Assembly (NCBI GenBank): GCA_027308685.1
Contig: DAIDEE010000042.1
Coordinates: 124,001 to 188,000 of the forward strand
Direction: 5' to 3'
Length of the DNA: 64,000 nt
DNA from: Acidocella sp.
GTDB taxonomy: Bacteria > Pseudomonadota > Alphaproteobacteria > Acetobacterales > Acetobacteraceae
Both the position numbers and the translations under genes were made by a program. This document shows positions 1-64,000 of the stretch, piece after piece. Under the pieces are notes generated by a model that worked only from the letters and a program-made list of their open reading frames with translations, did not search any database and was not told the DNA's origin. Within the stretch, counting starts at the first letter, position 1, and the number at the start of each line of letters is the position of its first letter.

Positions 1-333
1 CGCTTCCTGCGGGGTTTGCGTGCCGTTGGCCGCCTGCACCGCAATTGAGTTGAGCTGCTGCACCACGCCGATCTGCTGCTGTAGCGCGCCCTGGGCGGTC
101 TGTAACAGGCTAACACCCTGATTAGCGTTGGAGATGGCTTGCGTAAGGCCGTTCAACTGAGACGTGAAGCCCTGAGCGGTGATGTAACCAGCCGGATTGT
201 CAGCCGGGGAGTTGATCGACAGACCACTGGAAAGCTGTGACTGCAACGAACTATTGGTACGCGACGTGTTGCTGATGGATTGCAGAGCGCTAAGAGCGCC
301 TTGGTTGGTAAGAATAGAACCGACGGCTGACAT
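1..333 (-). CDS. fliC: Flagellin, N-terminal part (cut by window edge)
   Basis: The gene reads leftward and runs off the window, so only the first 111 codons are visible. They encode the conserved flagellin D0/D1 helices: a start like MSAVGSILTNQGALSAL, a heptad-rich Gln/Ser/Asn segment, and the hallmark SINSPADNPAGY (residues about 50-61), where most flagellins have a variant of SAADDPAG. The start is clear, since AAGGAG lies about seven bases before the ATG. The product should be the filament subunit exported by the flagellar apparatus encoded downstream. It is the last gene of the leftward flagellar block, about 100 bases after flgA, so it probably has its own promoter. I did not find a convincing sigma-28 site in that gap. 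The symbol is generic, as other flagellin copies could exist elsewhere. Confidence 0.9.
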   Translation of the reverse strand, partial: MSAVGSILTNQGALSALQSISNTSRTNSSLQSQLSSGLSINSPADNPAGYITAQGFTSQLNGLTQAISNANQGVSLLQTAQGALQQQIGVVQQLNSIAVQAANGTQTPQEA

Positions 334-433
334 ATGAAACTCCTTGGTTGAGGTTGCCGTACCCATTCATTCGCTTTTTCAGGCCAAAGTTTTCCTGCTG
401 AGCTCAGTTTTTTGTTTTTATTTTTTGGAAGCC

Positions 434-1105
434 CTAAAAAGCCAAGTTGACCACTGGGCCAGATGGCGTCACCAAAGCCGGAAAATGCTTGCCGGTACTC
501 GGGTTGGTGAGCAATATCGTATCTCCCACCCGGCCCGCCTGGGTGGCGATGGCGGTGAGAGACACCTGTACATTGCCGCTTATGATATTGACGGCCACGG
601 CCTGTCCGGCATGAACGATGACGGGCTGCGCGATATTTCCGGTGGTTAAAATAGTCCCGGCTGGTAAATTCATCATGGCCGTCGCGCCGGTCAAAGCCTC
701 AGCGGTATAAAAAATTTGCCGCCCGGCGTATGATAAAACCGGCTCAGACTGCATTTGAATATCAGCTGGTAGCAAGGTTTGGCCGGCTGCTATAACCCGG
801 GCCGTAACCGCAATCGTGGCGTACTCTGAAACCGTGACCGCGACATACAAAGTCCAGACCGGCGAGGAACAATGCACGGCCGCTTGTTCAAATGGTGCCA
901 GGCCCGTGACACTCACGGTCAATGTTTCCGCGCAGGATTGCATGAATGCGGCACCCTCAACCGGGCCGAGGGTAATGGTGCTGTTGCCAGTGCTAGCCAA
1001 TGCCTGCCGGATTGCGCTTGCAACGGCGTTTGGGTCTTGTGGTGTTGCATGGGCGGGCGTCGATGCAAGCAGCAGACCAACCAGCGATGCCCAGATAATC
1101 CTCAT
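434..1105 (-). CDS. flgA: Flagellar basal body P-ring formation chaperone FlgA
   Basis: FlgA is the periplasmic chaperone that helps FlgI assemble into the P ring. The ATG chosen at 1105 overlaps the stop of the upstream sulfotransferase/glycosyltransferase gene as ATGA and gives a clean signal peptide (MRIIWASLVGLLLASTPAHA). An upstream in-frame start would add 15 charged residues and spoil the signal. The C-terminal half is the SAF-type domain of FlgA, with VIAAGQTLLPADI, then a segment leading to LPAGTIL, and then a PVIVHAGQAV-like stretch. Its length (223 residues) suits the family. The place is unusual: flgA usually sits near flgF/flgG or flgH/flgI, but here it is the distal gene after a glycosyltransferase, at the far end of the leftward block. 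The P-ring gene flgI is in the rightward block. Confidence 0.88.
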   Translation of the reverse strand: MRIIWASLVGLLLASTPAHATPQDPNAVASAIRQALASTGNSTITLGPVEGAAFMQSCAETLTVSVTGLAPFEQAAVHCSSPVWTLYVAVTVSEYATIAVTARVIAAGQTLLPADIQMQSEPVLSYAGRQIFYTAEALTGATAMMNLPAGTILTTGNIAQPVIVHAGQAVAVNIISGNVQVSLTAIATQAGRVGDTILLTNPSTGKHFPALVTPSGPVVNLAF

Positions 1106-4100
1106 TCGGCGGCGCGGATCACCGCTTGTGTCGCCAGCATCGTCAGCCACCCGGGTGTTTCGGCTTCCACCGCCGGGAGCGCCAAAGCTGCATGTCTCGT
1201 GAGAGCACCATGCTCCAATGTTTCTTGCAAATTACCGGCAGCGGATTGAATGGCACGCTGCCACGCCGCGATTCGGTTCGGCAAACGAATGGCTTTCAGG
1301 GTCGCAGGCATATCAAACCGCTCATCAATCAGCAGTTGGCACCCAGATGCCGCCGCCAGGAGCGCCTTGTAATGGTCGGCATCGGCGTTGGTATCAGTGG
1401 GCCGGACAAATATATGCGGGGCCAGCGCCGCAAGGTCCCGCGCCCAGCCTTGTTCATCAGCCGGCGGCTCCAAGGTAGCAATTGCACCGGCGTAGTTGAT
1501 GCTGTCTCGCCTCACAATAATCCAGGAGAGCGTGCTTTGTGTTTGGTTGATCACCTCCTGCCACCAGGCGGGAGCCAGACCCTCATCGATCCATAAAATC
1601 CGGGGCATAGTGTTCAGCCCATTGGCCATGGGAAGCTCTTTCCAGATTGGCGTCGACAAGGCAGGCCGCCAGAGGCCGACCGCCGTACGGGGGGAACATA
1701 ATCTGCGCACCTTGGCAACCAGAGCAGGTGACGTTGCAAATACAAATTGCGCTGCTTCAATGGTCGCTTTGGCGTTAGCTGCCGGGGCTGCGGTAAACAC
1801 GGCGTTATAGGGTACGCTGTGCGCCGGTGCAGCAGATTGTGGGTTGATCCGCACCCATGGCGTGGGTGCGCGGCGGCCAATTTCAGCCGCCAGCAGATGA
1901 TCCCCAACCCAGGTCGCTTCAATGCTACCGGCAGCCCGCATCGCCCGGGCAGCGTTGAGAAGAGCCGCGCCGGCATCAGCCGGACCACTCAACAGCAACG
2001 ACCGTGGGTCGGCGGGAGCAGCGCGAACCAGCCCCAGACGCTGTTCAGCAGCCAGCAGATCACCACGCAGAGACAGGGCAGGGTGGTGATAAGCATCTTC
2101 CCACGGCAGTGCCTTGGCAGCCGGTGAACCGTTACGAAAATTACCCTCATAGTCCGGCTTGATGCTGTTGCCCTGGACAATGAAGGAGACATCCGGCACC
2201 CAAATGATTTTTTTGCCAGTGCTGCGAATTTGTGCGCACACATCAATCCATAGCGCATCACCAGTGATATCATTAAATTGGCAGGCTGAAAGTGCTGTGC
2301 GCCGCGCTATGAGCGCAGGAGGTGAAACAGCGCTGGCCTCTTGGTCAACCGCCAGCCAGCCGCCGGGGCCCGGGTCATCAGCCAGATGGCCAGCGCCCAG
2401 CCTTGTATCCGCACCCAGAATAATCGGACCCTGCACGCTGAAGCGGCCGGTGTCTTTCGCGAGTGGCACCAGCGTGCGGGCACCGGCGATGGCAGCCTGG
2501 GTATCGGCAAGCCTGGCGCGCAGGGCTGTTTGCCAATCAGGCATCGCGGTGATGGAGCGCGCTTCGATGATCGCAACCAATTCAGTTTCGCAAAGGGCCA
2601 CTGCCTTACGCAAAGCCTCCGCGCTTGTCAGCCCAACCATTGGCGGTATTGCGAATACCTTCCCTTCCAGCACGGCTTCGCGGGCCACGACCTCAGCCAG
2701 ATATTGCATAGTCTCTAACGGCATTTGTGAGCCGGCTAAAATGATCGGGCCGGTGAGCGGGCTGCCGGACAGAAGTTCAGTTAACCAACGGTCGAGCATC
2801 GCCACATCGGCGCCGTCGCATAGAATGATGATGGATGTGCCGGGGTCGGTTGTCTCGCGGCAATGCTGAAACAAACCAAAATGGCGGCGCGGCTGCACCA
2901 GGGCCGGTATACCCGTGCGCTCCAAATGTTCCGTGATCGCCTCAACCGCGCGCGCCCCGAAAATGGTGGAGGGTATGTTATCACGCCTGCTATGGGCAGC
3001 ACGGGTAAATAGCGTTTCAGGCAGCCGTACAACCCGCGCTTCAGCCTCCGCAAGACGTAACTGTAATTCATATTCCTCAACGCCGGCAAACGCTGGATCA
3101 AAGCCCCCAATTTTTTTAACAGCCTCTGCGCGATACCAGACCCAATCTCCGATGTAAGCGGCCTGTCGCAGCCGCGTAACATCCCAGCCGGGCTTATGAC
3201 GCACCCAGGCACTGTTATCGCGTGGCACAACCTCGTCACAATATATCATATCAGCCTGACTGCTGGCGGCTTCCAGAGCAAAACGCAGGCAAGCATCCAC
3301 CGCCAGCGTATCACCGGCATTGATCAGGGCAGTGTAGTCCGCTGTAGCGCTATTAAGTTCGGTGCAGAGTAATTCAGTAATGGCGCCAGCGGCGGCATGG
3401 GCGCGCAGCGTCGACTCTCCGGCAATATCAGCGGGGTCGGTTGAGATAATTTTTATGAAATCAGGTCGATGCCATTGTGCCCGTAATGACTCTAGTGTCT
3501 CGGCGATGGCATGAGCACGATTTGGCGGTGCCGCAATAAATACGGCAATGCGAGGCAGAATTGGGACCGCATCACGCAACGCCAGCAGACGAAGCTTGGC
3601 ACCTTCATCCAAGCGCTCAGCCGGGCGCAATTTAACAGCATCCGGTTGGCCCACCGCCTGCATGGCAACGTGGGCCCCCAACCCTGGTAGGGCGCGTGCA
3701 CCGCTATCGCCTATCTCGCTCAGAAATCCAATTAGTTCATTACGAGCGGCGGTGAAGTCCTGCCAGGTGGAGATTGACGTGTCATGAGACTGCACTGCGT
3801 CCCACATCCTGGACGCTAATTGGCGTAATGGTGCGAAAAGATTTTTATCCGGCGTTGGTTGAGCGCGATTTAGCTTGCTGGTCAGCGATGCGCTTGCTTC
3901 CGGTATCCCCGTTGCGAGACGCTTGCAAAAATTTAACCCGAGGTCATTTTCAATTCGGCGGAATTGTACGGCCGGATTAGCAAGCAGGTCATGATACGTC
4001 AGCCAGCAGCGCGGCAAATGCCTGGCATGACGTTCCGCGGAAATGAGATAATCGACCCACAACAGTACGGCGTGGGCACGCGACAAATTATTCTTACGGA

Positions 4101-4527
4101 GTTGACTGGCGGCTACAGTCCATGGGTCGCGGGTGATATGAATCGTATGGAGCCGATGCCCCGCTTGCACCACAGCGCGTTCGTAAATTGGAAACATACG
4201 GCATAAATGCGGGTGCTTTAACGCCCATAGCGATTCCGTAGCAAAACGGCGACGTAAAATCTCATCTAACCTTGCCAGAAAACCTGCCATATCTGCCCGG
4301 TCCCACCAGCGCTCGGGCAGGCCGCGAAGGTCAGTCCAGTCCACACCCAAATGGTTGAACAAAGTAACGTCAAATTCGATAAGTTCCGGAATTTCATAAA
4401 ATCCCAGAGGATTATGCTCATTTGGCTCCGCATCGTTATGTAGCGTCACCCCCAACCGTTGCAACGCACCTGCAAGTGCCGAAGTGCCACTGCGATAATA
4501 GCTGGCGATAAAAATAGCATCCGACAT
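1102..4527 (-). CDS. Sulfotransferase-glycosyltransferase fusion protein (1141 aa)
   Basis: The N-terminal 240 residues look like a sulfotransferase: SYYRSGTSALAGAL (9-22) fits the 5'-phosphosulfate loop and HITRDPWTVAASQLRKNN (130-147) fits the 3'-phosphate-binding helix. Residues about 325-550 resemble a GT2 glycosyltransferase, with a run of predicted beta strands, TALINAGD (399-406) at the DxD-like place, and IGGFDPAFAGVEEYELQLRL (473-492). The rest (570-1141) has nucleotide-sugar-enzyme character but no motif I can name with certainty. No signal peptide or membrane segment is seen, so it is probably cytoplasmic. It lies between flgL and flgA, 15 bases after flgL, and its stop overlaps the flgA start. 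This context suggests modification of flagellin or of a surface sugar, which is inference. Donor and acceptor cannot be read from sequence. Confidence 0.75.
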   Translation of the reverse strand: MSDAIFIASYYRSGTSALAGALQRLGVTLHNDAEPNEHNPLGFYEIPELIEFDVTLFNHLGVDWTDLRGLPERWWDRADMAGFLARLDEILRRRFATESLWALKHPHLCRMFPIYERAVVQAGHRLHTIHITRDPWTVAASQLRKNNLSRAHAVLLWVDYLISAERHARHLPRCWLTYHDLLANPAVQFRRIENDLGLNFCKRLATGIPEASASLTSKLNRAQPTPDKNLFAPLRQLASRMWDAVQSHDTSISTWQDFTAARNELIGFLSEIGDSGARALPGLGAHVAMQAVGQPDAVKLRPAERLDEGAKLRLLALRDAVPILPRIAVFIAAPPNRAHAIAETLESLRAQWHRPDFIKIISTDPADIAGESTLRAHAAAGAITELLCTELNSATADYTALINAGDTLAVDACLRFALEAASSQADMIYCDEVVPRDNSAWVRHKPGWDVTRLRQAAYIGDWVWYRAEAVKKIGGFDPAFAGVEEYELQLRLAEAEARVVRLPETLFTRAAHSRRDNIPSTIFGARAVEAITEHLERTGIPALVQPRRHFGLFQHCRETTDPGTSIIILCDGADVAMLDRWLTELLSGSPLTGPIILAGSQMPLETMQYLAEVVAREAVLEGKVFAIPPMVGLTSAEALRKAVALCETELVAIIEARSITAMPDWQTALRARLADTQAAIAGARTLVPLAKDTGRFSVQGPIILGADTRLGAGHLADDPGPGGWLAVDQEASAVSPPALIARRTALSACQFNDITGDALWIDVCAQIRSTGKKIIWVPDVSFIVQGNSIKPDYEGNFRNGSPAAKALPWEDAYHHPALSLRGDLLAAEQRLGLVRAAPADPRSLLLSGPADAGAALLNAARAMRAAGSIEATWVGDHLLAAEIGRRAPTPWVRINPQSAAPAHSVPYNAVFTAAPAANAKATIEAAQFVFATSPALVAKVRRLCSPRTAVGLWRPALSTPIWKELPMANGLNTMPRILWIDEGLAPAWWQEVINQTQSTLSWIIVRRDSINYAGAIATLEPPADEQGWARDLAALAPHIFVRPTDTNADADHYKALLAAASGCQLLIDERFDMPATLKAIRLPNRIAAWQRAIQSAAGNLQETLEHGALTRHAALALPAVEAETPGWLTMLATQAVIRAAE

Positions 4528-4542
4528 TAAAATTCTTTCAAT

Positions 4543-5748
4543 TCAGATATATTTGAATAAATCGAGGCTTTGCACGCTCGCAAAGGCTTTCATCGCGGCT
4601 TGGATCGCTGTGGAGGTCTGGTTGAGTTGGGTAATGGCGGTAGCTGTATTGGCACCAATCGCGTTCTGAACCGTCGATTGCAGAGCGGTTTGTTGATTAC
4701 CATCGCTGATAGCAGCGTTGTTCACGGCCTGTAGCGTCACGCCATTTTGTGCCTGAGCCGTGATAATGGATTGCTGATACTGTGCCAGTGACGCCAAATT
4801 ATCATTCAATGCGGTCCGGGTCTGCGCTGCTTGTGCGGGCGTACCGGCAATGTTGGTCATTTCGGAATTGATATTCTGCAACAACGCAAAAGACGACTGT
4901 GGACGACTGGGTGAAATGGTAAAACTATCCCCTGCAGCGGGCGCTCCGCTTAATTGAAAACTCAAACCTGACAACTGTAACGACCCGCCATTGGTTACGG
5001 CACCAGTGGATATCGCGCTACCGGATTGAATGGCCGTGTATGTCAGGCCCGTAGCGCCGTTGGCAATTTGAAGCGTAATAGGGGCAGTACCAGCCTGAAA
5101 GCCTGTGGCTGCAGCAGGGTTGGTGAGCCCTTGCGCCAGCAATACACCAGTGCCCGTATTGCTGCCGGTAGCGGCCACGGCGGCGAAGCCATTGCCCGAT
5201 AATGCAGAGGTAAACGCCTCACCATTTGCCATGGTTGCAGCCGCCGTATTCGGCGACACAGCCGCCTGGCTCTGCCCGGCATCTCCCACATACACGATAC
5301 TGTTGTTAGGGCCAGCTTGAAATGGTGGAATACTGCCGCGTGACCCGCCAAATAAATAAGTACCATTTGCGCCCGTAGTATTGCCAAGCCCTACCAATTG
5401 TTGCTGCGCAGCCTGCATCTGGGTTGCCAGTGATTGCAAATTCTGTGAATTCGTGGTGCCGTTCAGAACCTGTTCGAGCACAGACTGCACGTTATCAAAT
5501 AAGGTTGAAACAGACTGGTAAACATTATTGACGCTACCGAGTTGTGTTTGGATGGTGGCCTGGGTGGCCAGGTTTGCTGATAATGCGCTGATCTGATCTT
5601 TTGCAAGTGACGCGGTTTGATACGCGACGGGATTTTGGTCGGGTGTTTGAACCGCCAATCCTGTAGAAATTTGCTGTTGAAATGTTGCAAGCTGAGTTTC
5701 CTGAGCGGCCAGCCCGCTTGAAAAATTAGTAAAGAATGACGACTGCAC
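4543..5748 (-). CDS. flgL: Flagellar hook-filament junction protein FlgL
   Basis: FlgL (HAP3) joins the hook-associated protein FlgK to the filament. The N terminus carries the flagellin-like helix ending in QISTGLAVQTPDQNPVAY (about residues 27-44), and the C terminus has the matching helix with an AITQLNQTSTAIQAAMKAF-type pattern. The middle is Gly/Ala/Thr-rich. The length (401 residues) is normal. The start is GTG, preceded by GGAGGAG at a six-base spacing, which makes it convincing. It stands 95 bases after fliJ and 15 bases before the sulfotransferase fusion gene, so it could begin a separate transcript. A small GCGGC-AAA-GCCGC hairpin (5765-5777) lies just before its ribosome binding site. 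Its partner flgK is in the divergent block. Confidence 0.9.
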   Translation of the reverse strand: MQSSFFTNFSSGLAAQETQLATFQQQISTGLAVQTPDQNPVAYQTASLAKDQISALSANLATQATIQTQLGSVNNVYQSVSTLFDNVQSVLEQVLNGTTNSQNLQSLATQMQAAQQQLVGLGNTTGANGTYLFGGSRGSIPPFQAGPNNSIVYVGDAGQSQAAVSPNTAAATMANGEAFTSALSGNGFAAVAATGSNTGTGVLLAQGLTNPAAATGFQAGTAPITLQIANGATGLTYTAIQSGSAISTGAVTNGGSLQLSGLSFQLSGAPAAGDSFTISPSRPQSSFALLQNINSEMTNIAGTPAQAAQTRTALNDNLASLAQYQQSIITAQAQNGVTLQAVNNAAISDGNQQTALQSTVQNAIGANTATAITQLNQTSTAIQAAMKAFASVQSLDLFKYI

Positions 5749-5843
5749 AATACTCTCCTCCCGTGCGGCAAAGCCGCCATAATCCTGAGTCTAGCAACGA
5801 AACCTTTCCGCTTTATTGCGTTTACGCTGCCAGCATCGAAGTA

Positions 5844-6275
5844 TCATTGGCTCTCTTGGGGCTTACCATGGTACTGGCTGGTCAGTTCACGATCCTGTCG
5901 GCGTTCCGCCTCGGCATTGTTAGCCAATGTGACACTACGGGCAGATTTCTGGAGGCTGCGGCGCCGCTCTTGCACGGCAGCTAGATTTTGCCATGCAGTC
6001 GCCAATTGGGCTGTTACCTGTTGTTCCATGGCGCTCATCTGGGTATCGGCGTTGCGGGATGCGTTGGCAAAATGTCCAGCCAGTTGTGCCGTAGCCGCAA
6101 TGACCACGGCGCCCTCGCGCCAGCTTTGGTTGAGGCGGTTGCCATAGGTCGCCAATATAATACGCTGTTGCGCAATTTGCGTGATGCTGGTGGTAAGGCG
6201 AATGATCTCGTTACGAATTTGAACTTCGCTGCTCGCCGCCAGCAGATCCAAACGGCTGATCGTTCGGGCTTTCAT
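5844..6275 (-). CDS. fliJ: FliJ-like flagellar export chaperone
   Basis: This 143-residue, charged, Gln/Ala-rich protein is predicted to be almost all alpha-helix and coiled coil, as expected for FliJ, the central stalk of the FliI ATPase ring and a carrier of export substrates. Sequence conservation in FliJ is poor, so the call rests mainly on its position: its ATG overlaps the stop of fliI as ATGA, and fliI-fliJ is the common order. No signal peptide or transmembrane segment is visible. It ends the fliE-to-fliJ run, with 95 bases to flgL. Confidence 0.75.
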   Translation of the reverse strand: MKARTISRLDLLAASSEVQIRNEIIRLTTSITQIAQQRIILATYGNRLNQSWREGAVVIAATAQLAGHFANASRNADTQMSAMEQQVTAQLATAWQNLAAVQERRRSLQKSARSVTLANNAEAERRQDRELTSQYHGKPQESQ

Positions 6276-7609
6276 GCCGGATCGGCTAGTGCGGATTGTA
6301 AAGCAGCGAGGCTGTCCGCGAGCGACACCGCATCATCAGCATTTTGCCGCAGCACAGCCTCCAGCATCGGGCCGCGACGGATGGCTTCGTCCAGCAGTAA
6401 ATCACGCCCCGGCGCGTACGCGCCAAGGTCGATAATATCCTGCTTCTCGGCCCGCCGGACCCACAGGGCCCGAAACCTTGCCGCCAGGCGCTGATGCAAT
6501 TTGCTCACTAAAGCAGGCATCGGCCTGGATAACGATGCCGCAATATCGATCGGTGGGTAGATAGCCGCTTCCGCCATCGCCCGCGACAATACAATATGCC
6601 CATCCAATACCGAACGTGCGGTATCCGCCACCGGGTCAGCCACATGGTCATCACCCTCAACGAGAACCGTGTAGATGGCAGTGATTGAGCCTTGCGTGGC
6701 CGTACCGTTGCCAGCCCGCTCCACATAAGCTGAGAGGGCTCCGAAGACTGAAGGCGGGTAGCCTTTTGTAGCTGGTGGCTCTCCAACCGCCAGTCCAATC
6801 TCGCGCAGCGCCATCGCCAACCGCGTCAGCGAATCCACGACCAGTAACACATGCTGCCCCCGGTCGCGCCAATATTCGGCGATGGCGGCGGCGCGATAGG
6901 CACCATGTACACGGCCTAACGCCGTGTCGTCGGCAGGGGATGCCACCACCACGCTGCGTGCCTTCGCCGTCCCTAAATGGTCTTCGATGAATTCACGTAT
7001 CTCGCGACCCCGTTCGCCAATCATTCCCACCACCACAACATCGGCCTGGGCGTGCCGGGCGATCATACCAAGCAACGTGGTTTTCCCCACGCCACTGCCG
7101 GCAAATAGCCCAATTCTCATGCCGCGCCCCATTGTAGCCAGTGCGTTAATGGCGCTCACCCCGACGTCGAAGGGCGTATCAATTCTGGCGCGTTGCATCG
7201 GGTTGATCGGCACGCCAAGAAGTGGCCATGGTTTGTTAACCTCTGCGGCTGGTTTGCCATCCAGCGGATTACCGCGCCCATCGATAACCCGGCCGAGCAA
7301 TGCTGGGCCCATTAGCGGTGCTGGCGCTGTACTCTCAACATGCACGCGCGCCCCGCGCATAATGCCTCGTGTTCCTTGCTCCGCCATCACCAGCAAGGCG
7401 CCGGCCTCAAACCCCACCACATCGCCACTTGCAAGGCCATCAGACGTCTCAATAATCAGCCGCGAACCGATCGGTGCCCGTAGCCCGCTGGCATGGAGAA
7501 CATCCCCATGCGAGCGAATAATTTGACCATATCGATAAATCGGGTCGCGCCCCATCGCTTCGCGCATACACTCAATGGCCAACGCGCGCACATGCTCGAT
7601 GGTAATCAT
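6272..7609 (-). CDS. fliI: Flagellum-specific ATP synthase FliI
   Basis: FliI is the hexameric ATPase that drives entry of flagellar substrates into the export gate. The Walker A motif GLFAGSGVGKTTL lies at about residues 167-179. GERGREIREFIEDHLG follows, and HVLLVVDSLTRLAMALREI gives the Walker B strand and the F1-beta-like signature. The length of 445 residues is typical. The ATG overlaps the stop of fliH as ATGA and the stop overlaps fliJ, so fliH-fliI-fliJ form a translationally coupled trio. All catalytic motifs look intact. Confidence 0.96.
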   Translation of the reverse strand: MITIEHVRALAIECMREAMGRDPIYRYGQIIRSHGDVLHASGLRAPIGSRLIIETSDGLASGDVVGFEAGALLVMAEQGTRGIMRGARVHVESTAPAPLMGPALLGRVIDGRGNPLDGKPAAEVNKPWPLLGVPINPMQRARIDTPFDVGVSAINALATMGRGMRIGLFAGSGVGKTTLLGMIARHAQADVVVVGMIGERGREIREFIEDHLGTAKARSVVVASPADDTALGRVHGAYRAAAIAEYWRDRGQHVLLVVDSLTRLAMALREIGLAVGEPPATKGYPPSVFGALSAYVERAGNGTATQGSITAIYTVLVEGDDHVADPVADTARSVLDGHIVLSRAMAEAAIYPPIDIAASLSRPMPALVSKLHQRLAARFRALWVRRAEKQDIIDLGAYAPGRDLLLDEAIRRGPMLEAVLRQNADDAVSLADSLAALQSALADPA

Positions 7610-8262
7610 TGCAAGGCCTGTCGGCTCAATCCCAAAGCCGTGTGGATGGACTCTGTGCGCGCCTCGAGAGTAGCATCCCAGGTAATTTTGTCGGAGGCAT
7701 CACCGTCAGGATTAAATATTTCCAATAACGCGCCACCACGGCTAATTTTAATATCAGCCAGCAGGTTTACACCCTCAATGACACTGAGACTTGTTATTGT
7801 GGCATAGTCGGCTGGGTTTAAGCGTACCAGAATATTTTGACCAGATGTTCGTTCAGCGGCGGCTTCCTGTATCAGTTTTGTCAGAAGTTTCTCCAGGCTC
7901 CCGACACTCGCGGTCACTTCAGTGTCGATGATATGACGTGCTAACTCGAAAGCTAGGTCAGTGACTAACGTGGCGAGGTCTCGTTCCTTGTTTGCTAACG
8001 GCGCCGCTAACTGTGAACAGGCTTCATGCAAGGACTGTGTCGCATTCAATAATGCTGCCGTCGCCTCTTCCCGTCCAGCTTTACGCCCTTCGATTAACCC
8101 CATTTCACGCCCATCTGCTTCGGCCTGTGTCCGAAGTTTCGCGATCTCACGGCGTACGAGTTCGTCAATCGGGGTATTTTGCTCAGCCAGCACCGCAGAA
8201 TTATCGACCGTCGGTGAGACCAAAGAATTCATGCGTCTCTCCGGTATGATAACGAAACTCAT
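7606..8262 (-). CDS. fliH: Flagellar assembly protein FliH
   Basis: FliH binds and restrains FliI and ties it to the C ring. The protein (218 residues) has an N-terminal charged helix with a GREMGLIEGRKAGREEA segment that contains glycine spacing typical of FliH/YscL. A long coiled coil follows, and then a C-terminal domain with LVRLNPADYATI and SRGGALLEI, which matches the family's 'V.V.P.D...........D..L..GGC.IE' pattern. Its ATG overlaps the stop of the preceding small membrane protein gene (ATGA), and its own stop overlaps fliI. Confidence 0.85.
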   Translation of the reverse strand: MSFVIIPERRMNSLVSPTVDNSAVLAEQNTPIDELVRREIAKLRTQAEADGREMGLIEGRKAGREEATAALLNATQSLHEACSQLAAPLANKERDLATLVTDLAFELARHIIDTEVTASVGSLEKLLTKLIQEAAAERTSGQNILVRLNPADYATITSLSVIEGVNLLADIKISRGGALLEIFNPDGDASDKITWDATLEARTESIHTALGLSRQALQ

Positions 8263-8567
8263 GGACCAGCCGATCCGCTTTTAGAATTTTTAGATGCCGG
8301 GCTGAGAAGTGTTAAGAGAATCCGGGTCACTGGCTCGGTTAAAACCAACGCTGCCTTGGCCAACAATGCAGCCGTAATCGCACCAAAAATCCAAATACTA
8401 ATGCTGGTCGCGGTAAAAGCGGGTGGCTCATGCGAAGCTGCCCAGAAAAATACAAAGGAGGTAAGCACTAATCCTGGCTTGAACCAAATACCCCGCCCAG
8501 GTTTCGAAGGTTTATGACCAGCTTTATGAGGAAGACTAGGTTCGTTGCCCGTGGCATTGCGGCTCAT
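8259..8567 (-). CDS. Unknown small membrane protein in the motB-fliH interval
   Basis: I do not recognise this 102-residue protein. The first 27 residues are hydrophilic and basic with many Pro and Lys. Two hydrophobic helices follow (about 30-46 and 54-78), then a short Ser/Lys tail. It is coupled on both sides by ATGA overlaps, to motB upstream and fliH downstream, so it is made together with the stator and export-ATPase proteins. That strict coupling supports a real gene and suggests a flagellar or stator-related role. It is not FliL or FliO, since recognisable copies of both are in the rightward block. Confidence 0.7.
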   Translation of the reverse strand: MSRNATGNEPSLPHKAGHKPSKPGRGIWFKPGLVLTSFVFFWAASHEPPAFTATSISIWIFGAITAALLAKAALVLTEPVTRILLTLLSPASKNSKSGSAGP

Positions 8568-9382
8568 GGCGGCTCCGGTGCATGAATGACGATGGCAACC
8601 CGCCGATTTTGGGCGCGGCCATCTGGCGTCGCGTTGCTGGCAATTGGCGCAAATTCAGCAAACCCTTGTGCCGAAAGCCGATTTCCGTCGATTGATTTGC
8701 CAGCAAAAAGTTCCACGACGGTGGCGGCGCGTTCAGCGGAAAGTGACCAGTTGGATGGAAATTCTGCGGTGTCGATCGGTTGATCGTCGGTATAGCCTTG
8801 GATAACGATATTGAAAGGGGTAGGCAGTTTTGAGACACTGTCCGCGACATTATTAAGCAACGCCTGAGCCTCAGGGAGCAGGATGGCTTGGCCCGAGGGA
8901 AACAACACAGAATCATTCAGTTGGATGGTCAACGTGAGCGGCTCACTCTTCATTGATACCTGATTTTTTGCTGTCAACGGTTGTAATACCGCCTGCAACT
9001 GCTTCTCAACATTCTGCAAAGCTAAAATTTCTGACTCCATCTGGTGTGACAGCGCCTTCGGTAAATGTGAATCATCCTTGGGTAACTCTGCAGGTTTCGG
9101 CGGTGGTGTGGTGGCCGGCTTCGGCGTTGGCGCAGCTGCGGTTTGATGCGGCATGATGCCGCGCCCAGCCGTATTTTGGCTTACCAGCGCCACTGGCGTT
9201 CCATGAAACGCCTTGGTCAGACTGGCAGCTTCCTCCGCCATTTTGAGTTTATTGCGGGTCGATGAGGCGTAGAGCACCACAAATAACGCCAACAATAACG
9301 TCAGTAGGTCGGCGTAGCTAATGACCCATCGCTCATGATTGGGTGCCTTCTTCTCACGCTTGGGGGGAGCAGGGCGCTGCAT
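8564..9382 (-). CDS. motB: Flagellar motor stator protein MotB
   Basis: MotB anchors the stator to peptidoglycan and carries the ion-binding aspartate. Residues 19-41 form the single membrane helix, with SYADLLTLLLALF placing the essential Asp at residue 25. This resembles proton-type MotB more than sodium-type MotS/PomB, but ion choice is inference. A Pro-rich plug/linker region follows. The OmpA-like domain (about 150-268) has VIQGYTDDQPIDT, NWSLSAERAATVVELF and NRRVAIVI. Length 272. It lies three bases after motA and overlaps the small membrane protein gene downstream. Confidence 0.94.
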   Translation of the reverse strand: MQRPAPPKREKKAPNHERWVISYADLLTLLLALFVVLYASSTRNKLKMAEEAASLTKAFHGTPVALVSQNTAGRGIMPHQTAAAPTPKPATTPPPKPAELPKDDSHLPKALSHQMESEILALQNVEKQLQAVLQPLTAKNQVSMKSEPLTLTIQLNDSVLFPSGQAILLPEAQALLNNVADSVSKLPTPFNIVIQGYTDDQPIDTAEFPSNWSLSAERAATVVELFAGKSIDGNRLSAQGFAEFAPIASNATPDGRAQNRRVAIVIHAPEPP

Positions 9383-9385
9383 GGG

Positions 9386-10192
9386 CTAGGCCGGCAACTC
9401 AGCAGTCTCACCGCTTGTTTCAGAATCAACTGGCTTCTTACTTGGTTTTTTACCATGGTCAGCCAGAAGGCTTTGCAAATTTTGACGAATCAAAATACCC
9501 GGCTTGCCCTCCGCCAGCAGGACAAAGCCTTGAATAATAATTTCACGTTCGCGTTCCAGTGTCTCTGCGAGAGCTGCAAATCGCGTACCCAGGGGCAGAA
9601 AGATAAGGTTGGCGGCACCAACGCCATAAATCGTGGCAACAAAGGCCGTAGCAACACCTTCACCAAGCTCTTCAGGGTGGTCAAGCCGCATCATCACATG
9701 AATGAGCCCCAACACCGCCCCCATAACGCCAATGGTAGGCGTGTAGCCCCCTGCGGCCTCCCAGACCTCACCAGCGATCAATTCTTCACGGCCCATGTTG
9801 GCGGCAATGGCGGTTAAGATCGGATGTAATTCCTCAACGCCTGTATTATCAATGATGAGTTGCAGACCTTTTCGTAAAAACGGGTCCGTCACCGTTAGCA
9901 ACTCACCCTCAAGTGCCAATGTGCCCTGCGAGCGGGCGAGGTTGGACCAAGCCGCAATTTTCTCAATGAAGCCGCTGATGTCATTCTTAGGCGGTTTCAG
10001 CAGCCACTTCACGCCCATAAGGCCGGTCATCACATGGCCAAAACCAAACTGAGTCAGAATGGCGGCAAATGTGCCACCAAATACAATGATGGTAGCTGTC
10101 AAGCTCACCAGCGCTGAGAGCGGATCGCCATCAGATAAGCTGCCGAGTATCACGACAGCGAAGGCAGCAATGATGCCCAAAATTCCGGACAT
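9386..10192 (-). CDS. motA: Flagellar motor stator protein MotA
   Basis: MotA forms the ion channel with MotB and pushes on FliG. The protein (268 residues) has four hydrophobic segments, two at the N terminus and two around 160-215. The signature EAAGGYTPTIGVMGAVLGLI (about 145-164) belongs to the second pair of helices and contains the conserved prolines. It belongs to the shorter MotA/PomA/MotP type rather than the enterobacterial type. The start overlaps the fliA stop as TAATG. A Lys/Ser/Glu-rich tail is added at the C terminus. Confidence 0.94.
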   Translation of the reverse strand: MSGILGIIAAFAVVILGSLSDGDPLSALVSLTATIIVFGGTFAAILTQFGFGHVMTGLMGVKWLLKPPKNDISGFIEKIAAWSNLARSQGTLALEGELLTVTDPFLRKGLQLIIDNTGVEELHPILTAIAANMGREELIAGEVWEAAGGYTPTIGVMGAVLGLIHVMMRLDHPEELGEGVATAFVATIYGVGAANLIFLPLGTRFAALAETLEREREIIIQGFVLLAEGKPGILIRQNLQSLLADHGKKPSKKPVDSETSGETAELPA

Positions 10193-10752
10193 TAAACGGT
10201 TTCTCCATTGACCTGGGGAGTTAAGTATAAAGCTAAACTGGTTAAGGCCCGCTTACGAAGCCGTGACGCATAGCCCTCGCTTATTTCCAACACTGCTGCA
10301 ATTTCTCGATTGTTTAACTCGTCGTAAAAATGCAGTGTTAGAACTTGGTATTCCAGCGGGGGGAGAGTTTGCAATGCCAGCACCAGGGCGGCACGGTTGT
10401 CAGCACATAATAAATGGCTGAGAGGGTCCTCCAAGCTTGTGCCATTATGAAAGCTGGCATGATCAACTTGCTCAGTATCAAGCTGGCATTCGCCTCGCCG
10501 CCGCGCGCCGTCGCGCCTTAAGCTATCAATCATAGCGCCCCGAATCCGCCGCGCTGCAAATGCAGAAAATTCTACACCGTGAGATATGTCATAGCGCTTT
10601 AGAGCTTCAAGCATCCCAATCGCACCTGATTGCAAAAGCTCATCAAGATCCGCCCAAGGCATGCGAACTTTCAAATATAGTGCCGTACGTTTAATCCACC
10701 CGCCATACATGATGCACAAGTCATCACTCAGTGGCAGGCTCATCTCACTCAT
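10192..10752 (-). CDS. fliA: RNA polymerase sigma factor for flagellar genes (FliA/sigma-28 type)
   Basis: This 186-residue protein has sigma-70 region 2 (ADLDELLQSGAIGMLEALKRYD, then VEFSAFAARRIRGAMIDSLRR, which recognises the -10 element) and region 4 (LPPLEYQVLTLHFYDELNNR, then EISEGYASRLRKRAL with the helix-turn-helix). The pattern matches FliA/WhiG, although it is shorter than E. coli FliA because region 3 is compressed. The gene sits inside the structural operon between flhA and motA, and overlaps both (ATGA at the start, TAATG at the stop). It is thus made with early export genes, as expected of a regulator for late genes such as flagellin. No FlgM anti-sigma gene is visible in the window. 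Confidence 0.9.
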   Translation of the reverse strand: MSEMSLPLSDDLCIMYGGWIKRTALYLKVRMPWADLDELLQSGAIGMLEALKRYDISHGVEFSAFAARRIRGAMIDSLRRDGARRRGECQLDTEQVDHASFHNGTSLEDPLSHLLCADNRAALVLALQTLPPLEYQVLTLHFYDELNNREIAAVLEISEGYASRLRKRALTSLALYLTPQVNGETV

Positions 10753-12830
10753 ACGCTCGGCTCAGCAGTGTGCACGACTTGCAGCGGCATCGTCTCGGGT
10801 ACTTCCTCCAACGCAATCACCGGAATGATGCTGCCGAGTGTTCTGGCGACACTGCGGCGCAGTAATCCTTGCACCACCAGCACCGGCTTCTGCCCATGAC
10901 TGCGCATGGCGCGGGCAGCATTTTCGGCGGCGGCCCGTAAATGTCCGGCGGTTTCGGCCTCAATCTCTAGTCCAATTCCCGCCTCCCGGCCGGTGCGCAG
11001 CGATTTTGCAATAAGTTCCTCAAGCTGCTCCGGCAAAACCGCAACCTTTAAGACCGCTTCGCCACCAGCGAACTGAGTAACAATGAAGCGCCCCAGCCGC
11101 ATGCGGACAGCGGCGAGTAAACGATCAAAATCCTTGTTGGGCCCATCAGCCGCTTCAACCAAAGCTTCGGCAATGCGTTCAAAATCCCGAATTGGAACCT
11201 CCTCGGCGAGTAGTGCTTGCAGCACTTGGCGGATCAACCCCATCGACAAATTGGTACGCACATCCTCAGCCAGGCGCGGTGTGGTTTCAGCCAGTTTGGT
11301 CATCAGTCCTTCCACCTGCGGGCGACCCAATAATTCAGCACCATTTTTCTTCAATAACTCGGCAAAATGCGTGGCAATCGTGCTGGGCGCATCGACCACC
11401 GTATAGCCAAGCTCTTCCGCTTGCGGGATCGCATTCTGGGCAATCCACATGGCCGGTTGCCCAAACGCAGGGTCGCGCACGGGTCGGCCCTCGGGAAGTT
11501 TATCCACCACCATCGGGCCTTCAATGGCCAACCACTGGCCTGGCCAGACCTCGCCGCCGCCAATCGCGGCGCCGCGCAGCGTGAACCGATAACCATGGGC
11601 CGCCAGGTCACTGCTGTCACGGATATGCACGGCGGGCACCAGAAACCCCATGGCGCGGCCGTAGCGTTGTCGAACAGCCGTCAGTCGGTTCAACATGCGG
11701 CCTTCGCCCTGCGCCACCAGGGGCGTAAGCGCGAACCCGATGCTCAGGCCAAGAGGGTCGATGCCCGTTACATCCGTGAGGGTGTCGGTTTTCACTTCAA
11801 CAGGAACTGCGCTGTTATCGCCCATAATTGCCTGCGCGTCCTCGCGCCGAATTTTCTGCGAAAGTCGCCACGCGGTGATGCCGAGTGCCATGGCCAGCAA
11901 TAGAAAAGGAACATGCGCCATTTGTGGCACAAGCCCGATAGCCCCCATGATGGCGGCTGCGATCGCCAGTGCCTGCGGATAGCGACTGAGCTGAGATTTG
12001 ATTTGCTCTCCAATATCTTCGCCAGTGGAAACCCGCGTGACGATAAGACCCGCAGCTACCGAGATGGTAAGGGAAGGAATTTGCGCGGCTAGCCCATCAC
12101 CCACAGTGAGCAGTGTATATGTGCGTGCGGCGTCAGCGAGTGGAAGGCCATCCTGCAACGTACCGATAATCAGCCCACCGAGCATGTTCACGACAAGGAT
12201 AATCATCGCAGCGACGACATCGCCCCGTACAAATTTTGAAGCGCCATCCATCGCTCCAAAAAAATCAGCCTCACGTCGAAGCACGTCGCGTCGCCGTTCA
12301 GCCGCCTGTGGGCTGAGAATACCGGCATTAATTTCCGCATCGATAGCCATTTGCCGGCCCGGTAGGCTGTCCAGCATAAAGCGTGCACTCACTTCGGCGA
12401 CTCGGCTGGCACCACGGGTAACAACTACAAAATTAATAATGATCAGAATGAGAAATATGATCCCACCAACTACATAATTGCCACCAACAGCGAACTGCCC
12501 AAAAGATTCAATAACATCACCAGCAGCGCCAGGGCCGGTATAGCCATTCAGCAAAATAGCACGTGCGGTGGCCACGTTGAGCGCCAAGCGCATCATGGTT
12601 GTGGCGAGCAATACGGAAGGAAACGATGAGAATTCCGAGGGCGATGGGACGTACAGGCTTGCCGCCAAAATAACCAAACCAGCTGATATATTCAATGCGA
12701 ATAAAAATGAAATCGCCGTTGGTGGCAGCGGTACCACCAACATAACCAACACCAGCATGATCACGATCGGACCCGAGAGTTGGGTGGCGCTTAAAGCGCC
12801 CACCCGCGGCAGTGCGGCTGCTTCAGCCAC
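10749..12830 (-). CDS. flhA: Flagellar export gate protein FlhA
   Basis: FlhA forms the nonameric ring of the export gate and receives substrate-chaperone complexes. The N-terminal half (about 20-330) has the expected membrane helices with the conserved cytoplasmic loop (AEVSARFMLDSLPGRQMAID, then INAGILSPQAAERRR and FFGAMDGASKFVRGD). The C-terminal half is the soluble domain, beginning near VDPLGL-like 'IDPLGLSIGFALTPLV'. Length 693, normal for the family. The start overlaps the last eight bases of fliQ, and the stop overlaps fliA. No disrupted motif is visible. Confidence 0.97.
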   Translation of the reverse strand: MAEAAALPRVGALSATQLSGPIVIMLVLVMLVVPLPPTAISFLFALNISAGLVILAASLYVPSPSEFSSFPSVLLATTMMRLALNVATARAILLNGYTGPGAAGDVIESFGQFAVGGNYVVGGIIFLILIIINFVVVTRGASRVAEVSARFMLDSLPGRQMAIDAEINAGILSPQAAERRRDVLRREADFFGAMDGASKFVRGDVVAAMIILVVNMLGGLIIGTLQDGLPLADAARTYTLLTVGDGLAAQIPSLTISVAAGLIVTRVSTGEDIGEQIKSQLSRYPQALAIAAAIMGAIGLVPQMAHVPFLLLAMALGITAWRLSQKIRREDAQAIMGDNSAVPVEVKTDTLTDVTGIDPLGLSIGFALTPLVAQGEGRMLNRLTAVRQRYGRAMGFLVPAVHIRDSSDLAAHGYRFTLRGAAIGGGEVWPGQWLAIEGPMVVDKLPEGRPVRDPAFGQPAMWIAQNAIPQAEELGYTVVDAPSTIATHFAELLKKNGAELLGRPQVEGLMTKLAETTPRLAEDVRTNLSMGLIRQVLQALLAEEVPIRDFERIAEALVEAADGPNKDFDRLLAAVRMRLGRFIVTQFAGGEAVLKVAVLPEQLEELIAKSLRTGREAGIGLEIEAETAGHLRAAAENAARAMRSHGQKPVLVVQGLLRRSVARTLGSIIPVIALEEVPETMPLQVVHTAEPSV

Positions 12831-13086
12831 GAAGCAGACCCGGAATGGCCGAAATTAGTTGTGTCGCAAACGTCTCAACGCCTCGCATAAGCAGGGGGCC
12901 GGCGGCACTTGTTAGGGCAGCAAGACCAGCCATTTTAAGAACAAAGGGTATGGAAGCCTCTCTAATCTGGGTGGCTGTCTGCAAAATACCTGCAGCGAGG
13001 CCAATAAACAGCATAATAATCAAAATCGGCCCGGCGAGTTCGGCAAATGCCAGCCAAGCGCCAATACTGACCTGATGCTTTGTCAC
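12823..13086 (-). CDS. fliQ: Flagellar export gate protein FliQ, first copy
   Basis: This 87-residue protein has two membrane helices. The central stretch GLAAGILQTATQIREASIPF followed by VLKM is the classic FliQ signature, and AGPLLMRG lies where most FliQ have GPWML. It would surround the FliP-FliR core of the export gate. It lies between fliN and flhA with overlaps on both sides. A second, more divergent FliQ-like gene lies at 28357-28632 in the usual fliP-fliQ-fliR order, so this locus has two paralogues. By sequence this copy is closer to the family consensus, and by position the other is. Confidence 0.88.
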   Translation of the reverse strand: MTKHQVSIGAWLAFAELAGPILIIMLFIGLAAGILQTATQIREASIPFVLKMAGLAALTSAAGPLLMRGVETFATQLISAIPGLLRG

Positions 13087-13442
13087 GGTTGCGCATCCTC
13101 CAACCCATTGGCTTCATCGGCCAACGCCGTAATGCGTACGCCGTATTGTTCTTTACCAGTCGCTACCACCTCGCCGGCACCCAGACGCTGTCCATTCGCA
13201 AACACCCCCAGTGGCTCTCCGATAATCTGATCAAGTGCCAATACCTGCCCCTGCCGTAGAGTACGTAATTCCTTTAGTGTGATCATGTTGCGCCCAAGTT
13301 CAACAGTGAGCAGCAGCGGGACATTTTCCATAATTGTTTTCAGTGCCACGGTCCCATTCGACTGAATATTTTCCTGAAGAACTTCTAATTCAACTCGTTC
13401 ATTTATAGAATCTTGGATGACCCGGTTTTTTGGTTTCTGCAT
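13083..13442 (-). CDS. fliN: Flagellar motor switch protein FliN
   Basis: FliN is a C-ring component of the SpoA/SurfaceAntigen family. The protein has 119 residues. Its C-terminal 75 residues carry the motif (VPLLLTVELGRNMITLKELR, then GQVLALDQIIGEPLGVFANG and LGAGEVVATGKEQYGVRI). The first 35 residues are a charged variable leader. The stop overlaps fliQ as ATGA, and a 55-base gap separates it from fliK. FliM, the larger SpoA partner that usually precedes fliN, is not next to it and not elsewhere in the window. The protein is far too short to be a FliM-FliN fusion. Confidence 0.9.
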   Translation of the reverse strand: MQKPKNRVIQDSINERVELEVLQENIQSNGTVALKTIMENVPLLLTVELGRNMITLKELRTLRQGQVLALDQIIGEPLGVFANGQRLGAGEVVATGKEQYGVRITALADEANGLEDAQP

Positions 13443-13497
13443 TGTCCCGTCCTCAAGCGCTTAGTTTCAAATTCGCTATCCTTATCGCGCGTTGTCC

Positions 13498-14664
13498 TCA
13501 GGCGATTGCGCGAAGGCCGATAGTTGTTATTGGCGTTACAGGGTCACTAGGTGAAGTTGTGCTGGCCGCTGACAATTGCGGAGAGGAGGGCTGGGAAAAG
13601 CGGCTCTGATGACTATCACCACCCACATTGGCTTGGCCGAGGTTTAATCCAGATGCCGCCATAGCTTGTCGGAGATCGTCAAGATTATTATGTAATATTT
13701 GTATAGTTTGCGGGACCGCCGAAATGAACATCACGTTGACAAGGGCGTTCTGACCTATAGCCACATGCACCGAAAGGCTTCCAAGTCCAGGCGGGCTCAG
13801 CCTAAGTACGGCGCTACTTTCACCGGCCTGATGCATGGCCGTAATGGCGGAAGCCAAGCCCGCCCCACTGGCAGGAACGAGTGCTGACAGTTTATCAGGT
13901 AATATTATTGGTGCCGAAGAGATCGCAGAATTTATTAATGTTGGCGAAACAAACACACTACTAGGCGGTATAAGTATTAACGGCGTAATATGTTTATTGT
14001 TATCAATGGTTTTTGTATCATGAGATATAGGAGCAACCGCATTGATAAGTTGGTCGGTAGCTACCGCCAATTTTGATGTATCTGGGCCAGCCGAAACAAC
14101 GAGCGTAGTGGCACCCTTGTGATCCACATGTGATGTCGTGCCCGAATTACTGGGGAATTCTGCGTTCATGTTGGCATTGATAATTGATGGAGGCGGGTTA
14201 GCTACCGCCACATTCGGTAAGGTCGAATTAGTATTGGTCGATAACGGGACAGGTCTTCGCGCCTTCGCTTCATCATTGCAGGGTAACGCTCTCAATTTTG
14301 TGCCGTGCGGCATTGTTTCAACTGCTGGCGTATTTAATGCCAAGGCCTCTACAGGCAATTGTTTTTTTCTAACAAGTCGCGTATCAATAGGTGCCGTAAC
14401 ATTAGGTGTTGGCTGTGATTTTGTTGCAAATCTCACCAATGCGAACATTTTCATTGGTATATCATTGCTAATATCTGATGACTTGTCAGATGATGGACTT
14501 AATGCTTTAGCCGCAGTAGCTGGGGAGACGGCGACGGCTGGATTCACAGCCGCATCAATCGCCTTCGGCCATGCTTCAATTAAGTCAGGTTGAGTTGGCG
14601 ATGCCAAATGATCCGCAGGCATATGCGGGTCTCCGGCATGCACTAAATGTACGTTGTCGATCAC
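13498..14664 (-). CDS. fliK: FliK-like hook length control protein
   Basis: FliK is the secreted ruler that measures the hook and switches export specificity. The 388-residue protein has a long low-complexity Asn/Thr/Pro/Ala/Ser-rich N-terminal part, followed by the Flg_hook domain at about residues 285-360. That domain shows VLRLSPPGLGSLSVHVAI, where the consensus is L.L.P..LG.v.v.i, then LRQAMAASGLNLGQANV. The start overlaps the fliG stop as ATGA. Only the C-terminal domain supports the assignment, but both the position and the domain order fit FliK. Confidence 0.82.
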   Translation of the reverse strand: MIDNVHLVHAGDPHMPADHLASPTQPDLIEAWPKAIDAAVNPAVAVSPATAAKALSPSSDKSSDISNDIPMKMFALVRFATKSQPTPNVTAPIDTRLVRKKQLPVEALALNTPAVETMPHGTKLRALPCNDEAKARRPVPLSTNTNSTLPNVAVANPPPSIINANMNAEFPSNSGTTSHVDHKGATTLVVSAGPDTSKLAVATDQLINAVAPISHDTKTIDNNKHITPLILIPPSSVFVSPTLINSAISSAPIILPDKLSALVPASGAGLASAITAMHQAGESSAVLRLSPPGLGSLSVHVAIGQNALVNVMFISAVPQTIQILHNNLDDLRQAMAASGLNLGQANVGGDSHQSRFSQPSSPQLSAASTTSPSDPVTPITTIGLRAIA

Positions 14665-15683
14665 ACCATCTCCTCAGAAGCGCTGACTGTAATCCGCCCT
14701 TCGGCAACAAGTCGAAGTACAATGTCGATAATTTCTTTTTGTGCAGCGAGCGCATCAGTCCGGCGCATTGGGGCGCCGCTTTTGAGTTCTTCTTGCAGAA
14801 CCTCGACCATCCTCGCCGACATATTCTGGAAGAATTTGAGACGTACCGTCTCATCAACCAAACGTAATGCTGGTGCCAATCGTTCATTCGGAACCTCGCG
14901 CAACACAATTTGTAACGAACGATCGGGCAATTTGCCTAGGTCAACAAACGTAAATAGGCTGTCGCGAATCTTTTGCGCGGTATCGATGTCCCGTTCCGTT
15001 ATGCTACCAAGCATCCGTTCAGACAGACCACCGTGGAGATGGTTTAGAATATCCGCTGCTTGTCGAATACCGCCTAAATTTGTAAGCCGTTTGCCGCGAG
15101 AGTCATTATTTGCATCTAATTCAGCAAGCATTTCTCGCAATTCTACTACCGCGCCTGGAGACACAACATCTAGCATGGCAAAACGATAAAGGGCCTCTGA
15201 TGCAAGTGACTCAGGTAAAAACGATAAAAATGCCGCTCCCGCTTCTTGCGGAATATGAGCGAGAAGCAAGGCGATCGTCTGCGGTCTCTCATTCGCTACC
15301 TGCATTGCCAAGGTTCTCGGGTCGGTCGTTGCGGGAAGATTCAATGCTGAACCCCGTCCGCTATATTTAAGGCGATCCAGAATTTCATGAGCATGATCTT
15401 CGCCAAGAGCCGATATCAGTACTGCACTCACGTAGCGCAAGCCGTCGACACCACCACCATCAAGACCGAGGTCAATCGAGAATTCATGAAGTACATCACC
15501 AAGCATATTTGGCGTGGCTCGTTGCAAGCGACTCATGGCAGCTGATATCTTTGCGATGGCTGGCTCGTCCATGTGGCGCATCACCTGTGAAGCCGCATCC
15601 TCCCCTAGCGCACGCAAGATGATGGCCGCACGTACCACTCCGGTAAGTGGCCCCGATGTTTCATTAGTGCTCATCTCATTCAT
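14661..15683 (-). CDS. fliG: Flagellar motor switch protein FliG
   Basis: FliG is the C-ring protein that binds FliF and takes torque from MotA. The protein of about 340 residues has the N-terminal FliF-binding part (RAAIILRALGEDAASQVMRH), the middle domain with NERPQTIALLLAHI (an EHPQT-type motif) and the C-terminal charged torque helix region (LREVPNERLAPALRLVDET). Two ATGs are possible, at 15683 and 15674, and neither has a strong ribosome binding site. I give the upstream one, which overlaps the end of fliF. A still longer reading frame upstream lies inside fliF and is not credible. Confidence 0.92.
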   Translation of the reverse strand: MNEMSTNETSGPLTGVVRAAIILRALGEDAASQVMRHMDEPAIAKISAAMSRLQRATPNMLGDVLHEFSIDLGLDGGGVDGLRYVSAVLISALGEDHAHEILDRLKYSGRGSALNLPATTDPRTLAMQVANERPQTIALLLAHIPQEAGAAFLSFLPESLASEALYRFAMLDVVSPGAVVELREMLAELDANNDSRGKRLTNLGGIRQAADILNHLHGGLSERMLGSITERDIDTAQKIRDSLFTFVDLGKLPDRSLQIVLREVPNERLAPALRLVDETVRLKFFQNMSARMVEVLQEELKSGAPMRRTDALAAQKEIIDIVLRLVAEGRITVSASEEMV

Positions 15684-17196
15684 TTTCGTCAGCCCAGTTC
15701 TGCAAAAGCCTAGCAACGCCAGCGGGGTTACCCCGTGCCACGTCGCGCAAGGCACTAAAGTCTGGTGGTGGTAGTGTCGCCGGCATCGGCCGATTGGATA
15801 AAGCTGTTGGCCCTTGCCGAATGCCGATGGTCGCTAAGCGCCGACCGATCGGCAGCGCTGCCCCAAAAAGTAGCGCAACGGCGGCCAAAAGGTCCAGTAA
15901 CGCTTGGGTTATTGGTGCTGTTGCATGTAAATACTGATGCCCCAACTCGGGAGATGCCGAAATTTGAAAAGGTGCTGCTAAAACACTCACATTAACTTGC
16001 GGGTAGGCAAACGCTCCCGCGATCGCGGCTTTTACTTGATCTGTTGTCACGCTGCCCATAGATGCTTTGTTAAGAACAATAGACACGGCAATCGATTTTA
16101 CTGCCCAGTCAGGCTTGGTAACCTCACTTTCGCTCTCATCCGTCACATAAGTTTGATCAAGTTTTTTACTCGTATTCGTGGGTATATTTTGAGTTATTGG
16201 CACACTCGGCGGCGCAACCTTCGTGGATGGTGATGAGGCCGCTGGGGGTAGAACAGCGTTGGTGGCAGATGGTGGTTCGTTTGCCATCGCGCCTGGTATT
16301 CCAAATCCTGAGTTTGCAACGCCGACGCCGTTTGATTGGCTACTTACCTCGTGCGCAATCAAGTTTGTGGGGCCATACGATATTTGATGTACATGCGCCT
16401 GAGTGAAGTCTAAGTTAGCTGCGACATCACTGCGAAAATTACCAAGGCCGACTAACGGCGTTAGCAGTTGTGCAATTCTCGTATTTGCTGCATTTTCTAT
16501 TTCCGCGACCGTTGATAATTGTATTCCAGAAGTCATCTTGCCATCTATCGGAAATACAGTCAGACCCGTCACGGTAGCTACACTTACGTTATTAGCTGTC
16601 AGCCCAACAACGGCTCCAGCGACCAATTTTGCAATCGCGCTTCCTTAAGATTGCGCATCCTGCGTGCTTGCCGATATGATAACGGAGGCTGAAGGCTTCG
16701 GCTGGTCAGCTAAAAAAGGTGTATCCGCTGGCAAAGCTAAATAAACCTGCGCATCCGTGATACCTTCCATGCTGTCGATTGATTGCGCGAGGGATGCTTC
16801 GAGGGCGCGAAGGGCCATCGTGCTTTGTGCGAGGTCGGAAGCGGTCATGGGTGCATTTTCTAGTCGATCCCAGCTCGTTGAAACACTGTCGCCCGGAATA
16901 CCGGAGGCACCAAGTTGTAACCTCGCAGTGGCAAGTTCCGTGGCCGGCACGAGGATCACATTGCCAGCGGCCTGCAATTGATACGGTATGCCAATTTTTT
17001 GTAATTGCGTAATAACTTTTCCCCCATCGGCAGGTGATAACCCATCATATAACGCCACATAGGCGGGACCGTTGATCTGCAAAGCAAAAACCACTGCAAG
17101 TGATACAGCGATAATACCTAAAATAGCCCATGCCATTGCCGGTATGCGGATTAGTCGGCTCTTTACGAGCGGCCAGTAACTGAGCCATGCCGTCAT
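15676..17196 (-). pseudogene. fliF: Flagellar MS-ring protein FliF, interrupted by an in-frame TAA
   Basis: FliF builds the MS ring at the base of the flagellum. The first 183 codons (from ATG 17196, which overlaps the fliE stop as TGATG) give TM1 and the first ring-building motif region, up to SASVIISASTQDAQS. A TAA stop then stands at 16645-16647. The same frame continues without another stop for 322 codons: GSAIAKLVAGAVVGLTANNV is what FliF should show next, then the large ring-building domain, the second membrane helix (about ALLDLLAAVALLFGAALPI) and the C-terminal FliG-binding tail. So this is one nonsense codon, not a frameshift. The downstream part could be restarted: AAGGAAG follows the stop, with in-frame ATT (16635) and TTG (16626) after it. 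It may be a real null allele, a sequencing error or a split gene. Confidence 0.85.
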
Positions 17197-17501
17197 CAAA
17201 TTGGCATGTTCATAATAGATTGATAAGCAGAGACAACCTCATTGCGTACCGCAACCGTAGCGTTCCAGGCCACCTCTGCGCGGTCACTGTTCACTAAAGC
17301 ATTTCCCAGCGTCGCACCGGGCAACCCTGCAGCGTAAGAAGATTCCGCTGCCGTCGCCACTTTCTGTGCAGCGCTGACGTTTGTTAATGCGGTATTGATC
17401 ATATCAAAAAAACTATTCGTCCCCGCGTTAATCGCCGACGATCCACTGGCAACCGGTGCTGTGGCATGATTTGCGACCGCAAGTATCGTTGATATCGTCA
17501 T
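17196..17501 (-). CDS. fliE: Flagellar hook-basal body protein FliE
   Basis: FliE is the small adaptor between the MS ring and the rod. The protein (101 residues) has the family pattern: an N-terminal variable part, NSFFDMINTALTNVSAAQK in the middle, and a C-terminal DRAEVAWNATVAVRNEVVSA helix that ends in YQSIMNMPI, very close to the usual AYQEIMNMQI. It is the first gene of the leftward block, with its start facing flgB across a 348-base spacer. Its stop overlaps the fliF ATG. Confidence 0.93.
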   Translation of the reverse strand: MTISTILAVANHATAPVASGSSAINAGTNSFFDMINTALTNVSAAQKVATAAESSYAAGLPGATLGNALVNSDRAEVAWNATVAVRNEVVSAYQSIMNMPI

Positions 17502-17849
17502 TTATATTAGGCCTTTGCCAATTTCTCGTATTAAGCCATCGATCACGTAATCAAAAGTTACTTTTCTTTTTTATCTGATCAAAATTAACGTCTGATTACA
17601 AAATGCTGAGGATAGCGATACTGATCGATAAATGTAAGAAGAAATATTTTTGGATCGCCCGTCCGATCTCAATTCATCCAAGGTTAATTTTACCAAAATA
17701 TGTTAATAAAATATTTATCTTGAAAGCGATATCCGCAAAATTAAGCTAAATTCTAAGTCCAATAATTTGCATAAGCAATTCATTAATAGTTTTAGGATAA
17801 ATCAGAATGTATGAATATAAATCGCTAATAATGTGAGGCGAGCATAACC
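17502..17849. other. Divergent intergenic region between fliE and flgB
   Basis: This 348-base spacer separates the two flagellar blocks and must hold the promoters of both. It is much richer in A and T than the genes around it. I looked for sigma-28-like and sigma-54-like pairs of boxes and found none that I can defend; CGATAA near 17624 lacks a matching upstream box. A GTGAGGCGAG stretch before the flgB ATG can serve as its ribosome binding site. No reading frame here looks coding. Confidence 0.6.
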
Positions 17850-18215
17850 ATGCAGCTAGGATTTTTAAATGTGTACAGAAGTATTTTGTCGGTACGCGAA
17901 GGCCGTGCTGCGTTACTCGCTGACAATATAGCCAATTCTGATACGCCGGGATATAAAGCTGTCGATTTGCCATTTGAGCAAACGCTTGGTTCGCAACTTA
18001 TCGATCCGAATATGGCTATCACACAAGCCGGCGTAGTCGCGCCTGAATACCGTGCCAGTAACAAAGTCGGTTTGGACGGCAATGACGTCTCGCTCGATCT
18101 TGAACGTATTGAAGCTGCGAAAAATGGCGAGGCTATGGTTGGTGCCACAACCTTCCTTCATCAGTCGACAGCTGACTTAGTAATGGCACTCAGACCAAAT
18201 CCGGGAGGAAACTAA
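17850..18215 (+). CDS. flgB: Flagellar proximal rod protein FlgB
   Basis: FlgB is one of the rod proteins directly above the MS ring. The 121-residue protein has the rod/hook N-terminal motif in the form RAALLADNIANSDTPGYKA (about 19-37), followed by a short central part with SLDLERIEAAKNGEAM and a C-terminal helix. It is the first gene of the rightward block and lies one base before flgC. Confidence 0.94.
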   Translation: MQLGFLNVYRSILSVREGRAALLADNIANSDTPGYKAVDLPFEQTLGSQLIDPNMAITQAGVVAPEYRASNKVGLDGNDVSLDLERIEAAKNGEAMVGATTFLHQSTADLVMALRPNPGGN

Positions 18216-18216
18216 A

Positions 18217-18651
18217 ATGGGTGGATCAGATATTTTTTCGATCGTTGGTAGTGCATTAGATTCTCAGAATCAGCGGATGGGTGTTATCGCCTCAAATTTG
18301 GCAAATGTTAACGCGATAACACCCCCAGGCGGTACGCCCTATCGTGCACAAGAAGTTGTATTCGCTGCATCGCCGGTATCAGTTGACGACCCTTCATCTG
18401 GGGCTTTTCAAACCAATATAGGCGTTAATGTGGTGGGTACGGTGCAAAGTAATGCCCCGCCTAAGCTGCAATATGACCCCGGTAGTCCATATGCCGACAC
18501 GCGCGGCTATGTGACTGGCTCGAACGTCTCACAAATTGGTCAGATGGTCGATCTTATTGATTCATCAAATAGCTACGCGGCGTCGGTGGCGGTCTTGCAA
18601 CAGACAAGCCGCATTGATCAACAAATGCTTTCCAGCTTTCAGGTGTCTTAA
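18217..18651 (+). CDS. flgC: Flagellar proximal rod protein FlgC
   Basis: FlgC is the second proximal rod protein. The protein (144 residues) shows GSALDSQNQRMGVIASNLAN (about 11-30), PYRAQEVVFA, GYVTGSNVSQIGQMVDLIDS and a C-terminal helix, all typical. The stop TAA shares its last base with the flgD ATG (TAATG). Confidence 0.94.
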   Translation: MGGSDIFSIVGSALDSQNQRMGVIASNLANVNAITPPGGTPYRAQEVVFAASPVSVDDPSSGAFQTNIGVNVVGTVQSNAPPKLQYDPGSPYADTRGYVTGSNVSQIGQMVDLIDSSNSYAASVAVLQQTSRIDQQMLSSFQVS

Positions 18652-19349
18652 TGGGAACCCTCACAACTCAAAATATTGCCTCAGCTGCAGCTGTCGCAGC
18701 CTCTACGACTGCTTTCCAGGCCGGCTCGACTACCAACGGTTCCACCTCTGCTTCAGCATTGACACAGCAAGATTTCTTGCAACTTTTAACGGCACAATTG
18801 AAGTATCAAACACCGTCCTCGCCTGCGGATCCAACGCAATTGGCTTCTGAATTCGCAGCTATTTCAACTGTAAACGGCATTACACAGCTTAACAACCAAG
18901 TAACCAGTATTCAGGCTAGTACAGCCGCTGCTCAGATGGCGCAAGCTTCGAGCTTGGTTGGCAAACAAGTCGCAGTGGCCGGAAATATTATAACCGCAAA
19001 TTCAAGCGGCGTCGCAACGGGAGCATTTGATCTTAGCGCCGCGACGCAGTCCACAAACGTAACGATATTATCATCCACGGGTGCCATTGCTGGTTCGGTA
19101 AATCTGGGCGCATTACCGGCTGGGCAGAAGGACTTTAGCTGGGCCAATGGTCTCGCGGGAAACCAATATACGTATCAAATCAGCGGGACAGATGCTTCCG
19201 GTGCGCCCGTTCAAGCCACATCTTATAGTGTTTACACTGTCAGTGGCGTAAACGTGACAGGTAACTCGCCGACCCTGAATGTGCAAGGCACAGCCGCGCC
19301 GTTACCAATTTCATCTGTTCAAACTGTCCTTGGAGTTGCAACACCATGA
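18651..19349 (+). CDS. flgD: Flagellar hook capping protein FlgD
   Basis: FlgD is the scaffold cap on which hook subunits assemble. The N-terminal part has the conserved QQDFLQLLTAQLKYQTPSSP region (about 38-57) followed by DPTQLASEFAAISTVNGI, and the C-terminal part (about 110-225) is the tudor/FlgD-Ig-like fold. Length 232. The start overlaps flgC (TAATG) and the stop overlaps flgE (ATGA). The N terminus is rich in Ala, Ser and Thr. Confidence 0.93.
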   Translation: MGTLTTQNIASAAAVAASTTAFQAGSTTNGSTSASALTQQDFLQLLTAQLKYQTPSSPADPTQLASEFAAISTVNGITQLNNQVTSIQASTAAAQMAQASSLVGKQVAVAGNIITANSSGVATGAFDLSAATQSTNVTILSSTGAIAGSVNLGALPAGQKDFSWANGLAGNQYTYQISGTDASGAPVQATSYSVYTVSGVNVTGNSPTLNVQGTAAPLPISSVQTVLGVATP

Positions 19350-20575
19350 CACTTCAAACCGCGTTGTCCGGTCTGTTAGGTGCACAGACTGGCTTAAACA
19401 CCGTATCAAACGACCTGGCAAATGCCAGCACCACAGCATTCAAAAGCCAAACGGCACTATTTTCTGACATCTATCCTGCAAATCAATCAAATGTTGCTGG
19501 TATCGGCGTTTCAACGAGTTCCATCGCCTCAAATTTTACGCAAGGCAGTTTAGTTGCTACCGGTAATCCACTAGATGCCGCACTACAAGGAAGCGGCTAT
19601 TTTGTCGTCTCACAGAATGGCCAACAACAATACACTCGAGACGGTTCCTTTCAGCTGAATGGTCAGGGCCAATTAGTGACTGCAACTGGAGCTCAGGTGA
19701 TGGGCTACGCAGCAACACAAACCGGTTCTTTGAGCGCGACCCTATCGCCACTAACGGTTAACACTGGCGCTCAGGGGGCAAATCCAACTAGTCAGTTAGG
19801 ACTAACGCTTAATTTGAATTCAGGCGATCCTGTCATACCGGCTACAACATCTTTTAGTGCCGCTAACGCCGCAACCTACGATCAAGCAACTTCGGTTGTC
19901 ACATATGACTCGCTCGGCAATGCCAATCGAATTGGTTTATATTTCGTTCAAAATCCCCCGGCAACGGGCGGAACAGGCACGTCAGGCTGGACGGTGTATG
20001 CGCAGCCAGCATCCGCAACGGGTGCCACGGTTGGAACGCCACAAACGTTATCGACGCTCAGTTTCTCTCCCTCTGGCCAACTTATATCCGGCAGTCCGGC
20101 GACATTAAATGTTAATTGGGGAAATGGCGCCGCTAATTCAGCCATACAGTTTGATCTGACCGGAACAACTTTGGGTGCGCAAAGTTTTGCTGTGGCTGGG
20201 ATAACCAATAATGGATATCCACCGGGCAGTTACACAGGTACATCCATAAGTAGTTCTGGTGGACTGATGTCGACATATAGCAATGGTCAGACGTTAAGTG
20301 CAGGCACCTTATCAATTGCGAATTTCATCAATCAAACCGGACTTCAAGCTGTATCAGGTAATTTGTTTGCTTCTTCACAAACGTCTGGTCAACCAGTTTT
20401 AGATATTCCAGGTGTTGGGCAGGCAGGGTCAATTAGTGGAGGCAACTTAGAACAATCCAATGCGTCAACATCTTCGCTTTTGGTGTCACTTATTCAATAC
20501 CAGCAGGCTTACCAAGCCAATACCTCTGTGATTCAAGCAGAGCAACAAGACAGCACTCGTCTGATTCAAATCTAA
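19346..20575 (+). CDS. flgE: Flagellar hook protein FlgE
   Basis: FlgE polymerises into the hook. The N terminus has LSGLLGAQTGLNTVSNDLAN (about 8-27) and NPLDAALQGSGYFVVSQNG. The C terminus has NLEQSNASTSSLLVSLIQYQ followed by an AYQANTSVIQ helix, the classic rod/hook C-terminal motif. At 409 residues it is of ordinary hook protein size, with a Gly/Thr/Ser-rich middle. It overlaps flgD by ATGA and is two bases before flgF. Confidence 0.95.
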   Translation: MTLQTALSGLLGAQTGLNTVSNDLANASTTAFKSQTALFSDIYPANQSNVAGIGVSTSSIASNFTQGSLVATGNPLDAALQGSGYFVVSQNGQQQYTRDGSFQLNGQGQLVTATGAQVMGYAATQTGSLSATLSPLTVNTGAQGANPTSQLGLTLNLNSGDPVIPATTSFSAANAATYDQATSVVTYDSLGNANRIGLYFVQNPPATGGTGTSGWTVYAQPASATGATVGTPQTLSTLSFSPSGQLISGSPATLNVNWGNGAANSAIQFDLTGTTLGAQSFAVAGITNNGYPPGSYTGTSISSSGGLMSTYSNGQTLSAGTLSIANFINQTGLQAVSGNLFASSQTSGQPVLDIPGVGQAGSISGGNLEQSNASTSSLLVSLIQYQQAYQANTSVIQAEQQDSTRLIQI

Positions 20576-20577
20576 CC

Positions 20578-21321
20578 ATGACTAACAGTACCACATATAC
20601 CACCATGGCTGGGTTACAGGCAATTACCGCCCAAATGGACGTAACAGCAGCAAATTTAGCGAATGTTCAAACTCCTGGATACTCTGCTGTCGAGGCGGCT
20701 ACTCAGGCTGCCCCCTACACAGGTATGAATGCACCATCTGGTGCCGATGCGATTGAGCTTACACCGGGGCCAAACACAAAACAGGGAACGCCCACGCTAA
20801 CTGGAAATCCGCTTAACGTGGCTCTTGCGGGCGATGCGTGGCTGGAGGTCCAAACATCATCAGGAAATTCAATAACCCGTAACGGCTCTTTGCAAATCAC
20901 AACTGCCGGCATATTAGCTGACAGCTCGGGCCACCCAGTGCTTGGACGGACTGGTCAGCCGATTAGTTTGCCGGCGCTGACCAAACTCGAGATAGGGACC
21001 GACGGCACAGTTTCAGGTGTACCATCGGGGCAGCCTGGCGCCTTGGCACAGGCCTTCGGACAGATCAATTTAGTCAGCACACCGCCTGGTGTGCTTACGT
21101 CTCTTGGCGGGTCGTTGTTCGCCCCTGCTACCGGTGTTGTTTTGGAGTCTTCCCCGAATGCTACGCTGCATCAGGGTTATTTAAACAGCAGCAATGTCGA
21201 TCCGACAGTAGCGATGATGGCTTTAATCTCAGGGTCTAGGTCGTATCAATTACAAACACAACTTCTCAAGGCGCAATCTGGAGCTGGTCAACAGTTGAAC
21301 ATGATGCTGGCTCAAGGTTGA
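20578..21321 (+). CDS. flgF: Flagellar proximal rod protein FlgF
   Basis: FlgF is a rod protein of the FlgG family. The 247-residue protein has MAGLQAITAQMDVTAANLAN near the N terminus, GNPLNVALAGDAWLEV in the middle and the C-terminal NSSNVDPTVAMMALISGSRS followed by YQLQTQLLK. It is shorter than flgG, and its position directly before flgG supports FlgF. It is 18 bases before flgG. Confidence 0.9.
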   Translation: MTNSTTYTTMAGLQAITAQMDVTAANLANVQTPGYSAVEAATQAAPYTGMNAPSGADAIELTPGPNTKQGTPTLTGNPLNVALAGDAWLEVQTSSGNSITRNGSLQITTAGILADSSGHPVLGRTGQPISLPALTKLEIGTDGTVSGVPSGQPGALAQAFGQINLVSTPPGVLTSLGGSLFAPATGVVLESSPNATLHQGYLNSSNVDPTVAMMALISGSRSYQLQTQLLKAQSGAGQQLNMMLAQG

Positions 21322-21339
21322 TAGAAAGGACTTTCCCCC

Positions 21340-22134
21340 ATGAATCACGCTCTCGATACAATTGCGACCGGCCTTGAAGCAAGCCAGATGATGATGAATA
21401 CGATCGCCGATAATCTGTCCAACGTAAATACCACCGGGTTCAAGTCTGAGACGCCTGAGTTTCAAACTTTGCTGTATCAGGACGGCATTCAGCCGGGTGC
21501 AAATTCAACTGGGCAGACAATCTATCCTTCGGGTATGGAAGTAGGAACTGGTGCTCGAGTGGCTTCGATTAAAGATGTTCTCACACAGGGTACCCTGACC
21601 AGCACAGGTAATCCCTTAGATTTAGCAATAAATGGCACGGGATATTTTCAAATACTACAGCCCAGTGGTCAAACAGCTTACACGCGTGACGGCTCATTTC
21701 AGGTGAATCAAAATGGTCAGCTCGTCAATTCAAGCGGCTACCAGGTCATACCTAATGTAACGATTCCTGCTAATGCAACAAGCGTAACAATCGGAACGGA
21801 TGGTACTGTTTCCATTACTGTTCCAGGTTCACAATCTGCAACGCAGGTTGGACAAATTCAGCTCGCCAGTTTTATCAACCCGCAAGGCCTACAACCGCTT
21901 GGAGGCAACTTATTTGCCAGCACTTCCTCAAGCGGAACGGCCATTGCCGGCGCGCCACAAACAAATGGCTTAGGGTCGGTTAATCAAAATTATGTTGAGT
22001 CGTCAAATGTCGATGTCGTACAGGCGATGGTGAGTATGATCTCTGCGGAGCGCGCTTACCAACTAGGAACACAAGCTGCCTCAGCTATTGATAATCAATT
22101 AAACTATCTCGCGCAAGCCGCAGCTGGTGCATAA
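21340..22134 (+). CDS. flgG: Flagellar distal rod protein FlgG
   Basis: FlgG forms the distal rod. The 264-residue protein contains GLEASQMMMNTIADNLSNVN (about 9-28), GNPLDLAINGTGYFQILQPS, YTRDGSFQVNQNGQLV and the C-terminal ESSNVDVVQAMVSMISAERA, which is nearly identical to the family consensus. Its length matches standard FlgG. The stop TAA shares a base with the flgH ATG. Confidence 0.97.
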   Translation: MNHALDTIATGLEASQMMMNTIADNLSNVNTTGFKSETPEFQTLLYQDGIQPGANSTGQTIYPSGMEVGTGARVASIKDVLTQGTLTSTGNPLDLAINGTGYFQILQPSGQTAYTRDGSFQVNQNGQLVNSSGYQVIPNVTIPANATSVTIGTDGTVSITVPGSQSATQVGQIQLASFINPQGLQPLGGNLFASTSSSGTAIAGAPQTNGLGSVNQNYVESSNVDVVQAMVSMISAERAYQLGTQAASAIDNQLNYLAQAAAGA

Positions 22135-22841
22135 TGTTAATGCGTTTTATCCGGCCAGTCATTCCCATGTTAACGGTCCTATACGTCATTGGTTTAGCCG
22201 GCTGCGCGACTTCAATAGCCGGACCGATGGCAATTGTTCAGCCGGCTGAGTTTCCAATAACTGTAAAACCACAGGTACCATCGCCGGATGGTTCGGTATT
22301 TCCTATCGCAACAACTGGTTCGTTATATGAGCCTCGAAGAGATTGGCGTCCCGGTGATCTTGTAACGATTAACATTGTCACCAGCACGGTAGCCGCGAAT
22401 AGCGACAACGCAGCGCTAAAACGTACCGGTACACTAAGTGATGCCATGACTAGTTTTATGGGCGTACCGTTACAATTTGGTAGCTACAAAGGAACACCTT
22501 TTTCTCCGTCGATCGGTGCAACCAGCGATCAGCAATACACGGGCGCAGGTACCGCAGCTGCTTCGAATAATATAACAGGACAGGTCGAAGCAGTGATCAC
22601 GAGTGTGGACCCTAACGGCACTTTGGCGCTATCGGGGAGGACCAATGTAAATATCAACGGCAACGTAACAAGCATCGTAGTAACGGGCTACGCAAGTCCT
22701 GACGATATTGCAGCCAACACAACGATCAGTTCGAATAATGTGGCGGATATGAATGTACAATACGTTGGCGTCGGACCGCTCAACGGAGCTCATCAAGTGC
22801 CATGGCTGCAGCAGATTCTAACAAAAGTATCACCATTCTGA
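22134..22841 (+). CDS. flgH: Flagellar L-ring lipoprotein FlgH
   Basis: FlgH forms the outer-membrane L ring. The N terminus is a lipoprotein signal with the lipobox VIGLAGCATS, so Cys about 23 is the predicted lipidated residue. The core shows DWRPGDLVTINI, a Ser/Asn-rich loop and the C-terminal DDIAANTTISSNNVADMNVQ followed by YVGVGPLN, all typical. Length 235. The stop TGA overlaps the flgI ATG (TGATG). The presence of an L ring confirms a Gram-negative envelope. Confidence 0.95.
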   Translation: MLMRFIRPVIPMLTVLYVIGLAGCATSIAGPMAIVQPAEFPITVKPQVPSPDGSVFPIATTGSLYEPRRDWRPGDLVTINIVTSTVAANSDNAALKRTGTLSDAMTSFMGVPLQFGSYKGTPFSPSIGATSDQQYTGAGTAAASNNITGQVEAVITSVDPNGTLALSGRTNVNINGNVTSIVVTGYASPDDIAANTTISSNNVADMNVQYVGVGPLNGAHQVPWLQQILTKVSPF

Positions 22842-23965
22842 TGCCAAATATTTATATCAAAAATTATTTTCATATATGGACAGTTGTGTCCCTGTTTTTT
22901 ATAATTTCCGGAACAGCATGTGCTAGCGATCCGATGACAATTGGTGAATTGGTAACCGTTGCCGGCGCGCCAACAAACCAACTCTATGGGTATGGCTTAG
23001 TTGTTGGATTACCGGGATCGGGCGATCAAACCACCGAGGTGCCCTACACTCAGCAGTCTATTCTTAACATGCTCCGCAATATGGGGATATCATTACCAAA
23101 TGTGACATCTATGCAGCCAAACGATGTCGCCTCAGTTATGATCACGGCAGAGGTTCCTGCATTTGCCCACGCTGGTCAGCATTTGGATGTCACAGTGTCC
23201 GCAGTGGGTAACGCCACGTCGCTGGCAGGCGGAGTCTTACTTCCAACCCCTTTGCATGGAGGCAATGGTCAAGTTTACGCACAAGCGCAGGGGCCGTTGC
23301 TGGTTAGTGGCTTCGCCGTTAGCAGTGGTGGTAGCACGTCGAGTACCAATGTCCCAACTGTTGGCGCGCTTCCCGGTGGCGCCATCATATCGACAACGAT
23401 CTCAGCCGACTTTCAAGTCGGCGGTGCCAGCACTTTATTGTTGAATACACCAAGTTATCAGACAGCCCAGAAAATTGCCGACCAAATCAATACAACATAT
23501 GGTGGAGGAACAGCAACAGCAATATCGCCGGGGGAGGTTGATCTGCGGAACGACGGCGTGAGTCCCGTTCAATTTATTGCTGGCATTCTCTCGTTGCCAA
23601 TCACGCCCGCGGCGCAGGATCCGACTATAATCGTCGATGCACAGAGCGGAACAATTGTGATGAGTGCTGGTGTTACGTTGGGGCCCGCTGTTGTGTCGCA
23701 TGGCGACCTCACTGTTAGTATCCAAACCTCCAACTCGGTCAGTCAACCGGGTGCATTTAGCAATGGATCTACGGTCGGCGTTCAGAATACGGTTACCAGT
23801 GCGAAGCAAGGAAAGGCCAGTGTGATCAATCTACCGCGGGCTTCTACCCTAGCTGATGTTGCCCGTGCCTTAAATGCAGTTGGCGCTTCCCCATCCGATC
23901 TCGTTGCAATCGTAGAAGCGTTAAAGCAGGCCGGTGCAATCAATGGCGTGATAAAGGTGATTTGA
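22841..23965 (+). CDS. flgI: Flagellar P-ring protein FlgI
   Basis: FlgI is the periplasmic P-ring subunit, chaperoned by FlgA. I place the start at the ATG that overlaps the flgH stop, which gives a long hydrophobic signal ending in GTACA before SDPM. A longer frame exists upstream inside flgH and is not credible. The family signatures QLYGYGLVVGLPGSGDQT and TQQSILNMLRNMGI are near the N terminus, and the C terminus has LADVARALNAVGASPSDLVA followed by IVEALKQAGA. The length of 374 residues is normal. Its stop overlaps the flgJ start. Confidence 0.95.
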   Translation: MPNIYIKNYFHIWTVVSLFFIISGTACASDPMTIGELVTVAGAPTNQLYGYGLVVGLPGSGDQTTEVPYTQQSILNMLRNMGISLPNVTSMQPNDVASVMITAEVPAFAHAGQHLDVTVSAVGNATSLAGGVLLPTPLHGGNGQVYAQAQGPLLVSGFAVSSGGSTSSTNVPTVGALPGGAIISTTISADFQVGGASTLLLNTPSYQTAQKIADQINTTYGGGTATAISPGEVDLRNDGVSPVQFIAGILSLPITPAAQDPTIIVDAQSGTIVMSAGVTLGPAVVSHGDLTVSIQTSNSVSQPGAFSNGSTVGVQNTVTSAKQGKASVINLPRASTLADVARALNAVGASPSDLVAIVEALKQAGAINGVIKVI

Positions 23966-24807
23966 TGAGTATTGTCGGCATAATATCCTCACCGACACAT
24001 AATTCGGTATCGTCGCCTGCCTTGTCGTCGACGATCAAGCAAATGACAGGATTACTCTGGTATAATCTTCTCTCTGAGATGAATAAAAACGGTATGGCGG
24101 CAGGCGCACTTGGCGCCGGCGGAGACGCCTTCCAAAGCATGTTTCTCTGGAATATCGCTCAAAACGATTTTACAAAATATGATAAGTCGCTGATATTATC
24201 AACAATTCGCCAAATTGGTAGTCGCCCGCCAGTGTCTCTCCCTCAGGTAGTGACATCTTTGTCCAAGTCATCAAAAAATTTATCGACAGCCACATCAGTA
24301 AATATATCATCAGTTGTGCCGACAGCTTCTACAGTCGTTCGTCAGGCGACTAAATTTGCTCAAGCTGTATGGCCCGATGTAAAGCGAGCGGCAATTGAAC
24401 TGGGCGTTCCGGCACCTGCCATATTGGCGCAGGCTGCTTTAGAGACAGGTTGGGGCTCGTCGGCACCGGGAAATAATCTGTTTGGCATGAAGGCCCTCGA
24501 GGGTCAAAGCAGTACAGTTCGTGCGACGCAGGAAATAGTCAGTGGTATTTTAACACCTCAGAATGCGGCATTCCGAGATTATAATTCCCCTGCAGCTAGC
24601 GTTGCTGATTATGTTCAACATGTTCGGTCAAGTTTTTCACAAGTAATTGGTCAATCGACGGTGGCTGGTTTTGCCCAGGCCTTACAAAATTCAGGCTATG
24701 CAACTGACAGCCAATACGCGAGCAAAATTATTCATTTGGCGCAATCGCCGTTGATGACACAAGTACTGCAGGCCATTGGCGGAGCTTTACCCATGGCGCC
24801 TAAGTGA
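23965..24807 (+). CDS. flgJ: FlgJ: rod-cap protein with peptidoglycan hydrolase domain
   Basis: The N-terminal 90 residues resemble the rod-binding part of FlgJ, with MAAGALGAGGDAFQSMFL-type sequence. The C-terminal part (about 125-280) is a glucosaminidase/muramidase domain: APAILAQAALETGWGSSAPG with the predicted catalytic Glu, then NNLFGMKA and FRDYNSPAASVADYV. It would cap the rod and open the peptidoglycan for it. The ATG at 23965 overlaps the flgI stop. Many alphaproteobacteria have a single-domain FlgJ plus a separate lytic enzyme, so the two-domain form seen here is of note. A Ser/Thr-rich linker joins the two parts. Confidence 0.9.
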   Translation: MSIVGIISSPTHNSVSSPALSSTIKQMTGLLWYNLLSEMNKNGMAAGALGAGGDAFQSMFLWNIAQNDFTKYDKSLILSTIRQIGSRPPVSLPQVVTSLSKSSKNLSTATSVNISSVVPTASTVVRQATKFAQAVWPDVKRAAIELGVPAPAILAQAALETGWGSSAPGNNLFGMKALEGQSSTVRATQEIVSGILTPQNAAFRDYNSPAASVADYVQHVRSSFSQVIGQSTVAGFAQALQNSGYATDSQYASKIIHLAQSPLMTQVLQAIGGALPMAPK

Positions 24808-24831
24808 CAGCAGAACAGGAGGAAGAGTCTG

Positions 24832-26769
24832 ATGAGCGGTCTAATCGGTGGCATGAATACAGCGCTATCAGGGTTGACGGCGTTTGAAGCGGGAATAAAT
24901 GCTGTGTCTGGAAATCTGGCCAACCAGACTACACCTGGCTACGGAACCGAGTCGGTGAATCTCTCAACGGCTATTGCGGGAGCGGGGGCTGGGGCGGGGG
25001 TGCAGGCGCCACAGTTAACGCGTGTCGCCGACGGGTTCTCGGCGGGGTTGCTCCGGACAGCCAACAGTGTCGCGCAGGCAGCGAGCACCCAGGCATCTAA
25101 CTTAACTGCGATCTCAAATTCCTTGCAAAATAATGGCGATATCCATTCTGCAATCAATCAATTTTTTCTTGATGTGGGGTCGTTATCTGCCAATCCATCA
25201 AGTCCTGCACAACAGCAAACAGTATTGAGTGATGCCCAAACCATCAGCGGTGCTTTTCAAAGTGCGGCCAGCACAATCACCAATGTTGTAAACGGCGCGA
25301 CAACGTCATTACAACAAAATATTGGCACGGCAAATAATCTGTTGTCTCAGCTGGCGGTAATCAATCAAGGACTGGCACAAACTCCCAATAGCCCCGCATT
25401 ACTCGACCAACAACAATCAGCACTCCAGTCTTTGTCGAGCATTGTGTCAGTTAATGTATTACCGCAAGGTAACGGTCAGGTTTTGGTATCAAGCGGTGGT
25501 ACGGCTCTATTAGACCAGAGCGGACCGCAACTGTTAGCGTTTACCGGTGGTACCGGAGCTATCCCACCGCAAATTTCTGCCGGTAACGCACGGTCAAATC
25601 TCGTTCCGGATGGAAGCGGCGGTAGCATGGGGGCTAACATCCAAACATGGCTTACGGGCGGACAGGCATTGCAAGCGCTAAACGCACGCGCTGTAATTTT
25701 GTCGGCGAGTATCAATCAGTCTCAGGCCCAAGGGTTAACACCTGATGGGCAACCTGGCGGTAGTATATTTAATACACCGTCTCCGAGTGTTACGGGTGCT
25801 GCAGGTAACACTGGTACCGCCATCTTGAATGCTCAATTATCTAATGCAAGCCAACTTCCTACCAACGGCGGACCTTTTTTGCTGAGCTACAATGCGGCAG
25901 CTGGGTGGACCGCCACCAATCAGGCAAGTCAACAAAATATGTTGTTGGGTAGCGCAGCAACACTATCATTTGCCGGACTTAACATTTCAGTGTCTGGTAT
26001 AGTCGCCTCTGGGGATCAATTTTTAATCAATCCTGCTCCTCTTGCTGCCGCTGGAATAACTGTCGCGGCAGTGAGCCCAAAGTCGATAGCATCAGCAGAT
26101 CCATATGTAGTGACACCTGGTTCAGTTCAGAGCGCCGGCTCTATTTTGAACAGCAATGCCGGCACAATCTCAGCGGGTGGTGATTCTGTGGTTAACGTAC
26201 CCGCATCCAGTGCAGCAACTGTATCGTCTGCCTATTATGGCCAAACTTTACAATTAAACTTTACATCGGCCACTACGTACAGTGTCACAAGCACCATCAA
26301 TCCTGGCGTATCAATCGCCTCAGGAAGCCTGTCTGGGGGCCAAGGTCAAGTCGCGGTCGCATTTCCATCTGGTGCTGCGTCAGGGCAGTATTGGCAGGTA
26401 CCAATTTCCGGCGTTGCGTCTGCTGGCGATACGTTAACACTTTCACCTGGCAGCAGTAGCAGTGGTAGTAATGCAACCCGTATGGCTACATTATGGACGA
26501 CACCCAGCACAACGACTGATGGTTCATTGCAGCAATCAGTGATGGGCCTTGGTACCTTATTTGCGGCAAATGCCCAACAGGCTCAGCAGCGTGCTACCGC
26601 TACATCCGCTCAAGTGACAACCGCAAGTAACAATTTGCAAACTATTGCAGGTGTATCATTAGACCAACAGGCGGTGGTGCTAACTGGATATTCTCAAGCC
26701 TATCAAGCAGCAGCGCAGGTTATTTCCACCGCACATACTATGTTTGAATCGCTATTACAGGCTATTTGA
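24832..26769 (+). CDS. flgK: Flagellar hook-associated protein FlgK
   Basis: FlgK (HAP1) is the first junction protein between hook and filament. The N terminus shows GMNTALSGLTAFEAGINAVS followed by GNLANQTTPGYGTESVNL, and the C terminus has VSLDQQAVVLTGYSQAYQAA followed by AQVISTAHTMFESLL, both conserved. The long middle is Gly/Ser/Thr-rich and variable. Length 645. AGGAGG at a good distance precedes the start. It is 41 bases before fliL. Confidence 0.94.
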   Translation: MSGLIGGMNTALSGLTAFEAGINAVSGNLANQTTPGYGTESVNLSTAIAGAGAGAGVQAPQLTRVADGFSAGLLRTANSVAQAASTQASNLTAISNSLQNNGDIHSAINQFFLDVGSLSANPSSPAQQQTVLSDAQTISGAFQSAASTITNVVNGATTSLQQNIGTANNLLSQLAVINQGLAQTPNSPALLDQQQSALQSLSSIVSVNVLPQGNGQVLVSSGGTALLDQSGPQLLAFTGGTGAIPPQISAGNARSNLVPDGSGGSMGANIQTWLTGGQALQALNARAVILSASINQSQAQGLTPDGQPGGSIFNTPSPSVTGAAGNTGTAILNAQLSNASQLPTNGGPFLLSYNAAAGWTATNQASQQNMLLGSAATLSFAGLNISVSGIVASGDQFLINPAPLAAAGITVAAVSPKSIASADPYVVTPGSVQSAGSILNSNAGTISAGGDSVVNVPASSAATVSSAYYGQTLQLNFTSATTYSVTSTINPGVSIASGSLSGGQGQVAVAFPSGAASGQYWQVPISGVASAGDTLTLSPGSSSSGSNATRMATLWTTPSTTTDGSLQQSVMGLGTLFAANAQQAQQRATATSAQVTTASNNLQTIAGVSLDQQAVVLTGYSQAYQAAAQVISTAHTMFESLLQAI

Positions 26770-26810
26770 GTGGTGTGGTAAAAAACATATTTTAGAGAGG
26801 GCTATTTTTT

Positions 26811-27287
26811 ATGGCGCGAAAAAAGCTGATTATTGTCATCAGCGGAATATGCATGGTTATTCTGGTTGGGGTAGGTGGTACGTTTGGCGCTTTGAAATTT
26901 CTCTCACATAAAAAAACCAGTACAACTTCAGTTACTGTCGTTCCTCCCCGGCCACTATATTTTACCGACGTTCTAGATGTTACAGTTAGCATCCCACCAG
27001 ACCCAAACACCCCTCCTACATCTTTTGTGCAAGTAGGTTTGCAATTTTCGACATATGATCCTGCAGTCATCGTAAGCTATGTCCAACTTCAACCAATTAT
27101 TAAAGCTGAGATCATCAGTATTTTAATGACTCAAACCAGCAGTGGGTTATCGGATATTCATGCGCGGGCAACACTTATTAAAGCTTGCCTGGATATTTCA
27201 AATTCCGTGTTATTGAAAAACGCTAATTTCAAGTCGTCTCAGCCTTTTGGCGCTGCTTACATCACCAATCTCGTTGTGCAGGAATGA
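26811..27287 (+). CDS. fliL: Flagellar basal body-associated protein FliL
   Basis: FliL is a single-pass membrane protein near the stator that stabilises the motor. The 158-residue protein has a short basic N terminus, one membrane helix (about 6-30) and a periplasmic domain in which an IVSYVQLQPIIKAEIISIL helix fits the family pattern of a short helix before 'RD.....L'. The call rests on this architecture plus position directly before fliO-fliP. The usual fliL-fliM-fliN order is broken here because fliM is missing. Its stop overlaps fliO as ATGA. Confidence 0.82.
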   Translation: MARKKLIIVISGICMVILVGVGGTFGALKFLSHKKTSTTSVTVVPPRPLYFTDVLDVTVSIPPDPNTPPTSFVQVGLQFSTYDPAVIVSYVQLQPIIKAEIISILMTQTSSGLSDIHARATLIKACLDISNSVLLKNANFKSSQPFGAAYITNLVVQE

Positions 27288-27592
27288 TTGCTCCCGTCAC
27301 CCTTAGCTTGTCTGGCCTGATATCAGTGGCCGAATCTCTCATCCTCATATTGTTCTTATTGGTCGTTTCAGTATTTATCTTAAAAAAACTCTCAGGCACG
27401 CGGCTACGCCCTCCGTTTCTAGCGCCGTCGTCTATCCAAGTCATTGCGTCGCGGTCACTTGGTTGGCAATCATCAATAATGATTGTTGAAGCGCAGGGAA
27501 CCCGCTTCTTGATTAGTACCGGTCGTGGCGGCGTTACGGCGATTGGTGTGTTAAATATAGCGCCCACCGTCGGCAGCGGAGATCTGAAATGA
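27284..27592 (+). CDS. fliO: FliO-like flagellar export protein
   Basis: FliO helps FliP to assemble. This 102-residue protein has one N-terminal membrane helix (about 15-36) and a small cytoplasmic domain with IQVIASRSLGWQSSIMIVEA, where the typical family form is 'v.s...Lg....l.vV.v.g....lG'. Position between fliL and fliP, with ATGA overlaps on both sides, supports the assignment. FliO is poorly conserved, so confidence is moderate. Confidence 0.8.
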   Translation: MIAPVTLSLSGLISVAESLILILFLLVVSVFILKKLSGTRLRPPFLAPSSIQVIASRSLGWQSSIMIVEAQGTRFLISTGRGGVTAIGVLNIAPTVGSGDLK

Positions 27593-28353
27593 GGCGATTT
27601 ATCAGCCTCGGATTACTCTCTTGTGTATTGTTAGTGCTTGGTAGCCAAGTGGTGGCCGCAGCACCGCCAGATGGGATTACTTTAATGAGTTCCGCACCTG
27701 GTACAGTTGGCGAGACCTACTCTCTGAATGTCCAGACATTACTTATGGTCACTGGTCTGGCTTTCCTACCCGGCCTCTTGTTACTCATGACAGGGTTTAC
27801 CCGAATTATAATTGTATTGTCTGTTCTACGTCAGGCATTAGGGCTTCAAACAACGCCGCCTAATATGGTTCTTGCGGCTCTGGCGTTGGCCTTAACGGTG
27901 TTCGTGATGCGCGGTGTCATTCAACAGGAGCAAAACAATGTTGTGCAACCATACCTTGCTGGGCAAATCAGTTTTGACAGTGCGATGACCGCCGCAAAAC
28001 CGCCAATTCAGAATTTCATGCTTGCACAGACCCGGGCAGATCCCTTGCACCTATTTGTTGATCTTAGTGGTGGGCACTATAAGGAACTTCACGAAATACC
28101 GCTTACTGTCCTTGTTCCGGCTTTTGCTACGTCAGAGCTGGAAACCGCATTTCAAATTAGTTTCCTGATTTACATCCCATTTGTCTTAATCGACTTAGCT
28201 GTTGCGTCGGTATTAATGTCGCTTGGCATGATTATGGTATCGCCGACACTTATTTCATTACCACTCAAACTTTTGATGTTTGTTTCAATTCATGGCTGGG
28301 TATTGGTATTGGGTTCAATAGCAAATAGTTTTGTTATCGCTCCGGGGAGTTAA
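27589..28353 (+). CDS. fliP: Flagellar export gate protein FliP
   Basis: FliP is a core protein of the export gate (a pentamer around FliR). The 254-residue protein has an N-terminal signal-like helix. The conserved LPGLLLLMTGFTRIIIVLSV region is followed by LRQALGLQTTPPNMVLAALA. Near the C terminus, IPFVLIDLAVASVLMSLGMI is followed by MVSPTLISLPLKLLMF, both hallmarks. The start overlaps fliO, and fliQ follows after three bases. Confidence 0.96.
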   Translation: MRRFISLGLLSCVLLVLGSQVVAAAPPDGITLMSSAPGTVGETYSLNVQTLLMVTGLAFLPGLLLLMTGFTRIIIVLSVLRQALGLQTTPPNMVLAALALALTVFVMRGVIQQEQNNVVQPYLAGQISFDSAMTAAKPPIQNFMLAQTRADPLHLFVDLSGGHYKELHEIPLTVLVPAFATSELETAFQISFLIYIPFVLIDLAVASVLMSLGMIMVSPTLISLPLKLLMFVSIHGWVLVLGSIANSFVIAPGS

Positions 28354-28356
28354 ATT

Positions 28357-28632
28357 TTGCCCTTATTCACAAAATTACTCCACGACGCGCTGTTAACAGA
28401 ATTATCAGCTGTTACGCCTATCATCGTTCTATTACTTGGCGTTGGTCTTACAACAGCCATTGTTCAGGCGCTATTTCAGATTGAGGACACGGCCTTCAGC
28501 TTATTGCCAAAAATTCTTGTCATGGTCGCAATCGCCGTATTTGGAGGTTTTGGCGCATTACAGGCCTTTGATGGTTTAGCTATTTTATGGATTAGTCATG
28601 CCCCAAATTTGGTTTATCACGCATGGTCCTGA
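28357..28632 (+). CDS. fliQ: FliQ-like export gate protein, second copy
   Basis: This 91-residue protein with two membrane helices stands in the standard FliQ place between fliP and fliR. GVGLTTAIVQALFQIEDTAF followed by SLLPKILVMVA matches the FliQ core G.....iQ..tQI.e.tl.f.pK. The rest is more divergent than the copy at 12823-13086: GGFGALQAF replaces the usual GPWM-like stretch. The start is TTG, seven bases after GGGGAG. It could be the working gate subunit, with the other copy an extra, or the two could mix. The gene overlaps the fliR start. Confidence 0.82.
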   Translation: MPLFTKLLHDALLTELSAVTPIIVLLLGVGLTTAIVQALFQIEDTAFSLLPKILVMVAIAVFGGFGALQAFDGLAILWISHAPNLVYHAWS

Positions 28633-29390
28633 ATGAGTCTGAGGTCCTCGGATGGCTTGGAAAATTTTTATGGCCGTTTTTGAGAATTACAGGATTGTTT
28701 CTGACGGCACCATTATACAATTCGGCCTTCATTCCACGAATTGTAAAAATAGCGGTCTCAGCGTCTTATGCAGCATCTTTGGCTATGTGGTTGCCGGCGT
28801 TACCAATTTTTCCTGCCGATCCTGCTTCAATCATTCTGCAGGGGTTAATGCAGATCAGCATTGGTGCATTGCTGGGCATGGTGATGCAGATTATTGTTTC
28901 AGCAGTTGCGTCCGCCGGTGAACTTGTGGGCCTCTCAATCGGACTTGGTTTTGCGGAAGTGCAATTTCGGGAAGCCAATTCGGCGACACCGGTGCTTTTC
29001 GATTTGATGTTTTGGGCAGGTCTTATTGGATATATGGTGGCGGGCGGACCAATATGGTTATTTGCGGCATTGGCACATACGTTTCACAGTGGTGTCGGCG
29101 CTACCTCGATCGAGTCGTGGAAAGAACTTTTATCTTTCGGTAGTACTCTCATTGGTAGCGCCGTGTGGCTGGCTCTACCGGTCTTGGCGGTTTCGCTTTG
29201 TGTTAATATCATTGTTGGGCTGACAACTGTATTCGCACCCCAGATGAACTTGTTGACAATCGGGTTCCCCCTATTAATCCTTGTAGGCTTATGGATATTT
29301 ACGACTTCAGTTAGCTATTTAGACCACGATATTAAAATTCTTTTTCTTCAAGCTACAACAGCTGGCATAAAAATACTGTCGCATGTCTGA
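28623..29390 (+). CDS. fliR: Flagellar export gate protein FliR
   Basis: FliR closes the FliP-FliQ channel. The 255-residue protein has six hydrophobic segments, with FLRITGLFLTAPLYNSAFIP near the N terminus, GLSIGLGFAEVQFREANSAT in the central loop and FAPQMNLLTIGFPLLILVGL near residue 220, the last two being strong family signatures. It overlaps the end of fliQ and the first eight bases of flhB. Confidence 0.95.
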   Translation: MVLNESEVLGWLGKFLWPFLRITGLFLTAPLYNSAFIPRIVKIAVSASYAASLAMWLPALPIFPADPASIILQGLMQISIGALLGMVMQIIVSAVASAGELVGLSIGLGFAEVQFREANSATPVLFDLMFWAGLIGYMVAGGPIWLFAALAHTFHSGVGATSIESWKELLSFGSTLIGSAVWLALPVLAVSLCVNIIVGLTTVFAPQMNLLTIGFPLLILVGLWIFTTSVSYLDHDIKILFLQATTAGIKILSHV

Positions 29391-30507
29391 GGGTGGACAA
29401 GACAAGCAACATGCCCCTACCGAGCGTAGGCTCAGGCAGGCTGCAGAACAAGGTAATGTAAGACGCTCGGCGGATTTACCAAAGGCAGCCGCTGTTGTCC
29501 TGGCGTTAATTGTCACCATAAATAGTGCAGGCAGTTTCGGTGACGATATCTCCGGATTGTTAGCGTCGTGGTTGTCAAATGCCGGCTCTTACCATCCGGA
29601 AGTGGCAATGAAATGGGCTAATGACCTCATGGCACATTTTGCACCGCTACTGGGTCTGATTGTCATGCTATCTTCAGCTAGCACATTGATTTCAGGTGGT
29701 TGGGTCTTAACAATAAATCCGCTAATACCTGATCTGTCGAAATTTTTGCCGGGTCATGGACTAGGGCAGATATTTTCGGCTTCCGGCCTAGCCGAAACTG
29801 CCAAGTCTTTTTTGAAGTTTATCATTATCGGTGGCCTCGGCGCACTAATGATTATTTCGCACGCCCACGATTTTGTTGCCCTTGCAGTCGTACGGGCCCC
29901 TGGATTTAGTCTCGTTTTGTCGCTCTGTTTAAGCATACTTACTACGGTCTGCGTTGGTGTCATCGCACTTGCGGTTATTGATGTCGGGCTGCAATTTTTT
30001 CTGCACAGGCAGAAACTTCGTATGTCTGATACCGAGATGCGCGATGAAATGAAGGAAGCAGTGGGTAACCCGCATGTCCGCCAGCGTCAACGAGCGATGG
30101 CGCGGCGCATGGCACGTACCCGGCAAATGAAACGCATCCCGGAAGCTTCAGTCATCGTGACTAACCCTACTCACTTCGCAGTAGCCATTCGCTATCGTCG
30201 TGGCGCAGATGTAGCACCAATTATGCTCGCCAAAGGTGTTGGGTTACTCGCCGAGGAGATCATGAGCCGAGCGCGTGCATTAGGAATTCCCGTCATTGAG
30301 GCGCCACCGCTTGCCCGCGCCATGTATCGTCACGTAGAACCCGGAGATCAAGTGCCGGTAGCACTATATCGTGCGTGTGCTGAGGTTCTTGCGTATGTGT
30401 GGCGAATGCAGTTATGGCGCACGTCCGGTGGTATCAAGCCCCAGCCACCTATATTGCGTCGTATGGTGATCGCGCCCGAGTTTCAGGTGCCTGAGTCATC
30501 TGGTTGA
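29383..30507 (+). CDS. flhB: Flagellar export switch protein FlhB
   Basis: FlhB sets the substrate specificity of the export gate. The N terminus (DKQHAPTERRLRQAAEQGNV), four membrane helices up to about residue 205 and the cytoplasmic domain with EMRDEMKEAVGNPHVRQRQR are typical. The self-cleavage site NPTH is present at about 261-264 in VIVTNPTHFAVAIRY. Length 374. It is the last gene of the rightward block and ends 16 bases before the stop of the convergent GT39 gene. No strong terminator hairpin is seen in that gap. Confidence 0.96.
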   Translation: MSEGGQDKQHAPTERRLRQAAEQGNVRRSADLPKAAAVVLALIVTINSAGSFGDDISGLLASWLSNAGSYHPEVAMKWANDLMAHFAPLLGLIVMLSSASTLISGGWVLTINPLIPDLSKFLPGHGLGQIFSASGLAETAKSFLKFIIIGGLGALMIISHAHDFVALAVVRAPGFSLVLSLCLSILTTVCVGVIALAVIDVGLQFFLHRQKLRMSDTEMRDEMKEAVGNPHVRQRQRAMARRMARTRQMKRIPEASVIVTNPTHFAVAIRYRRGADVAPIMLAKGVGLLAEEIMSRARALGIPVIEAPPLARAMYRHVEPGDQVPVALYRACAEVLAYVWRMQLWRTSGGIKPQPPILRRMVIAPEFQVPESSG

Positions 30508-30523
30508 TCTTTAGAATACCGGA

Positions 30524-32119
30524 TCAAGGGTTGGCGGTGACAGGGTGACCGCATGTTCCAGCATGCACCTTACGCGGCAGGCGAAAAGCCGCATTTGATG
30601 TTAACTGAAATATTTGAGTAGCCCCCTCCTGTTTCCACAAATGATAATTATCATGAAGTGCTTCGTTCACAAAAGCATAAACTGCATAGTTCCGGTTTGT
30701 TTCAGCTGAGGCCGGATATAAGGTGCGGATAACATAGGCGGGATGTTGTGCAAAAATTTTTTGAACCTCCAGGACAGCATCGATACCTGCTACCTTTTCG
30801 AGAAAGCAAGTTGTGAGAACGGATGGAAATATATATCGTGTTGGTGGGCTTTGGTGGGTCAGATTATAAATAATCGGCTGATCATCAAACACATAAATAT
30901 GCTGATCTTGTTGCAAAACCAAATTGAGGTCGTGCGCGGCGCGTTCTGTGGCGTCTGGTTGAATATTAATATGTCCGCCATTCATCGATATCATTGGTGC
31001 TACAGCTTGTGCTAATGCGTGGTAGCCGGCCAAAACCGGGAATGCCACAATTATCCATAATACACGTCGCCCGATCCACCCGGACGATGCGTAGGTCAAA
31101 ACCGTTATAATGCACAGTACAGGAAGTATCTGAAGAAAATAGTGATCATAAAATGATTTTGCCGCATAAACCCCTAATCCGCCGCACCCGAGCCACAGCA
31201 AAACAAACACGTAGGTGTTGTACGATTGTTGATCACGTTTTTGTTTTACAACAATCTGAACGATCATCATCAAGGCTGCAACATAGAGTAATAACCAATT
31301 CATTAGTTGTCCGGTTATCACGGCACCGATATTCGGGGTAGGCACATTGGCAGCAACCCGGGTGATGTTTGAAATCACGCTATCATGCCACCAGAGTCTC
31401 ATTTGCCCTAGGTCAGCGTAAACAAAGGCTGTGGCCAGCATAGGAATGATGCCGCCGGTGGCAGTGGCCAGTAGTCGGCGGATATAAATCTCTTTTTTCG
31501 TGGGGCGGTTGAAATACAGTAAAGCGAACGCCAACGCCGGCGCTTCAAATATCGCTACATATTTGGTCATAACAGCGAGGCCAAATATTAGGCCGCACGC
31601 GGCGTTTCGCCGCAATGACTGTGAACCAGGTGCCACCGCCAACAGCATCGCCAGTGTGGTAAATGCGGTCATGAAGATTTCGGTGTTGGCAGCGAGGCCA
31701 TCATTGCTCAATGAGGCAACACCGTAGCATATCCCGGCAAATGCCGCATATCGGCTGCGTTGTGGCGCCACTGTGTTTTGTAAAAATTGATATGAAATTG
31801 CAGCAACAAAGGTCGCGTTTGCCGTCACAAATACCGTTGTTGCTAATCTGATGGCGGCTACATTGGCGCCAAATATCTCCTGAAATACCAGGAAAATGGC
31901 ATAAATCCCGATCGGCTTGTTATCCCAAATGGTGGTATAAGGCAGGTGCCCAGCCTGCCATTGCTTGGCCATCAACAGGTACAGGCTTTCGTCCCAGTCC
32001 AGAACTGAGCGAAACAGCGTGGGCGCGCGGACCAGCAACATGATCACCATGAACCAACCCGCGAACGCGAATCGTTTGCGCCACGTCAATGTTTGAGTGG
32101 AAGGGGCAGGGTTCATCAC
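30524..32119 (-). CDS. GT39-type membrane glycosyltransferase (ArnT/PMT-like)
   Basis: The protein (531 residues) is an integral membrane enzyme with about ten to eleven hydrophobic helices and a C-terminal soluble part. The first loop carries SVLDWDESLYLLMAKQWQAG, with the DE motif that is catalytic in GT39 and ArnT-type enzymes using polyprenyl-phosphate sugars. TIWDNKPIGIYAIF follows, as in many bacterial homologues. The acceptor is unknown: lipid A, a glycolipid or a protein are all possible. It is convergent with flhB and has no obvious partner. 87 bases separate it from the methyltransferase gene upstream, with a GC-rich hairpin between them. Confidence 0.82.
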   Translation of the reverse strand: MMNPAPSTQTLTWRKRFAFAGWFMVIMLLVRAPTLFRSVLDWDESLYLLMAKQWQAGHLPYTTIWDNKPIGIYAIFLVFQEIFGANVAAIRLATTVFVTANATFVAAISYQFLQNTVAPQRSRYAAFAGICYGVASLSNDGLAANTEIFMTAFTTLAMLLAVAPGSQSLRRNAACGLIFGLAVMTKYVAIFEAPALAFALLYFNRPTKKEIYIRRLLATATGGIIPMLATAFVYADLGQMRLWWHDSVISNITRVAANVPTPNIGAVITGQLMNWLLLYVAALMMIVQIVVKQKRDQQSYNTYVFVLLWLGCGGLGVYAAKSFYDHYFLQILPVLCIITVLTYASSGWIGRRVLWIIVAFPVLAGYHALAQAVAPMISMNGGHINIQPDATERAAHDLNLVLQQDQHIYVFDDQPIIYNLTHQSPPTRYIFPSVLTTCFLEKVAGIDAVLEVQKIFAQHPAYVIRTLYPASAETNRNYAVYAFVNEALHDNYHLWKQEGATQIFQLTSNAAFRLPRKVHAGTCGHPVTANP

Positions 32120-32169
32120 TTAAGTCTATCAGCGATAAACCTAAAAATTAAGTCGTGCGAAGATTGGCA

Positions 32170-32186
32170 GGGAGGCAGCGCCTCCC
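32170..32186. terminator. Small GC-rich hairpin after the methyltransferase gene
   Basis: A perfect seven-base stem (GGGAGGC and GCCTCCC) with a three-base loop lies about 20 bases after the stop of the leftward methyltransferase gene. It could end or weaken transcription before the GT39 gene. No T run follows on the minus strand, so it is not a standard intrinsic terminator. Confidence 0.35.
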
Positions 32187-32206
32187 CCCGAATCCACGGT
32201 CAGGCG

Positions 32207-32773
32207 TCAGCCGTTCAAAAATATCGTCGGGCGTGGCATAAACATGCCGGCGCGGCGCTGGTAGGCGGCGTAGTCATTGCGAAAGTCGGAATCTGCAAAC
32301 TTGCGTTCCTCACGGCTGGCTGCGTGCTGATACACTGCCAGCATCACCAACGGGGTCAGCCATGGCAGCGCACCCGAGAATGCCACCGCCGTACCGGTCC
32401 AGAATAGCATATACGAAAGGTAAAACGGATGGCGAACGTATTGGTAGGGCCCGTGCAGCAACAAAAAGGCGGGCTTATCGGTGTCAAACGCCAAGGTCGG
32501 CGGAGTCCGCCGGGTGGCGTTGATCGTCCAGTTGAAAAGTGCCAGCGATCCCACAAAAAGCCATAAAGCCACATCCGCCTGCGCGGAGATGTCCATCAGG
32601 GCCAAACGGCCGGCAAAGATTATAAATCCCAGCAGGCTTAGCAGGCTCACCAGTTTCATGCCTGGTGGCATTTTGCCGGTGGAACGGAAATGGCCTTTCA
32701 CACCCCACGAGAAACTAGCAAAACAGGCAAAGCCAAACACAAACAGTGTGGCTGCGGTATATGAGTGGCTCAT
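32207..32773 (-). CDS. Isoprenylcysteine/phospholipid methyltransferase-like membrane protein
   Basis: The 188-residue protein has about five hydrophobic helices. GPYQYVRHPFYLSYMLFW (about 109-126), and then REERKFADSDFRNDYAAYQ near residue 155, are the two conserved motifs of the ICMT/PEMT family that bind S-adenosylmethionine and the methyl acceptor. Known family members methylate the carboxyl group of a lipidated cysteine, or phosphatidylethanolamine. The gene follows the FeeM-like acyltransferase gene after only two bases, so both should be made together. I infer that the acceptor could be the acyltransferase product, a lipidated amino acid, but this is not proven. A general lipid methyltransferase is the alternative. 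Confidence 0.8.
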   Translation of the reverse strand: MSHSYTAATLFVFGFACFASFSWGVKGHFRSTGKMPPGMKLVSLLSLLGFIIFAGRLALMDISAQADVALWLFVGSLALFNWTINATRRTPPTLAFDTDKPAFLLLHGPYQYVRHPFYLSYMLFWTGTAVAFSGALPWLTPLVMLAVYQHAASREERKFADSDFRNDYAAYQRRAGMFMPRPTIFLNG

Positions 32774-32775
32774 GA

Positions 32776-33519
32776 TTACTTGCTCCCAAAAACATCAACG
32801 TTTTCGCCGCGAAACAGGCCATCATAGGCGCCGGTTTCCAACGCGCGCGAATCCACAATTGGAAAATTCTGAAGGTTTGCGGTGTAGTCCTGCCGTGGGC
32901 ACGCCATCAGGTTGGTCTCAAATTTGACCCCGGCATATTTACGTGGACCCGCGACATTCTGGAAATTCAACCGCTTATAAAACGGTGTATGGTTTCGCCG
33001 CACACAGGATAGCATCATATCCGAACCCTCCCTCAAAACCATGAACGAGACGAAACGGAACAAAACAAACACCAACTCAACATCGGTTGCAAAATCCGGA
33101 TGCCGCACCAAGCGGTTGATCTCGGTAGCTTTTGAGGGGCGCTGCGGCGCCGAAACATTTGCCAGTAATGTTTCCACATCTTCCGGAAAAATCCGGTTTG
33201 CAGGAATTTCCGTATATCCACGATGATTATCAGAGTCGAGAATGCACAGTCGCACCGACGCCACTGGGCGAGCGTGTTTATAAATCACGATTGACTGGCA
33301 GTTGGGCTTCTCATCGTCTGCATCTTGGAACAGCCCACTAGGGGTTGGGTCGATGTAACCACCGGACAGATAACTGAGGTAGCGTAGCCCATAGGCATCA
33401 GACCTGGTTTTAGGATCGACGGCCAACCGGGCCGTTAAGCCCGAGCTTTCCAGTGCTTGGAGCCGGTCCCGTCTTTGTGGCTTGGCGAATGAAACTGCGG
33501 CGGTTTGTAAATTACTCAT
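32776..33519 (-). CDS. FeeM/autoinducer-synthase-like N-acyltransferase
   Basis: The protein (247 residues) looks like the N-acyl amino acid synthase (FeeM) branch of the GNAT/LuxI-like fold. Visible are RYLSYLSGGYIDP (46-58), IVIYKHARPVASVRLCILDS (beta strands of the acetyltransferase core), ATEINRLVRHPDF (corresponding to the E-x-R region of LuxI-type enzymes) and NHTPFYKRLNFQNV (GNAT-like 'FY.rlGF'). AAGGAG eight bases before the ATG supports the start. It would move an acyl chain from acyl-ACP to an amino acid or similar amine, at the cytoplasmic side. It forms a two-gene operon with the methyltransferase-like gene downstream and is divergent from a GGDEF-EAL gene. No LuxR-type receptor gene is next to it. 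The assignment is by pattern; an unrelated GNAT enzyme is possible. Confidence 0.68.
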   Translation of the reverse strand: MSNLQTAAVSFAKPQRRDRLQALESSGLTARLAVDPKTRSDAYGLRYLSYLSGGYIDPTPSGLFQDADDEKPNCQSIVIYKHARPVASVRLCILDSDNHRGYTEIPANRIFPEDVETLLANVSAPQRPSKATEINRLVRHPDFATDVELVFVLFRFVSFMVLREGSDMMLSCVRRNHTPFYKRLNFQNVAGPRKYAGVKFETNLMACPRQDYTANLQNFPIVDSRALETGAYDGLFRGENVDVFGSK

Positions 33520-33980
33520 TTATAACTCCTTAAATTGCAACCATAACGCGAGGCATTATTAACTATTTCCCGCCTCTGATGCAGCATTTTTGTTTTGGCA
33601 AAATCTGGACGGCCTCAATATTTTTTCTATTCATTCTAAATATGAGCTTTGAATGCGAACTCATTAAAATTATTGATGAAAATTTTCACGAAAGCTCTGG
33701 TGGGCGACCATAAATCCCCGGAAACCTCCCTGTTTCACTGCCACAGGCTCAGAAAGTGGAAGGATTTTAACGGAAATTAACTTTGGGTGGTGATTATTTG
33801 AAATTTTCTATTTAAAATGGTATTTATTCGATTTTATGGTAAAGACAGTGCGAGGAGCATATACCTGCTGTCACCTCGTGCCGAGGTCGTTATATAGTTG
33901 CGATGTGTCAATTTTGGTGGAGTTTTGATTAAAATTATGAATTTTGAGCCTCTTTCTAGCCTCAAAATCCCATACGTCTG
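33520..33980. other. Divergent intergenic region between acyltransferase and GGDEF-EAL genes
   Basis: This 461-base region is AT-rich and has no coding frame I trust. It should contain promoters for both divergent genes. TTGAAA (33798-33803) with TATTTA after 17 bases is a weak candidate promoter toward the GGDEF-EAL gene. A perfect six-base inverted repeat ACCTCG-TGC-CGAGGT lies at 33873-33887, about 95 bases before that gene, and could be an operator or a short hairpin. I saw no c-di-GMP riboswitch signature. Confidence 0.5.
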
Positions 33981-36356
33981 ATGCAGTCTGTGTGGTCAAA
34001 ATGGCTGGCCAATCTCAACGGCACCCTACCCGCCGAGGCCTTGGTGCTGAGGGTGGGTGTTGCCGAGCGGGTTGGTTTCGAGCAGGCCACGGTGCTTGCC
34101 AACATCATGCGAATGATCGTGCTGGTTGGCGCGAATACAGCGATTTTTTTAGCGTGCGATTTTGCCGCCAAGGTATCGTCGCACAGCCCCTATACCCGTA
34201 TCGCCTACGCGCTGGTTGCCTGTATTTTCATTTGCTACTTCATCATTTTCAATGCCTGCTCGAAGTGGCTGAAAGACCCCACGCACTTCCAAAACGCATC
34301 ACAATTCATCCAAAGCATTCTCGTCGTCATGTGCATATTGTGCACATTTTGGGGCGTACTTATCGTTTGCCTCACGCTGGCAGCAGGCCCTCGGCAGCTT
34401 TCGCTTATCTACGGCGTCATTGTCGCGTGTCTTGCTATGCCGGCCCTGGTGGCGCCGGTCTCGGTGGCATTCGTGGCCTGGGCGCCAATCGCGACATTAG
34501 GCCTTATCTCGCTACTGATCCGGGCTGATAGAATAGACCCCTTCGCGCTCATATCGTTTGTAGGCTTTTTGGGGATGACTGGATTTGCCATAATCTATCT
34601 GAACCGTCGCCTGACCGAACGCGCACTCGATACCATTCGAATCGAGGAAAACAGCGAAGTCATCAGGCTGCTGCTGAGGGACTTTGAGGAAAGTGCCAGT
34701 GACTGGCTCTGGGAAACCAATGCCGACCTCGAATTGCAGCGTGTTTCACCACGCCTCTCGCAGGTGTCGCAAAAAAGCCCAGGCGAATTGGTGGGTAAGT
34801 TTCCAGGAGTATTTTTAGGAGATATGGCCAAATTCGACCAGCGGATCGGCTCTCCGGTTGCAAAACTGAACCGCTATCTAACTGACCGTTCAGCCTTCCG
34901 AGATCTGGTCGTGCCGGTGGTCATCGGTGGCGAGGAGCGCAGTTGGTCACTGACCGGTAAGCCGATTTTAGACCACACCGGCCGTTTCATCGGCTACCAT
35001 GGTGTTGGGTCCGACGTCACGGCCGCCCGGCGCTCGCAGGAGCAAATTGCCTTCCTGGCGCGTCATGACAGCCTTACCCGGCTGCCAAACCGGGTGTTAT
35101 TCAATGAGGTCCTCCATCAATCATGCTCACATTGTGAGGAGTACCCCGTAGCTCTCCTCTGTCTTGATCTCGATAATTTTAAAATGGTGAACGATTCTCT
35201 TGGCCATGCCACGGGCGATGCCGTGCTGGTCGCGGTGGGTGAGCGGATCCGCGGTTGTGTCCGCGATGGTGATACCGCCGCTCGTTTGGGTGGTGATGAG
35301 TTTGCAATCATCCTTGCAACTGATGACATCGAGGAGGTGGCAGTAGTGGCCCGCCGCGTGGTGGAACGCATCAGCCGCCCCTATCATTTCGATGGCAGGC
35401 TGGTTGAAATTGGTGTCAGCCTGGGTATCAGCTTGGCCCCGAAGGACAGCAAAACGCCCGCTGGCTTGCTTAAAAACGCTGATTTGGCGCTTTACAGGGC
35501 AAAATCCGATGGCCGCGGCACATGGCGGTTTTACGACCCCGAAATGGATGAACGGCTGCAAGGCCGCCGCAATTTGCAGGCTGATCTGCGTGAGGCGCTT
35601 CAGCATAGTGAATTCAGGCTGGATTTCCAGCCGATCATCGACCTGAGTACTGGTAAAATGGTGGCAGCCGAAGCTCTGTTACGCTGGCATCACCCTGAGC
35701 GCGGTCTCCTCTCGCCGGCATTATTCGTCCCCTTGGCCGAGGAAGCCGGATTGATCGGACCCATTGGCGCGTGGGTTCTGCGTCACGCTTGCATGGTCGC
35801 CGCCAAATGGCCTACCCACATCAGCATCGCCGTAAATTTGTCGCCCATTCAATTCCGCGACATTGGCTTAGTTGCGGTGGTTGATGATGTGCTGGCCGCA
35901 AGTGGCTTAGCCGCCAACCGCCTGGAACTGGAGATCACCGAAACCACGGTGCTTGAAACCAACAGCCAGACTGTTGATGCATTATGGCAATTACACGGCC
36001 GTGGTGTGCGCGTAGCACTTGATGATTTTGGCACCGGCTATTCAAGCCTGAGCTATTTGCGCCGCTTTCCCTTCGACAAAATTAAAATTGACCGCTCGTT
36101 CATCCGCGACCTGGGCCACGAGAAAGATGATTCCTCGATTATTCTGGCGATCATCGGCCTGGCCGGCAGCATGAATATGCTGGTCACGGCTGAAGGTGTC
36201 GAAACCATGGAGCAGGCATCCCTGCTGGCAGGCTATGGCTGCCCACAGGCGCAAGGCTATCTATTTTGTCGGCCAATTCCCGAAGGCGATATTCCTGCCA
36301 TGATGAACCGATTTCATCAGACCAGCGATATAAGCTATCTCACAAGATTGCAGTGA
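33981..36356 (+). CDS. Membrane PAS-GGDEF-EAL protein (c-di-GMP synthesis and breakdown)
   Basis: The protein (791 residues) starts with about six hydrophobic helices (about 42-207). A PAS-like domain follows (235-350, with a W-E-T-N-A-D-type start and ending GVGSDVTAAR). The GGDEF domain (about 355-515) has an intact RLGGDEFA, plus the inhibitory RDGD site five residues before it. The EAL domain (about 530-780) has an intact AEALLRWHH, a conserved Glu in LEITETTVLE, DDFGTGYSSL, KIDRSFI and AEGVET. Both activities could thus be real, which is typical of proteins tuned by a signal. It probably links a membrane or PAS signal to the motile/sessile switch. Its 3' end overlaps convergent lpxK by 17 bases. 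It faces the acyltransferase operon. Confidence 0.9.
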   Translation: MQSVWSKWLANLNGTLPAEALVLRVGVAERVGFEQATVLANIMRMIVLVGANTAIFLACDFAAKVSSHSPYTRIAYALVACIFICYFIIFNACSKWLKDPTHFQNASQFIQSILVVMCILCTFWGVLIVCLTLAAGPRQLSLIYGVIVACLAMPALVAPVSVAFVAWAPIATLGLISLLIRADRIDPFALISFVGFLGMTGFAIIYLNRRLTERALDTIRIEENSEVIRLLLRDFEESASDWLWETNADLELQRVSPRLSQVSQKSPGELVGKFPGVFLGDMAKFDQRIGSPVAKLNRYLTDRSAFRDLVVPVVIGGEERSWSLTGKPILDHTGRFIGYHGVGSDVTAARRSQEQIAFLARHDSLTRLPNRVLFNEVLHQSCSHCEEYPVALLCLDLDNFKMVNDSLGHATGDAVLVAVGERIRGCVRDGDTAARLGGDEFAIILATDDIEEVAVVARRVVERISRPYHFDGRLVEIGVSLGISLAPKDSKTPAGLLKNADLALYRAKSDGRGTWRFYDPEMDERLQGRRNLQADLREALQHSEFRLDFQPIIDLSTGKMVAAEALLRWHHPERGLLSPALFVPLAEEAGLIGPIGAWVLRHACMVAAKWPTHISIAVNLSPIQFRDIGLVAVVDDVLAASGLAANRLELEITETTVLETNSQTVDALWQLHGRGVRVALDDFGTGYSSLSYLRRFPFDKIKIDRSFIRDLGHEKDDSSIILAIIGLAGSMNMLVTAEGVETMEQASLLAGYGCPQAQGYLFCRPIPEGDIPAMMNRFHQTSDISYLTRLQ

Positions 36357-37299
36357 CATTACGCAAAATCGCCTCCAAAGCCGTCGCATCATCCCATGCC
36401 AGATGTACCCTCACCGCCATTGTCTGCGCTTTCAATTCAGCGGGCAGCTTCACAAAATCCTTCTCGGTGGTAAGCAACTGAGCCTGTTGGGCATGGGCAG
36501 TCGTCATCAGCGAAGCCGCATCGGCGTTTGAGTAAACATGATGATCCGGAAACGTAATTTTTGTAATAATCTCGGCGCCTAATTGCGATACCGATTCAAA
36601 AAATTTTGTGGGCCGGCCAATCCCAGCAAACGCAACCACCCTCGCTCCAGGCAGTGATGTATCGCAGGTAGGTATAATACGTGCTCGCAACACAGGCATA
36701 TTAGCGGGCAACTGGCTTTGCGCCCCCACAACGTCATCGCCAATCATAACAGCAGCGATGCAACGCGCCGCAGCGGCCGCGACCGGTTCACGCAGCGGGC
36801 CGGCCGGTAACAAATATCCATTCCCAAAACCGTAGCCACCATCCACCACTAAAAAAGCCGCGGTCTTCTGCAAGCGGGGGTTCTGCAACCCATCGTCCAT
36901 CACAATCGCGCTCGCCCCCATCTCACGCGCTAATGTTGCCCCAGCGGCACGATCATGCGCCACAATGGTCGGGGCGGTCATGGCCAGCAGCAAAGCCTCA
37001 TCGCCAACCTCCGCCGCACTGTGGCGTACAGGGTCAACCAAAATCGGCCCGCTCAAAAGCCCACCATATCCACGTGTCAGAGCAAATGGCTTGCCAGATA
37101 ATCTGGCTAAAATATCTCGTGCCAAAATGGTCTTTCCAGACCCACCAACACTGGCATTCCCTACGCAAAAAACTGGCAGGCCAACGTCAAACCCTAACTT
37201 GGCAACCCGCTGCGCCGTCAGCCCGCGCGTCACCAAGCTGAAAGGTGCGAGCAACCTTGCAACCAAACCATCCACCATCCAGAAAGCGGGCGCCCTCAC
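36340..37299 (-). CDS. lpxK: Tetraacyldisaccharide 4'-kinase LpxK
   Basis: LpxK adds the 4'-phosphate to the lipid A precursor at the inner membrane. The P-loop CVGNASVGGSGKT is at about 45-57, FALTRGYGG follows, and the strong signature VMDDGLQNPRLQK lies at about 133-145. The family's usual length is about 320 residues; this has 319. The gene is the last of a long leftward run, its ATG overlapping the waaA stop. A hydrophobic N-terminal helix (about 10-25) should bring it to the membrane. Confidence 0.95.
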   Translation of the reverse strand: MRAPAFWMVDGLVARLLAPFSLVTRGLTAQRVAKLGFDVGLPVFCVGNASVGGSGKTILARDILARLSGKPFALTRGYGGLLSGPILVDPVRHSAAEVGDEALLLAMTAPTIVAHDRAAGATLAREMGASAIVMDDGLQNPRLQKTAAFLVVDGGYGFGNGYLLPAGPLREPVAAAAARCIAAVMIGDDVVGAQSQLPANMPVLRARIIPTCDTSLPGARVVAFAGIGRPTKFFESVSQLGAEIITKITFPDHHVYSNADAASLMTTAHAQQAQLLTTEKDFVKLPAELKAQTMAVRVHLAWDDATALEAILRNVTAIL

Positions 37300-38519
37300 A
37301 CACTGGTCTCCCGGATTAAATTTGCCAATTTGGCGGGCAAATCCTCAACCCCGGCAAACGCCAGTCGCGCCGCATCACCAGCTACCCTTACGGCTTGCTC
37401 ATCACGCAGCCAACGTGCCACCGCCGCCGCCAGACCCGCCGCATCCGAGACTTCCATAATCGCGCCACAGCCGCGCAATTTATCCACCAGTTCAGGAATA
37501 TCGCTGGTGTAGGGCCCGCTGATAATTGGCAGCCCCAGCCGTGCCGCTTCAGATATATTATGGCCACCAACCGGCACCAGCGAGCCGCCGATAAATGCGA
37601 ATGTGCAAAGCCGGTAAAACAGCCCCAACTCGCCCAGTGTATCAGCAATATAAATTTGACCCGCCACGGGCGCTTCGCCCTGCGAGCGGCGAGGGCTTGC
37701 AAATTCCGTCCCTCGCTCTGGATGACGCGGCACAATAAGGGTGACGAGATCAGGAAATTCCGCCAGCAATATTTCATGTGCCGCAGCCACAATGGCTTCC
37801 TCACCCGCGTGAGTACTGGCGGCCAGCCATACAGGCCCGGTAATATCATGTTGCAGCTGAGCCAACGCTGCGCGGTCATACGGCAGCAGCGGTGCGGCAA
37901 ATTTCAAATTCCCCCATTCCAGAATCCCGGCGGCGCCCAGGGATTTGAAATTGGCGGCATCGGCTTTTGACTGCACATGAATATATCGGAAACCAAACAC
38001 CAGAATATTTGCAAATTTCGGCAGCTTGCGCCACCGCGCCGCCGAACGGGCCGACAGGCTGGCGTTGATCAGCAACCGCGGAATCCCATGCTGGTCAATT
38101 TTTGCCAGCGTCGTCGGCCATAACTCGCTCTCCACAAACACCGCGATATTGGGTCGCCAGTGACGCAAAAACGCCTCCACCCAATCAGCGACATCAAGCG
38201 GGATAAACTGATGCCGAGCATGAGCAGGTAAGCGTTCGGCGGCTAGTTGCGCTGAGGTCAGCGTACCGGTGGTCAGCAGCACCTCGCAACGCCCTGCCAG
38301 CGCCTCGACCACCGCCAGTACTGACATCGTCTCTCCCACGCTGGCTGCGTGTAACCATACCAGTTTGCCAGCCGGGCGAGGGCAGGAGGCGATACCGAAA
38401 CGCTCGCCCAACCGCGCTGGGTCCTCTTTGCCGCGGGTTACGCGCCTGCTCAGCATCCGTCGCAACAAGGGTGCAGCAAGTGTGCCCACAGCGGCATAGA
38501 TATTAAACGCCAAACTCAT
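37296..38519 (-). CDS. waaA: Kdo transferase WaaA (KdtA)
   Basis: WaaA transfers Kdo from CMP-Kdo to lipid IVA. The 407-residue protein begins with a membrane anchor and shows RLGERFG, WLHAASVGETMSVLAVVEAL with the likely catalytic Glu, FVESELWPTTLAKIDQHGIP, LINASLSARSAARWRKLP and GGSLVPVGGHNISEAARLG, all WaaA hallmarks. Both ends overlap neighbours by ATGA. The order acyltransferase-like, waaA, lpxK gives a small lipid A/Kdo module at the end of the operon. Confidence 0.95.
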   Translation of the reverse strand: MSLAFNIYAAVGTLAAPLLRRMLSRRVTRGKEDPARLGERFGIASCPRPAGKLVWLHAASVGETMSVLAVVEALAGRCEVLLTTGTLTSAQLAAERLPAHARHQFIPLDVADWVEAFLRHWRPNIAVFVESELWPTTLAKIDQHGIPRLLINASLSARSAARWRKLPKFANILVFGFRYIHVQSKADAANFKSLGAAGILEWGNLKFAAPLLPYDRAALAQLQHDITGPVWLAASTHAGEEAIVAAAHEILLAEFPDLVTLIVPRHPERGTEFASPRRSQGEAPVAGQIYIADTLGELGLFYRLCTFAFIGGSLVPVGGHNISEAARLGLPIISGPYTSDIPELVDKLRGCGAIMEVSDAAGLAAAVARWLRDEQAVRVAGDAARLAFAGVEDLPAKLANLIRETSV

Positions 38520-39178
38520 GGTGTTTTTGAAAACATGGCGGCTGTTACGGCGGCTGTCAGAGCGGCTTCAATACCCGGAATCGCTGCCTGCCAATCATGC
38601 CGTGGCACCGTAATCAGTGGCTCAAACACCAGCTTGCCTCGTCCAAAAGGCAACGGCACGCGCATTCTGTCCCATGAATTAAGCTGCACGGCGCGGGCGG
38701 TGTTCACCGCGCACGGCAAAATCCGCGCCCCGCTGAGCGCTGCCAGTTGCGCCACACCGGGCGCCGCCTGCCGGCGCGGCCCCCGCGGGCCATCAGGTGT
38801 CAGCCCCACATGCCGGCCCTCTTGCAGGGTTTTCAACAACGCCCGCAACCCCGCCGCCCCGCCGCGTGTGCTCGACCCATGCGCGACATCAATTTGAAAA
38901 AACTTCGCAATCGTCCCGATCAATTGGCCATCCCGGTGCAAGCTCACCAAAGCACTGACCCCTATTTTTGAATTCGTATGCACCCAGAACAGCGGCATCG
39001 AGGGCAAGGTTTCGTGCCAGAACGCCAATATACACGGCGGCCCTTCCGAAAAGGCTGCGAGGTTTGCAGCCCCTACAACCTGCCAGCTTGTCGTGCGGTC
39101 AATCAGCCGCAAATAGCTGGCCGCCAGCCAGGCAATGGCGGCTTGCACCGTTTGGGATTTTATAAATCGTTTGAACAT
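38516..39178 (-). CDS. DUF374 lysophospholipid acyltransferase-like protein
   Basis: The protein of 220 residues belongs to the DUF374 branch of the acyltransferases. ILAFWHETLPSMPLFW fits the catalytic His box, HGSSTRGGAAGLRALL follows, and GLTPDGPRGPRR is the family's most conserved motif. The ATG at 39178 is preferred over an upstream TTG that adds eight residues. It precedes waaA with an ATGA overlap. This family often sits next to Kdo/lipid A genes, and a role as a lipid A or Kdo-lipid acyltransferase is inferred. It differs from classic LpxL/LpxM, so its acceptor is unproven. Confidence 0.85.
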   Translation of the reverse strand: MFKRFIKSQTVQAAIAWLAASYLRLIDRTTSWQVVGAANLAAFSEGPPCILAFWHETLPSMPLFWVHTNSKIGVSALVSLHRDGQLIGTIAKFFQIDVAHGSSTRGGAAGLRALLKTLQEGRHVGLTPDGPRGPRRQAAPGVAQLAALSGARILPCAVNTARAVQLNSWDRMRVPLPFGRGKLVFEPLITVPRHDWQAAIPGIEAALTAAVTAAMFSKTP

Positions 39179-39211
39179 CTGCCCCGGCGGTAGCACCCAC
39201 AAAGCCCGCCG

Positions 39212-40516
39212 TCACGCCGCCCGCAAAGGCTTGGCCTTCACGGGCCGTGCTGCAGCAGGTTTGGACTTCACCGGCAGCAAGCGCTTCCCGGCTACTTTCT
39301 CAATTAAAGCCCGGTAGCGAGCCAGATACACCTGTAGGTCAAGGTGCTTCTCAGCAAATTCCCGCGCCCCCAACCGTAGCGGCGCGGTCAGTTTCGGGCT
39401 GGCCAGCGCCATCAGCGTGGTTTCGGCTATGGCGTCATGGTCGAGCGTCGGCACCACCAGGCCGTTTTTGCGATGTTTCACGAATTCCGTCACGGTCGGT
39501 GTATCGGCCCCGATCACCAGGCTCCCACACGCCAGAGCCTCGCGCAACGACCACGACGCCACAAAGGGGTACGATAAATAAATATGAGTATCCGAGCGCT
39601 TCAACAAAGCCAGATGCTGGTCATAGGGAATTTTGCCGAGAAAATGCACGCGGGTCACGTCAATTTTGCCGCCGAGTTCCGCCAGCATAACCTCGCGCCA
39701 GTTACCTTTCGGCGGTGGCGATCCATAACTGATCTCATCACCGCCCACCACCGAAACCACGGCATCAGGTCGGCTTGTCAAAATTTTTGGCAGCGCCCGC
39801 ATGAAAGTATGGAAGCCCCGGTAAGGTTCGAGGTTGCGTGCCACATATGTAATGAGTTTATGTTGTGCCGTTACGTTTAAGGCCCCTACAGTCAGGGTTT
39901 TTTTGGTGCGCGCTGCTGCGGGCTTGCAAACATCCAGGTTAACCCCCTCCTCAAGCAGATGGATCGAAGATTTGGCCCATTCGGGATACGTGCTTTTCTG
40001 CCAGCGCGTCGGCACCTGGCCATGCTGCTGCAACGCCAACGCCTGCAAATTTACCGCATTTTTCGCGCGCACTCCCGCAAATCTCTCACGCGCCAGTGGA
40101 AATTCCGGGTCAAAATTTACATCGGCATCTTCTGGCTGGTAGTAAAATTCAAAATACCCCAGAAGCGGCACACCGGGAAACACATCACCCAGGTTCAGCA
40201 TCTCGCCCCAGCCATGGTGGCCAATGATAATATCAGGCACAAAGCCAAGTTTTTTAATTTGCCGGGCCCCGGTCGCACAGGCTTCTGCGCGGCGCATCGC
40301 AATGTCAAACTCGGTCGCGTCGCGGTGCACGCCGGCCTGCAACAACGGTGGCTTGGCATAAGTAACTTTGCGCACGCCAGCCAGCACATTGAGGTTCGGC
40401 TCGGTCATGAACACGATTTCGTGGGTGCCCGGGTTGGCGTCATTATCAGCCAGCAAATTGCGTACGATATGCAGATACTGCCCGGGAAAATTCTGATGAA
40501 CGAACAGGAATTTCAA
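39212..40516 (-). CDS. GT4-family glycosyltransferase
   Basis: The protein (434 residues) is a GT-B glycosyltransferase. The N-terminal Rossmann half begins FLFVHQNFPGQYLHIVRNL, a start common in bacterial GT4 proteins of this group, followed by VPDIIIGHHGWGE. The C-terminal half has RNLEPYRGFHTFMRALP, VVGGDE, and SWSLREALACGSLVIGADT, the donor-binding region. A Lys/Ala/Pro-rich tail of about 30 residues ends it. It lies in the run of LPS-linked genes, so a polysaccharide or LPS-core role is likely. The sugar and acceptor cannot be deduced. Confidence 0.88.
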   Translation of the reverse strand: MKFLFVHQNFPGQYLHIVRNLLADNDANPGTHEIVFMTEPNLNVLAGVRKVTYAKPPLLQAGVHRDATEFDIAMRRAEACATGARQIKKLGFVPDIIIGHHGWGEMLNLGDVFPGVPLLGYFEFYYQPEDADVNFDPEFPLARERFAGVRAKNAVNLQALALQQHGQVPTRWQKSTYPEWAKSSIHLLEEGVNLDVCKPAAARTKKTLTVGALNVTAQHKLITYVARNLEPYRGFHTFMRALPKILTSRPDAVVSVVGGDEISYGSPPPKGNWREVMLAELGGKIDVTRVHFLGKIPYDQHLALLKRSDTHIYLSYPFVASWSLREALACGSLVIGADTPTVTEFVKHRKNGLVVPTLDHDAIAETTLMALASPKLTAPLRLGAREFAEKHLDLQVYLARYRALIEKVAGKRLLPVKSKPAAARPVKAKPLRAA

Positions 40517-40532
40517 ATTGCCAGCCTAACTT

Positions 40533-41399
40533 TTATGACTTCGTTTTGCCTTGCGTTACAGCGTTAGGTGTTAGCGTAATCATCATCGATTCCAATGCTG
40601 CCAGGTTAGGACTCTCGCATGTCTCATCCGAGCCAACAGGTCCAATCGCCGCACCATCAACGAAGCTGGCCTCACACGTTAAATGAAATTGCTCGGCCGC
40701 AGGGCCGGTCAGGCGAACCCGTAGCCCCAGCAGCGGCAACGCCATCCCGCGAGAGCCGCAATATTCACCGGCCTCCACCCAAGGCGATAGCCAGCCGCGG
40801 CCCAGCACCGCCTGATACGACAAATCCGCCGGACTGATCCCTTGCGGTGCGGCGATCGCAAATCCCTCGATCCAGTGCCCACTGCCTTTGTTGCCAAGGC
40901 GCTGGCCAAACTTAACCCCGATGTCGCCACGGGTCTGAACATGCGCCATCACATCCATCGCAACCGGGGCGCTGGCTTTTTGAGGTTGTGCTGTTGCGGT
41001 CTCTGTCGCGCCAAGCAGTTGGCGAACCTGCAATTTCGGCGCGGAGTCCGGCTGGTTGGGGTTTTGATAGATCGTCACCATAACCTGTGCCGGTCCACGC
41101 ATCACCCGCACCAACGCCGCATCGCCCGTGCCCGAGAGCCAGCCATCGGGCCGAAAGCTGCTGATCTCGACATTTTGCGCATTGGTTGGTGGCAGTGAAA
41201 TCCGAACACCCGGCATCCCGCCATTCTGGGCGCTGCCGGGGCTGGGTTCGTGCACGACACAAAACAGCCCGGCCGGCAGTGCCATCAAGTGCCCGGAAAC
41301 TTTCAATTCCTGCATCATGTCAGAGGCAACAGGTTGCACAGGCGGCGGCGGGACATCAGCAGTTTCTGACGTTTTGGAAGCCTGTTTTGGAGACGCCAT
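40533..41399 (-). CDS. Unknown protein in the glycosyltransferase operon (288 aa)
   Basis: I do not recognise this protein. It has no signal peptide or membrane helix. After a Pro/Ala-rich leader (1-30) come two beta-rich halves, about 30-135 and 145-280, joined by a Ala/Gln/Pro linker. The second half has the remarkable SPWVEAGEYCGSRGMALPLL and three cysteines. GAGGTG precedes the ATG. It lies between two glycosyltransferase genes, 16 bases before the GT4 gene, and 123 bases follow the larger enzyme. A carbohydrate-binding or scaffold role is possible, but this is only inference. Confidence 0.75.
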   Translation of the reverse strand: MASPKQASKTSETADVPPPPVQPVASDMMQELKVSGHLMALPAGLFCVVHEPSPGSAQNGGMPGVRISLPPTNAQNVEISSFRPDGWLSGTGDAALVRVMRGPAQVMVTIYQNPNQPDSAPKLQVRQLLGATETATAQPQKASAPVAMDVMAHVQTRGDIGVKFGQRLGNKGSGHWIEGFAIAAPQGISPADLSYQAVLGRGWLSPWVEAGEYCGSRGMALPLLGLRVRLTGPAAEQFHLTCEASFVDGAAIGPVGSDETCESPNLAALESMMITLTPNAVTQGKTKS

Positions 41400-41522
41400 G
41401 TTACACCTCGGGTTGCGAACTTACACTTGTTTCTAGGCAGAGACCACAAAACGCACAATGAAAATTGAGGAAAATTTTATTTATGCACTATCCGACAAAT
41501 TTTTAAACGGCAAACACAAAAC

Positions 41523-44432
41523 CTAAGTAGTATTCATATGGCGTAAATTCGGTTGCCACGCGATCAAAATATCGTTGATCCGCTGCACCGGCAGACCCAA
41601 CGGCAGCACCGCACCGCGCATCGTGGCTTTCAGCCGCGCCGCCTGTGCGCCAAGATCAAAGGCAATCGTATAAAGCCCGGCATGCCAGGCTTCGCTGAGC
41701 GCAAAGCACCAGGTTTCCGGCCAAATCGACGGTAGAAAGGCAAGATCTGATTGCAGCGACTGGATCAGGGTCATGGCCTCGCCTTCAGCATAAGCTCCGG
41801 TGACAAAAATCCGCCCGGTCTCCAATAAGGCGTTGTCATCGGCGCTCGCTCCGGCAACCACATACTCAAGCTCCAGCTTCCGCGCCACGGCATCGCGCGC
41901 GCACTCAATCAGCAAATCAAACCCTTTGGCTGGGCCAATGCCACCAATGATTACAATTCGCCGCCGCCCGCGTCCCGGCGGTTTCAAATTCACCCTCGCC
42001 ATATCGTTTTCCCACGGCGTCACCGCAGGCCGCACCCCCGGAAAATGCCGGCCAATCCGGTTGGCCGCATCGGCGGAGGGCGCAATAATCCGGCGCGCAA
42101 GCGCGAATTCACGCTGGGAGCGCTCGATCAGCGCCACCGGTCCGAGATCTTCAAACGTCTCATCGCCGAACATTTCTACACAATTCACACAGGCATTCAC
42201 ATTCGGCTCACCGCAATACCGCAATGGCGAGCCCTCGGCGGGCCGGTTCATCAGCGTCACCCGCGGGCAGAAGCTGGCATAATCATGCAGCACAATATCC
42301 TGCGGCACACCTAAATCCGCTGCGATCTCCCGGACACCGGGGTGATGCCCTAATCCGTGATGCAGCACCACGAGGCTCACCGCTTCGGCGCGTAACAAGT
42401 CCAACAATGCCTCGCGGGCGGCGGGATATTTGAACCGCAGGTTCGGATAGTCACCGGGCGCACCATCGGTCAGTTCGGCATCCCACGGAAACGGCGTCGT
42501 ATTCGGATCATCAGGCGCACCCGGAACCAGTAACAGCGGACGCTTGCCGCTGGCCCGGATATTTTGCATCTCAGAAGCAATGATCCGCGCCACGCCGCCG
42601 CCGTGATTATGCGAGATGAGTAACACAGCCTCGCGCGCGTTACCCCGGTTGCGGATGAAGCGTGCGGCATCCATCCGGTAGCGGGCCGGTGCCAGCGGGT
42701 CGGTCTTGATATGCCGTGCAATCAACGCTTCATACCCAGGGTAAAGCCGGTTCAAGGTCCGCGCATTGCGCGTGTTCAAAGCCCGGCCCGCCGCCTTGAA
42801 TGATACGCTGCCGTGATGTGCCACATAAGCGCCAAGTGCCGCGACATGCCGGTACCCCGCCGCCCGGGCGCGAATACACCAGTCGTTTTCCTCGCCATAA
42901 CCTTGTGCAAACAACGCCACCCGCATGTCACCAATGGTGGCCAGGGCATCATGGCGGATCAACATGCAAAACCCCACGCCGGTGGGAATATCGCAAACCG
43001 CATTGCCGTTGCTCTGCGCCGCATCGCGCTGCAGTGCTGCTGCTTCGTCCCGGCTTGGCATGGTATTCGCGCCGTTGCGCTTTGGGTAATTCAAAATTGT
43101 GGCGTCGTTGGAAAACGGTGTGGCACTGGCAATGTCAGCGGCCTGATAAACGGCCTCCGTCAGGCTCTCAATAGCGCCAGGGGGAATCATCGTATCGCTG
43201 TTCAACAGCAAGACATCGCGGCCGCCCGCCGCCTTGAAACCAGCATTCACGGCAGATGGAAAGCCAAGATTTTTGGTATGGCGGATCAGGTTGATCCCAC
43301 CCTCCTGTGCCAGTTCATCGAGCCACGCTGCCAGCGCTGGCTCGGGTGTCGCATCGTCAACCACAATCACTTCAGCTTCAGCGGGCAGGGCTGCTTGCAG
43401 TGCCGCGAGGCACGCTTTGGTAACAGCAACATCGCGATACACCGGGATCACCACGGCTAGCGATTGGCGCGGCGGCATAGTCTTCATGCCAACGATTGTG
43501 GGGCTTATCTCAATCGGCTTGACCGCTTTGAACAGCGCCGGGTCGAGCGGGCTGCCCATAATGTCGGCACCATCGGGGCCGCTCATCCGCAATGGTGGGG
43601 TCAGCGTCTTTACCTTTGCAGCCGTTACCGCAAAGCTGAAGCGGCGGGCAAATGGCGCGGCTTCATCTGGTGCCATCGCAGCGCCAAAACTGATCGGCAA
43701 TATCGCTCCGGCAGCGTCCTGCAACGTCAGGTCCGGCTTGGTGTTCCCGGCAGCAGGCAAATATGCCCACCCAATCAGGGCGCCATCCACCACCGAGACG
43801 AGTCCCTCGACCCTTTGAAGGTTACCAAGGTCCAACGGGCTGCCTGCAAGTTCCTTACCCCCCGCCAGGATACTCAAAGTCCCGGTAGGTGGGGCACAAA
43901 ATTGTCCGTCACGCGGCTTGAGGCTGATCAACCCACCATCAAGTAAAAATGTCAGCTTCAACCCTGGCATCGCGGAAATTTGCAACATGCCGGACGGCAG
44001 CCATCCGCACCATCCGGGGCCACCGGCGGCGGTGGTGATCAGGCTGGCCACTTCGGCGAATCCAGCATCGTCCGGCACGCAATGGCACTGCAATAATTTA
44101 GCCAGCGCCGCAGCCGCTGATGCGCCATCGCCCAGCAATTGATGCGCCGTCAGCAGGGCTAACTCAATTTGGATGTTTTCATGCAGCGCTGCCAGCCCGC
44201 TCAGTTCAGTCACCGCCAGCCGAAGTTGCGCCGGGGTTTTAAGAGCAATTCGCGCACGCGCCAGGTCCAGTGCGATTCTGGGATCATGGGGTGCCAGCCT
44301 TACAGCCCGCTCCAGCCATAACAAAGCAGTTTGGTAAACACCCTGCCGCACCGCCATCATGCCATTGGCCCAGGCGGTCTTCGGCGAGGCCGCGTCATCT
44401 TCCTGGTATTTCAAGTCCCGGCCCTCCGGCAT
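41523..44432 (-). CDS. Three-part TPR-GT2-GT4 glycosyltransferase (969 aa)
   Basis: Residues about 15-130 look like TPR helices (GVYQTALLWLERAVRLAPHD). Residues 145-310 are a beta-rich region. Residues 324-560 are a GT2 enzyme, with LAVVIPVYRDVAVTKACLAA, VIVVDDAT, VLLLNSDTMIPPGA with its DxD-like Ser-Asp, and FAQGYGEENDWCIRARAAGY. Residues 602-960 are a GT4 enzyme with a Glu-x7-Glu pair in WPETWCFALSEAW and GGIGPAKGFDLLIECARDA. A Cys cluster CGEPNVNACVNC lies at 740-751 and might bind a metal. Two active sites would allow two sugars to be added in turn by one protein. It is 27 bases after the Sel1 gene. The chain it builds is unknown. Confidence 0.86.
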   Translation of the reverse strand: MPEGRDLKYQEDDAASPKTAWANGMMAVRQGVYQTALLWLERAVRLAPHDPRIALDLARARIALKTPAQLRLAVTELSGLAALHENIQIELALLTAHQLLGDGASAAAALAKLLQCHCVPDDAGFAEVASLITTAAGGPGWCGWLPSGMLQISAMPGLKLTFLLDGGLISLKPRDGQFCAPPTGTLSILAGGKELAGSPLDLGNLQRVEGLVSVVDGALIGWAYLPAAGNTKPDLTLQDAAGAILPISFGAAMAPDEAAPFARRFSFAVTAAKVKTLTPPLRMSGPDGADIMGSPLDPALFKAVKPIEISPTIVGMKTMPPRQSLAVVIPVYRDVAVTKACLAALQAALPAEAEVIVVDDATPEPALAAWLDELAQEGGINLIRHTKNLGFPSAVNAGFKAAGGRDVLLLNSDTMIPPGAIESLTEAVYQAADIASATPFSNDATILNYPKRNGANTMPSRDEAAALQRDAAQSNGNAVCDIPTGVGFCMLIRHDALATIGDMRVALFAQGYGEENDWCIRARAAGYRHVAALGAYVAHHGSVSFKAAGRALNTRNARTLNRLYPGYEALIARHIKTDPLAPARYRMDAARFIRNRGNAREAVLLISHNHGGGVARIIASEMQNIRASGKRPLLLVPGAPDDPNTTPFPWDAELTDGAPGDYPNLRFKYPAAREALLDLLRAEAVSLVVLHHGLGHHPGVREIAADLGVPQDIVLHDYASFCPRVTLMNRPAEGSPLRYCGEPNVNACVNCVEMFGDETFEDLGPVALIERSQREFALARRIIAPSADAANRIGRHFPGVRPAVTPWENDMARVNLKPPGRGRRRIVIIGGIGPAKGFDLLIECARDAVARKLELEYVVAGASADDNALLETGRIFVTGAYAEGEAMTLIQSLQSDLAFLPSIWPETWCFALSEAWHAGLYTIAFDLGAQAARLKATMRGAVLPLGLPVQRINDILIAWQPNLRHMNTT

Positions 44433-44459
44433 AACCCGCCGCGACCAGCCAATATAAAC

Positions 44460-46265
44460 CTAGCCATGATCCGTCTGGCCGGCTTGCGACTCCCCAGCGA
44501 CCGCAAATTCCCCGCTGCCGGCCGAAGCCAGCGCAGCAAGGTCGAGTTGCGCTTCCTCGACCCCGGCAGCCTGTGCTTGCTGCAGCCAGCGTGTGGCTGC
44601 CTCCGGGTTCGCCGGCCCCACAAGACCGCGGCGAAGGTAGCGTCCCAGCATCAGCGCCGCCTGCGGATGACCATGTTCGGCGGCTTGTTGAAACCATTTG
44701 AAAGCTGTGGCGCGGTCCGTTGGGATGTCATGACCACCGCCATGCAGGGCACCAAGCGCAAACATGGCGCCAACATGCCCGTTTGCGGCGGCCCGCTCGT
44801 ACAAATCTCTGGCTGCCAGATGGTCGCGTTCACCACCTGCCCCGTTCACATGCAGGTCGGCCAATGCCACCAACGCATCGGTAAAGCCAAACTCTGCTGC
44901 GCGTGCCAGCCAATAACGCGCTGCGGCAGGGTCGGCGGCCATGCCGCGCCCCTCCAGTTTCATCATCCCGAGCCAGTATTGCGCGTTGACAATATGTTCA
45001 GCCGCCCGTTCCAGCCACACCGCCGCCTGCGCCTCGTCTTGCGCAACGCCAACCCCTCTGGCCAGGCAAACCCCGTAATTATACGCACCAATCGGGTCGC
45101 CGGAATCCGCCGCTGCCTTAAACCATTCATGCACAGGCACAGACCTGGTTAATTTATTGTCGGTGGTACCCGTTGCGATCAAGCTAGCCAGATCAGCTTG
45201 CGCGATCGCATCTCCGGCTTCGGCAGCACGCTGAAGCCATTTTGCCGCCTCGTCCGGGTCGCGCGCCGTTCCAGCACCCCTAACATGCAACATGCCCAGT
45301 ACACGGGCAGACGTGGTGTGCCCAGCTTCAACGGCCTTACGGTACCACATCGCGGCTTCCGCAAAGTTGGGTGGCAAGCCGCCGCCAACAGCGTACAAAT
45401 CTCCTACCAGCGCTGCAGCCTCGGCGTCGCCAGCCAGACCTGCCTGGCGCAACCAGGTTTCACCCTCCACCTTGTTGGCCTTGACGCCCTGTCCTTGCAG
45501 CAATGCCAGACCGTATTTGGCTTGTGCGTTACGCACGCCCGCTTCGGCGGCAATTTTATAATGACCGGTTGATTTCACCAGATCAGCATGCAGGCCAATG
45601 GCTTTCTCGAACACCAGCCCCAGATAAAAATGGGCCTTTGGAATACCGGCTTCAGCAGCCTGCTTGATGAAATCCACCGCCGCCACCGTCGCCTCGGCGG
45701 TTTCGGCGCGGCCCAGCAAAATAAGCCCGTAGCCAAGCTGACCCGAAGCCGAATTGCCAGAAGCCGCCTTTTGATACCAGCTTTCCGCTTCATCCAACCG
45801 CCGCAATTCGGCAGGGCCGTTGGTGAGAATAAATCCCAGCAGCGACTGTCCCTCAGCAGACCCGGCCTCGGCCGCCAAGCGCGCCCAATGCTCGGCGGCG
45901 ACAAAATCTTGCTCTGGCGTCTCCAGCGTGGCGAACAGTGAAGCTGCCGGGTCATTCAACAATCGGCCCGGTAAACCATACATGTGCAGGCTCGCCAGTT
46001 GGCATTGGCTGGCAACATGCCCCGCCTTTCCAGCGCGGCTGAACCAGCGTGCCGCTTCCAGCACATTGGCCGAAACCCCACTGCCATGCAGGTAACATTC
46101 CCCAACCAAGCTCATGGCGTCGGCCAGGTCGGCCTCCGCCGCCGAAACAAACAAAATAAACGCCCGCTTGAACTCACCCGCCGCATATAATTCGCGGCCC
46201 CGAGTCAGAGCTTTTTTAGGGTTACGTGCGGCCAACCGGTCGCGCAGACCAAGGCTGGCTTTCAT
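44460..46265 (-). CDS. Sel1-repeat protein (601 aa)
   Basis: The protein is built of about a dozen Sel1-like repeats of roughly 36 residues, for example AEAASGN-type turns and patterns such as ARVLGMLHVRGAGTARDPDE followed by AAKWLQRAAEAGDA. No signal peptide or membrane helix is seen at the N terminus, so it is predicted cytoplasmic. Sel1 proteins usually hold protein complexes together. Its place between the type I secretion adaptor and the glycosyltransferase suggests that it organises the glycosylation or export machinery. This is inference. Confidence 0.88.
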   Translation of the reverse strand: MKASLGLRDRLAARNPKKALTRGRELYAAGEFKRAFILFVSAAEADLADAMSLVGECYLHGSGVSANVLEAARWFSRAGKAGHVASQCQLASLHMYGLPGRLLNDPAASLFATLETPEQDFVAAEHWARLAAEAGSAEGQSLLGFILTNGPAELRRLDEAESWYQKAASGNSASGQLGYGLILLGRAETAEATVAAVDFIKQAAEAGIPKAHFYLGLVFEKAIGLHADLVKSTGHYKIAAEAGVRNAQAKYGLALLQGQGVKANKVEGETWLRQAGLAGDAEAAALVGDLYAVGGGLPPNFAEAAMWYRKAVEAGHTTSARVLGMLHVRGAGTARDPDEAAKWLQRAAEAGDAIAQADLASLIATGTTDNKLTRSVPVHEWFKAAADSGDPIGAYNYGVCLARGVGVAQDEAQAAVWLERAAEHIVNAQYWLGMMKLEGRGMAADPAAARYWLARAAEFGFTDALVALADLHVNGAGGERDHLAARDLYERAAANGHVGAMFALGALHGGGHDIPTDRATAFKWFQQAAEHGHPQAALMLGRYLRRGLVGPANPEAATRWLQQAQAAGVEEAQLDLAALASAGSGEFAVAGESQAGQTDHG

Positions 46266-46301
46266 GCCATCTGGAATAGACGATTGAGGCGGGGGCGGAC
46301 G

Positions 46302-47696
46302 CTATGGTTCATGCAGGCTTTCGTAAGCAACAGGCAGTATCTGCCGGGTAAAGTAGCCAAGTACGGTGCGCGTGCCAACACGAACATCCACTGTGAGCGG
46401 CATACCCGGCACCAGACGGAAGCCGGGCGGCGTGTTATGGAAATTCAGCTCGTCCAGCGAAACCGTCGCACGATAGAATAACGATTGCTGCGCATTCGGC
46501 AGGAGCGGCGTACTCCCAGACTGGTCCATCGGGTTAAAGCTATCCGGACTGACCGTTAAAACCGTGCCCTCGGCCTGACCATATTGCAGATACGGCAAAG
46601 TCGCGAATTTAACGTTCACTTTGTTGCCCGGATGCACATAGCCGGAATCCGCCGCACTGATGTCAGCCTCTACCGAAAACGGTGCATCGATCGGCACCAG
46701 TTGCATGAACAACTCACCCGACTGCATGACCGAACCCACCGATACCTTCGCCACGGAAAGAACGATGGAATCCCGTGGCGCTTTCAATTCAACCAATTGA
46801 TTGTTCAGTTTCGCTTTGGCCAATGCCTGTACGGCTTGCGTGAGGTTATTGATCGCCTCGGCCAGTTGCTGTGATACCGTCGCCTTCGCCTGCTGGTCGA
46901 AGCTGTCGCGCTCGGCCTGCTGTGCCGCCAGTTCACGCTTCGCGGCTGCGGCTGAGGATAATGCGGACGCCAGCCCACTCTGAATATTCACCCGGTCATC
47001 GGTGGCGGCCAGCGTGTCGAGCTTACTGCCCACCTGCAACTGCTGCAAATCTTTGCGCATACCCTCAACATTTGAAGCAATGCCTAACCGCTGCTGGTAG
47101 TAACGCGCTTGCGACTCATAACCGGCAATCTGCGTCTGCAACTGGCTGATCTTTTGCGCGTAATCTTCCATCGTGAAATTATATTGACCCTGCTGCTGAT
47201 TGTAAGTTTGCAGTTGCAGGGCTGCAGCCGGGTTGGCGGGGTCGGGTTCATACGGCGTGCCGTTTTCCTGCGCCTGCAACCGCGCAACCTGGGCACTGTA
47301 AGCCTGTTGCTGGGCGGTCAGGGCGGTCAGGTCGGCACTGGCGAACGTCGGGTTAAGCGTTGCCAGAATATCGCCTTTATGGACAATCTGGCCCTCCTCA
47401 ACATTGATCGTCTGGACGATGGAAGTGGTGAATGGCTGAATCACCATGGTGGGCGCGGATGAAGTGAGTTTGCCGTCAGCGGTTACGATTTTATCGACCT
47501 TGATAAATCCGGCGCCAATTAAAGTGGTCGCCACCATGCTGGTAATGAAAAAATTGGAAAGCCGGGCCATCGCCGGCATCGGCCTCGCCAATACCGCGGC
47601 AGTGGGTGACTGAAATTCCAGCACCGGCGGCGACATCGGCGCGTCGTCAGCGGGCATCGTTTCGGGTTTGGGGCGGCGGAATAATGAGAACATCAT
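46302..47696 (-). CDS. HlyD-family type I secretion adaptor
   Basis: This membrane fusion protein (464 residues) links the ABC exporter to an outer-membrane channel. A cytoplasmic Pro-rich leader is followed by one membrane helix (about 47-66), the lipoyl/barrel half FTTSIVQTINVEEGQIVHKG followed by DILATLNP, a long coiled coil (about 120-290) and the returning half LKAPRDSIVLSVAKVSVGSV. The beta-barrel and the C-terminal LVPGMPLTVDVRVGTRTVLG followed by YF complete the HlyD pattern. It comes one base after the ABC gene. No TolC-type gene is in the window. Confidence 0.92.
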   Translation of the reverse strand: MMFSLFRRPKPETMPADDAPMSPPVLEFQSPTAAVLARPMPAMARLSNFFITSMVATTLIGAGFIKVDKIVTADGKLTSSAPTMVIQPFTTSIVQTINVEEGQIVHKGDILATLNPTFASADLTALTAQQQAYSAQVARLQAQENGTPYEPDPANPAAALQLQTYNQQQGQYNFTMEDYAQKISQLQTQIAGYESQARYYQQRLGIASNVEGMRKDLQQLQVGSKLDTLAATDDRVNIQSGLASALSSAAAAKRELAAQQAERDSFDQQAKATVSQQLAEAINNLTQAVQALAKAKLNNQLVELKAPRDSIVLSVAKVSVGSVMQSGELFMQLVPIDAPFSVEADISAADSGYVHPGNKVNVKFATLPYLQYGQAEGTVLTVSPDSFNPMDQSGSTPLLPNAQQSLFYRATVSLDELNFHNTPPGFRLVPGMPLTVDVRVGTRTVLGYFTRQILPVAYESLHEP

Positions 47697-47697
47697 C

Positions 47698-49962
47698 TCA
47701 GTCTCCTTCCGCCGGCGACATGGCTACAGGCGGCTGTTTACGGTTCTGCGGATCGAGATGGCGGTTTTGTTGCAGCCACAAGTGTCGGTAAATCGCGCAG
47801 CGCTCCAGCAATTCCTCATGCGGCCCGATATCAACGGTACGGCCGCGTTCCAGCACCATAATCATGTCGCAGTCGATCAATGACGATAGCCGGTGCGAAA
47901 CGATCACCATGGTGCGTCCTGCCGCAATCCGCAACAAATTCGCATTCACCAAAGCCTCGCTCTCGGGGTCGAGCGCGCTGGTCGCCTCATCAAGGATCAG
48001 CACCCGTGGGTTAGATACAACCGCGCGGGCAATCGCCAGCCGCTGCTTCTGGCCGCCGGAGAGATTAGGTGAGCCTTCCTGAATGAAGGTGTTATAGCCA
48101 TTCGGCAGTCTTTCAATAAACTCCTCAGCCCCGGCAAGCCGTGCCGCCTGCACCGCATCCTCGAATGAAATTCCGGGCCGTCCGGCAATGATATTATCGC
48201 GCACAGAACCACGGAATAAAAAATTATCCTGCAGCACCATGCCAAAATTTTTACGCAAATGCCGCAAATTGATCTCGCGCATATCGGTACCATCGATTTT
48301 TATGGTGCCCGAATAATCGCGGTTGATACCTTGCAACAACCGCGTGACGGTGGATTTACCCGACCCCGAGCGCCCCACCAGCCCGAGCATGGTGCCCGCG
48401 GGAACTTTGAAGGTCATTTTATCCAGCGCCGGGGTCTTGGTTCCCTCATAACGGAAGGTCACATCGTCAAACTCGATCTCACCTTCAAATTTTGGCCGTA
48501 AGCCATGGGTAAGTGCCCATTTTTCGGTCGGACGATTGAGAATACCGCCAACCTGACCAATCGAGGCCTGCGCCCGCTGCACTTCCTGCATGAAACCTGC
48601 AATACTCACCAGCGGTCCCGCAACCCGGCCGCCCAGCATCATAAAGCCGAAAAGACTGGTGATTTCCAATGGGCTATTCGACTTAACCGCCAGGTAAGCT
48701 CCCAGCGCCAATACGCCAAACTGGCAATAACGCTGGAATGGCATCGTCAATGTCGCCGGCCAGTTGGCCAATTCCGCCGCTTCAGTGGCAAGCAATGTCG
48801 TATCAGCCACGCGCCGGTCCCATTCGGCCGCGCGCATCGGTTCCAACGCCAGTGCTTTCACGGTACGAATGCCGTAAATACTCTCGATGATGACCGAGCT
48901 TTTGGCGGATTCAGCCTGGATGACGCGCCCGAGCATCAGCGCCATCGGCCGAATATAAATTCCGATGATTAGAGCGATAAATCCGGCGGCAATCACAATC
49001 GTCCAGGCGAGCGTAGCATTCAAATAAAACAAAATCGGCAATATCAGCAGCACCATGATAACATCTATAAATGTGTTCATCATGCTGCCGGTTAAAAACT
49101 GCCGCACCATATAAATTTGCTGGACTTTATAGGCGATATCACCAGCCTGATTTTTTTCAAAAAATTCAATCGGCAGGGCCATTAACCGATCAAAGATCAA
49201 CAGATTCAGTTTGGCATCGAGCCTGGACCCCACCGAGATCTCCATCATCTTGCGGCTCCAGGTCAGGATCATCTCGAAGATCAAGGCGATGATCACCACA
49301 AATATCACAAGTTCCAGAGTATTGAGGCTGTGATACTGCAAGGCCGCGTTCAGCGACCCCATAATCATCAAAATCGGCACAATGCCCAATATGGTCAGCG
49401 TGACCGACGAGATCGCAATATCGCCGAGGGTCTTTTTTTCAATCCAAACCAGCCGCCCCAGCATCGCCAGATTAAAGGGTTGATCTTCCTCAGCCGCAGC
49501 CCGTGACGCCCGGATCAGTAATACCGCGCCGCTCCACACCTGCTTAAGCCGCAACTCATCAATCGGCATCGGCAGGTCACTCATCTGCCCGCGCGGGTCG
49601 CGCAATAGCACCGTATTGGTTTCGGTATCGCGCCCCACCACCAAGGCGGCGTTGCCATCATTCAACAGCAAAACAATCGGCGCCGGGTCATCGATTTTAG
49701 TCAACTGCCGAAAGTTCATCATGCCCCCCCGCGCCCACAGTCCGGACTCTCGCAGCCATTCGATCAACTCAGGCGGGGTAGGGGGTTGTCCCGCCGCCGA
49801 CAGCTTCAGGCTCTCGGGGTAAATTTCGACCCCATGATACCGGGCCACAAATATCACCGCCGCCACCCGCGAATGCAGCACCGCACCCTCGCCACGCACC
49901 GTTGCCGGGTTCAGACCTGCAAATTCGTCATTCGGCTCCGGGCTTTGCGGCGTCTCAGTCAT
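47698..49962 (-). CDS. Type I secretion ABC transporter with inactive C39-like domain
   Basis: The protein has an N-terminal C39-like domain (about 15-150), six membrane helices (about 175-460) and an ATPase domain with MLGLVGRSGSGKSTVTRLL (Walker A), PNLSGGQKQRLAIARAV (signature) and RVLILDEATSALDPESEALV (Walker B). The N-terminal domain has no Cys at all, and the His of C39 peptidases is also absent (NAALVVGRD), so it should recognise substrate but not cut it, as in HlyB-type exporters. I choose the ATG at 49962. A longer frame adds 25 residues without support. The substrate is not visible: no RTX protein is nearby. Confidence 0.93.
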   Translation of the reverse strand: MTETPQSPEPNDEFAGLNPATVRGEGAVLHSRVAAVIFVARYHGVEIYPESLKLSAAGQPPTPPELIEWLRESGLWARGGMMNFRQLTKIDDPAPIVLLLNDGNAALVVGRDTETNTVLLRDPRGQMSDLPMPIDELRLKQVWSGAVLLIRASRAAAEEDQPFNLAMLGRLVWIEKKTLGDIAISSVTLTILGIVPILMIMGSLNAALQYHSLNTLELVIFVVIIALIFEMILTWSRKMMEISVGSRLDAKLNLLIFDRLMALPIEFFEKNQAGDIAYKVQQIYMVRQFLTGSMMNTFIDVIMVLLILPILFYLNATLAWTIVIAAGFIALIIGIYIRPMALMLGRVIQAESAKSSVIIESIYGIRTVKALALEPMRAAEWDRRVADTTLLATEAAELANWPATLTMPFQRYCQFGVLALGAYLAVKSNSPLEITSLFGFMMLGGRVAGPLVSIAGFMQEVQRAQASIGQVGGILNRPTEKWALTHGLRPKFEGEIEFDDVTFRYEGTKTPALDKMTFKVPAGTMLGLVGRSGSGKSTVTRLLQGINRDYSGTIKIDGTDMREINLRHLRKNFGMVLQDNFLFRGSVRDNIIAGRPGISFEDAVQAARLAGAEEFIERLPNGYNTFIQEGSPNLSGGQKQRLAIARAVVSNPRVLILDEATSALDPESEALVNANLLRIAAGRTMVIVSHRLSSLIDCDMIMVLERGRTVDIGPHEELLERCAIYRHLWLQQNRHLDPQNRKQPPVAMSPAEGD

Positions 49963-50156
49963 AGCGGTGGTCAAGCCTCTCAAAACATGGCGGTCATTTA
50001 ATGATCTCTTATGACCTGAAATCGGCCATCTGCACAACGCACATATCGATTAGCGACAAGGAATTACGTTTAAATTTTGTGATTTTTCAGCGAGATGTGT
50101 AAATTGCAGCACCGGCAGGGACTGGTCAGATCACACGCGGGATGTAAATCTAGGTC

Positions 50157-50651
50157 ATGGAAATTATCTCAGCTACACCCGCCGACCTGGAAGACTGCCA
50201 AGCCATTTATGCGCACCATGTGCTCAACGGCACCGGCACCTTCGAGGAAATCCCCCCCTCGCTCGAGGAACTTAACCGCCGCTATCACACAGTCACAGCC
50301 GTCGGCTGGGGCTGGCTGGTCGCTCGGGATGCCTCCGGTATTCTTGGTTTTGGCTACTATGCTCAGTACCGCAACCGCTCCGCCTACCGCTTCGCCGCCG
50401 AGGATAGCGTCTATATCCGTGAAACCATCCGCGGCCAGGGGGTTGGCAAGGCCATTGTCAGCGCCCTGCTAGATCACGCCAGCGCTGCGGGCTTTACTCA
50501 GATGCTCGCCGTCATCGGCGATTCTGAAAATACCGGCTCCATCGGCCTGCACGCCAGCCTCGGCTTCACCCATGTCGGCACCATGCGCAAGGTTGGCTAC
50601 AAGTTTGACCGCTGGCTCGACGTGGTAACGATGCAGAAATCCCTCAAGTAA
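50157..50651 (+). CDS. GNAT N-acetyltransferase, phosphinothricin acetyltransferase-like
   Basis: This 164-residue protein is a GNAT enzyme. ATPADLEDCQAIYAHHVLNG followed by TGTFEEIPP matches the start of the PAT/Bar and YncA/MddA group, YRNRSAYRFAAEDSVYIRET is the substrate-side strand, and RGQGVGKAIVSALLDHA is the acetyl-CoA site. Homologues acetylate phosphinothricin, methionine sulfoximine or similar amino acid analogues; the natural substrate is unclear. It stands alone and is convergent with dnaA, with a small terminator hairpin between them. Confidence 0.9.
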   Translation: MEIISATPADLEDCQAIYAHHVLNGTGTFEEIPPSLEELNRRYHTVTAVGWGWLVARDASGILGFGYYAQYRNRSAYRFAAEDSVYIRETIRGQGVGKAIVSALLDHASAAGFTQMLAVIGDSENTGSIGLHASLGFTHVGTMRKVGYKFDRWLDVVTMQKSLK

Positions 50652-50670
50652 CGCGCCACAACGCGTTTTT
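50650..50670 (+). terminator. Small intrinsic terminator after the GNAT gene
   Basis: A six-base stem (AACGCG / CGCGTT) with a six-base loop ends in a run of T. It begins in the stop region of the GNAT gene and ends at the stop of the convergent dnaA gene. The stem is short, so the strength is uncertain. Confidence 0.5.
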
Positions 50671-52057
50671 ACGATTCCAGCATCCGGCGCAGCAGTTCCA
50701 CATCCTCCGCAAAGGCGGCATCAGTGCCCATCAAGGCCGTCACGCGCGCGACAGCGTGCATCACGGTGGTATGGTCACGGTCGCCGAAGTGGCGGCCAAT
50801 ATCGGGCAGAGACTTACTGGTGAGCTGCTTGGCCAGATACATCGCCACCTGCCGCGGCCGGGCCACATTGCGCGAGCGCCGGGCGGACGACATTTCCGAA
50901 ATTTTGATATTCCAATGTTCCGCGACTTTTTTCTGAATTTCCTGAATGGTCACCCGCCGGTCGAAGGCTTTGAGCACATCGTGCAGCACCTCATGGGCGG
51001 TCTCCAGCGTAATCTGCCGGTCAAACAGGTTGGCGTGCGCCACCAGCCGGTTCAGCGCCCCTTCAAGCTCGCGGACGTTAGAGGTGATTTTATGTGCCAG
51101 GAATTCCATCACTTTGGCCGGCACGTCCACCCCGGCGCGCAGCGCCTTGGCCTCCAAAATTGAAATACGCAATTCAAATGTGGTGGCGTGCAAATCCGCC
51201 ACCATGCCGCACCCAAGCCGGGTGCGCAGACGGTCTTCCAGCCCCGAAAGGTCAGACGGCGATTTATCAGCCGAAATAACGATTTGTTTGCCGGCATCCA
51301 CCAGCGCGTTGAAGGTGTGGAAAAACTCTTCCTGCGTGTTATCCTTGCCGATCAGGAACTGCAGATCATCGATCATCAACACATCGACACTACGCAACTC
51401 GTTCTTGAATTCCAGCGTGGACTGGTTTCTGAGCGCGTTAATGAAGCGATACATAAATTTTTCGGCCGACATATACGCCACCGAAACCGGCTTACCATGG
51501 CGCGGGTTGTTCGAGAGCTCCCATGCAATCGCATGCATCAAATGGGTTTTACCCAGCCCCACGCCACCGTAAAGAAACAGCGGATTAAACCCTTGGGTGG
51601 CGGGCGCTTCTGCCACGCGTCGCGCACAGGCATAGGCAAATTCATTAGGTTTACCAACCACAAAAGTGTCGAACGTAAAACGTTGGTCCAGAGGCGCGAT
51701 CACATCAGCCCGCGCTTCCGGGCGCACGGCTGCCACGGGGTTTGAGGCTGGTTCAGCCAGATTAGGGGCAGTGCCCCGCGCCGGCTGCGTGCGGATATCC
51801 ACCCGCCGGATGCTGGTATTCTCGGTTTGCCAGATTGAGGTAATCAGCGAGCCATATTCCTTGCTCACCCAGTCGCGCAAAAACCGCGTCGGCAGCATCA
51901 GGGTCAACTCATCGCCATCCTGCCCGGCCAATGAAACCTGTTTCAACCAGGTACGGTATTCAACGTCTCCCACTTCCTGCTGTAGCTTGGCGCGAACGCT
52001 GGCCCATTGATTTGTCAGCAGGGTTTCGCGTCCGGATTCTCGCTCGGATTGGGCCAT
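50669..52057 (-). CDS. dnaA: Chromosomal replication initiator protein DnaA
   Basis: DnaA binds the origin and opens it. From the ATG at 52057, preceded by AAGGATAAG, the protein has 462 residues; upstream in-frame codons have no such signal. Domain I (about 10-80) contains WLKQVSLAGQDGDELTLMLP and FLRDWVSKEY. A short variable linker follows. The AAA+ domain has LYGGVGLGKTHLMHAIAWEL (Walker A) and VDVLMIDDLQFLIGKDNTQE (Walker B). Domain IV carries RHFGDRDHTTVMHAVARV, the DNA-binding signature. The gene faces away from rpsT's terminator, in the common alphaproteobacterial order rpsT-dnaA. Only one DnaA-box-like sequence is seen upstream, so the origin need not be here. Confidence 0.97.
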   Translation of the reverse strand: MAQSERESGRETLLTNQWASVRAKLQQEVGDVEYRTWLKQVSLAGQDGDELTLMLPTRFLRDWVSKEYGSLITSIWQTENTSIRRVDIRTQPARGTAPNLAEPASNPVAAVRPEARADVIAPLDQRFTFDTFVVGKPNEFAYACARRVAEAPATQGFNPLFLYGGVGLGKTHLMHAIAWELSNNPRHGKPVSVAYMSAEKFMYRFINALRNQSTLEFKNELRSVDVLMIDDLQFLIGKDNTQEEFFHTFNALVDAGKQIVISADKSPSDLSGLEDRLRTRLGCGMVADLHATTFELRISILEAKALRAGVDVPAKVMEFLAHKITSNVRELEGALNRLVAHANLFDRQITLETAHEVLHDVLKAFDRRVTIQEIQKKVAEHWNIKISEMSSARRSRNVARPRQVAMYLAKQLTSKSLPDIGRHFGDRDHTTVMHAVARVTALMGTDAAFAEDVELLRRMLES

Positions 52058-52373
52058 TGTATCGCTTATCCTTGCTGAACCAATTTCAAAATTCATACCC
52101 AAATCCGCTCCAGCTCTGACAAGTACGGGTACGAATCCACGAAAACGCAACAAGGCATTGAAAATGCTTGTGTTTCTCAGAAATCCCTGACGCCCAGACA
52201 GTGTCGTTAGCCGGGCATACTAGGGTAACTTATCCTCATGACGCAAGCACTCAATGGTTATAATTTTTCATCTAACTCATTGATATTCAGCGAATAAGCA
52301 GCAGAATCAGGGGGATTTACGTTAAATAAAATTCGAGTCGCTTGCGACCGAGCTTGTGCAAAAATGCCATAGA
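52058..52373. other. Leader and spacer region between rpsT terminator and dnaA
   Basis: This stretch of about 316 bases holds the dnaA leader and promoter region. It has no credible coding frame. One DnaA-box-like sequence and a weak promoter are described separately. A 5' part near 52320-52370 is AT-rich. I see no cluster of boxes as an origin would need. Confidence 0.5.
52217..52246 (-). promoter_or_regulatory. Candidate dnaA promoter containing a DnaA-box-like site
   Basis: On the minus strand TTGCGT (52241-52246) and TAGTAT (52217-52222) are 18 bases apart and could form a weak promoter for dnaA. Between them lies TTATCCTCA (52230-52238, plus strand), one mismatch from the DnaA box TTATCCACA. 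This would fit autoregulation by DnaA, which is known in other bacteria. The match is modest and could be chance. Confidence 0.3.
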
Positions 52374-52420
52374 AAAAGGCGCAGGTTTTACCCTCAGTTG
52401 AGGTAAAACCTACGCCTTTT
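52374..52420 (-). terminator. Strong intrinsic terminator of rpsT
   Basis: Two 19-base arms (52374-52392 and 52402-52420) are complementary at all but one position, where the minus-strand RNA can make a G-U pair. The loop has nine bases. On the minus strand the stem begins 24 bases after the rpsT stop and ends in a T-rich tail, so it should end rpsT transcripts and isolate dnaA from read-through. Confidence 0.85.
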
Positions 52421-52443
52421 GAAAGGCAACGCCGGGCCCTAAC

Positions 52444-52713
52444 TTAGGCGGCGTGAATGGCTTTCACACTGGCCGACAGGCGCGAAAGCTTACGCGAAAC
52501 CGTATTGGCTTTCAGCACACCCTTGGTCACAGCGCGCTGCAACTCCGGCTGGCCTGCCTTGAAGGCTGCAGCTGCAGCTTCCTTATTGCCGCTCGCGACG
52601 GCTTCCTCGATCTTGCGGATCGCACCATGGACGCGCGACTTGCGTGCCTTGTTGCGCGCCGTACGCTTAATGGTCTGCCGGATGCGCTTCTGCGCTGATG
52701 CAATATTCGCCAT
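52444..52713 (-). CDS. rpsT: 30S ribosomal protein S20
   Basis: The 89-residue basic protein begins [20 protein letters not shown] followed by [14 protein letters not shown], which is the S20 signature, and ends with [20 protein letters not shown]. It binds 16S rRNA in the small subunit. The long open frame upstream of the ATG at 52713 is not credible because the family starts here. A strong terminator follows. The upstream histidine phosphatase gene ends 40 bases before the start. Confidence 0.97.
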
Positions 52714-52753
52714 GAGTTCCGCCGAAAAAAGACTGTTTAATGAAGGGCGGGGT

Positions 52754-53329
52754 CTAAGCGTGGTCAGGCGCTTCGTCAAGTGTCGCCAGCGTAATCGTCC
52801 AACCCTGGGCACCAGGCATGCAAAATAGCGGCTGCGCGTTCGGTGTCAGCCCCTCCAGGCTGAGCCCCAGCAAGCCCCGCAGCGCCCGGAAGACCCCGCC
52901 ATGGGCCACAATCAATATCGGGCCGGGCAGGGCCAGCAGCCGGGTGAAAACGCTGTGAACCCGCTCGGTAATCTCGGCAAAGCTCTCAGCGCCCTCGGGG
53001 GTGTAGGTCCCCGCCATCCAGTCGGCGAACCAGGGACTCAGCGGCTTGCCCTCCATGCCACCAAAGATCACCTCCCGCAGGTCTTCGTCATAAAGCACCG
53101 GCAAATTCAGAGATTTATTCAAAATCTCGCTGGTCTCTCGGGTGCGAATCATCGGCGAGGCATAAATCCCCACAATCCCGCGGCCCACCAGCAAAGGTGC
53201 TGCGGCCTCAGCCTGGGCCCGGCCCTTTTCGTTCAGAGAGATATCAAGCGCCCCCTGGCTCAGACCCCTGGCGTTATAATCGGTCTCGCCATGGCGCAGA
53301 AACCAAAACGGCACGTGCGGCAAGCTCAC
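52754..53329 (-). CDS. Histidine phosphatase (phosphoglycerate mutase-like)
   Basis: The 191-residue protein has the catalytic motif [13 protein letters not shown] (about 10-22), and the second His lies in [14 protein letters not shown] (about 137-150). [16 protein letters not shown] gives the conserved Arg region. Such proteins remove phosphate from sugars, nucleotides, cobalamin precursors or proteins; nothing here shows which. The start directly follows the stop of the GST gene, so the two are coupled. Confidence 0.9.
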
Positions 53330-53947
53330 TTAGCGCAGCCCTTCACCGGCCAGCATCCGCGCCACCGCCGGGCGGGCCAGCAGCCGGTCCAGATAAGCCT
53401 GTAATACCGGGCTCAGCGGAATACTCGCCCGCCGGGAAGCCCAATAGACAATATAAAAAAATCCGCAATCGGCGATCGAATATTGCGCCAGCAGATAATC
53501 CTTATCCCCCAGCACCGCTTCCAAAATCTGCAACCCCTGGCTCACCATATTGCGGCCAGTCTCCACCACCTTCGGCTCATCAGCCGGGTTCGGGGTAAAG
53601 GTGGCGGTGCGGAATATCCGGGTATAGCCGCGCATATGCACGGTGGCGGTGATATATTCGAGCAACTCCAGCACCCGCGCTTCGCCCTCGATATCATTCG
53701 GCAACAAATTCGCCTGCGGGTTGGTTTTCGCCAGATACCAGGCAATCGCTGGTAATTCAGTAAGCACCGCGCCATCATCGCGCATCAACGCCGGAACCTT
53801 TGATTTCGGGTTCACCGCCAAATATTCCGGCTGGTACTGCGAGGCCTTAGCAAAATCCACCAGCGCCAACTCATATGGCTTGCCGATTTCTTCCAAAACA
53901 ATATGGATCGCCATCGAGCAAGCATTCGGTGAGTAAAACAGCTTCAT
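53330..53947 (-). CDS. Glutathione S-transferase family protein
   Basis: The protein has 205 residues. The thioredoxin-like N-terminal domain shows FYSPNACSMAIHIVLEEIGK (with Ser or Cys at the active-site place) and SKVPALMRDDGAVLTELPAI, where most members have ESxAI; Leu-Pro replaces Ser here. The C-terminal domain is helical and has LAQYSIADCGFFYI, the N-capping region. It would conjugate or carry glutathione. It is 19 bases after prs and abuts the phosphatase gene. Confidence 0.88.
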   Translation of the reverse strand: MKLFYSPNACSMAIHIVLEEIGKPYELALVDFAKASQYQPEYLAVNPKSKVPALMRDDGAVLTELPAIAWYLAKTNPQANLLPNDIEGEARVLELLEYITATVHMRGYTRIFRTATFTPNPADEPKVVETGRNMVSQGLQILEAVLGDKDYLLAQYSIADCGFFYIVYWASRRASIPLSPVLQAYLDRLLARPAVARMLAGEGLR

Positions 53948-53966
53948 AATGGCTTTCCTCGCTATT

Positions 53967-54899
53967 TTAATCGAACAATGAACTCACGGAACTTTCATCG
54001 GAAATCCGGCGCATCGCCTCGGCCAGCAAGGGGGCAATACTATGCTGGCGTACATTGTGCGCCAATCGCACCGCTTCCGTTGCGGCAATCGAATCGGTCA
54101 CGGTCAGCATCTCAATCGGCGACCCGGCAATCCGCGCCACCGCACCACCTGAGAGCACGCCGTGCGTCACATAAACGCTGGCCGAACGCGCACCGTTTTT
54201 CAGCAACGCCTCAGCCGCATTGCACAAGGTGCCACCGGAATCCACAATATCATCGATCAGAATACAATCGCGCCCCTCAACCTCGCCGATGATATTCATC
54301 ACTTCGGAAACACCAGCCTTCTCACGGCGCTTATCAATTATTGCCAGGTCGCAATTCAGCCGCCGCGCCATAATCCGGGCCCGCAGCACGCCACCCACAT
54401 CCGGGCTCACAATCATCGGCTCGCGGTTGGCAAACCGTTCCTGCACATCGCGCGAAAACAACGGCGCGGCATATAAATTATCCACCGGAATATCAAAAAA
54501 TCCCTGAATTTGCCCGGCGTGTAAATCCATCGTCAGCACCCGGTTGGCACCGGCCTCGGTAATCAAATTCGCCACCAGCTTGGCCGAAATCGGCGTGCGC
54601 GGGCCCGATTTGCGGTCCTGCCTGGCATAACCAAAATACGGGATCACCGCCGTCACCCGCCGGGCCGAGCCCCGCCGCAGCGCATCCAGCGTAATCAGCA
54701 ATTCCATCAGGTTATCATTGGCGGGGTACGAGGTGGACTGGATGACAAACACATCCTCGCCCCGCACATTCTCATGAATTTCGACAAAAATCTCCATATC
54801 CGCAAACCGGCGTACCGATGCCTTGGTCAGCGGCAGGTTCAGCGCGGCGGCGACAGCCTCGGCCAGGGGGCGGTTGCTGTTGCAGGCGACAATTTTCAT
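53967..54899 (-). CDS. prs: Ribose-phosphate pyrophosphokinase
   Basis: Prs makes PRPP from ribose 5-phosphate and ATP for nucleotide, His, Trp and cofactor synthesis. The 310-residue protein has [40 protein letters not shown] and the PRPP-binding [20 protein letters not shown], together with [20 protein letters not shown]. All known functional regions are present. It is 78 bases after proC. Confidence 0.97.
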
Positions 54900-54977
54900 G
54901 ATTGGCTTTCCGGGTTACACCAAAAGGCGGGAAGGTAAGAGCGGGCTGGTCTTAGCAACGTGACACTGGCGTGTCTA

Positions 54978-55787
54978 TCAATCGCTCAAGCTCCGAGACC
55001 GTTCGGTTGCCGCCGTGATCGCCTCAGCAAAAGATTTCGGCCAGGCGTTGTCATCGCGCAACACTGCCAGCGCCTGCTCCGTCGTCCCGCCAGGCGAGGT
55101 CACTGCAATTCTGAGTGCTGCCGCATCCTCGGCGCTGGCTGCCAGCAAAGCACCCGAGCCGATCACCGTCTGGCGCGCCATGGCCCGTGCCATCGCCGGC
55201 GGAATCCCTTGCGCCAATGCTGCCTGTTCCATCAATTCCGTCAGCAAAAACACATAAGCCGGACCGCCGCCCGAAATCGCCGTCACCGGGTCAAGCAGCG
55301 CTTCATCATCAGTCCAGGCAATCTGCCCAATGGCCGACAGCAACCGCTCGCCCAATTTTCGCTGCGTCGCCGACACATGCGACCCCGCCACCGCCACCGT
55401 AAACCCCTGCCGTACCGCCGCCGGCGTGTTCGGCATCGCCCGGATGATCGACGCCTTGGTGCCCAGCATATGCTCAACCGCCCGGATCGTCTTGCCGGCC
55501 ATAATCGAAATAAACACCGCTCGCCCGGCAAACCTTCCGTAAGCCGGCAACGCCTCCGCTGCCATCTGCGGCTTTACCGCCAACACCACCGCCTCCGGCG
55601 TAAACCCCGCCGGGATCACCCCAAACGACGGCACCACTACAATCCCAGGTGCGGCCAACGCCCCAGCCTGCGCCGACGGATCAACCACAATCGCACTTGC
55701 CAGCCCTTGCTCACGCCACCCCGCCAGCATCGCCGCCCCCATCTTGCCGCCACCCACCAGCAATATCGGCGGTAAATCTGTCATCAT
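54978..55787 (-). CDS. proC: Pyrroline-5-carboxylate reductase
   Basis: ProC makes proline from pyrroline-5-carboxylate with NAD(P)H. The ATG at 55787 (followed at once by a second ATG) is preceded by AGGA; a longer frame crosses the palindromic region and is rejected. The 269-residue protein has LLVGGGKMGAAMLAGW (nucleotide-binding), AVKPQMAAEALPAY, RAMPNTPAAVRQG, and the C-terminal DPVTAISGGGPAYVFLLTEL, RQTVIGSGALLA and TSPGGTTEQALAVL, all conserved. A 241-base palindromic element ends four bases before the start, so it lies in the leader. Confidence 0.96.
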   Translation of the reverse strand: MMTDLPPILLVGGGKMGAAMLAGWREQGLASAIVVDPSAQAGALAAPGIVVVPSFGVIPAGFTPEAVVLAVKPQMAAEALPAYGRFAGRAVFISIMAGKTIRAVEHMLGTKASIIRAMPNTPAAVRQGFTVAVAGSHVSATQRKLGERLLSAIGQIAWTDDEALLDPVTAISGGGPAYVFLLTELMEQAALAQGIPPAMARAMARQTVIGSGALLAASAEDAAALRIAVTSPGGTTEQALAVLRDDNAWPKSFAEAITAATERSRSLSD

Positions 55788-55790
55788 ACG

Positions 55791-56031
55791 GGTCCTGTGG
55801 GGTTGGGTGTTAAGTAGGGTAAGGCCAGGGGGCATCTGTCCCCTGGACCCCCACCAAAGGCTGAGCCTTTGGAATCCATTAGTGAGGTTTAGAAGAGGGG
55901 GCACCCACAGGTGTTTCAACACCGCGGAGCGCCCCCTTTTCTAAACCTAATTGGTTCTAAGGGCTGTGCCCTTAGCGGGGTCCAGGGGCAGCACCCCTGG
56001 CCTTACTTACTCATACCAACCCCACAAGACC
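55791..56031. repeat. 241-base nested palindromic element upstream of proC
   Basis: The whole spacer between the ybjN-type gene and proC is a long imperfect inverted repeat. The outer arms match from GGTCCTGTGGGGTTGG (55791-55806) to CCAACCCCACAAGACC (56016-56031). Further in, AAGGCCAGGGG and CCCCTGGCCTT, then CCCCTGGACCCC and GGGGTCCAGGGG, then GGTTTAGAA...GGGGGC and its partner, continue the match. Each arm also folds on itself: CCAGGGG/CCCCTGG in both, CCAAAGGC/GCCTTTGG in the left, and CTAAGGGC/GCCCTTAG in the right. The apex is GGTGTT-TC-AACACC (55910-55923). It may be a REP- or MITE-like repeat, or a structured RNA/terminator. Confidence 0.85.
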
Positions 56032-56041
56032 AGTCCGATGT

Positions 56042-56548
56042 TCAGGCTTCGCCCACGCATTCCAGCATGGCGGCAGCGAGCGCGTCTTCGGGGGATTTGC
56101 CGCCCCACAGGACAAACTGGAAGGCCGGGAAGAAGCGTTCACATTCGGTAATGGCAATATCGACCATGTCCTCGATGCTTTCGGCGGAGGCGCTGGGGGT
56201 GCCGCGCAGGAGCACAGAGTGGCGGTAGATCGGCATGCCGTCGTCTTCATCCAGTCCGAAATGGCCGATCCAAAGTTTTTCATTGGCTTTGGCCAGCAAT
56301 TCATACAGGGCGGCGCGGCGTTTTTCCGGGGCTTTCATGTCGAAGGCACAGGAGAAATGCATCACCGAGATTTCATGTGACCAGCAGAAATACAGCCCAT
56401 AATCGCACCATTTGCCGGGCGCTTCCGCGGCCATTTCAGCATCCGAGCGACGGTCAAAGGCCCATTCGTTGGCGCTGATAACTTGCTCAACAAGGTCGAG
56501 CGGGTTGGCGGCATGTTCGGTCTCGAAGGATTGAGCGAGGCTCGGCAT
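56042..56548 (-). CDS. YbjN domain-containing protein
   Basis: The 168-residue protein resembles the YbjN family, an all-cytoplasmic fold related to type III secretion chaperones, often found near proC in alphaproteobacteria. Visible are NPLDLVEQVISANEWAFDR near the N terminus, MHFSCAFDMKAPEKRRAALY and YELLAKANEKLWIGHFGLDE. The start at 56548 has AGGAGA at a good spacing. Function of the family is not well defined. It is in the same direction as proC, with the palindromic element between. Confidence 0.85.
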   Translation of the reverse strand: MPSLAQSFETEHAANPLDLVEQVISANEWAFDRRSDAEMAAEAPGKWCDYGLYFCWSHEISVMHFSCAFDMKAPEKRRAALYELLAKANEKLWIGHFGLDEDDGMPIYRHSVLLRGTPSASAESIEDMVDIAITECERFFPAFQFVLWGGKSPEDALAAAMLECVGEA

Positions 56549-56636
56549 GGTACTTGTCTCCTGTGCAGGGACGGCCAAGCAGACGGGTTACCACTAGCGA
56601 TAGTCATTTTGGTCCTAGTCCACCACGACTCCTAGT

Positions 56637-57242
56637 TTACGGGTATTTCGGCGTGCGCCGCAACGAGGAAATTGATGTCGCTTTTAAGTCGTTTCCGGTG
56701 TCCACGTCATGCAGTGTTTCTAACGCGGTCACACTATGGTGGCGGAAATTCATCAGCGTGTCGGCCAGGGCGTGCGGGCTGGACCAGCGGACGTTGGCAA
56801 ATGGGGTGGCGGGGCGTTTTGCGCCCATGGCCACCAGATAATAACCGCCATCAGCCGCCGGGCCGAAGGCGGCGTCATGTGATTTCAGTGCCCGCGCGGC
56901 GTGGCGTATGATGGCGGCGTTCAAGTCAGGAATATCGGCGCCGATGAGAATAACCTGGCGGCGGCGAAACATATCAAAGCACCGGGCCATCCGTTGCCCC
57001 AGATCACCTTTGCTCTGACTGATACCGTGAAAGCGTGGCTTGGGTTGCAACCGGCTATGGCGCGGGGTGAGGGCGATGATGATTTCAAAATTCTTCAGTT
57101 TGGCCAATTCGCGGATCATGCGGGTTAGCTGGTTACGATAGAACCGCAACGCCGCCACATCGCCGATGTCGCTCGCCAGTCGGCGCTTCACTAGCCCCAG
57201 CCGCGGCGTCCGGGCAAACAGAATAACAACCGGCCTAGCCAT
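56637..57242 (-). CDS. DUF2064 nucleotide-diphospho-sugar transferase-like protein
   Basis: The 201-residue protein has a GT-A-like fold typical of DUF2064 (TIGR04282-type): LFARTPRLGLVKRRLASDIG at the N terminus, then VILIGADIPDLNAAIIRHAA and FGPAADGGYYLVAM. The ATG at 57242 lies within the end of the preceding GT2 gene (eight-base overlap), so they are coupled. These two families often go together and have been named after arsenosugar synthesis, but no arsenic genes are here and the real role is uncertain. Confidence 0.85.
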   Translation of the reverse strand: MARPVVILFARTPRLGLVKRRLASDIGDVAALRFYRNQLTRMIRELAKLKNFEIIIALTPRHSRLQPKPRFHGISQSKGDLGQRMARCFDMFRRRQVILIGADIPDLNAAIIRHAARALKSHDAAFGPAADGGYYLVAMGAKRPATPFANVRWSSPHALADTLMNFRHHSVTALETLHDVDTGNDLKATSISSLRRTPKYP

Positions 57243-57921
57243 ATAATCTCCGGATTGTCTCGGGCGGCACACCGGCAAAATAGAGTGTCAAACACAGTAA
57301 ATTTCTTAACGGGCGCCGCAGCCAGCCGTCGCGCTCGTATTTTGCGGCAGACGTGGTGGCGGTGGCGGGCAGGGGACACAACCGTCGCTTGAGCCGGCGC
57401 GCCAGAGCCACATCCTCCATCAACGGTAAATCTGGCATTCCCCCGGCTTGCGCCAACAACGCCCGGCTGATCAACAACCCCTGGTCGCCATAAGGCAGCG
57501 ATAATATCTGGCAGCGCAGCGCCACCGCCCGCTCCATCATCCTGGCCAGCCGCCGCGAACTATCGAGCCGGAGGCTGAAATACCCGGCCATGCCCAGGTC
57601 GGCGGTGGCGACCGCCTCCGGCCAGTCCGGCGAGAGGCAGGTATCAGCGTGCAGCAGCAGCAAAACATCGCCGGAGGCCGCGGCAATCCCTGCCCGAAGC
57701 TGGCCACCCCGCCCGGCGGGGGCTTTCACCACAATGGCGGCGCCGGTTCGTTGCAGCGTATCATCCGTACTGCCGCCATCCACAATAATGATCTCCCGGA
57801 TCAAAGCCGCCCCAGGCCGCAGGGATGCCAGGCATCCTGCGATGGTTTCAGCCGCATTCAGCGTGGGAATAATCACCGACAGCGAAAAATTACCAAAATG
57901 TTCTGATTTTGTTCTTGACAT
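57235..57921 (-). CDS. GT2-family glycosyltransferase (TIGR04283-like)
   Basis: The real protein has 228 residues, from ATG 57921. It shows LSVIIPTLNAAETIAGCLAS, EIIIVDGGSTDDTLQ, APAGRGGQLRAGIAAASGDV, LLLLHADTCLSPDW (DxD-like His-Ala-Asp) and LPYGDQGLLISRALL, which is the pattern of TIGR04283. A longer open frame upstream runs 145 codons across the divergent radical SAM gene and is rejected. It pairs with the DUF2064 gene downstream. Its start is only 39 bases from that of the divergent radical SAM gene. Confidence 0.88.
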   Translation of the reverse strand: MSRTKSEHFGNFSLSVIIPTLNAAETIAGCLASLRPGAALIREIIIVDGGSTDDTLQRTGAAIVVKAPAGRGGQLRAGIAAASGDVLLLLHADTCLSPDWPEAVATADLGMAGYFSLRLDSSRRLARMMERAVALRCQILSLPYGDQGLLISRALLAQAGGMPDLPLMEDVALARRLKRRLCPLPATATTSAAKYERDGWLRRPLRNLLCLTLYFAGVPPETIRRLYG

Positions 57922-57960
57922 TAAGCTAGTGTAATGATCTGGTGACAATGAGAACGGAGC

Positions 57961-59058
57961 ATGAACACGATGATGCCAGCCTCCCCGCAGCAAAGCAATG
58001 CCATCAAGGGCCGTGGCACTGCCATGAACCCCGCCGTCCGGTTTGAGCGTCAGCACGCCGAAGCCTTTGATGACGGTTGGGACAATGCTGACGAAACCCC
58101 ACCGCCGCCCACCAGCCTGGTACGTGATGCCGCCCGCAGCATCATCAGCCGCAATGACAGCCCTGACCTCGGATTCGACCGCAGCTTGAACCCCTATCGT
58201 GGCTGCGAGCATGGCTGCATTTACTGCTTCGCCCGGCCCAGCCATGCGTATCTCGGCTTTTCGCCGGGGTTGGATTTTGAAACCAAGATCATTTTCAAGC
58301 CCGAAGCCGCCAGCCTGTTGGAAAAGGAACTCAGTAAACCAGGCTATATCGCGCAACCAATTGTCCTAGGTTCCAACAGCGACCCGTATCAGCCAATCGA
58401 GCGCACACTGAAGTTAACCCGCTCGCTGCTGGAGGTACTGGAGCGGTTCAACCATCCGGTCATCATCATCACCAAATCTGCTGGCGTGCTGCGCGACACT
58501 GATATTCTGGCCCGCATGGCGGCCAAAAATCTTGTCAAAGTCTATCTCTCCATCACCACGCTCGATGCTACCCTGGCCCGCGCCATGGAACCCCGCGCTG
58601 CCAGCCCCTTGCGCCGTCTGGCCGCCATCGCTGGTTTGGCACAAGCCAAAATCCCCGCCGGTGTTCTGGCCTCCCCGATGATCCCAGGGCTGAATGACGC
58701 TGAATTAGAGAAAATTCTCCAAGCCGCGGCCGCTGCCGGCGCCAGCAGCGCCAACAGTATTTTGCTCCGGTTGCCGCATGAATTAGGCGAGTTATTCACC
58801 GACTGGCTGCATACCCACATACCAGACCGTGCCCGCCATGTTCTCAGCCTGATCCGCCAAATTCGTGGCGGCAATCTGAACGACGCCTCGTTCCATGGCA
58901 GATTCACCGGCTCCGGCCCCTACGCCGAGCTTCTCAGCCGCCGCTTCCTGCGGGCCGCCAAGCAATTTGGCCTGAACACTGAACGGCTAGCCTTGGATAC
59001 CAGCTTGTTTGCCACCCCGGAGCGGCAGCAAAAACCCGCCCAATTATCGCTATTTTAA
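57961..59058 (+). CDS. PA0069-family radical SAM protein
   Basis: The 365-residue protein has the iron-sulfur cluster motif in the form NPYRGCEHGCIYCFARPSHA (about 77-96; Cys-x3-Cys-x2-Cys). SDPYQPIERTLKLTRSLLEV and VIIITKSAGVLRDTDILARM follow, typical of the PA0069/SplB-like group. GRFTGSGPYAELLSRRF near the end is also conserved. GGAGC lies just before the ATG. The reaction is unknown for the family. It is divergent from the GT2 gene, with 39 bases for both promoters. Confidence 0.9.
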   Translation: MNTMMPASPQQSNAIKGRGTAMNPAVRFERQHAEAFDDGWDNADETPPPPTSLVRDAARSIISRNDSPDLGFDRSLNPYRGCEHGCIYCFARPSHAYLGFSPGLDFETKIIFKPEAASLLEKELSKPGYIAQPIVLGSNSDPYQPIERTLKLTRSLLEVLERFNHPVIIITKSAGVLRDTDILARMAAKNLVKVYLSITTLDATLARAMEPRAASPLRRLAAIAGLAQAKIPAGVLASPMIPGLNDAELEKILQAAAAAGASSANSILLRLPHELGELFTDWLHTHIPDRARHVLSLIRQIRGGNLNDASFHGRFTGSGPYAELLSRRFLRAAKQFGLNTERLALDTSLFATPERQQKPAQLSLF

Positions 59059-59163
59059 AGCCAACCGCCTGATAACAAGTCCGGGATGAGCCGTTCATCA
59101 CGCGACTTTGCGAGGACGCCGCCAGCATCTATCTCTATGTAAGCCCTGTTGAAGGGATTTATA

Positions 59164-59895
59164 ATGACGATGCGTTGGCAGTCGGCAGCTCGTTTGGCCG
59201 GCCTTGTAATAATTTTCGGACTTTGTGCTGCCGCCTGGAAAACCGGAGCGGTGCAAGCTTTGTATTGGCCGTCATTGGTGGAACACCGTGCCGAATGGGC
59301 GGCCGATGTTGCCGCCCATCCGGTTGCGGCGCCTTTTGCTTTTATTGGTATTTATGCCGCGGCTGTTGCGCTGTCGTTGCCGGTCGGGTTGTGGCTCAGC
59401 CTGCTCGGCGGCTTGTTGTTCGGCATGTGGCTGGGCGGTTTGCTCACCGTCATTGCGGCGGGCAGCGGTGCCATTATGTTGTTTTTGCTGGCCCGCGGGC
59501 TGCTGGCACCATTCCTTGAGCAGAAATTCGGCAGCAAAATCTCCAAACTACGCCCCGGGCTGGAGCGCGACGGCTTCGGTTACTTGCTGGCTCTGCGGCT
59601 GATGCCCGTCTTTCCGTTCTGGCTCGTCAACCTCGCGCCCGCACTTATCGGCATGAGACTGGCGCCCTACGCGGCAGCTACTTTTTTGGGAATGATCCCC
59701 ACCAGTTTTGTCCTCAACGCGGTAGGTTCAGGCCTGGGGGCCACGTTAGCCACCGGCGCACGCCCCAATGCCAGCATGCTTCTTAGTCCCGAAATCACAT
59801 TGCCATTGATGGCCCTTGCCCTGCTGGCCATACTCCCGGCACTGTGGCGGCTATGGCAAGCGCATCAACGCACCCGGGCGACCGACATCGTTTGA
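59164..59895 (+). CDS. TVP38/TMEM64 (DedA-like, VTT domain) membrane protein
   Basis: The 243-residue protein has about five hydrophobic segments. LPVGLWLSLLGGLLFGMWLG, AAGSGAIMLFLLARGLLAPF, and a LMPVFPFWLVNLAPALIGM-type region are the VTT core motif (conserved F-P-x-x-x-x-N). GAAGGGA precedes the ATG at 59164; an upstream TTG is less likely. VTT proteins move lipids or ions across membranes, but this subfamily is not defined. It overlaps the flavoenzyme gene downstream, a frequent pairing. Confidence 0.9.
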   Translation: MTMRWQSAARLAGLVIIFGLCAAAWKTGAVQALYWPSLVEHRAEWAADVAAHPVAAPFAFIGIYAAAVALSLPVGLWLSLLGGLLFGMWLGGLLTVIAAGSGAIMLFLLARGLLAPFLEQKFGSKISKLRPGLERDGFGYLLALRLMPVFPFWLVNLAPALIGMRLAPYAAATFLGMIPTSFVLNAVGSGLGATLATGARPNASMLLSPEITLPLMALALLAILPALWRLWQAHQRTRATDIV

Positions 59896-61241
59896 CCGAT
59901 CATTACGACCTGGCCGTCATCGGTGCTGGTGCCGCCGGGCTGTCCGTAACCTATGCCGCCGCCCGCCTGGGCGTGCGTGTCGCTCTGATCGAACGTGGCA
60001 GTATGGGTGGCGAATGTCTGAATACCGGCTGCATCCCCAGTAAAACCTTGCTGGCCGCCGCCCACCGGGGCGAGGCGTTCGAGCAGGCGAAGGCCCGCAT
60101 CAACACCGCCATCGCCGCCATCGCCCCGATGGATTCCGCCGCCCGCTACAGCGCTCTCGGCGCAACCATCATCACCGGCACCGCACAATTTACCGGACGA
60201 CAAAGCCTGGATGTCAACGGTGTTGCGCTAACCGCCAGGCGCATTGTGGTGGCCACCGGCAGCCGCCCCAACGTTCCCGCCTTCTGCCAGGGTATCCCTT
60301 GTCTCACCAATGAGACTATCTGGAACTTGCCCGCATTGCCCGGGCATTTACTCATCCTCGGCGGCGGCCCGATGGCATTTGAAATGGCCGAAGCCTTCAG
60401 CGTCCTGGGTGCCAAAGTCACCATGGTTGGCGGCTCCAGGCTGCTCCCCCGCGAAGACCCCGCGCTTGCCGCCCCGCTGATCGCCGCCCTACAGCGCCGG
60501 GGCGTTGTGCTGCTCACGCAGCGGGCGGTGGCCGCCAAACCTGGCCCGGTATTGGTGTTAGCCGATGGCAGCCAAGCCGCAGGCACCCATCTGCTCGTCG
60601 CCGCTGGCCGGAGCGTCGATGTCAGTACGCTTAACGTGGCGGCAGCAGGCATCTCGGCCGGGCCCGAAGGCATTGACACCGACCGCTCACTACGCTGCCT
60701 CGGCAACAAAGCTGTCTTCGCCGCCGGCGATGCCGCCAACCCGCAAGGCATCGGCCCGCAGCGCTACACCCATGTTGCAGGTTCACATGCCAGCATCATC
60801 ATCAGGCAGGTCCTTTTCCGCTTACCCGCAAAGCTTCCCTCCACACCGCCGGTGCGGGCGATCTACACGCACCCTGAATTGGCGCAGGCCGGCTGCACTG
60901 AGGCACAAGCCGGGCCCGGGGCGAAAACTCTGATCTGGCCATTTGCTGACAACGACCGCGCGATCGCTGAAAATCTAACCACGGGGCTCATCAAACTGGT
61001 GCTCGATACAAATGGCCGTCTGGTGGGGGCTGGCATCACCGGCCCAAATGCCGGTGACATGATTGGGCTTTACGCCCTGATGCTGGCGCAAAAAACCAAG
61101 CTCGCCGCCCTCGCTGGGCTGGTTCTGCCATACCCGACGCGCAGCGAAGCGGGTAAGCGTGCCGCAGGCAGCCTATTCGCTGAAAAATTATTCAGCCCCA
61201 AAATTTCCCGGTTGGTTAAGTTTCTGGCGCGGCTACCTTAG
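59892..61241 (+). CDS. MerA/Lpd-like pyridine nucleotide-disulfide oxidoreductase
   Basis: The flavoprotein (about 449 residues from TTG 59892, which overlaps the TGA of the membrane protein gene) starts HYDLAVIGAGAAGLSVTYAA. Redox-active cysteines stand in GGECLNTGCIPSKTLLAAA. VVATGSRPNVP, LLILGGGPMAFEMAEAFSVL and VFAAGDAANP are the FAD and NAD(P)H regions. In the C-terminal dimer domain VLPYPTRSEAGKRAAG replaces HxHPTLSE, so the catalytic His of dihydrolipoamide dehydrogenase is Tyr, as in mercuric reductase; MerA's extra vicinal Cys pair is absent. Substrate unknown. An ATG at 59844 would give a longer form. Confidence 0.85.
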   Translation: MTDHYDLAVIGAGAAGLSVTYAAARLGVRVALIERGSMGGECLNTGCIPSKTLLAAAHRGEAFEQAKARINTAIAAIAPMDSAARYSALGATIITGTAQFTGRQSLDVNGVALTARRIVVATGSRPNVPAFCQGIPCLTNETIWNLPALPGHLLILGGGPMAFEMAEAFSVLGAKVTMVGGSRLLPREDPALAAPLIAALQRRGVVLLTQRAVAAKPGPVLVLADGSQAAGTHLLVAAGRSVDVSTLNVAAAGISAGPEGIDTDRSLRCLGNKAVFAAGDAANPQGIGPQRYTHVAGSHASIIIRQVLFRLPAKLPSTPPVRAIYTHPELAQAGCTEAQAGPGAKTLIWPFADNDRAIAENLTTGLIKLVLDTNGRLVGAGITGPNAGDMIGLYALMLAQKTKLAALAGLVLPYPTRSEAGKRAAGSLFAEKLFSPKISRLVKFLARLP

Positions 61242-61288
61242 AGCGTGACCATATTGCCCTCGTGGCGGACAACGTGCAGCGTAGGTTT

Positions 61289-62212
61289 ATGGCGCCAGTC
61301 CCGAATCCCGTGCGAAAAGTTTTGGCCCTGCAGGGCGGTGGGGCGCATGGCGCTTTTACCTGGGGTGCCCTTGATCGGTTGATCGAGGACGGCTTCACAT
61401 TCGCCGCCGCCAGCGGCGTATCATCCGGCGCGATGATCGCGGCGATGGCGGTGCAGGGGTTTGTTAAAAATGGCCCGGATGGTGCCCGCAAATCGATGCG
61501 CGCGTTATGGGAACGTGTTTCAGCCGGCGATATTTTTGGCCCCGTTGCGTCTTCGCTCGATTGGATGTGGGGCTGGGATAAAACCCGAGACCTGGGTAAC
61601 GAGCTTGCCTGGCAGGGCATGACCAACGCACTGCGCATGTTCAGCCCGGGACAACTCAACCCATTCGGCCAAAATCCACTTGAACCATTGTTGTACGACC
61701 TGCTCGACACCGACGCACTCTGTCACGCTTCAGCACCAAAATTATTTGTCGGAGCCACTGATGTCGAATCCGGTCAGGCAAAAATTTTCAGCAACGCTGA
61801 AATCACCGTGCCGGTTCTGCTGGCTTCGTGCTGTATTCCCATGATGTTTCCCGCCGTGAACATCGGTGGCCGGCATTACTGGGACGGCGGCTATTCCTGC
61901 AATCCGGCCTTAACGCCGCTGCTGGCCCCCAAGCCTGACGCATTGGTATTGATCCGCGCCCAGCCGCGTGTGCGTAAAGGCGTGCCCAACAGCACCGCTG
62001 ATATCGTGCACCGGCTGCATGAAATCGCCTTCCAGGCACCGTTGGACGCTGAATTGTCAGACCTTCCGAAGTCGGTCCGCCTGCACGATATCTCCGCCGA
62101 CGCAGCACTCGCCGCACATCCGCTAACCTCGAAGATGAACACCGAACGCGATTTCATCAGACGGCTGTTCGAAGCCGGGCGGGAGGCCGCCGCTCAGCCG
62201 GTGGTCGTCTGA
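61289..62212 (+). CDS. Patatin-like phospholipase
   Basis: The protein has the three patatin signs: the oxyanion stretch LALQGGGAHGAFTWGALDRL, the nucleophile GVSSG and the Asp of HYWDGGYSCNP. It thus should hydrolyse acyl esters of lipids by a Ser-Asp pair. No signal peptide is visible, so it is cytoplasmic or membrane-bound from inside. I give the ATG at 61289; a GTG at 61262 would add nine residues. The stop overlaps the start of a histidine kinase gene as TGATG. Confidence 0.88.
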   Translation: MAPVPNPVRKVLALQGGGAHGAFTWGALDRLIEDGFTFAAASGVSSGAMIAAMAVQGFVKNGPDGARKSMRALWERVSAGDIFGPVASSLDWMWGWDKTRDLGNELAWQGMTNALRMFSPGQLNPFGQNPLEPLLYDLLDTDALCHASAPKLFVGATDVESGQAKIFSNAEITVPVLLASCCIPMMFPAVNIGGRHYWDGGYSCNPALTPLLAPKPDALVLIRAQPRVRKGVPNSTADIVHRLHEIAFQAPLDAELSDLPKSVRLHDISADAALAAHPLTSKMNTERDFIRRLFEAGREAAAQPVVV

Positions 62213-63654
62213 TGCCCGGAACAGGTTCATTTTTTCATCGCCGTATCCGGCCTTATCTGATCCCTCGTAGCCTCTCAGCGCGGGTTCTCTGGCTGACCGT
62301 TGAGATTATCTTATTGGTTGAAATCGTCATTCTCATGCCCAGCCTTGGCCGTGAACGTGAGGCCTGGCTATGGGATCGTGTCACCGATGCGCATCTGGCA
62401 GTTTATTCCGAGGCAACGGAAGCAAAAGCCATTCAGGGCGGTATGTTGGACCCGCAGACCCAGCAATATCTGCTGCGGCTCTCTGGCACCGAAGCCATTA
62501 AATTAGTGCAGGCGGGCGGTGTTGCGGCGCTGATGCCCTCAGACACCAATTTACGCATATCGGGAAGCATCAACCTTGATAACGAAACGATCCTCGGCAG
62601 CATGTGGCAAGCCGACCTGGCGTTGTTCGGGCTGAAGAACGGCAATCAAATGGTTGAGGCGGTCAGCCCGTTTGATAAAACCATGCAGGTTCAGGTCATT
62701 ATAAATGGCGCTACGCTGGCCTCGCACCTACGCTCCTATGTCGGTCATATCGCGATGTTATCGGTGGTTATCGCTATGGTCACCGGGTTGCTGGTGTTTG
62801 CCGCATTAGACCGCCGCCTGGTGCGGCCCATGCGGATTTTAACCGCCAGTATCGTCGGTTTCCGTGTGGATCCCGCTCGCGCTGGGTTAACCAGCCTGGA
62901 GTGGCTCTCAAGACGCACAAATGATGAGGTGGCCGTGGCCGCCCGCGAATTGTCAGCAATGCAGGATGAACTCCGGGCCGCCTTGTGGCGCAACGCACGG
63001 CTGGCGGCGGTCGGCACCGAGGTCGCCAAAATCAGCCATGATTTGCGTAACATTCTAACCTCTGCCCTGCTGGTAGCCGACCGTTTGCAGGAAACCGCCG
63101 ACCCGGTCGTGAAACGGGCGGCCAACACCTTGATCCCGGCGGTTGAGCGTGCTGCCGAACTGGTCAGCCGTACCGTCGATTTCGCCCGCGAAGGCCCCCC
63201 TGCCATCACCGTAGGGCCCGTGGTGTTACGCGATCTTGCCGATGAAGCGGCAACCATGGTGCGCTCAACAGACCCGACGACCACCATCGAAAATTTGATT
63301 CCCGGCAGTCTCATCGTGCCGTTGGATCGCACGCAAATCTACCGCGTGCTGGTTAATTTGATTCGCAACGCCGTCGAAGCCACCGCATCGCGCATTACCC
63401 TCTCAACCGAAATGCAGGGTGGCGTTGTGCAGCTGGTGGTCGCCGATGACGGGCCAGGTTTGCCCAAAAGGGTCCAGGAAAAATTATTCCAGCCCTTCAC
63501 CGGCACCGGCCGCCGGGGTGGAACCGGCCTCGGTTTGGCGATTGCTCGCGACCTGATCCGTGCCCACGGTGGGGATTTAACGTTGCGCAGCACCGGGTCG
63601 GACGGGACAGTTTTTGTGATGGGGCTGGCTGTCACCGAAGAACCGGTGAGTTGA
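62212..63654 (+). CDS. Membrane sensor histidine kinase
   Basis: The 480-residue protein has two membrane helices (about 26-45 and 178-199) around a periplasmic sensor of about 130 residues, then a HAMP-like piece (RLVRPMRILTASI). The phospho-acceptor His is in VAKISHDLRNILTSALL (His 276), and the ATPase has LVNLIRNAVEATA (N box), ADDGPGLP (G1) and GGTGLGLAIARDL (G2). All are intact. No response regulator gene is adjacent. Translational coupling with the phospholipase gene suggests a shared envelope-related task, which is inference. Confidence 0.93.
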   Translation: MPGTGSFFHRRIRPYLIPRSLSARVLWLTVEIILLVEIVILMPSLGREREAWLWDRVTDAHLAVYSEATEAKAIQGGMLDPQTQQYLLRLSGTEAIKLVQAGGVAALMPSDTNLRISGSINLDNETILGSMWQADLALFGLKNGNQMVEAVSPFDKTMQVQVIINGATLASHLRSYVGHIAMLSVVIAMVTGLLVFAALDRRLVRPMRILTASIVGFRVDPARAGLTSLEWLSRRTNDEVAVAARELSAMQDELRAALWRNARLAAVGTEVAKISHDLRNILTSALLVADRLQETADPVVKRAANTLIPAVERAAELVSRTVDFAREGPPAITVGPVVLRDLADEAATMVRSTDPTTTIENLIPGSLIVPLDRTQIYRVLVNLIRNAVEATASRITLSTEMQGGVVQLVVADDGPGLPKRVQEKLFQPFTGTGRRGGTGLGLAIARDLIRAHGGDLTLRSTGSDGTVFVMGLAVTEEPVS

Positions 63655-63860
63655 GGCCAACCACCTGACCATCGACCGCAGGTGTCAAAAATTTCCGCGC
63701 GGGACGGTAAGCCCATATTTGGCGGCTCTGCAACGAGGCCGGATTTGTCGGTTAACCCATATTTTTGGTGTAATTTTCCTTTTTTACCCGTAAAATAAAA
63801 ATAAATTTTTTAATTTATGCGGCGTATTGCCTATTCATAAAAAATCCTTTTCTTAACCCT

Positions 63861-64000
63861 ATGATTCCAATCGCCCTCGACCCAAAATACGCTCGTGTTG
63901 CCGTTGCCGGTAACGGTAGGCTGGCCTTGCGCAGGCTCCGCGCATTGCGAAACGCCGGCGCCAGCGAGGCGCTGTTGTTTGCCGACGCGCCGGTTCCTGA
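63861..64000 (+). CDS. Start of a siroheme synthase/precorrin-2 dehydrogenase-like gene (cut by window edge)
   Basis: The first 46 codons of a rightward gene are visible. MIPIALDPKYARVAVAGNGR is followed by LALRRLRALRNAGASEALLF and ADAPVP, which looks like the NAD-binding N terminus of CysG/Met8-type proteins (hydrophobic strand, glycine turn, helix, Ala-Gly). In the family this domain oxidises precorrin-2 and inserts iron for siroheme. The spacer before it (63655-63860) is AT-rich toward the gene and should hold its promoter. The call is tentative because most of the gene lies outside. Confidence 0.6.
   Translation, partial: MIPIALDPKYARVAVAGNGRLALRRLRALRNAGASEALLFADAPVP

Follow-up and report, generated by a model that had tools for sequence, protein, structure and literature searches.

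Within the window (the whole stretch of 64,000 nucleotides of Acidocella DNA that was analysed), a FeeM/NasY-type synthase (FeeM), a membrane methyltransferase (MT) and a c-di-GMP protein with a membrane sensor region (the sensor protein) form a gene set that probably yields a methylated lipid-amino-acid molecule. The three genes remain linked through rearrangement and fusion in Acetobacteraceae. With about even confidence, we regard them as one module, in which an N-acyl amino acid methyl ester is made by FeeM and MT and is sensed by the c-di-GMP enzyme. More generally, we propose for FeeM-type enzymes the function of making a lipid that is read by a dedicated c-di-GMP sensor.

The features of the gene set are shown in Table 1. 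The first-pass annotation had described a FeeM-like enzyme and an ICMT/PEMT-like membrane methyltransferase two bases apart, which was confirmed by the PF21926 and PF04191 matches and by the ICMT fold of the MT model. In the Acidocella window, MT lies two bases downstream of FeeM on the same strand, and sequence reading revealed AAGGAG before the FeeM start within the intergenic region. The module is flanked by flagellar export genes (fliP/fliQ/fliR/flhB-like) and lpxK/kdtA-like genes (window 27589-30507 and 36340-38519), whose names were taken from ORF reading and not from a search.

Table 1 Features of the FeeM gene set in the window
Feature	Position	Strand	Properties
FeeM/NasY-type N-acyl amino acid synthase	32776-33519	-	247 aa; candidate catalytic Glu133 in EINRLV; PF21926 101.8 bits
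ICMT/PEMT-superfamily membrane methyltransferase (MT)	32207-32773	-	188 aa; RHPFY114-118 and EE155-156 invariant
Divergent membrane sensor-PAS-GGDEF-EAL protein	33981-36356	+	791 aa; candidate receptor; Pfam domains, motifs intact
Divergent intergenic region	33520-33980	.	blocks conserved with two close Acidocella relatives (alignment, 3 sequences)

The window FeeM exceeded the curated PF21926 cut-off of 27 bits by a wide margin and was the sole match to this family in its genome (genome search); in a control, matches were found in 1 of 14 well-known genomes. No Pfam domain besides FeeM was detected up to an E-value of 1, hence neither PilZ nor homology to RpfF. Likewise, no match to TIGR03694 (PEP-CTERM/exosortase-associated acyltransferase) was listed up to an E-value of 1, and the identity of an exosortase-linked N-acyl amino acid synthase (NAS) was rejected on this ground. 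Glu133 was invariant in an alignment of 25 Acidocella-group FeeM proteins and aligned, via the glutamate of a FeeM protein from G936, with chain position 96 of FeeM 2g0b. The active-site glutamate of FeeM is numbered Glu95 (PMC4897644); taking the one-residue offset as a matter of numbering, Glu133 appears to correspond to this residue. In the rhizobial and Rhodobacteraceae rows of the alignment, the putative catalytic Glu was mostly Asp, and L238 and L239 had neither. Judged from its family, the window FeeM would produce N-acyl amino acids.

For the window MT, the best curated match was PF04191 (PEMT), a marginal pass (26.5 bits; cut-off, 25). The protein fell below the ICMT cut-offs (PF04140, 20.6 versus 24; NF040696, 38.1 versus 160), and the ICMT fold was seen in its predicted structure. 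Elsewhere in the host genome, a stronger match to PEMT (48.9 bits) was obtained. The divergent gene had been annotated as making and breaking c-di-GMP, and its predicted GGDEF and EAL domains, both with intact motifs, agree with this. Six helices precede the PAS domain in the AF2 model of the sensor protein (five segments by hydropathy), and residues about 31-220 were modelled at pLDDT 80 or more. Comparison of the sensor region with known structures by Foldseek gave nothing at an E-value of 0.001 or better. In four loci (L112, L113, L117 and L118), the sensor protein has 508-568 aa, with a GGDEF but no EAL motif.

A gene-neighbourhood check across Acetobacteraceae, as proposed in the first-pass annotation, found the FeeM-MT pair to be conserved. 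In a named scan of genome contigs, MT was located directly downstream of FeeM in 32 of 38 loci; among the others, three (L107, L114 and L119) are cut off by the contig end within FeeM or directly behind it, two Acidocella loci (L086 and L110) continue downstream of FeeM without MT, and in L112 MT is reduced to a broken piece beside FeeM. A search of 61 genomes gave 49 places, and the pair was present in 27 of the best 30; L007, one of the three pairless places, ends at a contig edge. The named scan and the 61-genome search share contigs, and several loci of the named scan recur in the whole-genome searches (for example, L113 as L185 and L116 as L183); the counts from the pair search, the named scan and the 259-genome tally below overlap and are not additive. 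The c-di-GMP gene was present in all 21 neighbourhoods compared (20 fetched stretches and the window), and the genes farther out differed between genome groups. In these neighbourhoods, the ORF caller called an antisense ORF ('c17') by mistake in L040, L041, L044 and L047 and missed MT in L041, L043, L046 and L047; the genomes with such errors hold both FeeM and MT in the pair search (L015, L016, L019, L025, L018 and L024). FeeM proteins were only 46-60% identical to the window FeeM in 23 of 24 compared and yet were linked, so linkage outlasts sequence. Cultured carriers of the whole set include Acidocella aromatica DSM 27026, A. aquatica NBRC 112502 and A. aminolytica DSM 11237.

We also tallied the gene set in 259 Acetobacteraceae genomes by using profiles A1 (FeeM), A2 (MT) and A3 (the N-terminal sensor region, ending where PAS begins), with adjacency defined as within 2.5 kb. 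The tally comprised all 41 FeeM places, 23 MT places above 120 bits plus one weak match (G620:C81, 46.7 bits) and 50 of 62 sensor places (above 44 bits); the other MT places, all below 50 bits, were left out. FeeM was detected in 30 genomes. Its 41 places, two of which (G541) come from a single gene that is split, were accompanied by MT and sensor (22), a weak MT and sensor (1), sensor only (13), MT only (1, at a contig end) or neither (4, weak or fragment matches). Thus, the sensor occurred within 2.5 kb of 36 FeeM places and a strong MT beside 23, and the c-di-GMP gene, which had been taken as a mere divergent neighbour, is in fact the more constant partner of FeeM. As 13 places have a sensor without MT, the link between FeeM and sensor needs no methyl ester. 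Copies of FeeM without MT that still adjoin the sensor are found in L189, L190, L191 and L247-L250.

Almost all strong MT places (22 of 23) lay beside FeeM, with the next-best MT matches dropping from 121 to 49 bits, and so did 34 of the 35 sensor places counted as strong (at least 195 bits); among 15 weaker sensor places (44-165 bits), two were beside FeeM and 13 away from it. The exception in both strong sets was G601, in which MT and sensor are kept and the stretch between them gave no FeeM. By these data, FeeM and the sensor form the core of the set and MT is a frequent accessory or tailoring partner, hardly ever present without them in Acetobacteraceae. The conserved pair, the 21 neighbourhoods and the 259-genome tally reject chance neighbours as an explanation of the gene set.

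Two smaller observations concern copies that depart from this arrangement. In the Acidocella locus of G601 (L176; G601:C11, 334-3837), the 516 bases that separate sensor from MT yielded no FeeM, and this sensor-MT combination could possibly be a signal-reading 'solo'. On plasmids of Acidiphilium multivorum and A. cryptum (L120 and L121), FeeM occurs without MT or a GGDEF gene near plasmid replication genes and adjoins a divergent gene, which in L120 has a weak helix-turn-helix match.

The arrangement of the three genes has changed while their association was retained. The sensor gene is divergent in Acidocella, whereas elsewhere in Acetobacteraceae the order is FeeM, MT and sensor on one strand, often with overlapping genes (L113, L116, L117, L118, L181 and L182). 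In three loci belonging to two genera, MT is fused to the sensor-PAS-GGDEF-EAL protein in one open frame (L172, 967 aa; L173, 1087 aa; L174, 993 aa). The fused MT parts scored 165-197 bits to profile A2, remained below the Pfam cut-offs and kept RHPFY and EE. A tentative reading, which we hold to be possible rather than probable, is a lipid signal and receptor system whose methylating enzyme and receptor are joined in a single polypeptide in some species; the last step of signal synthesis would then take place on the receptor itself.

Profile A1 reached only near relatives at class level (2 of 385 genomes), so PF21926 was used for the wider searches. In 299 Pseudomonadota genomes, 26 FeeM places above 80 bits were identified, 18 of which were in families f171 and f174, apparently Bradyrhizobium-like and Rhizobiaceae organisms. 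When genes of 120 aa or less are disregarded, each of these 18 FeeM genes has a GGDEF-EAL gene as its next upstream neighbour, and on a Rhizobium tumorigenes plasmid a GGDEF phosphodiesterase gene adjoins a FeeM-like gene. Homology between the rhizobial and the Acetobacteraceae sensor regions was undetectable (hhalign 0.3%), and for this reason a common origin of the two was set aside.

The remaining eight places were those of the window, G883, G681, G936 (two), G726, G837 and G712. In G681 (L239:4696-6536), a gene of the leucine carboxyl methyltransferase (LCM) family (PF04072, 107.8 bits; also above the TIGR00027 cut-off) overlaps a fusion of FeeM and a cyclic-nucleotide-binding domain by four bases. 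G883 has FeeM with a class I methyltransferase and a histidine kinase, a combination also present on Sulfitobacter plasmids (L122 and L271) and in G988 (L258). In G936 (L220:5236-9696), ThiF and class I methyltransferase genes lie between two FeeM genes, a set that resembles the N-acyl dehydrotyrosine gene sets in the available text of PMC12479983. A class I methyltransferase gene is found three genes on from FeeM in G726, a FixG-like gene next to FeeM in G837, and a nuclease-domain gene next to FeeM, near a contig edge, in G712. On a Deinococcus actinosclerus plasmid (L123:3928-7286), a fatty acid desaturase gene and a FeeM-like gene are followed by two class I methyltransferase genes, and the FeeM-like gene of Palleronia (L270) has neither a methyltransferase nor a sensor annotated beside it. 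These class I pairings say little on the carboxyl group, because the authors of the Stieleria work assigned the class I methyltransferases encoded close to NAS genes to C-methylation of the tyrosine ring or O-methylation of its hydroxyl (PMC12479983, available text). At class level, 54 of 385 genomes had PF21926 matches above the cut-off, most of them weak; around 18 weak matches with fetched surroundings, MT and sensor of the window type were absent, save for a PAS-level match in L139. When one genome per genus of Rhodobacteraceae was examined, FeeM was found in 4 of 85 genomes (one being the query's own), and therefore the system is sporadic there.

One of these four Rhodobacteraceae genomes, G945, carries, in this order, genes for a histidine kinase, an MT homologous to that of the window (6.5e-25) and FeeM. 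The same order was observed on two Loktanella salsilacus plasmids, one of which is 97.8% identical to G945, with MT and FeeM overlapping by four bases. The L. salsilacus gene annotated as an acyl-homoserine-lactone synthase scored 129.9 bits to FeeM versus 24.6 to the autoinducer-synthase family. The Loktanella proteins are 34% (MT) and 22% (FeeM) identical to those of the window. A quick FeeM tree (with long branches for L238, L270, L123, L239, L143 and L233) separated Loktanella from the Acetobacteraceae set, which requires the ICMT-type pairing to have arisen twice; the MT tree was poorly resolved, with 16 of 23 inner branches open. The Loktanella-related isolates F13, F14 and D3 are described as producing N-acylglycine methyl esters, which were reported as natural products and not artefacts, since methanol had been avoided (PMC6296433, text available in part). 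The accessible part of a 2024 paper reports a lack of candidate synthase genes for the Roseovarius esters (PMC11580390), and in the genome note of Roseovarius tolerans the only synthases named are of the LuxI type and are assigned to its AHLs (PMC4582587). Among PLSDB plasmids, no Roseovarius match was obtained with the queries used. The L. salsilacus pair may make N-acylglycine methyl esters, the strains with the pair being different from the ester-producing strains. A gene pair similar to that of Acidocella occurs in marine Loktanella, a known releaser of such molecules, and the cultured Acidocella carriers together with the L. salsilacus pair make the module directly testable.

ICMT and leucine carboxyl methyltransferase both methylate the alpha-carboxyl of an N-acylated residue. 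Since members or relatives of both adjoin FeeM in separate lineages, the carboxyl is favoured over other sites, and carboxyl methylation by the window MT is likely. It should be noted that LCM proteins are themselves class I methyltransferases, and thus the FeeM-methyltransferase pairings span two methyltransferase folds, not more. The methyl ester as the product of FeeM and MT has, in our estimate, a somewhat better than even chance of being correct. The serial action of the two enzymes proposed in the first-pass annotation is therefore upheld in part: co-occurrence, the methyltransferases beside FeeM in other lineages and the Loktanella pair speak for it, whereas the pass of a PEMT rather than an ICMT profile and the ring or hydroxyl assignment in Stieleria (PMC12479983, in its available part) speak against. 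Because this precedent weakens the class I pairings, our estimate for the methyl ester, our overall confidence and the one-polypeptide reading were all lowered.

Relatives of the window MT were also found away from FeeM. In 14 rhizobial plasmid records, MT homologues were 36-39% identical to it, closer than that of Loktanella, and FeeM adjoined none of them in the three plasmids examined. In these three, the MT relative adjoins a divergent alpha/beta hydrolase gene (L266:6871-8528, L267:6858-8504 and L268:6858-8504), a pairing that perhaps serves ester making and breaking. Matches to MT elsewhere in six FeeM-bearing rhizobial genomes were weak (best, 43.6 bits).

On the preferred explanation, FeeM would, as expected from its family, N-acylate an amino acid with a long-chain acyl group taken from acyl-ACP. 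The membrane MT would then, with SAM, esterify the free alpha-carboxyl to give a neutral N-acyl amino acid methyl ester, a step suggested by the gene linkage, the fold and the Loktanella pair. Linkage and fusion are consistent with a further step, in which the lipid would partition in membranes and move between cells, the membrane/PAS part of the sensor protein would read it, and the sensor protein would then alter c-di-GMP via its GGDEF and EAL domains. That the neighbouring sensor protein is the receptor of a FeeM-derived lipid is, in our view, a little short of an even chance; it is proposed because the linkage is constant, MT and sensor are fused in some species, histidine kinases occupy the same place in Rhodobacteraceae, and the PAS domain of RpfR offers a precedent.

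Three other explanations have to be considered. The product might be a membrane lipid or a surface-active one, with or without a methyl group, whose production is tied to a switch between biofilm and motility, with the c-di-GMP enzyme controlling output instead of acting as a receptor. Known NAS enzymes give biosurfactants in E. coli and NAS-PilZ proteins have suggested control of the synthase by c-di-GMP, i.e. the reverse direction (both from the available part of PMC4897644), and the c-di-GMP gene is retained beside FeeM copies that lack MT. However, the window FeeM has no PilZ, FeeM being its sole domain match, and both the existence of c-di-GMP proteins in which MT is joined to a membrane sensor and the replacement of the c-di-GMP gene by histidine kinases in Rhodobacteraceae fit sensing better, so that we consider output control unlikely, though the strongest of the three. 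A distinctly smaller chance is given to an MT that acts otherwise than on the carboxyl of an N-acyl amino acid, either as a PEMT-type enzyme or on a ring or hydroxyl. The marginal PEMT match (26.5 versus 25) as the best curated profile, the separation of the rhizobial MT relatives from FeeM in all three plasmids and the tyrosine ring or hydroxyl methylation read by the stieleriacine authors (PMC12479983, available text) would fit such an enzyme; by contrast, the presence of 22 of 23 Acetobacteraceae MTs beside FeeM, with many FeeM genes lacking MT, is the pattern of a tailoring enzyme, a second, stronger PEMT match is present in the same genome, and methyl esters are known from Loktanella, which has a pair of this kind.

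Free acids harm cells at low pH, and Acidocella is an acidophile. Methyl esterification could therefore serve detoxification, removing the acid group of N-acyl amino acids that, as protonophores, would harm an acidophile. This is very improbable in view of the plasmids of Acidiphilium, likewise an acidophile, on which FeeM has no adjoining MT in the two records fetched of three, and of the MT pairing in marine Loktanella; besides, the fusion of MT and sensor would be left unexplained.

Compared with known systems, the window set shows several likenesses and differences. No recognised description of a set of FeeM/NAS, methyltransferase and c-di-GMP genes was met in the open-access PMC literature, in agreement with the earlier statement that no system with this exact logic had been described. 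With known FeeM/NasY enzymes (FeeM 2g0b), the window protein shares a profile passed widely and the Glu at the catalytic position, and differs in its linkage to a methyltransferase and a c-di-GMP sensor. Within Acetobacteraceae, three Acidiphilium type strains are the only reported carriers of NasY in the accessible text of a survey (PMC8776678), as against FeeM in 30 of 259 genomes by profile A1 here. A study of aggregation in Acidiphilium sp. C61, in its available part, found no autoinducer genes (PMC7142476). The stieleriacine NAS sets resemble the window in that a NAS gene is near a methyltransferase gene; they differ from the window in that the methyltransferase is a soluble class I enzyme accompanied by ThiF and nitroreductase genes, and no c-di-GMP gene is named in the available text (PMC12479983). 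NAS-PilZ proteins (Nas343/Nas354) carry a c-di-GMP binding domain inside the synthase, whereas in the window the cyclase/phosphodiesterase is separate and FeeM has no PilZ. The expected product class is the same as that of the N-acylglycine methyl ester producers, and the FeeM and ICMT-type pair occurs in L. salsilacus. With regard to ICMT (Ma-ICMT 4a2n; eukaryotic ICMT 5v7p), the window MT is below the family cut-offs and would not be expected to act on a prenylated protein. An analogy may also be drawn with rpfF and rpfR, which are neighbouring genes. In RpfF/RpfR of Burkholderia and Cronobacter, a fatty-acid-derived signal (BDSF) is bound by the PAS domain of RpfR, a PAS-GGDEF-EAL receptor protein (PMC6361424, text available in part). 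As in that system, a PAS-GGDEF-EAL gene lies beside the synthase gene, with a sensor near most FeeM places in the family; in contrast to it, the synthase family is unrelated, the sensor is membrane-bound and there is an extra methyltransferase. By analogy, the window set may thus work like RpfF/RpfR, though it is not a member of that system.
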